Below are positions 1-38,076 of a DNA stretch of 38,076 bases, one piece after another. Source of the DNA: Candidatus Omnitrophica bacterium ADurb.Bin314. GTDB taxonomy: Bacteria > Omnitrophota > Omnitrophia > Omnitrophales > Aquincolibacteriaceae. The stretch spans positions 1 to 38,076 of the forward strand of contig MWBI01000172.1 of assembly GCA_002068945.1 (NCBI GenBank). Direction: 5' to 3'. A program made the translations under genes and the position numbers. The notes under the pieces are model-generated. The model was not told the origin of the DNA. It saw only the letters and a list, made by a program, of their open reading frames with translations, and did no database searches. Position 1 is the first letter of the stretch, and every line of letters starts with the position of its first letter.

Positions 1-217
1 CCCCGCCGTGTTCGAGCGCTACATCCACGAAGGCTGGCAGGAAGACATGCGTTCCGTCGTAAAAGCCGAGCGCCTGCTTCTGCACGCGTCAGGTCTCGAA
101 TTCATCCATCCCGTGACGGAAGAGAAACTGAAATTCAGATCCGCGCTCCCGGAATGTTTCAGCGAGTTCCTTGCCGCGGGTGATCGCCCAGAGGAAAAGA
201 AGGAGCGGGAAAGATGA
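1..217 (+). CDS. RluA-family pseudouridine synthase, C-terminal fragment (5' end outside the window)
   Basis: The frame is open from the left edge, so only about 71 C-terminal residues are visible. They carry the typical RluA/RluC/RluD ending: an Arg-Leu-Leu-Leu-His-Ala segment, then LEFIHPVTEEKLKFRSALP, which matches the family pattern of a beta strand, HP(V/F)T, and a closing 'apLP' before the terminal helix. Family members isomerise uridine to pseudouridine in rRNA or tRNA. The catalytic Asp region lies upstream and cannot be checked, so the target RNA and exact paralogue are unknown. The stop codon overlaps the start of the next gene in an ATGA arrangement, which suggests translational coupling. 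The family call rests on a short tail. Confidence 0.65.
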   Translation, partial: PAVFERYIHEGWQEDMRSVVKAERLLLHASGLEFIHPVTEEKLKFRSALPECFSEFLAAGDRPEEKKERER

Positions 218-618
218 AAAGAAAAGAGGTTCCGGAAAAGAGCCGCAAGGAAGAGATGACGTCCGCCGAGTTCGAGGCGCTCGTCCGGGAAACGGTGAAG
301 GGTCTCCCCGCGGAATTCGCGCGAAGGCTTGAGAATGTCGCGGTCGTGATTCGCGCTGAACCGTCGGCCCGGCAGAAGAAGGAGAGCGGCGGAGAAGAAG
401 AGCTCCTGGGCCTCTACGAAGGTGTACCGTATGGCGAAAGGACCCACCATGACGGTCCCGTTTTCCCGGACCGGATCACGATCTTCCGGGGCCCGATCCT
501 GCGTTCCTGCCAAGATCGCCGTGAGATCCGTCGAGCGGTACGGGACACGGTCCTGCATGAGTTCGCGCACTACTTCGGCCTCTCGGACGAACACATGATT
601 GCGGAAGACATCTACTGA
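214..618 (+). CDS. Small zincin-like metallopeptidase family protein (minimal HExxH type)
   Basis: A 134-residue protein whose C-terminal end holds HEFAHYFGLSDEH at residues 115-127, the HExxHxxGxSD signature of the small 'minimal zincin' family (Pfam Zincin_1). The two His residues would bind zinc and Glu116 would act as base; the Asp of GLSD is the likely third ligand. The middle has the family's LYEGVPYGER and DRITIFRGPIL segments. No signal peptide or membrane segment is visible, so it is probably cytoplasmic. Its substrate is unknown, and proteolytic activity for this family is largely inferred. It starts inside the stop of the RluA-type gene (ATGA) and ends facing the minus-strand methyltransferase gene. 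Confidence 0.8.
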   Translation: MKRKEVPEKSRKEEMTSAEFEALVRETVKGLPAEFARRLENVAVVIRAEPSARQKKESGGEEELLGLYEGVPYGERTHHDGPVFPDRITIFRGPILRSCQDRREIRRAVRDTVLHEFAHYFGLSDEHMIAEDIY

Positions 619-631
619 GCGGCCGGGCCGT

Positions 632-649
632 CGTTTTTTGTCAAAAACG
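632..649. terminator. Possible bidirectional hairpin between convergent genes
   Basis: CGTTTTT and AAAAACG form a 7-bp stem around a TGTC loop, in the 42-bp gap between the convergent zincin and methyltransferase genes. The T run lies inside the stem and not after it, so this is not a classical intrinsic terminator; the position between converging genes is the main support. Confidence 0.3.
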
Positions 650-660
650 GCTGTCCCCGG

Positions 661-1824
661 TCACGCGCGCTCGAGCCAGGCGAGAACCTCGAGGTGTTTC
701 GTGCGCGGGAACATGTCGAAGGGGACTACGGTCCGGATCCGGTAATTCCCTTTCGAGAGAATGATCCGGAGGTCCCTCAAGAGGATCTGGAGGTCGCAGG
801 CGAGGTAGACGAGGTTCGTGATCATGTCCGCCTTCGAGAAGAACTCGGCGAGCTGCGGCGTGATCCCGAGACGCGGCGGGTCGAGCAGGATGAAGGAGTC
901 TTCTTTCCGGTTCCCCAGCCAGAAGTTCGGGAACATTTGTTCGACCTTTCCGCGGAAGATCGCGCCCGGAAGGCCACGTTCGTTCAGATTGCGCCTGAGG
1001 CAGTCGATGGCGTACGGACTTTGCTCAAAGCAGCAGAGCTCGGGGATCTTTGGGGCCGAGAGGACCGTGAAGGTGCCGACGCCGGAATAGAGATCGATGA
1101 AACGCGAGGGGGCTGTCTCGCGGACGATCTCCGCGACCTCTTCCGCGACCAGTTCCGTCACATCGAGGTTGTTCTGAAAGAATCCGCGCGAATGAGCCCA
1201 GAACACCTCACCCCCGAGCGGAACGCGGTAAAGCCTGTCCTCCTCGCTTGAGACGATCCCCTTGTCCTGGCCGATCTTGAAGACGCGTTTGATCTCGTAT
1301 TTACCGAGCGCGTGCGGCGCCGCGAAAACGCTTTTAAGGTTCTCGTCCGCAAGCATACAGTTCTCGATGAAAACGAATGAATGGTTGTCGCGGCCGATGA
1401 ATGCGAGTGGGTGGGGTTTCTGGTTGGTCTTGACCGTGCGGTGCAGCGTGATGCTCTGCCGGTATCCGTATTCCTTCGGCCCCCGACGGATCGGCTGGAT
1501 GAAGGGCGCGTCCGCGCGCAGTTCCTTCGCGAAACTTTCACGCACCTGCAGCTCCTTCCAGCGGAGCTCTTCCTCGTAGCGGAGATGCTGGTATTGGCAT
1601 CCGCCGCAGGCCCGAACGTAGGGACAGGGTGGTTCGACGCGTTCGGGGGAAGGGAGCAGGATCCTGAGCAGGCGCGCCTTGCCGTAATTTTTTTTGTCGT
1701 TCTTGATACGCGCGAGGACCCGCTCGCCCGGAAGAGCGCCCTCCACGAAATAAGCCTTCCCGTCAACGAAACCGAGACCGTCGCCGCCGAACGCGATTTT
1801 TTCGATTGTTAGCTCAATGTTCAT
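661..1824 (-). CDS. TrmA/RumA-family RNA (uracil-5-)-methyltransferase with TRAM domain and Fe-S site
   Basis: SAM-dependent m5U methyltransferase, probably acting on 23S rRNA. The N-terminal 55 or so residues form a TRAM RNA-binding domain (IEKIAFGGDGLGF...). Cys67, Cys73 and Cys76 in the CPYVRACGGC segment, plus Cys156 in FIENCMLADE, match the four [4Fe-4S] ligands of RumA. The SAM site is FIDLYSGVGTF, followed by LLDPPRLG. The nucleophile is the Cys in LVYLACDLQ, where the usual 'SC' is 'AC', and the general base Glu is in TKHLEVLAWLE at the C-terminus. I chose the ATG at 1824 because similarity begins there; an in-frame ATG at 1842 adds six residues, and neither has a clear ribosome site. 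Whether it methylates the RlmD or the RlmC position cannot be told from sequence. Confidence 0.88.
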   Translation of the reverse strand: MNIELTIEKIAFGGDGLGFVDGKAYFVEGALPGERVLARIKNDKKNYGKARLLRILLPSPERVEPPCPYVRACGGCQYQHLRYEEELRWKELQVRESFAKELRADAPFIQPIRRGPKEYGYRQSITLHRTVKTNQKPHPLAFIGRDNHSFVFIENCMLADENLKSVFAAPHALGKYEIKRVFKIGQDKGIVSSEEDRLYRVPLGGEVFWAHSRGFFQNNLDVTELVAEEVAEIVRETAPSRFIDLYSGVGTFTVLSAPKIPELCCFEQSPYAIDCLRRNLNERGLPGAIFRGKVEQMFPNFWLGNRKEDSFILLDPPRLGITPQLAEFFSKADMITNLVYLACDLQILLRDLRIILSKGNYRIRTVVPFDMFPRTKHLEVLAWLERA

Positions 1825-1907
1825 TTTGAAATCCGGCCCCATGCCTCACGATCAGGACACAACGAACAGGCCGGTGCTTGTGTTGACCGTTCCGTTTTGA
1901 GCGGTTT

Positions 1908-2795
1908 TCAGGCCGTTTCCCGGAGATTTGCCGGTTTTGGTTTCCATCGCCGGTGTCCCCAAAGCCATTGTCCGGGATGTTCGCGAATCTTTTGTTCCAG
2001 GATGGCGTTCAGTTGTTTTGTCACGGTGCTTTCCCAATCGCGCGCGTCCCGGTCCCACGATACCGGTTCCCCGATATGGATCTCGTATTCACCCGGAGAC
2101 GTCCTCAGGCAGCAGGCAGGCACGAGGGCCGAACCCATGGCCCGGGCGAGTCTCGCGGGAATAGAGGTGGTCGAGGTCGGTGTTCCGAAAAAATCCGTCC
2201 AGATTCCGTCGTCGCCGGCCCACTGGTCGATCAGGATCGCGGCGCCGCGCCCTTGCTTCAGTTCCCGCAGAACGGTTTTGATGGAATTGTTCTTGGGGAC
2301 CGGGTTCACGGTCATGACCTTCCGCTTTTTCGTGATGAGCCGGTCGAGGTGCGGGTTCTTGATGTCCTTGACGATCACGGACCAGGGCTGTCCGGTCAGG
2401 AAAGGGAGGAACGAGAGGTACTCCCATGAACCGAGGTGCGCGATCACAAGAATCACGCCTTTTCCGGCGGCGAAGGCTTTCTCGAGCCGTTCGTTGTTCA
2501 GGAGCTTGAAGTGCTGCCGGGCGGTTGCGGCGGTCTTTTCGACGATGAAAAGTTCCATCATGGAAAGCGCGGCACTGCGAAAGGCGGAGCGGACGATCGA
2601 TCGTTTTTCGCTCGCGGCAAGGGAGTCCCCGAAAGCCTTCCCGACGTTCCCGAGGGCGACCCGGCGGCGGGCCGGGAGGATCCAGTATGACAGGTCCGCG
2701 AAACGACAGGCGATCCACGCCGCGGTCCGGACGGGTAGGGCTTTCGCGAGCGCGATGAGCGCCGAGGCTGCGAGGTATTCCAGGAAATGTATCAT
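1908..2795 (-). CDS. LpxL/HtrB-family lipid A biosynthesis acyltransferase
   Basis: A 295-residue inner-membrane acyltransferase of the lysophospholipid acyltransferase superfamily, which adds a secondary acyl chain to lipid A or a similar glycolipid. An N-terminal hydrophobic stretch (FLEYLAASALIALAKALP) probably anchors it. The catalytic H(x)4E motif is AHLGSWEY. Further family blocks are the substrate-loop segment LIDQWAGDDGIWTDFFG and the terminal EHPGQWLWGHRRWK. The frame stays open upstream to 2858, but that would run through the terminator of the gene before it, so I take the ATG at 2795; no strong ribosome site is seen. Because it lies just past that terminator, it needs readthrough or its own promoter. 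It supports a Gram-negative envelope. Confidence 0.87.
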   Translation of the reverse strand: MIHFLEYLAASALIALAKALPVRTAAWIACRFADLSYWILPARRRVALGNVGKAFGDSLAASEKRSIVRSAFRSAALSMMELFIVEKTAATARQHFKLLNNERLEKAFAAGKGVILVIAHLGSWEYLSFLPFLTGQPWSVIVKDIKNPHLDRLITKKRKVMTVNPVPKNNSIKTVLRELKQGRGAAILIDQWAGDDGIWTDFFGTPTSTTSIPARLARAMGSALVPACCLRTSPGEYEIHIGEPVSWDRDARDWESTVTKQLNAILEQKIREHPGQWLWGHRRWKPKPANLRETA

Positions 2796-2816
2796 GACGG
2801 GGAGGATGGTAGCATG

Positions 2817-2843
2817 AAATAAAAAAAGGGGACAGTCCCCTTT
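2817..2843 (-). terminator. Intrinsic (rho-independent) terminator after the alcohol dehydrogenase gene
   Basis: On the minus strand, AAAGGGGAC and GTCCCCTTT form a perfect stem directly after the TAG stop, running into a seven-T tract and then ATTTC. With a realistic loop (ACTGT) the stem is AAAGGGG/CCCCTTT. This is the clearest terminator in the window and probably ends the transcript from atp/cupin/adh. Confidence 0.85.
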
Positions 2844-2844
2844 G

Positions 2845-4014
2845 CTAGAAGAGCTCACCCAGGAGGAATTCGACGTCCTCGCGCTCGACCGGTTTTGGAT
2901 TCGCGGCAGTGGAGCCGGACCTGAGGGTCTCCGCGATGATCTTTTCCTTTTCGATCACGGGTTTCCCCTTGAAGGGAGACGTGATGCCGAGCGCGGTCTG
3001 AAGCGTCGTGATTTTTTCAGTGAGGTCGCCACCCAGGGCGCGGCTCATCCGGGCGTATTTTTCTCCCATGGCCTCACGATTCATCTTGATCGACGGAATG
3101 AAGCAGGCCGCGCAGACGAGGCCGTGCGGCACGCCGTAGAGAACGCCGAGAGAGTGTGCGATCCCGTGAATCACGCCGAGCCGGGAATGCGAGAATGCGA
3201 GCCCCGCGAGGAAACTCGCGAAAAGCATATCGTGCAGCGCCTTGTCCCGTTCACCGATATCCAACCTCGTAGGTTGGATATCGGTTGGGGCGGGTTTGGC
3301 GGCGGGAATGAGGCTCGCGCCGATCATCTCGATCGCTCGAAGAGCCAGCGTTTCGGTGAAAAGCGTCGCGTTCTTTGAGGTGTAGGATTCATAGGCCTGG
3401 ACAAGCGCGTCCATCCCCGAGTGGGCCATGACGCTCTCCGGGACCGTCTTCAGGAGTTCGGGGTCCAGGATCACCCCGGCGGCGAGGAAGGCGGGGTGGC
3501 GGATCGAGAGTTTTACTTTTTTCCCGGGATTGATGATGACCGCATTCAACGTGGCCTCGGAACCGCTGCCGGCGGTTGTGGGGACGGCGAGGAACGGGAT
3601 TCCTTTTTCCGTGAGTTTCCCGCCTTCCTGGTAATAGACGGGGTCCTCGTGAGCGTGATAAAGGCCCGCCGCGGCTTTCGCGAGATCAAGGACACTCCCG
3701 CCGCCGATCCCGGCGATCCACCGGGCGTTCGTGTTTTTGCCGAGCGCGATCACGTCGCGGATCTCCTGAACGGAAGCTTCCTGGAGCGCGTGGGGGTGCG
3801 CTTTCCCGCGGCAGAACCAGGCGGTTTCGACACCGGCTTTCTTTAAAAGGGGAACGAGACTGGATTTGAGTCCGTTCTTTTCGACGGAAGCGCCGTGAAC
3901 GATCACGCCGCGGGATCCGAACGAGGCCGCTTTGCCCGGAAATTCCAAGACGCCATTTTTCCCCGAAAGGACCTTGTCCGGGATGTGGATCTCGGAAGGG
4001 AAGGCGCCGGTCAT
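2845..4014 (-). CDS. Iron-containing (type III) alcohol dehydrogenase family protein
   Basis: A 389-residue NAD(P)-dependent dehydrogenase of the Fe-ADH/glycerol dehydrogenase superfamily. The dinucleotide-binding motif GGGSVLDLAKA is at 104-114 and the second family block PTTAGSGSEATLNAVI at 145-160. Metal ligands would be Asp202, His283 and His297 (VIHGIAHSLG, VPHGLV). The position that is His in FucO (D-A-L-T-H) is Gln206 here (MDALVQ), so one ligand differs; I recall the Gln form from some subfamilies. Residues 244-254 are encoded by a perfect in-frame palindrome and look inserted. The substrate is not predictable. The gene lies 106 bp after the cupin gene and ends at an intrinsic terminator. 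Confidence 0.88.
   Translation of the reverse strand: MTGAFPSEIHIPDKVLSGKNGVLEFPGKAASFGSRGVIVHGASVEKNGLKSSLVPLLKKAGVETAWFCRGKAHPHALQEASVQEIRDVIALGKNTNARWIAGIGGGSVLDLAKAAAGLYHAHEDPVYYQEGGKLTEKGIPFLAVPTTAGSGSEATLNAVIINPGKKVKLSIRHPAFLAAGVILDPELLKTVPESVMAHSGMDALVQAYESYTSKNATLFTETLALRAIEMIGASLIPAAKPAPTDIQPTRLDIGERDKALHDMLFASFLAGLAFSHSRLGVIHGIAHSLGVLYGVPHGLVCAACFIPSIKMNREAMGEKYARMSRALGGDLTEKITTLQTALGITSPFKGKPVIEKEKIIAETLRSGSTAANPKPVEREDVEFLLGELF
3253..3285. repeat. 33-bp perfect palindrome inserted in frame within the alcohol dehydrogenase gene
   Basis: ACCGATATCCAACCT (3253-3267), a 3-nt CGT loop, then AGGTTGGATATCGGT (3271-3285): two perfect 15-bp arms. The element is exactly 33 bp and coincides with codons 244-254 of the overlapping gene, adding TDIQPTRLDIG between two conserved helices. 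Length a multiple of three, in-frame placement and perfect symmetry suggest a small dispersed palindromic element, similar in principle to the Rickettsia palindromic elements found inside genes. Only one copy is visible here. Confidence 0.75.
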
Positions 4015-4058
4015 GGGTTACATCAGGCTCAAAGCCGCGCGCCGCAAGGTTGCAGGAT

Positions 4059-4069
4059 ACGGCTGTCCC
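4059..4069. repeat. Short dispersed motif ACGGCTGTCCC (also at 647-657)
   Basis: The 11-mer ACGGCTGTCCC occurs in the 106-bp spacer between the cupin and dehydrogenase genes and again at 647-657, between the convergent zincin and methyltransferase genes. It resembles half of the GGGGACAGTCCCC terminator stem at 2828-2840. This may be the remnant of a dispersed repeat, but it is short enough that chance is possible. Confidence 0.3.
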
Positions 4070-4120
4070 ATCAAAGATGTTCCGTGAGGCATGCGGTCTG
4101 GCGCGCGTGATGTCATGAAG

Positions 4121-4468
4121 TTAATACTTTATGATGACGGCCGTGATGAGGAGGTCTTCCGTGCCGGTGTTCCGGATGGAATGAAACGCGCCCTGTCCGG
4201 TTACGACGGCATCGCCCGCCGCAACCTCGAATTCCTCGCCACCGTCCGTCATAATGCCTTTACCCCGGTGGATGATGTAAATCTCGTCCTCGTCCACATG
4301 GTCGTGGGCGCCGATACTCGCGCCCGCGGGGATGACAAGCTCCGCGCAAAGACGCGTGCGGGCCTTGAGATCCCCGGGCTTGAAGTAGTGGCGGACGGTG
4401 ATCTTGCCGGCCCCTCCGCGCATCGCCTCGCGTGTCTCGGATTCGCGGGCATGGTTCTTTTTGTGCAT
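4121..4468 (-). CDS. Small single-domain cupin protein
   Basis: A 115-residue protein that is essentially one cupin beta-barrel. Motif 1 is seen as AHDHVDEDEIYIIHRGKG, with the two His and the Glu that bind metal; motif 2 is GDAVVTGQGAFHSIRNTG, with the third His. All four usual metal ligands are present. No signal peptide is visible. Function within this huge superfamily cannot be predicted: it may be a sugar or small-molecule binding protein, an isomerase or a dioxygenase-like enzyme. It starts only 10 bp after the stop of atpC, so it is probably transcribed with the ATP synthase operon, although its link to that enzyme is unknown. The ATG at 4468 gives a short polar N-terminal tail; no strong ribosome site precedes it. 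Confidence 0.82.
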   Translation of the reverse strand: MHKKNHARESETREAMRGGAGKITVRHYFKPGDLKARTRLCAELVIPAGASIGAHDHVDEDEIYIIHRGKGIMTDGGEEFEVAAGDAVVTGQGAFHSIRNTGTEDLLITAVIIKY

Positions 4469-4478
4469 GGCAGATTCT

Positions 4479-4748
4479 TTATTTGACCGGTGAACAGGAA
4501 TGGGTGAGGAATAGAGCCCGGTTCCCGTTAAATTCGAAGAAACCGTGTTCGACCGTGAATTCCTTGAGGCTGCCGTTCTTCTCCCTGACGGAGAGCTTTC
4601 CTCCCGCGGACGAGGTCAGGTACGGCGCGTGATGGGCGAGGATGCCCACGAAGCCGCGCTCGACCGGCACGATGGTGTGCGCGGCGGAACCTTCATAGGC
4701 GATGCCCACCGGGGTCACGATCCGTAATGTATAAACAGGTTCAGTCAT
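4479..4748 (-). CDS. atpC: ATP synthase F1 epsilon subunit, N-terminal domain only
   Basis: An 89-residue epsilon subunit covering just the N-terminal beta-sandwich: LRIVTPVGIAYEGSAAHTIVPVERGFVGILAHHAPYLT is recognisable in two parts, followed by the VEHGFFEFNGN strand. The usual 130-140-residue proteins carry a C-terminal two-helix domain that inhibits ATP hydrolysis; here the stop follows directly after the sandwich. Similarly short epsilons are known, for example in green sulfur bacteria, so this need not be a broken gene. The protein still holds what is needed to join the central stalk with gamma and the c-ring. It is the last F1 gene of the operon, 78 bp after atpD. Confidence 0.92.
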   Translation of the reverse strand: MTEPVYTLRIVTPVGIAYEGSAAHTIVPVERGFVGILAHHAPYLTSSAGGKLSVREKNGSLKEFTVEHGFFEFNGNRALFLTHSCSPVK

Positions 4749-4756
4749 TTTTAAAT

Positions 4757-4784
4757 TCCGGGACCCGGAACCGGCGCTCCGGGA
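4757..4784. repeat. Heptamer-period repeat in the atpD-atpC spacer
   Basis: TCCGGGA occurs at 4757-4763 and again at 4778-4784, exactly 21 bp (three times seven) apart, with CCGG-containing heptamers between. Read on the minus strand the units are TCCCGGA, GCGCCGG, TTCCGGG, TCCCGGA. The spacer is 78 bp, like the other repeat-bearing spacers of this operon. Confidence 0.6.
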
Positions 4785-4826
4785 TCCGTTTTGATTCCTC
4801 GTCCCAAGGAACGAGTCCTTTTGAGT

Positions 4827-7174
<2,348 letters not shown>

Positions 7175-7184
7175 AATCCTTGTG

Positions 7185-7250
7185 CGGAGCGCGGGGGCCG
7201 GAGCACGGAGTTCCGTTTTTTTACAGAACTCCGTACGCCGTACACCGCAC
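7185..7250. repeat. Heptamer-period repeat filling the atpA-atpG spacer
   Basis: CGGAG, CGGGG, CGGAG, CGGAG occur at 7185, 7192, 7199 and 7206, exactly 7 bp apart. A hairpin follows (ACGGAGTTC at 7205-7213 against GAACTCCGT at 7226-7234). The far end, on the minus strand, reads TGCGGTG, TACGGCG, TACGGAG directly after the atpA stop. It shares the 16-mer ACTCCGTACGCCGTAC (7228-7243) with the atpG-atpD spacer. Confidence 0.75.
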
Positions 7251-8692
7251 TAGACTTTAAAGGTTTGTTTGAACTTCAGGACCGCCTGCTTCATTTTCTC
7301 TTTCAGCGGGTCCGAAATGACTTTTTTCTGTGAGATTTCATGAAAGATATCAAGGTAGTTCTGGTCGATGAAATCAAGGAGCCGGGTTTCGAACTGGCTG
7401 ATCTGCCCGACGGGAATATCGTCGAGGAGTCCTTCGTTGCCGGCGAAAATGATGACCACCTGATGTTCCAGCGGCATGGGAGAGAGATCGTCCTGCTTCA
7501 GAATCTCGGTCATGCGCTCCCCCCGCGCGAGCTGGTCTTGCGTAGCCTTGTCGAGGTCGGTGGAAAGCTGCGCGAAGGCCTGGAGCTCGCGGTACTGGGC
7601 AAGCGAAAGACGCAGCATGCCGGCCACCTGTTTCATGGCCTTGGTCTGGGCGTTCCCGCCGACGCGCGACACGGAAAGACCGACATTGATCGCGGGGCGG
7701 ACTCCGCCGTAAAAGAGGTCGCTTTCCAGATAAATCTGGCCGTCCGTGATCGAAATGACGTTTGTCGGGATGTAGGCCGAGATGTCACCGAGTTGGGTCT
7801 CGATCACGGGCAGCGCGGTGAGCGAGCCTCCGCCGAGGTCGTCGCGGAGCTTCGCGGCGCGCTCGAGCAGGCGGGAATGGAGATAAAAGACATCGCCGGG
7901 ATATGCCTCGCGGCCCGGAGGACGTTGCAGAAGGAGCGACATTTGCCGGTAGGCGACCGCGTGTTTTGAAAGGTCGTCATAGACCACGAGGGCGTGTTTG
8001 CCGGAGTACATGGATTCCTCGGCGATCGCGGTGCCGGCGTACGGCGCGAGGTACTGGAGCGGCGCGGGATCCTCCGAGGAGGCCGACACGATCGTCGTGT
8101 ATTCCATCGCGCCGTATTTTTTGAGCGTTTCGGCAAGCGTGACGACGGTCGAAAGCTTCTGGCCGATCGCGACGTAGATACACTGCACTCCGGTCGTCTT
8201 CTGGTGAAGGATCGTGTCGAGGAGGATAGCGGTCTTTCCCGTCTGGATGCCGGTCTGGAGCGGTTCCTTGACGGGCTGGCGTTTGACGACCGAGGGCGGG
8301 ATCGCCTCGACCGGGCGCATCTTGTTTGACGCGATCGGGCCCTTGCCGTCGAGCGGTTCGCCGAGCGGGTTGACGACGCGGCCCTTCAGGGCGTCGCCGA
8401 CCGGGACCTGGGCGATCTTGCCCGTGCGCTTGACCTGATCACCCTCTTTGATCTGACGGTCCGCGCCGAAGATCACGACACCGACATGATGGTGCTCGAG
8501 ATTCAGCACCATGCCGGGGGTCCCGTCATGAAAAATCACGAGTTCGCCGGCCATGGCCTCTTCGAGTCCGTAGACGCGTGCGATTCCGTCGCCGACCTGA
8601 AGGACGTAACCGACAGACTCGAGCTCGATCCTGGTCTGGTATTTTCGGATCTCTTTTTCGATGACCTGCGTGACTTCTTCGGGTTTAAGCAT
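7250..8692 (-). CDS. atpA: ATP synthase F1 alpha subunit with an in-frame deletion at the P-loop
   Basis: Non-catalytic nucleotide-binding subunit of F1, 480 residues. N-terminal barrel ([20 protein letters not shown]), the central IYVAIGQK and [16 protein letters not shown] blocks, and [14 protein letters not shown] with the alpha Arg are normal. Between residues 149 and 150 about 21 residues are missing: the usual LQTGxKAxDSMIPIGRGQ, the RELIIGDR strand and the start of the P-loop are gone, so LQTGI runs straight into QTGKTA. The frame is kept and the total length (480 against about 502) agrees. Nucleotide binding by alpha is probably altered or lost, unless this is an assembly or sequencing deletion. 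The start ATG at 8692 is 11 bp after the atpH stop. Confidence 0.95.
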
Positions 8693-8703
8693 CGGGACCT
8701 TCC

Positions 8704-9267
8704 TTATTGAGCAAGTAGCTGTTGTTCGATCTCACGAAAACGTTTCTTGAACGAGCAGTCGATCTCTTTGCCGTCAAAGCGGAGGATGAACCCGCCGATC
8801 AGGGACGGCTCGGTCTTCTGCACCAGATGAATCTCCTTCGGGCTTCCGGTTCCGCCGGAGGAACCGAGCTTCGCGGCGAGAGTTTCTTTGAGCTTGTTCC
8901 GGACCGCCTCCGAAAGAGGGACCGCGGAGATCAATACCACTTCGAGCGAGCCTCGGTGGCGGTCGTACAGGGCATGAAAGGTCTGCCGGATCTCACCGAG
9001 GAGCGCGAACCGTTTTTTCTCGATCAGGACGCGCAGGAAATTTTTGAGGATGGTGAGCGTGTCACCCGGGAGGATCTTATCGAGGAACGCGAATTTTTCA
9101 GCATCGCTGACGATCGGGTTCTGCATCAGGGCATTGATTCGGGGATGCCGTTTCGCATTCTCCTCAAAAAGGGAAAGCCACGCCTCGGTTTCGGCCAGGC
9201 AGTCCTCCTTCCGGGAAATCTCGAAGAGGGCGCGGGCGTAGCGGATGCTCGCAAGGGTCTCGCTCAT
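8704..9267 (-). CDS. atpH: ATP synthase delta subunit (OSCP-like)
   Basis: A 187-residue peripheral-stalk subunit that joins the top of F1 to the b subunits. The N-terminal domain has the family start [14 protein letters not shown] and the [18 protein letters not shown] region. The C-terminal part has [23 protein letters not shown] (in two blocks) and the closing [24 protein letters not shown], equivalent to the usual 'iiGGfvlri.d.viDgSvr..L'. The frame is open much further upstream (to 9618), but that part overlaps atpF in another frame and is low-complexity; the ATG at 9267 overlaps the atpF stop by 4 bp (ATGA), so the two are translationally coupled. Confidence 0.95.
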
Positions 9268-9764
9268 GGTTTCTTCCCGAGTTCTTCGATAAGCTCCATC
9301 GCTTTTTTCTCGTGATGGGCCGCGTCCATTTTTTCGCGGATCACCTTTTCGGCGACCTGGAGCGAAAGCTTCGCGACCTCGCGGCGGAGTTCGATCCGGG
9401 CCTTCTCGAACTCGATCTCGATGTTGGCCCTGGTTTTTTCGAGAGAGGTCTGGAATTCCCCCCGCGCCTTCTCCTGGATCTCGCGCGCAACGCGGCGGCC
9501 TTCCTGGATGGCCTCCTGCATCTTCACGCGTGCCTCCTCGTCGATTTTCTGAAGATGTTCCTTGTATTCCTTCTCGAGTCTTGCGACCTCGGCCTTCATT
9601 TGCTCGATACCCGTCCACTCATGTTCGATCCGCTCGCGGCGCGCCTTGAGGACGCTGGTGAGCGGTTTCCAGGCGAACTTCCTGAGCGTGAAAAACACGA
9701 TCAGAAAGGCGAGTAGCTGGACGAAGACCTCACCTAAACGGATGTTCTCCTGAAAATATTCCAT
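9264..9764 (-). CDS. atpF: ATP synthase Fo b subunit
   Basis: A 166-residue peripheral-stalk subunit. One N-terminal transmembrane helix (about residues 12-28, VFVQLLAFLIVFFTLRKF) is followed by a long charged coiled coil: KARRERIEHEWTGIEQMKAE through REVAKLSLQVAEKVIREKMD. The RKFAWKPLTSVLKARRERI segment after the membrane helix is typical. Two copies dimerise and hold the a subunit and delta still against rotation. Only one b gene is present, so there is no b' variant in this operon. It lies 15 bp after atpE and overlaps atpH by 4 bp. Confidence 0.96.
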   Translation of the reverse strand: MEYFQENIRLGEVFVQLLAFLIVFFTLRKFAWKPLTSVLKARRERIEHEWTGIEQMKAEVARLEKEYKEHLQKIDEEARVKMQEAIQEGRRVAREIQEKARGEFQTSLEKTRANIEIEFEKARIELRREVAKLSLQVAEKVIREKMDAAHHEKKAMELIEELGKKP

Positions 9765-9779
9765 GGAGCCTTTCGGGGG

Positions 9780-10010
9780 TTAAATCTTGCCCATGAGCAC
9801 GAAGCCGAATACGAGCGCGTAAAGCGTCAAGGCTTCGATCAGGGCGCATCCGGCCATCATATTGACGAGAATCTTGCCCGACGCTTCAGGCTGGCGGCTG
9901 GTTGCATCCATGGCGGCGGCCACGGCCTTCCCGAGCGCGATCGCGGAACCGAATGCAGTAATGGCGAGTCCGAGAGGTAATGTGAAACCTAAAACGATCT
10001 GAACGTTCAT
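9780..10010 (-). CDS. atpE: ATP synthase Fo c subunit (proteolipid)
   Basis: A 76-residue, two-helix subunit of the rotating c-ring. Helix 1 has an alternating small-residue run (AFGSAIALGKAVAAA), the polar loop is the canonical RQPEA at 39-43, and helix 2 carries the ion-carrying Glu59 in CALIEALTLYALV. The residue after that Glu is Ala, where known sodium-coupled rings have Ser, so proton coupling is more likely (inference). The frame is open to 10088, but the ATG at 10010 gives the normal length and follows AAAGGAG at good spacing. It sits 16 bp after atpB. Confidence 0.97.
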   Translation of the reverse strand: MNVQIVLGFTLPLGLAITAFGSAIALGKAVAAAMDATSRQPEASGKILVNMMAGCALIEALTLYALVFGFVLMGKI

Positions 10011-10026
10011 GAACAGTCTCCTTTGG

Positions 10027-10875
10027 TTAGTGATGAATAGCGATTGCCTTTTTTTCGTGGGCCTTCCCGTCCTGGTCATGATCCTCACGGGGCATGATCA
10101 GGGAAATGTACACGGTCGAGAGCAGCAGGAACACGAACGCCTGGACCAGACTGAAAATGATCACGAGCACGTTCGCGAAAAGCTGGAAGAAGAAGGGGAG
10201 CATCTTGTACATCACGTTGAGCTCGGCGAACTTGTAAAGCAGACGGTCCTCGCTCGAGATATTGGCGAAAAGACGGAGCGAAAGCGAAAGCGGCACGGCG
10301 AGGTAATCGACGGTGATGTTGATGACCAGCATGAGCGGTGCGAGCGCGATCCCCACGATGCCCTGGGGGCTTCCCATCATGTGTTTGGCATAATTGAGAG
10401 GGCCTTGCTCCCGGATTCCCGTTGCGTGGACGTAGACGATCGTCACGATGGCGAGCGCGATCGTGGTGCTCCATCCGCTTGTAGGGGATTTCAGAAAAGG
10501 GACGAGGCCGAGCCAGTTGTCAAACAGTATATATATGAAGAGGGTGCCAAGGAACGGGACGTGCACGACCCCCCTGGGGCCGAGGATGCCGGTCACGAAG
10601 GATGTGAGGCCCTCGGTAACGGCTTCCCACGCATTCTGTGCGCCCTTCGGGATGAACCGCCCGGTCCTGGCCGCGGCGATCGCTCGCCAGCCGATGAATC
10701 CGATTACGAGCAGGGAGAAGACGACATTCTCCCAGCGATGGAGAAAATCGAAGACCGGATTTTCGGGGAAGAGTTTGGCCAGGACCGTCAAGAAGTTGGG
10801 AAGCTCGTGAGCCTCCCCGACGGCTTGTGCGGTCGCATGAGCGGTCTGGGCAATATCGTGTCCGGTCTGGTCCAT
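10027..10875 (-). CDS. atpB: ATP synthase Fo a subunit
   Basis: A 282-residue multi-pass membrane stator subunit that forms the two ion half-channels against the c-ring. The essential Arg is Arg201 in LSLSLRLFANISSEDRLL, and the last helix has the usual QAFVFLLLSTVYISL. Other blocks are PFLGTLFIYILFDNWLGLVP and PLMLVINITVDYLAVPL. The His-rich C-terminal tail (EDHDQDGKAHEKKAIAIHH) and the N-terminal extension of about 50 residues before the first helix are lineage features. The frame is open to 11406, but the ATG at 10875 is only 2 bp after the stop of the upstream small gene and gives a normal protein. Confidence 0.95.
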   Translation of the reverse strand: MDQTGHDIAQTAHATAQAVGEAHELPNFLTVLAKLFPENPVFDFLHRWENVVFSLLVIGFIGWRAIAAARTGRFIPKGAQNAWEAVTEGLTSFVTGILGPRGVVHVPFLGTLFIYILFDNWLGLVPFLKSPTSGWSTTIALAIVTIVYVHATGIREQGPLNYAKHMMGSPQGIVGIALAPLMLVINITVDYLAVPLSLSLRLFANISSEDRLLYKFAELNVMYKMLPFFFQLFANVLVIIFSLVQAFVFLLLSTVYISLIMPREDHDQDGKAHEKKAIAIHH

Positions 10876-10877
10876 GG

Positions 10878-11111
10878 CTATGGGCTGATGTCCTTGTAGA
10901 GGTGTTTTATGAGCCGTATGGTCTGGATCGAGGATCCGAGAAGACCCAAAAGCACCGATATCATAATCAATTTCGGACTTAAATTCCACTGCTTGATTAA
11001 CCAATGGGCGAGCAGGAACCCGGCCAAAGGACCGGAAATAAGGATTGCCGGGATTGTGACCGCGACTCCGAGCATCCTGAAGAGCCTGGGGAGGTCGTTT
11101 GTGCCCGCCAT
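10878..11111 (-). CDS. atpZ: AtpZ/AtpI-like small membrane protein, first gene of the atp operon
   Basis: A 77-residue protein with two predicted membrane helices: about residues 14-36 (GVAVTIPAILISGPLAGFLLAHW read in two parts) and 46-62 (LIMISVLLGLLGSSIQTI). The GPLAGFLL segment in helix 1 and GLLGSS.Q..RLIK in helix 2 are typical of the AtpZ/'ATPase gene 1' family, which commonly heads F-type operons and has been linked to c-ring assembly and divalent cation transport. It starts with ATG at 11111 with no visible Shine-Dalgarno site, just 8 nt below a good -10 box, so the mRNA may be leaderless. The gene ends 2 bp before atpB. Confidence 0.75.
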   Translation of the reverse strand: MAGTNDLPRLFRMLGVAVTIPAILISGPLAGFLLAHWLIKQWNLSPKLIMISVLLGLLGSSIQTIRLIKHLYKDISP

Positions 11112-11147
11112 GACGTTTCATTATCCGATTGTTTCTGAAAGTTTCAA
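11112..11147 (-). promoter_or_regulatory. Candidate promoter of the atp operon, possibly giving a leaderless transcript
   Basis: On the minus strand, TTGAAA (11147-11142) and GATAAT (11125-11120) are separated by 16 bp. Only 8 nt lie between the -10 box and the ATG at 11111, so transcription would start at or within two bases of the start codon, in keeping with the missing ribosome site. The region also holds nested inverted repeats: TTTCTG (11132-11137) with CAGAAA (11148-11153), and GAAAGTTTC (11137-11145). They overlap the spacer and the -35 box, so they could serve as an operator shared with the divergent gene at 11188. Confidence 0.55.
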
Positions 11148-11187
11148 CAGAAATGCCGATACTAGGAGACAGAACAAGGGGGAAGTC

Positions 11188-11931
11188 ATGATCGCCGCAT
11201 TCATCAAATTGGTGTTCCATTTGATCCGGCTTGCGATCATCCTTGCGGTCCTCGGGCTGATCTTTCACGCCTGGGTCCTGCGCCAGGGGCTCAAGGCGGG
11301 TCTGAGCTGGGGGCTCGGGGCGCCTGTCGAGATTGGTTCGGTGAAGATGGATTGGAAGAACACCGGTTTTGAAGTTCGTGATCTTGAAGTGGGGAACCCA
11401 CATCATTATCCCCCGGGTCTTTTGGCGGATATACCGCTTGCGATCGTCTCAGTGGACATCACCAAAATCCCGGAAGGGGTCTTGCGTCTGAAAGCCGTCG
11501 GTCTGAGCCTTCGGGAACTGGTGGTGACGCATATCCCCGGGAAGGGGCTTAACGTGATGGAATTGAAGGCGCTCAAGCGGGAGAAGACATCCGGTCGCCT
11601 CGATGCGGGAAGCGGTTCCTCCCGGAAACGGATCGGTTCAAAAACGCCGCGGGTGATGATCGATGAATTTATTGTCTCCGTCGGAACGATCACATTCGTC
11701 GAATCGGTCGGAACCATTCAAAAGGAAAAGCGGATTAAAGCCGGCATTCAGGGACAAACATTTTATGATCTCGCGGGACCGGAAGACATGGCTTATGTCG
11801 TTGTGACTCTCGCGTTAAAAAAGTCAGGTTATGGTTTTTCCGCGAACGCTCTCTCCGGGTTTTCGGGGGAGGAACAATCGTCCGGTTCCGGAAGCGGTTT
11901 TCTGAATACCTTGAAGAGTATTTTTTCTTGA
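11188..11931 (+). CDS. AsmA-like membrane-anchored protein
   Basis: A 247-residue protein with one N-terminal membrane helix (about residues 10-28) and then an AsmA-type start: LSWGLGAPVEIGSVKMDW, followed by a VRDLEVGNPHHYPPG segment and repeated short beta strands (VSVDITKIPEGVLRLKAVGLS seen in two parts). AsmA-family proteins are large envelope proteins thought to bridge or carry lipids between membranes; this one is short and corresponds only to the N-terminal region, so its role is uncertain. A polar Ser/Gly-rich tail (SSGSGSGF) ends it. GGGGGA precedes the ATG at 11188; the frame is open upstream to 10909 but overlaps the divergent promoter. It stands alone between the divergent atp operon and the tRNA-Thr/tuf promoter. 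Confidence 0.6.
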   Translation: MIAAFIKLVFHLIRLAIILAVLGLIFHAWVLRQGLKAGLSWGLGAPVEIGSVKMDWKNTGFEVRDLEVGNPHHYPPGLLADIPLAIVSVDITKIPEGVLRLKAVGLSLRELVVTHIPGKGLNVMELKALKREKTSGRLDAGSGSSRKRIGSKTPRVMIDEFIVSVGTITFVESVGTIQKEKRIKAGIQGQTFYDLAGPEDMAYVVVTLALKKSGYGFSANALSGFSGEEQSSGSGSGFLNTLKSIFS

Positions 11932-12055
11932 TCCGGGTCTTTTCACCGCAATATTCTAAAATGATTGAACGGGCTCTTGCCGCCTGATTCCCTTTGGGAT
12001 GGCGCCGGAGGTTTCAGGCGCATGGTTTCGTTCCAAAAAATAATTTAAAAAAAAC
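11932..12055. other. Non-coding spacer with a GC-rich foldable element
   Basis: This is the first part of the 315-bp gene-free gap between the AsmA-like gene and tRNA-Thr. CGCCTGA (11981-11987) pairs with TCAGGCG (12014-12020), enclosing a small TCCC-TTT-GGGA hairpin and a GGCGCC palindrome. No T tract follows directly, so it is not a standard terminator. An A-rich run (12035-12054) leads into the -35 box. No credible small ORF is seen. The rest of the gap holds the promoter and leader described separately. Confidence 0.35.
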
Positions 12056-12083
12056 TTGACGCTGATTGCGATTTAAATAGAAT
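12056..12083 (+). promoter_or_regulatory. Sigma70-type promoter for tRNA-Thr-tuf and probably the whole ribosomal cluster
   Basis: TTGACG (12056-12061), a 16-bp spacer and TAGAAT (12078-12083), preceded by an A-rich stretch that could act as an UP element. Transcription would start near 12090, leaving about 155 nt before tRNA-Thr. This is the best plus-strand promoter in the window and the only strong one seen before the long gene run. Confidence 0.7.
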
Positions 12084-12207
12084 GTGGCATTCCCACAGAG
12101 GAGCATACTGTCTTTATTTGGAGTGAGGCATTTTTCCCTCTCGGCCTGTTTTGACGTTCGCTTCCCGGGTTTGTCGAGTGTTCTGATTAAATCTGATTTG
12201 CAGTGCA

Positions 12208-12242
12208 CGGCATCGTTTTCGACGAAAGTCGTTGTGATGCCG
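12208..12242 (+). other. Leader hairpin with GAAA tetraloop directly upstream of tRNA-Thr
   Basis: CGGCATC (12208-12214) pairs with GATGCCG (12236-12242), and inside it CGAC-GAAA-GTCG forms a second stem capped by a GNRA-type tetraloop. It ends 4 nt before the tRNA. A likely role is guiding 5' processing of the tRNA from the tuf co-transcript; regulation is also possible. Confidence 0.5.
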
Positions 12243-12246
12243 GAGT

Positions 12247-12319
12247 GCTGGAGTAGCTCAGTTGGTAGAGCACGTCCTTGGTAAGGACGAGGTCACGGGT
12301 TCAAGCCCCGTCTCCAGCT
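12247..12319 (+). tRNA. tRNA-Thr (anticodon GGT)
   Basis: The acceptor stem GCTGGAG pairs with CTCCAGC (12312-12318), the D arm is AGCTCAGTTGGTAGAGC, and the anticodon stem CGTCC/GGACG holds loop TTGGTAA with GGT at 12280-12282. The T arm is ACGGG-TTCAAGC-CCCGT. The 3' CCA is not encoded, since GAG follows the discriminator T. A tRNA-Thr just before tuf is a common bacterial arrangement. Confidence 0.96.
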
Positions 12320-12356
12320 GAGATGAAAAAGTTAACCAATTCAAGGAGAATGGATC

Positions 12357-13556
<1,200 letters not shown>

Positions 13557-13699
13557 CGTCTCGCGTTTTTCCCGAAGAACTACCGATTCAAGGCGAAGCC
13601 TGCTGGCTATTGGGCGTTTATTGTCGCCGTAAGAAGCCCGACGGCCGAAAGCGTATTTAAACTGTTTTTAAAATGCAAAGATAAAGGTTTTATCTCAAA

Positions 13700-13849
13700 A
13701 TGCAGGAGATCATTTCCTTAGTGTCGACTTGCGATTGCAAGGAGACCTATTGGACGAGGAAGAACAAGAAGAAGAATCCGGACAAACTCGAGTACAAGAA
13801 ATACTGTCCGCGTTGCCGCAAGCATGTTCTTTTTCGGGAGAAAAAGTAA
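13700..13849 (+). CDS. rpmG: Ribosomal protein L33 (bL33), zinc-binding type
   Basis: A 49-residue 50S subunit protein. It shows CDC near the N-terminus and CPRC near the C-terminus, the four-Cys zinc ribbon of the C+ type of L33, plus the family's [19 protein letters not shown] and terminal FREKK. The start at 13700 is chosen because [10 protein letters not shown] aligns with the usual beginning (M..I.LaCt.C). The likely ribosome site AAAGG sits inside a small hairpin, GATAAA-GGT-TTTATC (13680-13694). The 143-bp spacer after tuf has no other feature I can support. tRNA-Trp and secE follow, the usual order in bacteria. Confidence 0.93.
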
Positions 13850-13857
13850 GGCCATTT

Positions 13858-13931
13858 AGGCCTGTAGCTCCAATTGGTAGAGCGGCGGTCTCCAAAACCG
13901 CATGTTGCAGGTTCGAGTCCTGCCAGGCCTG
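13858..13931 (+). tRNA. tRNA-Trp (anticodon CCA)
   Basis: The acceptor stem AGGCCTG pairs with CAGGCCT (13924-13930), with discriminator G. The D arm is AGCTCCAATTGGTAGAGC; the anticodon stem GCGGT/ACCGC holds loop CTCCAAA with CCA at 13892-13894; the T arm is GCAGG-TTCGAGT-CCTGC. CCA is not encoded at the 3' end. Its place between rpmG and secE is a classical arrangement, and it is probably cut from the same transcript. Confidence 0.96.
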
Positions 13932-13972
13932 CGTTTTGAAAAACGGACAAGGAAAAGGATTCTCAAAAGGTC

Positions 13973-14158
13973 GTGTTTCAGAAGACGGGAAATTTTATAC
14001 AGCAGACGAAGGAAGAGCTCGCGAAGGTTACGTGGCCGAGCTGGAATGAGCTTTGGCAGGCGACGGTTGTCGTTATTTTCGCGACGTTCATCGCCGCAAT
14101 CTTCATTGCCTTCTGTGATTTCCTTATCTCAAACCTGATCCGGATCCTGATCGGCTGA
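13973..14158 (+). CDS. secE: Preprotein translocase subunit SecE
   Basis: A 61-residue single-span membrane protein that clamps the SecY channel. The amphipathic N-terminal part has the hallmark EELAKVTWPSWNEL, followed by one membrane helix (about 29-50, ATVVVIFATFIAAIFIAF) and a short tail. It belongs to the short SecE type, with one helix and not three as in E. coli. The start is GTG at 13973, preceded by an AAAAGG ribosome site; the frame is free of a better ATG. It lies 41 bp after tRNA-Trp and 4 bp before nusG. Confidence 0.95.
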   Translation: MFQKTGNFIQQTKEELAKVTWPSWNELWQATVVVIFATFIAAIFIAFCDFLISNLIRILIG

Positions 14159-14162
14159 GATC

Positions 14163-14696
14163 ATGGCAGAAGCGAAGTGGTACGTCGTTCATACTCAAAC
14201 AGGCATTGAATCCAAAGCGCGCTCGAGTCTCATCAGCCGCGCGGAGACTGAAGGTCTTTCGCATTACATTCACGAAGTACTGATCCCCACCGAAAAGGTA
14301 AGCGAGGTCAAGGCCGGCAAGAAGCGGATCAGCGAACGCAAGTTTTTCCCCGGGTATATTCTTGTGAAGATGGAACTCAACGACGAGAGCTGGTATCTCG
14401 TCAAGAACACCCCGGGCATCTCGGGATTCGTCGGATCCGGCAAGAGGCCGCTTCCGCTGACTGACCGGGAAGTTGGCGCGATCATCCAGGAACAGGAAGA
14501 AAAGATGACGAAGCCGAAGCCCAAGGTCGAGTTCTCCGAAGGGGAGAGCGTTCGGGTCAAGGAAGGTTCATTTGCGAATTTTAACGGTGTCATCGAGCAG
14601 ATCAATCCCGATCGCGGAAAGTTGCGTGTGATGGTCACGATCTTCGGCCGTCCGACCCCCGTGGAGCTCGAATACTGGCAAGTAGAAAAGGTCTAA
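14163..14696 (+). CDS. nusG: Transcription termination/antitermination factor NusG
   Basis: A 177-residue, two-domain factor that binds RNA polymerase. The NGN domain runs from [17 protein letters not shown] through [20 protein letters not shown] (seen in blocks) to [11 protein letters not shown]. The C-terminal KOW domain, [20 protein letters not shown], contacts S10 or Rho. No domain II insertion is visible, so it is a standard bacterial NusG. The ATG at 14163 is 4 bp after the secE stop, and the gene ends 4 bp before rplK, the usual secE-nusG-rplK order. Confidence 0.97.
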
Positions 14697-14700
14697 AAAC

Positions 14701-15126
14701 ATGGCGAAGGAAATCCAGGTCAAGATCAAGTTGCAGATTCCCGGCGGACAGGCCAATCCCGCTCCGCCAATCGGCCCCGCGCTCGGCCAGCATGGCGTTA
14801 ATATCATGGAGTTCTGCAAGCAGTTCAATGAGCGCACGAAAGACAGGCCCGGGACGGTGCTTCCGGTCCTGCTGACGGTCTACAAGGACAAGTCGTTCAC
14901 CTTCATTCTCAAGAATCCGCCAATATCGGCCGCGATCAAAAAAGCGGTCGGTCTCGCAAAGGCCTCCTCCGAACCGGGCCGCCAGACTATCGGCAAACTC
15001 ACGAAGGAGCAGGCCGTTGAGATTGCTAAGGCGAAAATGCCGGATCTCAACACGACGAAGATCGCAAGTGCGGTCAAGATCGTCGAAGGCGTGGCCCGAA
15101 GTATGGGCATCGAAGTGGTGAAATAA
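14701..15126 (+). CDS. rplK: Ribosomal protein L11 (uL11)
   Basis: A 141-residue 50S protein that forms the GTPase-associated centre with 23S rRNA. The conserved N-terminal [19 protein letters not shown] and NIMEFC are present, and the C-terminal RNA-binding domain ends [15 protein letters not shown]. The Pro-rich helix that binds thiostrepton is intact. Length is standard. Only 4 bp separate it from nusG, so no separate leader for L1 autoregulation is visible upstream. Confidence 0.98.
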
Positions 15127-15134
15127 GAGGAATT

Positions 15135-15821
15135 ATGAAGCGTAGCAAACGGTATCAGAAAAGGTCAGCGTTAGTCGAACCCGAGAAATCGTACTCGCTT
15201 TCCGAAGCGGTCAAAATCCTCAAGAAGGTCGAACCGGGCAAAGCGGACGAAACAATATCTCTCAATTTTCAGCTGGGCATCAAGGCGGAAGCGGGTGACG
15301 AGAACGTCCGCGGGACTGTCAGCCTTCCGCACGGTAGCGGCCGGTCGGTGCGCGTCCTTTGTTTTACAAAGGGCGAGACGATCAAGGATGCCGAGGCGTC
15401 AGGAGCCGACATCGTCGGCGGTGACGAGCTTGTTGAGAAGGTCAAGAACGGTTTCCTCGATTTTGATGTCGTGGTCGCTCATCCGGATATGATGCGTGAA
15501 GTTTCGAAGCTCGGCCGCGTGCTCGGTCCCAAAGGTCTGATGCCGACGCCGAAGACCGGGACCGTGACCCCCCAGATCGGCAAGGCGGTCAAGGAGCTTA
15601 AGGCCGGACGCATCGAATTTAAAAGCGACAAAACGGCCGGGCTTCACGCCGTTTGCGGGAAGCTTTCTTTCAGTGAGGAAGCGTTGCTCGAGAATGCCCG
15701 GGCTGTGATAAAGGCTGTCCGTGATTCAAAGCCGCCGATCAGCAAGGGCGAATATCTCAAGAGCGTGACGATCTCCGCGACCCAGGGCCCGGGGCTCAAG
15801 CTCAACACAGGAGCGTTGTAA
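15135..15821 (+). CDS. rplA: Ribosomal protein L1 (uL1)
   Basis: A 228-residue protein of the mobile L1 stalk that helps release deacylated tRNA. The signature [20 protein letters not shown] is around residue 130, and the end holds [17 protein letters not shown]. The N-terminal [21 protein letters not shown] is typical. AGAGGAA precedes the ATG at 15135. In many bacteria L1 represses its own operon through a leader that mimics its 23S site; no such leader is evident within the 8-bp gap here. Confidence 0.98.
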
Positions 15822-15825
15822 TTCC

Positions 15826-16362
15826 ATGCCTTCCTTCGAAAAAGAATTGATGTTCAACGAGATCGTTAAGGAATTCGAGAAGAGTCCGTACACGTTCATC
15901 TCGAGCTTCCAGGGCCTGTCGGTGTCCGACCTTACCGCCGCTCGCGTCAGCCTGGAAAAAGTGGCCCGTCGCTCGATGGTCATCAAGCACGCGATGGCCC
16001 GCAAGATTTTCGAGAAAATGAAGTTTGAGGGCGCCGAAAAATTCCTCAAGGACTCCATTATCGTTACTTTTGGCGAGAAAGATCCGCAGGATATCTCGAA
16101 GAAGATTGTGGATTATGCGAAGGCGAACGACAAGTGGAAGGCCGCGGGCGTGATCTTCGAAGGTCAGGTCCACGGGGAAGATTTCGTCAAGGCGCTCGCG
16201 AAGTTGCCGAGCCGCAAGGAACTGCTCACGCAGGTTGTGGTCCGGATGAAGTCGCCGATCGCCGGGGTTGTCAACGTCCTCGGCGCGCTTACCCGTAACC
16301 TCGTGGTGACGATCGCCGAGATCAGGAAAAAGAAAGAAGCGGCTCCGGCAGCCGCCGCATAA
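15826..16362 (+). CDS. rplJ: Ribosomal protein L10 (uL10)
   Basis: A 178-residue stalk-base protein that carries the L7/L12 dimers. The N-terminal domain has the usual FISSFQGLSVSDLTAARVSL and later DSIIVTFGEKDPQ and KAAGVIFEGQ. The last part (AEIRKKKEAAPAAAA) is the helix that binds L12. It begins 4 bp after rplA, so the long leader that carries L10 autoregulation in E. coli is absent. The ATG at 15826 gives MPSFEKEL; an in-frame ATG further in would cut the first helix. Confidence 0.96.
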   Translation: MPSFEKELMFNEIVKEFEKSPYTFISSFQGLSVSDLTAARVSLEKVARRSMVIKHAMARKIFEKMKFEGAEKFLKDSIIVTFGEKDPQDISKKIVDYAKANDKWKAAGVIFEGQVHGEDFVKALAKLPSRKELLTQVVVRMKSPIAGVVNVLGALTRNLVVTIAEIRKKKEAAPAAAA

Positions 16363-16407
16363 CCAACAGTCCTTATCAAAGGAAATCAATCAAGGAGGCA
16401 ACAGGTC

Positions 16408-16824
16408 ATGACAGAAGCAACCGAAACCAAGCAAATCTCTGAGAAACTTCAGGGTATTCTTACCTCGATCGAGACCCTCACGGTCCTCGAACTCGCGGAT
16501 CTCGTGAAGGCCCTGGAAGACAAATTCGGCGTTAGCGCCGCAGCCGCTGTGCCGATGGGTGTCGTCGCCATGCCGGGCGCCGCCGGCGGTGCCGCTGCCC
16601 CCGCGGAAGAGCAGACCTCTTTCACGGTGGTGCTCGTGAACTCCGGTGACAAGAAGATCAATGTTATCAAGGAGATCCGCACCGTGACGAGCCTCGGCCT
16701 GAAAGAAGCCAAGGACCTCGTCGAGGGCGCTCCGAAGACTATCAAGGAAGGTGCCACGAAAGAAGAAGCTGACAAGATCAAGAAGCTTCTCGAAGCCCAG
16801 GGCGCCAAGGTCGAAATCAAGTAA
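16408..16824 (+). CDS. rplL: Ribosomal protein L7/L12 (bL12)
   Basis: A 138-residue stalk protein that recruits translational GTPases. The N-terminal dimerisation helices ([19 protein letters not shown]) are followed by an Ala/Gly/Pro-rich hinge (about 47-70) and the globular domain, with the conserved [20 protein letters not shown] and terminal [12 protein letters not shown]. It is slightly longer than the E. coli protein (121) because of an N-terminal extension and longer hinge. AAGGAGG at 16394-16400 is a strong ribosome site, as expected for a protein needed in several copies per ribosome. Confidence 0.98.
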
Positions 16825-16871
16825 GCACGTTCCAGTGTCAGGCACATCATTCTAAGGAGGGCATTCAGCTA

Positions 16872-19800
16872 ATGATGCCTTTGATCAAGAGGAAGAGCTT
16901 CGCCAAGATCCGGGATACGATGGAACTTCCGAACCTGGTCGCGATCCAGATCAGGTCCTATGAGGAATTCCTGCAAACGAATCGTACGGGCAAGCGCCGC
17001 AAGCGCCAGGGGCTCGAGGCGGCGTTCGCGGATTGTTTCCCGATCGAAAGCTTCGACGGAACCTGTCGTCTTGAGTACGAGGGGTATGCGCTCGGGAAAC
17101 CGAAGTATTCCATCCCCGAGTGTCAGAAGCGCGGGATGACCTACGCCGCGCCGTTGAAGGTGAAGCTCCGTCTTGTCCGGAAGGGTGTTGCCAAGGAGCA
17201 GGAAGTTTATATCGGCGAATTGCCGCTGATGACCGATACCGGCACCTTCATTATCAATGGCGCCGAACGTGTGATCGTTAGCCAGCTCCACCGCTCTCCG
17301 GGCGCCTCCCTGGAAGAAGCGGTTCATCCGAGCGGCAAGCGTATCTACTCGGTCCGGATCATTCCCTATCGTGGCGCATGGCTTGAGTTCGAGTCCGATG
17401 TCAATGACATCCTGTATGCCTACATCGACCGTCGCCGCAAGATTCTCGCGACGGTGCTTTTGCGTGCGCTCGGTTATTCATCGACCTTCGACATCTTTCA
17501 GGAGCTCTATCCCGTCGAAAAGATTCGCGGCTTCGAGCGTTCCAGGATCAGGGAAGTCGAAGGCGAGTTCCTCGCGGAGGATATTCTCCACCCGCAGTCC
17601 AAAGAGCCGATCCTTCTGGCAGCTTCCAGGCTGACGAAAGAGAATATCGACGTTCTTCTCGCGAACAATATCACGTCCTTTTCGATCGCGCGCGTTACGC
17701 AGGATGACCTCTGCCTGATCAATACGCTCGAGCGCGATCCGTATCGCAACTCACTTGACGCGCAGATGGCCATCTATCGTCGTATCCGTCCCGGCGATCC
17801 GCCGACGGAAGCGAGCGCCAAGGATCTCATCCAGAAACTTTTCTTCGATCAACAGCGTTACGATCTGGGTGTTGTCGGGCGGTTCATGCTCAACAAAAAA
17901 CTCGGCGTCGAGCCGAACATGAAACAGACGACACTTCAGCGTGAGGACGTGATCCGTGTGGTTGGCATGCTCCTCAAGCTCCGGGCCGGCGATGTTCATA
18001 AGGACGATATCGACCATCTCGGGAACCGCCGCGTGCGCTCGGTGGGCGAGCTCCTGCAGAACCAGTTCCGCGTCGGTCTTGCCCGCATGAAACGTTCTTG
18101 CGTGGAGCGTATGTCGATCTATGATCTTGACGCCGCGATGCCCCACAACCTTATCAACCCGAAGCTGATTTCGGCCGCGATCAAGGAGTTCTTCGGCCGC
18201 AGCCAGCTGTCGCAGTTTATGGACCAGACAAACCCGCTGGCGGAACTCACGCACAAACGCCGCCTCTCGGCCCTCGGCCCGGGCGGTCTTTCCCGCGAGC
18301 GCGCCGGCTTTGAGGTTCGTGACGTCCACCCGTCCCATTACGGGCGCGTTTGTCCGATCGAAACTCCGGAAGGCCCGAACATCGGTCTCATTGCGTCGCT
18401 CAGTACGTTCGCGCGCGTCAATGGTATCGGCCTTCTCGAAAGTCCTTACCGTAAGGTGACGAACGGTCGAGTCACAGAAAAGATCGATTACCTCACGGCG
18501 GACGAAGAGGATAAATACGTGATCGCGCAGGCGAACGCTCCGGTGGATTCCAGCGGAAAGTTCCAGAGCGACATGATCTCCTGCCGTTTTCGCGGTGATT
18601 TTCCAAAAAAGAAGCCGGAAGAGATTGATTATATGGACGTGTCGCCCCGTCAGCTCGTGTCTGTGGCGGCGGCACTGATTCCGTTCCTCGAAAACGATGA
18701 CGCGAACCGCGCTCTTATGGGTTCGAATATGCAACGTCAGGCCGTCCCGCTCCTTACCACCGAAGCGCCGTTAGTCGGCACCGGGATGGAGCGTTATGTG
18801 GCGGTCGATTCCGGTGCCGTGTTGGCCGCGAAGTCAAAGGGAACCGTCAAGGCCGTGTCGTCGGAAGAGATCGTGATCGATGATTTCGTGTACAAGCTCA
18901 AGAAGTTCAAGCGTTCCAACGCCGGGACCTGCATCAACCAGAGGCCTCTCGTCAGAGTCGGCGACAAGGTGAAGCGCGGCGACCTCATTGCGGACGGCGC
19001 CGGCACGCAGGGCGGCGATCTCGCGCTCGGGCGAAACGTGCTCGTAGCCTTCATGCCGTGGCGCGGCTACAACTTCGAGGACGCGATTATCGTCAACGAG
19101 CGTCTTTGCAAGGATGATGTCTATACGTCGCTGCACATCGAGGAATTCGAGATCGAAGCCCGCGATACGAAGCTCGGCAACGAAGAGATCACGCGAGACA
19201 TCCCGAACGTCAGCGAAGAGTCTCTCAAGGACCTCGACAAGGAAGGTGTTGTTTGCATCGGTGCGGAAGTGAAGCCGGGCGATCTGCTTGTCGGCAAGAT
19301 CACGCCGAAATCGGAGATCGAGCTTTCCCCTGAAGAAAAACTTCTCCGGGCGATTTTCGGTGAAAAGGCCGGAGATGTTCGCGACGCTTCTCTCACCGTG
19401 CCCCCGGGCGTCGAAGGGGTGGTTGTCGACGTCAAAGTGTTCGCCCGCAAGGAATCCGCGGCAAAGACCAAGGAAGAACGCCGTCAGGAGAACAAGGATA
19501 TCAATGAGATCAAGGAGCGATACAACGACCGCATCGACCTTCTCAAGCGCGAGCGGTTGCACCGCGTTTCCGACATGGTCATCGGCAAGAAGCTCTCCGA
19601 GGATCTTCTCGACGATATTCTTGGAGAAGTGCTGATCAAGGCCGGGCACTTGATCTCGAAAGGCGATCTCAAGAAACTCGAGACCTGCGACTGGGATTCG
19701 CTTCGTATCGACGATGATCCGGACCTCGAAGAGAACATCAAGAAGATCGCCCGTGTTTGGGGCGACGAGATTGACGAGCTTGTGGCCGAACGGACCCGCG

Positions 19801-20651
19801 AGATCGATCGCGTGAAAAAAGGCGACGAACTTCCCCCCGGCGTCATCAAGAAAGTGGTCGTTTATGTCTGCTCGAAACGCAAGATTTCGGTCGGCGACAA
19901 AATGGCCGGGCGTCACGGGAACAAGGGTGTCATCGCGCAAATCCTTCCGGAAGAAGATATGCCGTTTCTCCAGGACGGGACTCCGATCGATATCATCCTG
20001 AATCCGCTCGGTGTTCCGTCGCGTATGAACGTCGGTCAGATTCTCGAAACCCATCTCGGATGGGCGGCCAAGGCTCTTGGTCTTCATGTGGAAACGCCCG
20101 TCTTCAGCGGCGCGACCGAAGCCGAGGTCAAGGCGATGATGAAAGAAGCCAATCTTCCGGATGATGGCAAGGTGACGCTGATCGATGGTCGTACCGGCGA
20201 TCCGTTCGATAACAAGACGACCGTTGGCTATATCTACATGCTGAAGCTCGCGCACCTCGCGGATGACAAGATTCACGCGCGTTCGATCGGTCCGTACTCG
20301 CTCGTTACGCAGCAGCCTCTCGGCGGCAAGGCGCAGTTTGGCGGCCAGCGTTTCGGTGAAATGGAAGTGTGGGCCCTTGAGGCCTACGGCGCGGCTTTCA
20401 CGCTCCAGGAACTCCTGACCGTGAAATCCGACGATGTTGTCGGTCGCACGCGTGTCTACGAAGCCATCGTGAAAGGTGAACCCGCGCTTCACGCGGGAAC
20501 GCCCGAATCCTTTAACGTTCTCGTGAAGGAACTGCAGGCGCTCGGTCTTGACATCGCTCCGGAACGTGCCAGCGGTGCCAAGCTTCCGACGCTCGATGCC
20601 AAATCCGCGTTAGAGTCCCATGATGAGGCGAAGGAGAAGCTCAGGGTATGA
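16872..20651 (+). CDS. rpoB: DNA-directed RNA polymerase beta subunit
   Basis: A 1259-residue catalytic-core subunit. The rifampicin pocket, around residues 440-470, reads [20 protein letters not shown] and LSALGPGG, with the Asp, His and Ser positions linked to resistance unchanged. The active-site region [12 protein letters not shown] is near 1010, and the C-terminal clamp part [18 protein letters not shown] near 1156. A charged insertion (about 855-1000) rich in Glu/Lys precedes the active-site region. AAGGAGG at 16854-16860 precedes two adjacent ATGs (16872 and 16875); either may start. The stop overlaps the rpoC start by 4 bp. Confidence 0.99.
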
Positions 20652-23600
20652 ACTATAATGTCAATATGTTCGATTCAGTCGCAATCCGCATCGCCGCTCC
20701 CGAAGTCATCCGCAAATGGTCGAAGGGGGAGGTCAGGAAGCCGGAAACGATCAATTACCGGACCCTGAAACCGGAAAAAGACGGACTTTTCTGCGAAAAG
20801 ATCTTTGGTCCCACGAAGGACTATGAGTGCGCTTGCGGCAAGTACAAGCGTATCAAGCACAAAGGGATCGTTTGCGACCGTTGTAGTGTTGAGGTTACGC
20901 AGGCGCGTGTTCGTCGCGAGCGCATGGGACATATCGATCTCGTGACGCCCGTCTCTCATATCTGGTTTTTCAAAACCATGCCGTCCCGTATCGGGAACCT
21001 CCTCGACCTGAGCGTCCGTGCTCTTGAGAAGGTCCTCTATTATGAAGAGTACATCGTCATCGATCCGAAGCAGACGCCGCTCAAGGCGCGTCAGCTCCTG
21101 ACCGAGGAAGAGTACCACAAGGCCCAGGAGCAGTACGGGCTCGACGCGTTCGACGCCATGATGGGCGCCGAAGCCATCCAGAAGCTCCTGTCCGGGATCG
21201 ACCTCGATAAGCTTACGCAAAAATATCAGCGCCAGGTCAAGGCCTCCAAGTCCAAGCAGTCCCGTGCGCGGTCCGTCAAGACCCTCAAGATCGTCGAGGC
21301 ATTCCGCAAGTCGGGGAACCGCCCCGAGTGGATGATTATGAAAGTCATTCCGGTCATTCCGCCGGATCTTCGGCCTCTTGTTGCCCTGGACGGCGGCCGT
21401 TTCGCGACGAGCGATCTGAACGACCTTTACCGCCGCGTTATCAATCGCAACAACCGTCTCCGCAAGCTTCTGGATCTCAAGGCTCCGGATGTCATCATCC
21501 GTAATGAGAAGCGCATGCTTCAGGAAGCCGTGGATGCCCTTTTTGACAACGGCCGTCATGGTCGGCCGGTGCTCGGCGCCGGCAACCGCCCGCTAAAGTC
21601 CCTGAGCGACATGCTCAAGGGCAAGCAGGGCCGTTTCCGCCAGAACCTTCTCGGGAAACGCGTGGATTATTCGGGACGTTCCGTCATTGTCATCGGTCCC
21701 GATCTCAAGCTCCACCAGTGCGGACTTCCGAAGAAGATGGCCCTCGAGCTTTTCGAACCGTTCATCATTCGCAAGCTCAAGGAGCGCGGGCATGTGCACA
21801 CGATCCGTTCCGCCAAGAAGATGGTCGAGCGCGTGCAGCCCGAAGTCTGGGATATTTTGGAAGAGGTCATTCATGAGCATCCGGTCATGCTCAACCGCGC
21901 CCCGACGCTTCACCGCCTCGGTATCCAGGCGTTCGAGCCGATGCTGATCGAGGGTAACGCGATCCGCATCCACCCGCTCGTTTGTACGGCGTTCAATGCC
22001 GACTTCGACGGCGACCAGATGGCCGTTCACGTGCCGCTTTCGATGGAAGCGCTCATGGAAGCGCGCATCCTCATGCTTTCGGCAAACAACATCTTCTCTC
22101 CCGCGAGCGGCAACCCGATCATGACCCCGACGCAGGATATCGTGCTCGGAATCTACTACCTCACCAAGATGCGTGAAGGCGCGAAGGGCGAGGGGCTCGT
22201 GTTCAGCAATTTCCAGGAAGCGTTCCTCGCTTATCAGGATGGGCAGATTCACAAGCACGCGAAGTGCAAGGTGCGGCTTGTGGACGGCAAGATCGTTGAC
22301 ACGACGATGGGCCGGATCATCCTGAACGAGACCCTCCCGGAGGGCTTCCGGTATGTCAATGAGGTGGTTAGCAAGGGGAAGCTCTCGAAGATCATCGCGG
22401 ATTGTTACGCGCAGTTCGGTCACGCGGTCGTGGTTGACCTTCTCGATCGGTTGAAGTCCCTCGGATTTGAAGCGGCCACAAGCGGTGGCATCTCGATCGG
22501 GATCGATGACATCCGGATCCCCGAGAAGAAAGAGGATATCCTTGTTGAAGCGCGCAAGGAAGTGAAGTCGATCGAGAGCCAGTACAAGCAGGGTATCATC
22601 ACGGATGGTGAGCGCAAGAACAAGATCATCGATATCTGGACCCACGCGACAGACCGCGTGTCGGATATCATGTTTGAAGAGCTCGATCAGTTTAACCCGG
22701 TCTTTATGATGGCCGATTCCGGCGCCCGCGGATCCAAACAGCAGATCCGTCAGCTTGCCGGTATGCGCGGTCTTATGGCGAAGCCGTCGGGCGAGATCAT
22801 TGAAAGCCCGATCACGGCGAATTTCCGTGAAGGGTTGACCGTGCTCGACTACTTCATCTCGACCCACGGCGCCCGTAAGGGTCTGGCTGATACCGCTCTC
22901 AAGACCGCCGACTCCGGTTACCTCACGCGGCGTCTTGTGGACGTTGCGCAGGACGTGATCGTTTCGATGGATGACTGCGGTACGCTGAAGGGCATCATCA
23001 TGGAGCCGGTCTACGAAGGGGAAGATATCATCGTTCCCCTTTCCGACAGAATCCTTGGCCGCGTGGCCCTCGATAACGTTGTCGATGTCATTACGGACCA
23101 GGTTATCGTGAGGTCGGGCGAGATCATCGACGAAACGATCGTCACGAAAATTGATGAGGCCGGGATCGAGAAGATTCGCGTCCGGTCCGTGCTCTGTTGC
23201 GAAGCTCCGAAAGGGATTTGCGCGAAATGCTACGGTCGTGACCTCGCGACGCGTAAACTTGTCGAGATCGGGACCGCCGCCGGCATTATTGCGGCGCAGT
23301 CAATCGGTGAGCCCGGAACCCAGCTGACGATGCGTACGTTCCATATCGGCGGTACGGCGTCGCGTGTCATCGAGCAGTCCTATTACAAGTCCCGCAACGA
23401 GGGGGTCCTGCAGTACCACAGCCTGAAGACCGTTGTCACAAAGACGGACGAGATCGTGGTGCTCAATCGCAACGGTCAGCTCTCGATCCATGATCCCACG
23501 GGCCGCGAGCTTGAACGTTATACCGTCCCGATCGGCGCCATCATCTATCATAAGGATGGCGACATGGTCAAAAAGGGCGCGATTTTCGTGAAGTGGGACC

Positions 23601-24694
23601 CGTACAAGGTTCCGATTCTTACCGAGGTCTCGGGTCGCGTGCGTTTTGAGGACATCATAGCCGATGTCACGATGAACGAGGAAGTGGATGCCACGACCGG
23701 GATGGTCGAACGCGTGATCATCGATCACAAGGAAGAAGAGTACCACCCGCAGTTGCTCGTGGTCGGCGCGAACGACGAGATTCTTGCGTTCTATCCGATC
23801 CCGATCGATGCTCATATCGTTGTGAAGGACGGTCAGGAAATCACCGGCGGTACCTTGCTGGCGAAAACGCCCCGTATGATCGCGAAGACCCGCGACATCA
23901 CCGGCGGTCTTCCGCGTGTGGCCGAACTGTTCGAGGCCCGCAAACCGAAGAATCCCGCCATCATTTCCGAGATCGACGGCGTGATCGAATTCGGCGAGAG
24001 CGTGAAGGGGCAGCGCAAGATTATCGTCAAGAGTCCATCGGGAATGGCGAAGGAATATCTCATCCCGCACGGAAAGCACCTGAACGTCTACAAGGGTGAC
24101 AAGGTCCTCGCGGGCCAACAGCTCGTGGACGGTCCGGTCGTTCCGCAGGACATTCTCCGGGTTTCCGGCGAACGCAGTCTTCAGGCTTACCTCGTCGGCG
24201 AAGTGCAGGAAGTCTATCGTCTACAGGGTGTGAAGCTGAACGACAAACACGTCGAGGTGATTGTCCGGCAGATGCTTCGCAAGGTCCGCATCGAAGAGCC
24301 GGGCGACACGGATTTCCTCGTCGGCTCCCACGTCGAAAAACTCAAGTTCGCGGAAGAGAACGCCAAGATGCTGAAGAAGGGCAAGAAGCCGGCCATCGGC
24401 ACGCCCATCCTTCTCGGGATCACGAAGGCGTCCCTCACGACCGACAGCTTCATCTCGGCGGCGAGCTTCCAGGAAACGACGCGTGTTCTCACGGAAGCCG
24501 CGTCCGCAGGGAAGCGCGACTTCCTGCAGGGACTCAAGGAGAACGTGATCATGGGGCATCTGATCCCCGCGGGCACCGGTTTCAAGGCCCATCAGAACAT
24601 CGAGATCGAAAAAGACCTGACCGATGTTCTTCCGGATCCGGAAGCCCTGAAGGCGAAAGCCGTTGAAGAGACAGCCTCAAAGGAGAAGGAATAA
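20648..24694 (+). CDS. rpoC: DNA-directed RNA polymerase beta' subunit
   Basis: A 1348-residue catalytic subunit. The N-terminal zinc finger has CACG and CDRC at about 60-80. The catalytic motif [16 protein letters not shown], whose three Asp residues bind Mg, is near 450. The second zinc site is formed by the Cys in DDCGTLKG (about 777) and those in [14 protein letters not shown] (about 851-865), followed by [20 protein letters not shown] of the bridge/trigger region. The end [15 protein letters not shown] is the omega-contacting part. It is translationally coupled to rpoB (ATGA) and shares one base with the rpsL start. Confidence 0.99.
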
Positions 24695-25089
24695 TGGCAC
24701 CGACTATCAATCAGCTCATCAAGTACGGCAGACGCCGTTTTCAATCGAAGTCCAAATCACCGGCGTTGCACAACGCTCCGTTTCGCAAAGGCGTCTGCCT
24801 GATCGTCCGTACGCAGACCCCCAAGAAGCCGAACTCGGCGCTTCGCAAGATTGCCCGTGTCCGTCTCACGAACGGGGAAGAAGTCTCGGCCTATATCCCG
24901 GGCGTCGGACACAATCTGCAGGAACACTCAATCGTGCTCGTTCGCGGCGGCCGCGTCAAGGACCTTCCCGGCGTCCGCTATCACATCGTTCGCGGTAAAC
25001 TCGACACCTCCGGGGTCGCGGACCGCACTAAATCACGCTCCAAGTACGGGGCCAAAACACCCAAGCAGAAGGATGCAAAGGCAGCATGA
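24694..25089 (+). CDS. rpsL: Ribosomal protein S12 (uS12)
   Basis: A 131-residue 30S decoding-centre protein. The accuracy loops [10 protein letters not shown] and [12 protein letters not shown] are wild type, so no streptomycin-resistance change is seen. [13 protein letters not shown] carries APF where E. coli has CPQ; the same variant is known from Thermus. A Lys/Ala tail ([10 protein letters not shown]) extends the C-terminus. The TAATG junction shares one base with the rpoC stop, and the end overlaps rpsG (ATGA), so the rif and str clusters are physically fused. Confidence 0.97.
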
Positions 25090-25553
25090 GAAGGCGTCGC
25101 GCAGCAAAAAGAAGGATTGATCCGGACCCGCGGTTTAACGATCTTCTGGTCGCAAAGCTCATTAACATTGTGATGGAGTGCGGGAAGAAGTCGATCGCCG
25201 AAAAGATCGTCTATCAGGCTTTCGATATTATCAGGGAAAAAACCGGAAAAGAACCACTTGAAGTTTTCCATCAATCTATGGATAATATCCGGCCCCTTTT
25301 GGAAACGAAGTCCCGCCGAGTCGGTGGGGCAACCTACCAGGTGCCGGTCAGTGTTCCGGAAGAGCGCGGTAATTCACTCGCGCTTCGTTGGATCCGGGGC
25401 TATTCCCGCGAGAGGAAGGGGAAACCCATGCACGAGAAACTCGCGCAGGAATTGATCGACGGCTACAACAAGACCGGCGCATCGATCAAGAAGAAAGAAG
25501 ACGTTCATAAAATGGCGGAGTCCAACAGAGCGTTCGCTCATTATCGCTGGTAA
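25086..25553 (+). CDS. rpsG: Ribosomal protein S7 (uS7)
   Basis: A 155-residue 30S head assembly protein. The family pattern is clear: [20 protein letters not shown], then LIEVF-like [20 protein letters not shown] and [14 protein letters not shown], and the closing [15 protein letters not shown]. Length is standard. It overlaps rpsL by 4 bp. An 81-bp spacer with 7-bp-period repeats separates it from fusA; in E. coli this intercistronic region is the S7 repressor site, but no similar fold is obvious here. Confidence 0.98.
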
Positions 25554-25561
25554 TCATAACA

Positions 25562-25622
25562 GGGAGTCGGGAGTTTTTGGATCGGGGCAAGGGAGTTTTT
25601 CATAGCTCCGGGCTCATAGCTC
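25562..25622. repeat. Heptamer-period repeats in the rpsG-fusA spacer
   Basis: GGGAGTC (25562-25568) is followed directly by GGGAGTT (25569-25575), and GGGAGTTTTT recurs at 25591-25600. Then CATAGCT, CCGGGCT, CATAGCT lie in tandem at 25601-25621, again 7 bp each. The block fills most of the 81-bp spacer and resembles those of the atp operon in period and position after a stop codon. Confidence 0.65.
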
Positions 25623-25634
25623 AAAATTAAATTT

Positions 25635-27716
25635 ATGGCAGACGAAAAGAAGATTCATTATCCGCTGGAAAAGATCCGCAATATCGGAATTGCGGCGCAT
25701 ATTGATGCGGGCAAGACCACGACCTCGGAGCGTGTACTTTATTACACCGGCCGCACGTACAAGATCGGCGAAGTGCACGAGGGAACCGCGGTCATGGACT
25801 GGATGGAACAGGAACAGGAGCGCGGCATCACGATCACCTCAGCCGCGACGACGTGTTTCTGGAGGGACTGCCGTATCAATCTGATCGACACCCCCGGACA
25901 CGTGGACTTCACGATCGAGGTCGAGCGTTCTCTGCGCGTTCTTGACGGTTGCGTCGCGGTGTTTGGCGCCGTGGAAGGTGTCGAGCCTCAGTCCGAGACG
26001 GTGTGGCGTCAAGCCGATCGCTACAATGTTCCCCGCATTGCTTACATTAACAAGATGGACCGGACTGGCGCGGAATTCGAGAAGAACGTCCAGCAGATGC
26101 GTGACCAGCTCGGCGCGAACGCGGTGCCGATCCAGCATCCGCTCGGGCGCGAAGAGCACTTTAAGGGTGTTGTCGATCTTGTGGAAATGAAGGCTTACGT
26201 TTTCGACGATGATAGCCTCGGTGCGAAATTTCAAACGATTGATATTCCGGCCGAATACATGGATGTCTGCAAAAAGGCCCGCGAGTACATGATTGAAAAG
26301 GTGTCCGAATACGATGATCATCTGATGAACAAGTTCATCGAAGGTCAGGAACCCACCGTCGCCGAGATCAAGGCGGCGATCCGCAAGGGCACAATCAGCC
26401 TCAAGATGGCCCCCGTGATCGTGGGGTCATCGCTCAAGAATAAAGGCATCCAGCAGCTCCTCGACGCGGTCGTTGATTATCTTCCTTCGCCGAAGGATAT
26501 TCCTCCGGTGAAGGGTACCGATCCGAACACGGGCAACGAAGTCAGCCGCGAAGCGGACGACAAGGCGCCGCTCAGCTGCTACGCGTTCAAGATCGCGAGT
26601 GACAAGTTCGTTGGATCCCTGACCTATATCCGGGTTTATTCCGGGACGCTTTCCTCGTCCTCCTACATACATAACGTCCGCACCGGCAAGACGGAGCGTC
26701 TCGGTCGTCTTCTCCTTATGCATTCGAACAAGCGTGAAGAGATCAACGAGGTGGGCGCCGGCAATATCGTTGCCGCGGTGGGTCTCAAGGATGTGAAGAC
26801 CGGTGATTCCTATTGCGACGAAAATCATCCGATCCAGCTCGAGGCCATGTTTGTGCCCGAGCCGGTTATCTGGATGGCGATCGAGCCGAAGACGAAAGCG
26901 GACCGTGATAAATTGTCCGATGCGATCGGTAAGCTCGTGGCCGAAGACCCGACCTTTCGCGTCAAAACGGACCAGGAAACGGTTCAAACCCTGATTGGCG
27001 GCATGGGCGAGCTCCATTTGGACATCAAGGTCGATGTCCTGAAACGCGAATATGGCGTTCATGTGAATGTCGGGAAACCGCAAGTTGCCTACAAGGAAAC
27101 GATCCTCGGGATGGCGGAAGCGGAAGGGAAGTTCATCAAGCAGACCGGCGGTCGCGGCCAGTATGGGCATTGCTACCTCAAGGTCGAGGCCCTCGAACGC
27201 GGTAAAGGTATCGAGTTCGAGAGCAAGATTGTCGGCGGCGCGATTCCCCGCGAGTACATCCCGGCGGTGGAAGACGGCGTTATGGATGCCTGCACGAACG
27301 GTGTTCTGGCCGGCTATCCCGTGACGGACGTCAAGGCGACCGTTTTCGACGGCAGCTACCACGAGGTCGACTCTTCCGAGATCGCTTTTAAAATGGCCGG
27401 TATTTTTGCGTTCAAGGACGCGTTCAAGAACGCGAAGCCGATCCTTCTCGAGCCGATCATGCTGGTCGAGGTGCTCATGCCCGAAGAATACATGGGGGAT
27501 GTGATCGGCGATCTGAATTCCCGCCGCTGTGTCATTCAGGAGCTTAGTAATCGCGGACACCTCAAGTCTGTCCGCGGGCTCGTTCCGCTTGCCGAAATGT
27601 TCGGATATGCGACGGCTGTCCGTTCGCTCTCCCAGGGCCGCGCGACCTATACGATGGAGCCCAATACTTATCAAGAAGTGCCGCGTCAGATTGCGGAAAA
27701 GATCATCGCGGGGTAA
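25635..27716 (+). CDS. fusA: Elongation factor G
   Basis: A 693-residue translocation GTPase with five domains. G1 [10 protein letters not shown] is near residue 21, the canonical switch [15 protein letters not shown] follows, then DTPGHVDF and YINKMDRTG (near 136). Domain IV has [14 protein letters not shown] and [14 protein letters not shown]; domain V has [17 protein letters not shown] and [20 protein letters not shown]. In the domain V motif the usual RRG is RRC. There is no clear Shine-Dalgarno site before ATG 25635; the upstream spacer is repetitive. It is a main EF-G, with no truncation. Confidence 0.98.
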
Positions 27717-27722
27717 TCAATC

Positions 27723-28034
27723 ATGGCAGTGAAGGAAAAGATCCGTATCAAACTGAAAGCGTATGACCACCGGGTGCTGGATCAGTCGGTGCAGGAGATC
27801 GTGGCGACCGCGAAAAAAACAGGCGCCAAGGTTATCGGCCCGATACCGCTCCCGACGCATATCTGGAAGACGACCGTGCTCCGCGGTCCGACGATCGACA
27901 AAAAAGCGCGCGACCAGTTCGAGGTCCGCACGCATAAACGTCTTATTGAACTGGAAGAGCCCACGTCTCGCACCGTGGATGCTCTCATGAAACTTGACCT
28001 GCCCGCGGGCGTGGATGTCGAGATCAAGCTCTAA
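27723..28034 (+). CDS. rpsJ: Ribosomal protein S10 (uS10, NusE)
   Basis: A 103-residue 30S protein that also joins antitermination complexes with NusB and NusG. Blocks [37 protein letters not shown] and [21 protein letters not shown] are all typical. Length is exactly that of the E. coli protein. It begins only 6 bp after fusA: the tuf gene normally found here is absent, and there is no S10 leader in which L4 autoregulation could act as in E. coli. Confidence 0.98.
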
Positions 28035-28044
28035 GAGGAATCTT

Positions 28045-28782
28045 ATGTTAGGCCTTTTGGGAAAAAAAGTCGGAATGACGAGGATCTTTGACGAAGAGGG
28101 ACGCCAGGTTCCCGTGACGGTTCTGGAAGTGGGGCCGTGTTTCGTGACGGGGCTTCGGACGAAGGAAAAAAACGGTTATCAGGCGGTGCAGCTCGGGTTC
28201 GATGTTGTGAAAGAGCGCAGGCTCTCGAAGCCGAAGCTCGGCCTGACGAAGAAAGCGGCGCTTCCACCCCTCAATATCCAGAGGGAATTCCGCACAGACA
28301 GTCTTGAAAATCTTGCGGTCGGAAGCGAGGTCCGCGTGGACAATTTCGAAGCCGGTGAGTTCGTCGACGTGATCGGCACCTCGATCGGTAAGGGTTTTCA
28401 GGGTGTGGTGAAGCGTCTTGGCTATAAGGGCGGCGCGTCCCAGGGACATGGATCGATGTTCGGCCGCGCCCCGGGTGGCATCGGTTCCCAGGCCGGCGGT
28501 GCCGGGGCCCGCAAGAAGGTTCGCAAGGGGAAAGGACTTCCCGGACATTTGGGTAATGAGCGTGTCCATGTCGAGAATGTCAAAATTATGAAAGTCGACG
28601 GTGAGAACAATCTTCTCGTCGTGAAGGGCAGTATCCCGGGATCCGCGGGCGGCTATGTCGTCATCAAAACGGCTCTCAAGCGCGGCAAGAAGAATCCATG
28701 GAAGGTCAGCAATCAGAAGGAATCCCCGAAAGCTTCCTCTGAAACGTCCGCGAAACAGGAAACTCAAGAGGGCGCGAAGTAA
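28045..28782 (+). CDS. rplC: Ribosomal protein L3 (uL3)
   Basis: A 245-residue 50S protein, one of the early assembly proteins. It starts MLGLLGKKVGMTRIFDEEG and contains IGKGFQGVVKRLGYKGG and later KGKGLPGHLGNERV. The loop reaching the peptidyl-transferase centre reads APGGIGSQAGGAGARKK, differing from the E. coli GSIGQNQTPGKV, where PrmB methylates a Gln. A Ser/Lys/Glu-rich tail of about 25 residues extends the C-terminus. The ATG at 28045 has AGAGGAA upstream and is 10 bp after rpsJ; the longer frame to 27994 overlaps rpsJ. Confidence 0.97.
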   Translation: MLGLLGKKVGMTRIFDEEGRQVPVTVLEVGPCFVTGLRTKEKNGYQAVQLGFDVVKERRLSKPKLGLTKKAALPPLNIQREFRTDSLENLAVGSEVRVDNFEAGEFVDVIGTSIGKGFQGVVKRLGYKGGASQGHGSMFGRAPGGIGSQAGGAGARKKVRKGKGLPGHLGNERVHVENVKIMKVDGENNLLVVKGSIPGSAGGYVVIKTALKRGKKNPWKVSNQKESPKASSETSAKQETQEGAK

Positions 28783-28811
28783 GCGTCCGATCCGAAAGGC
28801 AGAATAAGACG

Positions 28812-29450
28812 ATGAAAGTGCCTCTTTATACCAAAGAGGGTAAGAAGAAGCAGGAGGTGGTGTTGAACCCCGACATCTTCGGGGTCCGTATCAACGCCCG
28901 CCTGATCGAGCTTGTCCGGAACGCTTACAGCGCCAACCTTCGCAGGGGGACGGCCAGTACCAAGACCCGCGGGGAAGTCCGCGGCGGCGGCAAGAAGCCC
29001 TGGAAACAGAAGGGGACCGGGAATGCCCGTCACGGTTCGAACCGCTCCCCGATCTGGGTCGGCGGCGGTGTCGTGTTCGGCCCCAGGCCACGGGATTATT
29101 CAGTCCGTCTTTCGAAGGCGATCCGAACGAAGGCGCTCCAGGTCGCGATCGCGATGAGGGCGCGTGAGAAGAACGTGCTGCTGCTCGAGACCCTGAAGCT
29201 TGAGACGCCGAAGACGAAGGAATTTGCGGGGATCGTCAAGACGCTTCCGCTCGGGAGCAAGCGAGCGGTCTATGTCACGAAGGAGCAGGATGTGAATATG
29301 AAACGGGCAAGCCGTAATCTGCAGAAATGGGTCGAGGTCAAGAACGTGGCGGATGTCAGCGCCTACGATGTGCTGCAGAGCCCGAAGGTTATCATTGACG
29401 AAGCGGCGCTCGAAACGCTCGAGAAACGACTGACAGGAGATTCGAAATAA
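28812..29450 (+). CDS. rplD: Ribosomal protein L4 (uL4)
   Basis: A 212-residue 50S protein that lines the exit tunnel. The long tunnel loop is seen as RRGTASTKTRGEVRGGGKKP and WKQKGTGNARHGSNRSP, followed by GGVVFGPRPRDYS. The C-terminal part (ASRNLQKWVEVKNVADVSAYDVL) has the usual Rossmann-like end. In E. coli L4 represses the S10 operon; no leader for this is evident here. Its stop shares one base with the rplW start (TAATG). Confidence 0.97.
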   Translation: MKVPLYTKEGKKKQEVVLNPDIFGVRINARLIELVRNAYSANLRRGTASTKTRGEVRGGGKKPWKQKGTGNARHGSNRSPIWVGGGVVFGPRPRDYSVRLSKAIRTKALQVAIAMRAREKNVLLLETLKLETPKTKEFAGIVKTLPLGSKRAVYVTKEQDVNMKRASRNLQKWVEVKNVADVSAYDVLQSPKVIIDEAALETLEKRLTGDSK

Positions 29451-29737
29451 TGGGCCTCATGATGTACGACATCATTCTGGAACCGTTGATCACGGAAAAG
29501 ATCGCGAGGGCGACCGAAAGCGCCAACCAGTACGGCTTCAAGGTCCATCCGAAGGCGAACAAGAAAGAGATCAAGTCCGCGGTCGAGAAAATCTTCAATG
29601 TCCACGTTGAGAGCGTGAATACGGTCAATGTGGACGGCAAATGGCGCCGGGTCCGTTATCAGCCCGGTCAGACGCCGGACTGGAAAAAAGCCATCGTAAC
29701 CCTGAAAAAGGGCGAAAAGATCGATTTGACGAAATAA
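29450..29737 (+). CDS. rplW: Ribosomal protein L23 (uL23)
   Basis: A 95-residue protein at the tunnel exit, the docking site for signal recognition particle and trigger factor. YDIILEPLITEKIARATES and YGFKVHPKANKKEIKSAVEK are typical, and so are the FNVHVESVNTVNV and KKAIVTLKKGEKIDL strands. The start at 29450 overlaps rplD by one base; ATGs at 29459 and 29462 are possible alternatives and would drop three or four residues. Confidence 0.96.
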   Translation: MGLMMYDIILEPLITEKIARATESANQYGFKVHPKANKKEIKSAVEKIFNVHVESVNTVNVDGKWRRVRYQPGQTPDWKKAIVTLKKGEKIDLTK

Positions 29738-29756
29738 GGAGCTATCGGAAACTGTC

Positions 29757-30584
29757 ATGGGACTTATTAAATTCAGGCCAGTCACGCCGACGCGGCGCTA
29801 CGGGAATGTGTCGGATTTTTCCGAGATTACGGTGGACCGCCCCTATAAACCGCTCACGGAGATCCGCAAGCGGACCGGGGGACGCAACAACTTCGGGAAA
29901 ATCACCTCGCGTCGTATCGGAGGTGGGCACAAACAAAGGATCCGCTTGGTGGATTTCCGGCGCAGCCGCTTTGATGTTCCCGCGAAGGTCCTGACTGTCG
30001 AGTACGATCCGAACCGTAGCGCGCGCATCGCGCTCATTGAATATACGGACGGGCAAAAGAGCTACATCCTGTGTCCGGACGGCCTCAGGGTCGGTGAGGA
30101 GGTCATGAGCGGTCCCGATGTCGATGTGCAGGTCGGCAATCACCTTCCGCTTGAAAAAATCCCGGATGGCACGATGGTCCATAACATCGAGTTGCAACCC
30201 GGCCGCGGCGGCAAGCTGGTCCGCGCGGGCGGTGTGGTCGCGCAGGTCCTTGCGAAAGAAAACGACTATGCACACATCAAGCTGCCTTCGGGTGAGGTTC
30301 GGAAGATTTCCGTGAAGTCCTTCGCGACCGTGGGACAGTGTTCGAATATCGATAACGAAAACATTGTTCTCGGCAAGGCCGGGCGCGGTCGCTGGTTGGG
30401 CAAACGCCCTGTGGCGCGCGGTGTTGTCAGAAATCCGGTGGACCATCCGATGGGCGGCGGTGAAGGCAAATCGAAGAGCGGCCAGCATCCGCAGAGCCCG
30501 TGGGGACAGAAATCCAAGGGCCTCAAGACCCGTAAACGCTACAAGGCATCCAATAAATACATCGTGAAGGATCGCAGAAAATGA
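29757..30584 (+). CDS. rplB: Ribosomal protein L2 (uL2)
   Basis: A 275-residue 50S protein near the peptidyl-transferase centre. The N-terminal [20 protein letters not shown], the middle [20 protein letters not shown] (reads TGGRNNFGK), and the near-invariant [20 protein letters not shown] with its conserved His are all present. The tail [19 protein letters not shown] is typical. Length is normal. It starts 19 bp after rplW with AAGGAG upstream and overlaps rpsS by 4 bp. Confidence 0.98.
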
Positions 30585-30880
30585 GCCGGTCATCGAAGAA
30601 GGGCGTGTTCGTAGACGAAAAGCTTTTGAAGAAGGTCCGTACCGCGGTTGAAAAAAAGGATCGGCGTCCGATCAAGACGTGGTCGCGACGTTCGACGATC
30701 ACGCCGGATTTTGTCGGCGTGACGCTGTCGGTCCATAACGGCAAGACGTTTCTGAGCGTGTTTGTGACCGAAGGCATGGTCGGACACAAGGTTGGGGAGT
30801 TCGCTCCGACACGCACGTTCCGCAAGCACAGCGCTTCCGGCGAAAAGGCCGCGGCAATGGCCGCCGGTGCCAAAACCTAA
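30581..30880 (+). CDS. rpsS: Ribosomal protein S19 (uS19)
   Basis: A 99-residue 30S head protein near the A-site tRNA. It shows [17 protein letters not shown], then [18 protein letters not shown] and the signature [17 protein letters not shown]. The C-terminal Ala-rich tail makes it a little longer than the usual 92 residues. It is coupled to rplB by an ATGA overlap and lies 17 bp before rplV. Confidence 0.97.
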
Positions 30881-30897
30881 GGATAGGCGGACTTATC

Positions 30898-31350
30898 ATG
30901 GCTAAGACCGAAAGCAAAAAGAGTGAAGCGCCCGTGGCCCCGGACCCTCGCAAGGTGAAGGCGGTCACGAAATACGTCCGGATCGCGCCGCGCAAGCTGC
31001 GTCTTGTTATCGATACGATCCGCAAACGTCCCGCTCTCGAGGCGGTCGGAATTCTTTCCCTGATGCCCCGGAAGGGCGCCAGGATCGCGGTTAAGACGCT
31101 CAGGAGCGCCATTGCCAACGCGAAAAATCTCGGTCTTGATGAAAAACGATTGATCGTTTCTGACATCCGCGCGGACGGTGGTCCCGTGATGAAGCGGTTC
31201 ATGAGCCGATCGAAGGGCCGTGCCGAGCGGATCCTGAAACGCAGTTCGCATCTCACGGTCATCGTATCCGAGGGCCGTAAGGTTTGGGGCGGCGAAGCGC
31301 CTGAAGAGGCGAAAGCCAAAAAGAAACAGGCCGTGAAAGCCGCTTCCTGA
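30898..31350 (+). CDS. rplV: Ribosomal protein L22 (uL22)
   Basis: A 150-residue tunnel protein. The core reads AVTKYVRIAPRKLRLVIDTI, then LRSAIANAKNLGLDEKRLIV, and the tunnel hairpin and end RFMSRSKGRAERILKRSSHLTVIV. It is longer than the usual 110 residues because of a charged N-terminal extension (KTESKKSEAPVAPDP) and a Lys/Ala-rich C-terminal tail. Such low-complexity tails are also found on S3, S5 and L3 here. A 92-bp spacer with two hairpins follows, the longest gap inside the S10/spc part. Confidence 0.95.
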   Translation: MAKTESKKSEAPVAPDPRKVKAVTKYVRIAPRKLRLVIDTIRKRPALEAVGILSLMPRKGARIAVKTLRSAIANAKNLGLDEKRLIVSDIRADGGPVMKRFMSRSKGRAERILKRSSHLTVIVSEGRKVWGGEAPEEAKAKKKQAVKAAS

Positions 31351-31360
31351 TAAGCGATTT

Positions 31361-31423
31361 GAAATTACGGAATTTCAGCACTGAACTGATCTTCCGGTTC
31401 GAAATGCTAAAAAGAAGATCAGT
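31361..31423 (+). promoter_or_regulatory. Two stem-loops in the rplV-rpsC spacer
   Basis: GAAATT-ACGG-AATTTC (31361-31376, four-base loop) is followed by perfect 10-bp arms ACTGATCTTC (31385-31394) and GAAGATCAGT (31414-31423) around a 19-nt loop. The second stem ends just before the AGGAGGAAG ribosome site of rpsC. This is a candidate ribosomal-protein autoregulation or RNA-processing site; there is no T tract, so it is not a terminator. Confidence 0.5.
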
Positions 31424-31442
31424 GTAAAGAGGAGGAAGTACC

Positions 31443-32210
31443 TTGGGTCAGAAAGCGCATCCGTACGGATTGAGGGTCGGGTTCATCAAGCCCTGGAGAG
31501 CCCGCTGGTTTGCGAAACGCGACGCGGTCGCTTTTCTCGGCGAGGATCTCAGGATCCGGGAATATCTGAAGGCCAAGCTGGCCACTGCCGGTGTCTCGTC
31601 GGTCGAGATCGACCGTGCCGCGAGCCGCTTGCGCGTCCGTATCTTTGCCGCGAAGCCCGGTGTGATTATCGGTCGCCGCGGACAGGAGATCGACAAGATC
31701 AAGGAAGACCTGGCGGCGATCACGAAGAATGAGGTGTTCCTCGACATCAAGGAAGTCAAAATGCCGGCGATCGATGCGCAGCTCGTTGCCGAAAACATAG
31801 CGCTCCAGCTTGAAAAACGCATCGGGTTTCGCCGCGCGATGAAAAAGGCGGTTCAGCTCGCGATGCAGAAGGGCGCGCTCGGGATCAAGGTCAAGTGCAA
31901 GGGGCGGCTTGGTGGCGCCGAGATTGCCCGCGAAGAAGGGTACAAGGAGGGCAAAGTGCCCCTTAGCACCTTCCGGGCCGATATCGATTACGGATTTGCC
32001 GAAGCGTTCACGACGTACGGGACGATCGGCTGCAAGGCGTGGATTTATAAGGGTGACGTTCTTGTGAAGAAAGAACAGGAAGAGAAGAAACAGGAGCTTG
32101 AAAAGAAGCTCAGCCAGGTCGAAGCCGAGATGATGAAGTCGGCGGCGCCGGTTGAGGAGAAACCGGCTGTGGAGACCGAGGAGAAGACGAACGATGCCCC
32201 TGATGCCTAA
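31443..32210 (+). CDS. rpsC: Ribosomal protein S3 (uS3)
   Basis: A 255-residue 30S protein at the mRNA entry. It begins [21 protein letters not shown], holds the KH motif [15 protein letters not shown] near residue 76, and the C-terminal domain [20 protein letters not shown] and [19 protein letters not shown] Glu/Lys/Ala-rich tail of about 45 residues follows. The start is TTG at 31443, with AGGAGGAAG upstream; the family begins MGQK, which fixes this start. The stop lies inside the beginning of rplP. Confidence 0.97.
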
Positions 32211-32613
32211 GCGTGTAAAATACCGCAAGCAGCATCGCGGCTGGATGGGTGGTGTTGCCACCCGCGGCAGCGAGCTCGCGTTCGGTGAGTATGGGCTCAA
32301 AGCGTTGGAATGCGCATGGCTCACGGCGATCCAGATCGAGGCGTCGCGTGTGGCGTTGACGCGTCACGTCAAGCGCGGCGGGAAAATCTGGTTGCGCGTG
32401 TTTCCGGATAAGGCTTACTCCAAGAAGCCCGCGGAGACCCGCATGGGTAAAGGAAAAGGCGCCCCGGAATACTATGTGGCTGTGATCAAGCCCGGCCGTA
32501 TTCTTTTTGAGATGGGCGGCGTGCCGGAGCAGCTCGCAAGATCGGCGATGCGGCTTTGCGCGCACAAGCTTCCGTTCCGTACCAAATTTGTCAAGCGCGA
32601 GGCAGCGGGCTGA
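32194..32613 (+). CDS. rplP: Ribosomal protein L16 (uL16)
   Basis: A 139-residue 50S protein at the A-site and the last steps of assembly. The start reads [18 protein letters not shown], then [20 protein letters not shown] and the signature [19 protein letters not shown], with [23 protein letters not shown] at the end (in two parts). I use the ATG at 32194, which overlaps rpsC by 17 bp; the ATG at 32203 (MPKRVKY) is equally reasonable. The frame upstream to 32152 is shadow coding within rpsC. Confidence 0.96.
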
Positions 32614-32614
32614 T

Positions 32615-32821
32615 ATGCTTAAAACTTCCGAACTCCGTGAATTGGGCATCGAGGAACTTCAGACGAAAGTCCTGAATCTCAAGAAGGACCTGATGCAGCT
32701 CCGTTTCCAGCAGAAGACAGGGAAGCTCGAGCGCCAGAATGCGTTAAGTCAGACGAAGCGTGACATCGCGCGGATTCTGACGGTCATCAACGAGACCAAA
32801 AAGGCCGGGAAAAAGAAATGA
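32615..32821 (+). CDS. rpmC: Ribosomal protein L29 (uL29)
   Basis: A 68-residue, two-helix protein beside L23 at the tunnel exit. It reads [20 protein letters not shown], then [20 protein letters not shown] and the closing [14 protein letters not shown] with a basic tail. The motif L..LR.Q...G.LE is the family signature. It starts 1 bp after rplP and overlaps rpsQ by 4 bp. The ATG at 32615 is used; the longer frame from 32507 overlaps rplP. Confidence 0.96.
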
Positions 32822-33087
32822 GCGAACAGACCGAACAGACAAAGACCGAATCCAGCAAACGCGTCCGCGAGGGCGTGGTCGTCAGCAACAAGATGAACAA
32901 GACGATCATCGTTTCCGTGACGCGTCTCCTGCGGCATCCGAAGTTTAACAAGATCATCAGACGTCAGATCCATTACGCGGCTCACGACGAAAAGAACCTG
33001 GCCAGGGAAGGTGACCGGGTCCAGATTGTGGAATCGAAGCCGCTTTCCAAGACGAAGCGCTGGCGCCTCGTGAAGGTGATATCATGA
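32818..33087 (+). CDS. rpsQ: Ribosomal protein S17 (uS17)
   Basis: An 89-residue 30S primary assembly protein with an OB fold. The core is [20 protein letters not shown], then HAPKF-like [20 protein letters not shown] and [21 protein letters not shown] polar N-terminal extension of about 14 residues ([14 protein letters not shown]) precedes it. It is coupled by ATGA overlaps both to rpmC upstream and to rplN downstream. Confidence 0.97.
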
Positions 33088-33452
33088 TCCAGATGCGAAG
33101 CGTTCTCGAGATCGCCGATAACAGCGGCGCGAAAAAGGCGGCCATGATCGGTGTGTTGGGCCGTCATGGCAAGCGCACTGCCGAGGTGGGGGATATCATC
33201 ACAGCCTCCGTTAAGGAAGCGTTGCCGAACGGCGCCATCAAGAAGGGCGAGGTTGTCCAGGCGGTTCTCATAAGGACCAAGAGTCCGATCCGCAGGCGGG
33301 ACGGGTCCACCGTCCGTTTTTCGTCGAACGCGATCGTACTGATCGACAATCAGAAGAACCCGCGCGGGACGCGTATCTTCGGCCCTGTGGCCCGCGAGCT
33401 TCGCGATGCGGATTTCACGAAGATCATTTCTTTGGCTCCGGAGGTCGTTTAA
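33084..33452 (+). CDS. rplN: Ribosomal protein L14 (uL14)
   Basis: A 122-residue 50S protein at the subunit interface, the binding site of silencing factor RsfS. It begins [19 protein letters not shown], with [39 protein letters not shown] and the ending [19 protein letters not shown]. Length is exactly the family's 122. It overlaps rpsQ by 4 bp and lies 3 bp before rplX. Confidence 0.98.
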
Positions 33453-33455
33453 GTC

Positions 33456-33764
33456 ATGAAGATCATCAAGGGCGATGAGGTCATCGTTACGAAGGGGAAG
33501 GACAAGGGCAAGAAAGGCCGCGTGATGCGGGTGTATCCGAAGGAGAATATGCTCCTGATCGAGAAGATCAACTACCGGACGGTGTTCCTCCGCAAGAGCC
33601 AGGACAACCCGAAGGGCGGCATCACCAAGGTTGAAGGTAAGCTGTCGGTGTCCAATGTCAAGCTGGTGTGTCCCCGCAGCGGCAAGCCCACCCGGGTCGG
33701 ATATTCGGTACTTGCAGACGGTTCCAAACACCGTCTTGCGAAAAAATCAGGCGAGGTTTTATAA
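33456..33764 (+). CDS. rplX: Ribosomal protein L24 (uL24)
   Basis: A 102-residue 50S assembly initiator. The KOW motif is KGDEVIVTKGKDKGKKGRVM, followed by NYRTVFLRKSQDNPKGGITK and the strands LSVSNVKLVCPRSGKPTRVG. The length and order between rplN and rplE are standard. Three-base spacers on both sides indicate close translational coupling. Confidence 0.97.
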   Translation: MKIIKGDEVIVTKGKDKGKKGRVMRVYPKENMLLIEKINYRTVFLRKSQDNPKGGITKVEGKLSVSNVKLVCPRSGKPTRVGYSVLADGSKHRLAKKSGEVL

Positions 33765-33767
33765 CGT

Positions 33768-34334
33768 ATGGGTCAGAACATTGCAGCTGAAGCGCCGCGT
33801 TTACTGGAACTGTACCGCAAGAAAGCGGTGCCGGAGCTCATCAAGGAGTTCGGCTACGCAAATCCGATGCAGGCCCCGAAGCTCGTGAAGATCGTCATCA
33901 ACATGGGCGTGAAGGAAGGGCAGGAGGATATCAAGATTCTCGATCAGGTGGCCCTCGAACTGTCGCGGATCGCAGGACAGAAGCCCGTTGTGACGCGCGC
34001 GAAAAAGTCAATCTCGGCCTTCAAGCTCCGCGAAGGATCCCCGATCGGTCTCAAGGTGACGCTCCGCCGGGCCCGCATGTACGAGTTCATGGACCGGTTA
34101 ATCAATATCGCAATGCCGCGTATCCGTGACTTCCGCGGGTTTTCGGACCGCAGTTTCGACCAGACCGGCAATTATTCGATCGGGCTGAGCGAACAGACGA
34201 TCTTCCCGGAAGTGGAGTACGACAAGATGAAGAAGGTTCAGGGGATGGATATCACGTTCGTGACGACCGCCAGGGATCGCAAGGAAGGCAAGCGCCTCCT
34301 GGAACTTCTCGGGTTCCCGTTCAAGAAATCATAA
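33768..34334 (+). CDS. rplE: Ribosomal protein L5 (uL5)
   Basis: A 188-residue 50S protein that binds 5S rRNA and the P-site tRNA. It contains [20 protein letters not shown], then [14 protein letters not shown]-like [20 protein letters not shown] and the signature [20 protein letters not shown]. The ending [22 protein letters not shown] is typical. In E. coli the S8 repressor site lies just before this gene; here only 3 bp separate it from rplX. Confidence 0.98.
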
Positions 34335-34346
34335 AGGAAAAGAGAG

Positions 34347-34532
34347 ATGGCAAAGACCTGTTTGATCGTAAAGCAAAAACGAACGCCGAAGTTCAAAGTC
34401 CGGGTTTATAACCGCTGCCAGCGCTGCGGTCGGCCGCGCGGTTATATCCGCAAATTCGGCATTTGCCGCATCTGTTTTCGCGAACTCGCCCATGTGGGGA
34501 TGCTCCCCGGCGTGGTGAAATCGAGCTGGTAA
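34347..34532 (+). CDS. rpsN: Ribosomal protein S14, short zinc-binding type (uS14, type Z)
   Basis: A 61-residue 30S head protein of the short, zinc-ribbon form: [20 protein letters not shown] then ICFREL, giving CxxC-x12-CxxC. The ending [13 protein letters not shown] is the classic short-S14 tail. The zinc-free long type of E. coli (101 residues) is not seen here. AAGGAAAAGAGAG lies upstream of the ATG. It sits between rplE and rpsH as usual. Confidence 0.97.
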
Positions 34533-34545
34533 AGGGAGAGACGAG

Positions 34546-34947
34546 ATGTCACGTTCTGATTTTATCGGGGATTTTTTGACAAGTATCCGCAACGCCGCGC
34601 GGGCGAAAAAGGACAAGCTTACGGTTCCGTCATCCAGTCTGACGGTACGCATCGCGGAAATTCTCAAGGAAGAGGGTTTTATAGAGAACGTCAAGCCCTT
34701 CGCAGAAGGCCAAAAGCATTTTGCCAGGATTCATCTGAAATATGTCGGCGGCGGCAAGAAACCGGCGATCCAGGGGATCAACCGTGTGTCCAAGCCAGGT
34801 ATCCGCTATTATGTCGGCTGTAACAAGATCCCGAAAGTCCAGGGTGGGCTCGGGATTTCGATCCTTACGACCCCTAAAGGTGTCATGACCGACCGCCAGG
34901 CGCGGGAGAACAAGGTCGGCGGCGAGATCATCTGTCGGGTCTGGTAA
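34546..34947 (+). CDS. rpsH: Ribosomal protein S8 (uS8)
   Basis: A 133-residue 30S primary binder of 16S rRNA helix 21. It begins SRSDFIGDFLTSIRNAARAK, has KEEGFIENVKPFAEGQKHF, and ends with the signature GLGISILTTPKGVMTDRQAR and GGEIICRVW. In E. coli S8 represses the spc operon; no matching site is visible before rplE here. AAAGGGAGA precedes the start. Confidence 0.98.
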   Translation: MSRSDFIGDFLTSIRNAARAKKDKLTVPSSSLTVRIAEILKEEGFIENVKPFAEGQKHFARIHLKYVGGGKKPAIQGINRVSKPGIRYYVGCNKIPKVQGGLGISILTTPKGVMTDRQARENKVGGEIICRVW

Positions 34948-34969
34948 TCTTTTAAACGGAGCTATTTCG

Positions 34970-35506
34970 ATGTCACGAATCGGCAGGAAACCGGTCACCA
35001 TCCCGGAAAAAGTCAAGATCACGGTGCAAGGCCAGAATGTCCAGGTCCAGGGGCCGAAGGGTGCCTTGACCATGACGGCTCACCCCCGCATCAAAGTTGC
35101 GATCGAGGGTAATGAGGTCACGGTCGCGCGCGCGACGAACGACGGTGCGGACCGGGCGTTGCACGGTCTGACGCGCAGCCTGATCCAGAACATGATCGTC
35201 GGCGTGACGCAGGGATACTCAAAAGAGCTCGAGATTGTCGGTGTCGGTGTGAAGGCGGCGGTGAAGGGTAATGTCCTGTCCATGTCACTCGGTTTTACGC
35301 ATCCGGTCGAATACGCGTTCGACAAGGATGTCGAGATCAAATGCCCGAAGCCGACCAGTATTCAGATCACCGGTCTCGACAAGCAACGCGTCGGTCAGGT
35401 CGCGGCCGAAATCCGCAGCTTCTGCAAGCCTGAGCCCTACAAGGGCAAGGGGATCCGCTATGCCGGCGAGCACGTGCGCCGCAAACAAGGTAAAGCGGTC
35501 GGTTAA
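34970..35506 (+). CDS. rplF: Ribosomal protein L6 (uL6)
   Basis: A 178-residue 50S protein near the sarcin-ricin loop, made of two similar domains. It starts SRIGRKPVTIPEKVKITVQG, continues VQGPKGALTMTAHPRIKV and HGLTRSLIQNMIVGVTQGYS, and ends with the family signature GKGIRYAGEHVRRKQGKAVG. Length is standard. ACGGAGC lies upstream of the ATG at 34970. Confidence 0.98.
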   Translation: MSRIGRKPVTIPEKVKITVQGQNVQVQGPKGALTMTAHPRIKVAIEGNEVTVARATNDGADRALHGLTRSLIQNMIVGVTQGYSKELEIVGVGVKAAVKGNVLSMSLGFTHPVEYAFDKDVEIKCPKPTSIQITGLDKQRVGQVAAEIRSFCKPEPYKGKGIRYAGEHVRRKQGKAVG

Positions 35507-35529
35507 TAATCCCGGGAGTCATTAAGATC

Positions 35530-35892
35530 ATGTCGAACGCAAAAGAATTGGGAAGAAACGCAAGACATCAAAGAATTCGTCGGAAGATCTCCGGAACGGC
35601 GGAACGTCCGCGGGTTGTTGTGCACCGCTCGCTCACGAGCCTGCAGGCGCAGGCGATCGACGATGTGGCTCACAGGACGATCGCGGCCTGTTCGTCCCTT
35701 GGCAAGGAGTTTTTGAAGCAGGCCCCCAAGAAGGGAAAGGTCGCGGTCTCCGAGAAGCTCGGGGAGATCTTCGCGGAAACCCTCAAGAAGAAGGGTGTCC
35801 AGAAGATCACATTCGACCGCGGCGGCTACATTTATCACGGACGCGTCAAGGCGTTCGCGGACGCGATGCGCAAGGGCGGCATCCAGTTCTGA
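35530..35892 (+). CDS. rplR: Ribosomal protein L18 (uL18)
   Basis: A 120-residue 50S protein that binds 5S rRNA. It shows [40 protein letters not shown] and the signature [20 protein letters not shown] with the ending MRKGGIQF. Length is standard. A 74-bp spacer with a GC-rich hairpin separates it from the rpsE start. Confidence 0.97.
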
Positions 35893-35915
35893 AACCGCAA
35901 GCAGTGCAGGGAAAA

Positions 35916-35939
35916 CCCGCAAGGCCCGGCCTTGGCGGG
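35916..35939 (+). promoter_or_regulatory. GC-rich hairpin before rpsE
   Basis: CCCGC (35916-35920) pairs with GCGGG (35935-35939), and AAGG-CCCGG-CCTT forms the upper stem, with a single bulged G. It lies 27 nt before the rpsE start and is followed by AAAATTTGAAAGGA, not by a T run, so a regulatory or processing role is more likely than termination. Confidence 0.4.
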
Positions 35940-35966
35940 GAAAATTTGAAAGGAATTCAGGTAAGC

Positions 35967-36560
35967 ATGCAAAACCCAGAAACACCCGTGCCAGAAACAC
36001 CCGTGAATGAAGCAACGAAGGAAGCGGCAGCCCCCCAGAGCCAGAAACCGGCCCGGCGGGCACCCGCGTTCGCTCCGCAGTCGGGGGCCGATGCGACGGT
36101 GTTTGAGAAGGTCATCCAGGTGAACCGTTGCGCCAAGGTTGTTAAGGGCGGTAAACGGTTCAGCTTCAGCGCGCTCGTCGTCGTGGGCAACGGGGCGGGG
36201 GAAGTCGGTTTTGCCCAGGGGAAGGCCAATGAGGTCGCCGACGCGATCAAGAAAGCGCTTGTGGCCGCCCGCAAGGCCAGGATCAGGATCACGCTCAAGG
36301 GTACCACGATCCCTCATGAGATCATCGGCCGTTACGGTGCCGCGAAGGTGCTCTTGAAGCCGGCGGTTCCCGGTACGGGCGTTATTGCCGGCGGTTCGGT
36401 CCGTGCGGTCTGTGAAGCCTGCGGGATCAAGGACATCCTGACAAAAAGCCTCGGCAGCGACAATTCGATCAATGTTCTGAAAGCCTCTGTGGACGGGCTG
36501 ACCTCGCTGGTCGACCGCAAAATCCGCATCGAGGCTACCGAAGAAGAGAAGAAGGTCTGA
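35967..36560 (+). CDS. rpsE: Ribosomal protein S5 (uS5)
   Basis: A 197-residue 30S protein important for accuracy and mRNA unwinding. After a Pro/Ala/Glu-rich N-terminal extension of about 45 residues, the double-stranded RNA-binding domain reads [20 protein letters not shown] and [16 protein letters not shown]. The C-terminal domain has [20 protein letters not shown] and [18 protein letters not shown] choose the ATG at 35967; a GTG at 35904 is in frame, but it would translate through the hairpin and has no support. The stop is one base before rplO, leaving no room for rpmD. Confidence 0.96.
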
Positions 36561-36561
36561 C

Positions 36562-36993
36562 ATGCGTCATAAAACTCCTTATAAGAAACGCGCCAAACGC
36601 CTCGGATGCGGTATCGGGTCCGGCCACGGCAAAACCTCCACCAAAGGTCACAAGGGGCAGCGCTCCCGTTCCGGCTATCGCTTCCGTCCCGGTTTTGAAG
36701 GCGGACAGAACCCGTTTTATCGCCTTCTGCCGAAGCGCGGTTTCAATAACGCTGAGTTCAAAACGACGTACGCCATTGTCAATCTCGACCAGATTGCCGC
36801 TGTCGCCGAAAAAGAGATCACGCCTGAGCTTCTCGTCGGGCGTGGGATCGTGAAAAATCTCCGGGACGGTGTCAAAATCCTCGGCACAGGCGACCTCAAA
36901 GGCGCCGTGACCGTGAAGGCTCACAGTTTCAGCGCTTCCGCCAAGTCCAAGATCGAGGCCAAGGGCGGCCAGGCGATCCTGCTCGGTAAATAA
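36562..36993 (+). CDS. rplO: Ribosomal protein L15 (uL15)
   Basis: A 143-residue 50S late-assembly protein. The N-terminal basic region reads [20 protein letters not shown] and [20 protein letters not shown]; the end has [20 protein letters not shown]. The N-terminus is shorter than usual, lacking the common L.PA.GS segment. It begins one base after the rpsE stop, where most bacteria have rpmD between them. The secY start follows 28 bp later. Confidence 0.97.
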
Positions 36994-37021
36994 AAATTAA
37001 ATAAAGAAGAACGGAGTTCTG

Positions 37022-38076
37022 GTGCTTCAAGCGTTCGGTAACATCCTCAAGATCCCTGATCTTCGCAAGAAGATATTCTTCACCTTCATGATCATCGCGA
37101 TCTACCGCGTCGGGACGTATGTTCCGACCCCGGGGATCGACGGCGTCGCGCTCGCGCGTTTCTTTCAGCAGAACATGGGCGGCGGGAATCTCCTCGGCTT
37201 CATGGGGATGTTCACCGGCGGCGCGCTCCAGAAGGCGACTATTTTCGCGCTCGGCATTATGCCGTACATCTCGTCCTCGATCATTCTGCAGCTCCTCACG
37301 GTCGTCATCCCGGCGCTTGAGAAGATGGCGAAGGAGGGTGAGGAAGGCCGCAAAAAGATCATACAGTTGACCCGCTACGGCACGATCATCCTCAGTATCC
37401 TGCAGACCTTTTTCATCGCGTTGTGGCTCGAGAACCCGGCCGCGTTCAACGGCACGGTCATCGTTCCGAACCCCGGTTGGGGTTTCCGGCTCATGTGTAT
37501 GCTGACCATGACGACCGGCACGGCTTTCATCATGTGGCTCGGTGAGCAGATCGACGCCTACGGCATCGGAAACGGTATGTCGATCATTATCACCGCCGGT
37601 ATCATCGAAGCGCTTCCCGAGGCGCTTCGCCAGACCTGGATTCTTCTTTCGCCGCTCGATCCGTCCCGCCAGCAGTTGCCGTGGTGGAAGTTCGGGATCA
37701 TGTGTGCGCTTTTCGTCGGCGCGGTCCTCTTTCTGATTCTCATCATCCAGGGGCAGCGAAAGATACCGGTTCAGTACGCGAAACAGATCCGCGGCCACCG
37801 CGTGTATGGGGGCCAGAGCACGTACCTTCCGCTCAAGGTAAACCAGGCGGGTGTCATTCCGATCATTTTCGCGCAGTCCGTTATCCTTTTCCCGTCCACG
37901 CTCGCGGGGTTCTTCCCGAAGGCCGGCATGCTGACCAAGGTAGCGCAGCTGCTTGCGTACGGGACCGTCACGTATTCGGTGATCTACGCCCTCGGCATCG
38001 TGTTCTTCACCTTCTTCTACACTGCGATCACGTTTAACCCGATCGAGGTGAGCGACAACCTTCAGAAATACGGCGG
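37022..38076 (+). CDS. secY: Protein translocase subunit SecY (cut by the right window edge)
   Basis: The frame is open from GTG 37022 to the edge, about 351 residues of roughly 430-450. SecY forms the protein-conducting channel with SecE and SecG. The start VLQAFGNILKIPDLRKKIFF is typical, followed by TM1 and RVGTYVPTPGIDGVAL, the plug region NLLGFMGMFTGGALQKATIF, IMPYISSSIILQLL, and later the cytosolic loop RKIPVQYAKQ with YLPLKVNQAGVIPIIFAQS. At least seven membrane helices are visible. GGAG at 37013-37016 serves as the ribosome site. The GTG start is chosen because no ATG lies nearby in frame. Confidence 0.97.
   Translation, partial: MLQAFGNILKIPDLRKKIFFTFMIIAIYRVGTYVPTPGIDGVALARFFQQNMGGGNLLGFMGMFTGGALQKATIFALGIMPYISSSIILQLLTVVIPALEKMAKEGEEGRKKIIQLTRYGTIILSILQTFFIALWLENPAAFNGTVIVPNPGWGFRLMCMLTMTTGTAFIMWLGEQIDAYGIGNGMSIIITAGIIEALPEALRQTWILLSPLDPSRQQLPWWKFGIMCALFVGAVLFLILIIQGQRKIPVQYAKQIRGHRVYGGQSTYLPLKVNQAGVIPIIFAQSVILFPSTLAGFFPKAGMLTKVAQLLAYGTVTYSVIYALGIVFFTFFYTAITFNPIEVSDNLQKYG

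Follow-up and report, generated by a model that had tools for sequence, protein, structure and literature searches.

The question raised by this locus is how a perfect palindrome came to lie, in frame, within a dehydrogenase gene. The window, i.e. the whole stretch of 38,076 nucleotides analysed here, belongs to Candidatus Omnitrophica bacterium ADurb.Bin314 (Omnitrophota) and contains a gene for an iron-containing alcohol dehydrogenase (Fe-ADH), whose product matches the domains PF00465 (E 2.7e-33) and PF25137 (E 1.2e-30). Inspection of arms and reading frame confirmed the perfect 33-bp palindrome described in the earlier note: two 15-nt arms, which are 100% complementary, enclose a 3-nt loop (ACCGATATCCAACCT-CGT-AGGTTGGATATCGGT), and the 33 nt correspond in frame to codons 244-254 (TDIQPTRLDIG). 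The features of the locus are as follows, in window coordinates:

2845-4014, minus strand: host gene of the iron-containing alcohol dehydrogenase family, uninterrupted open reading frame of 389 aa
3250-3288, minus strand: 13-residue stretch 243-255 of the protein (PTDIQPTRLDIGE), missing from 13 of 13 close orthologues in the alignment
3253-3285, no strand assigned: palindromic element with ACC...GGT ends; its 15-nt arms enclose the loop CGT, which reads ACG on the strand of the gene
3253-3267 and 3271-3285: arms of the palindrome, 15 nt each with 3 nt between them
3260-3278, no strand assigned: core TCCAACCT-CGT-AGGTTGGA, one of 27 exact genomic copies

The symmetry was claimed to exceed what coding constraint produces, and the observation was confirmed. 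With arms of 9 or longer and loops of 3-10, the 38-kb window contains no perfect hairpin apart from this palindrome, the longest arm in 40 first-order Markov shuffles was 12 compared to 15 here, and DNA folding yielded z = -6.9. Alignment with the close orthologues (58-62% identity, same family of genomes) demonstrated that at the position where these read ...PALNAG-RDEDL..., the window protein reads ...PAAKPAPTDIQPTRLDIGERDKAL..., with 11 of the additional residues covered by the palindrome. The expectation that orthologues lack the encoded segment thus held with respect to its absence but not to its size, as the net difference is 13 and not 11 residues. Solved Fe-ADHs are likewise without the segment; it is located in a loop that joins C-terminal-domain helices, and the copy in the window most likely represents the survivor of an in-frame insertion into this loop. 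A second extension relative to the orthologues, comprising 6 residues near KAHPHALQ (~3784-3801), is non-palindromic.

A coincidence of coding or a conserved protein motif might in principle generate such a sequence, and P-II-like (L139, L140) and LepA-like GTPase (L169, L170) genes of relatives indeed yield look-alike cores by their own codons. Natural protein motifs explain these single look-alikes, not the hairpin family. The residues are absent from all ADH orthologues and copies occur in unrelated proteins as well as between genes; no orthologue with the peptide but without the palindrome was found, which refutes the protein-motif reading and leaves the whole explanation a negligible probability.

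Further genomic copies, for which the earlier note had proposed to search, were readily detected. The core TCCAACCT-NNN-AGGTTGGA is present in 27 exact copies in the 1.41-Mb genome of the window (G000), whereas the reversed control pattern gave no match there. A same-genus genome contained no copy of this core, and a looser core, TCCAACC-N5-GGTTGGA, searched for across the phylum (384 genomes), was amplified only in G000 (27) and G023 (9). One of the phylum genomes, G312, is identical in sequence to the Omnitrophica MAG MHFD01000083.1 over the stretch compared, which identifies the phylum as Omnitrophota. The hairpin unit consists of ACC, 2 to 5 nt, TCCAACCT-RCG-AGGTTGGA, 2 to 5 nt and GGT, and thus measures roughly 29-35 bp including its feet, within the 20-40 bp of the dispersed imperfect palindromes known as REPs. 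Tabulated copies have unrelated flanks with boundaries conserved at ACC and GGT, and no target-site consensus was found beyond these feet. Spacers between core and feet are more variable than simple copying would predict, which counts against a mobile hairpin. In an empty-site comparison, the region upstream of dapB in G001 lacked the palindrome and had a shorter spacer; the yebC-ruvC stretch of G001 was too diverged for such an alignment. On contigs C62 (L017, from ~1671) and C94 (L021, from ~1497), common sequence begins at the palindrome and differs before it, a pattern resembling a duplication or rearrangement breakpoint at the palindrome.

The outer arms of some copies, including that of the window, are more symmetric than the family average. 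This would be in accordance with palindromes formed locally at each site by replication slippage or template switching, and such events could be the source of the outer-arm symmetry. For the core, however, local formation is refuted by the occurrence of the same 19 bp at unrelated sites genome-wide and beside a transposase gene, and as a general explanation we consider it very improbable. Most copies lie between or beside genes, several of them directly at gene 3' ends with the ACC foot overlapping the stop codon (TAACC or TGACC), as observed for YebC, Alr, a TolC-like protein and the transposase described below. This arrangement would also suit an operator, a terminator or an mRNA-stability element, whose spread would then be due to regulatory use by the host. 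Yet five recognisable enzyme genes also contain copies and the congener lacks the family, so that a regulatory origin appears unlikely.

The five recognisable open genes are those for Fe-ADH, NadE, GatA, QueA and a PPDK_N/sugar-transferase fusion; the evidence for a sixth coding case, a TIGR04073-like protein, is weaker. The copy in an aminotransferase IV gene (C141) was left out of this count, as the gene appears frameshifted. In four of the five genes the first unit encodes IQPTRLD or IQPRRLD, and in QueA DPTYEVG. Between the conserved ES and TSIF, QueA contains 26 residues compared to 16 in the congener, the additional residues being exactly the 10 codons of ACC...GGGT. The NadE copy lies between the CN_hydrolase and NAD_synthase domains, that of the fusion between PPDK_N and Bac_transf, and GatA of G000 carries an inverted pair of copies 23 bp apart. 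For NadE and GatA only the position and not a net gain can be claimed, as the insert region is length-variable among relatives, which in the case of NadE are the longer proteins. The fusion itself (L030:1479-6203) is a very long and unusual combination of PPDK_N and bacterial sugar transferase, with additional unassigned sequence beyond both domains.

Comparable cases occur in other genomes. GatA of G008 (L103, reverse strand from 1612) contains an imperfect palindrome, CGTATCCCACCTACGAGGTGTGATATGGGT, whose position and frame coincide with those of the pair in G000; it is missing from GatA of G022, a congener of G008, and this related palindrome probably represents an independent insertion. 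A DUF1016-SNase protein of G008 harbours one in-frame unit between its domains, and in G064 a fatty-acid oxidation enzyme carries an inverted double palindrome (L132, 1501-1544, ..VQPRRLDLNPTYAVG..) in frame between its ECH and 3HCDH domains.

A candidate transposase is encoded by the genome of the window. On contig C146, a Y1_Tnp gene (671-1327, 219 aa) sits between hairpin copies at 643 and 1352, the arrangement of a cognate RAYT flanked by two REP elements. The downstream hairpin begins at or overlaps the stop codon and is identical to the window copy in 31 of 33 bases, both differences retaining the pairing as G-T; outside its core, the upstream copy shows less symmetry. The HuH and Y1 motifs of a RAYT are intact (HIH within THIH, WEGRF and YIHLNP). 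The protein scored 37 bits against PF01797 (cut-off 23) and weakly matched the TnpArep structure 4er8 (E 0.0014); the sole curated family matched was NF047646 (NCBIfam, REP_Tyr_transpos), where its 61.2 bits fall below the cut-off of 80, a point against the proposed mechanism. A second RAYT-like gene (G000:C88:1286-1918; L088/L039) is bordered on both sides by long hairpins of its own (ACCCACTCTAC...GTAGAGTGGGT).

Orthologues of the C146 RAYT (43-50% identity) in G056, G049, G048, G009, G020, G023 and G057 have hairpins of their own on either side, the stems of which differ yet stay paired, with the ACC...GGT foot and an ACC-loop-GGT tip present in most. Searching for the tip MACCTACGMGGTK yielded 42 matches in G012, 31 in G047, 29 in G026, 19 in G000, 15 in G008 and 11 in G056, compared to control counts of 0-3 per genome. 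Of 13 genomes with a close RAYT, 6 contained at least five matches to ACCTACGMGGT, as did 2 of the 45 genomes lacking one (Fisher p = 0.0009, or p = 0.003 when the window's genome is omitted, with genomes taken as independent and shared ancestry uncorrected). Against the association, G026 and G047 possess many tip copies without a close RAYT, though both assemblies are incomplete (75-77%). Many of the matches form inverted pairs with genome-specific spacing. This spacing is REPIN-like: 13 bp in G026 (L158 and others), mostly 55 bp in G012 (L161 and others), and 26 or 31 bp in G047. DNA uptake sequences frequently occur as inverted pairs as well, and the hairpins could accordingly be an uptake signal kept in this form. 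Against this, the genome contains 12 near-matches to the 15-base half-site, each of them within a palindrome, and lone half-sites were not found; an uptake signal is therefore even less probable than local formation.

Comparison with known systems revealed similarities to several of them. With REP/REPIN elements and their RAYTs (REPtrons; PMC2817692, PMC3116915) the Omnitrophota hairpin shares size, dispersal and some inverted pairs, the Y1/RAYT gene flanked by copies, and the co-variation of RAYT and hairpin between genomes. REPtrons, however, have a GT(A/G)G foot, whereas the feet here are ACC and GGT; GTAG occurs solely in the loop of part of the copies and is absent from those with the loop GCG or GTG. 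Moreover, tens of copies were found as opposed to hundreds (usually >100) for REPs, with a sizeable share inside genes. Rickettsia palindromic elements (RPEs) and CGTC repeats (PMC3733652, PMC10969869) are likewise in-frame palindromes in unrelated protein genes, often in one frame, as observed here for ADH, QueA, NadE, GatA and the fusion. Nevertheless, RPEs comprise ~150 bp, the Omnitrophota hairpin being much shorter and unrelated in sequence, and CGTC repeats are apparently without a dedicated transposase (PMC3733652, PMC10969869), in contrast to the candidate present here. A CGTC at one end was not found in the tabulated copies; a GTAG- or CGTC-tagged element was rejected, as neither tag is located at their feet.

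R. conorii and Opitutus terrae are among the organisms in which in-frame REPs in protein genes have been described (PMC3733652), and REP inserts occur in tnpAREP genes of subclass 2.4 (PMC6006769); the phenomenon itself is therefore not new. These intragenic GTAG REPs resemble the present copies as in-frame inserts, single or as dimers, in flexible regions (PMC3733652, PMC6006769), but differ in tag, RAYT motifs and phylum. TIRYTs with their TIRtrons (RAYT group 1, corresponding to subclass 2.1) share the motifs Y[IV]HLNP and W[EQ] and the repeats beside the gene, and some TIR families are moderately abundant and self-complementary (PMC3733652, PMC6006769). In its Y motif the C146 RAYT is similar to subclass 2.1, but its HuH motif reads THIH and not NHxH; subclass 2.1 is listed without REPs (PMC6006769). 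The TIR motif GGGGWSAS is absent from the window palindrome and was found only elsewhere in the window. There, at 2825-2843 between the LpxL-like and Fe-ADH genes, AAAGGGGACAGTCCCCTTT matches GGGGWSAS of group 1 TIRs, possibly representing a second palindromic repeat family.

What was observed directly comprises the hairpin family, the additional residues and their absence in relatives, the flanked RAYT, and its co-variation with the hairpin between genomes. We conclude, with a probability of roughly 85%, that the window palindrome is a short non-autonomous mobile REP-like hairpin dispersed by a RAYT-type HuH/Y1 transposase. The earlier proposal of a small palindrome that is mobile and, like the RPEs, can be accommodated within genes is supported by the orthologues without the residues and by the 27 copies. 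The suggested Rickettsia-like mode in an unrelated bacterium applies to the behaviour and not to membership of the Rickettsia families, as CGTC is lacking, the sequence is different and a candidate RAYT is present.

Transposition by this particular RAYT and a single-strand mechanism are inferred from what is established for TnpA-REP and IS200-type HuH enzymes. The RAYT encoded between two copies would recognise the hairpin in single-stranded DNA and copy or move it in trans to new sites without target duplication. Most copies would settle beside genes, where selection would keep them in intergenic positions. Genic copies would be kept where the hairpin offers a stop-free frame in a loop or linker, adding a short hydrophilic peptide, usually IQP(T/R)RLD, and the enzymes tagged in this way are presumably still functional.

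We tentatively suggest, at somewhat less than even odds, that Omnitrophota possess a separate RAYT/hairpin class, in which the tip ACC-TACGM-GGT and the ACC/GGT foot would be recognised instead of a GTAG foot, with genome-specific stems and ready in-frame insertion into interdomain linkers. If true, this class would tag proteins in the manner of RPEs and have an identifiable transposase. A literature search combining Omnitrophota, transposase and palindrome retrieved nothing. In-frame palindromic elements, best known from Rickettsia, here occur alongside a candidate transposase in an unrelated phylum. As this transposase gene is itself flanked by the element, the route by which such elements enter proteins becomes testable, and the hairpin copies provide a natural collection of short peptide inserts that core enzymes tolerate.
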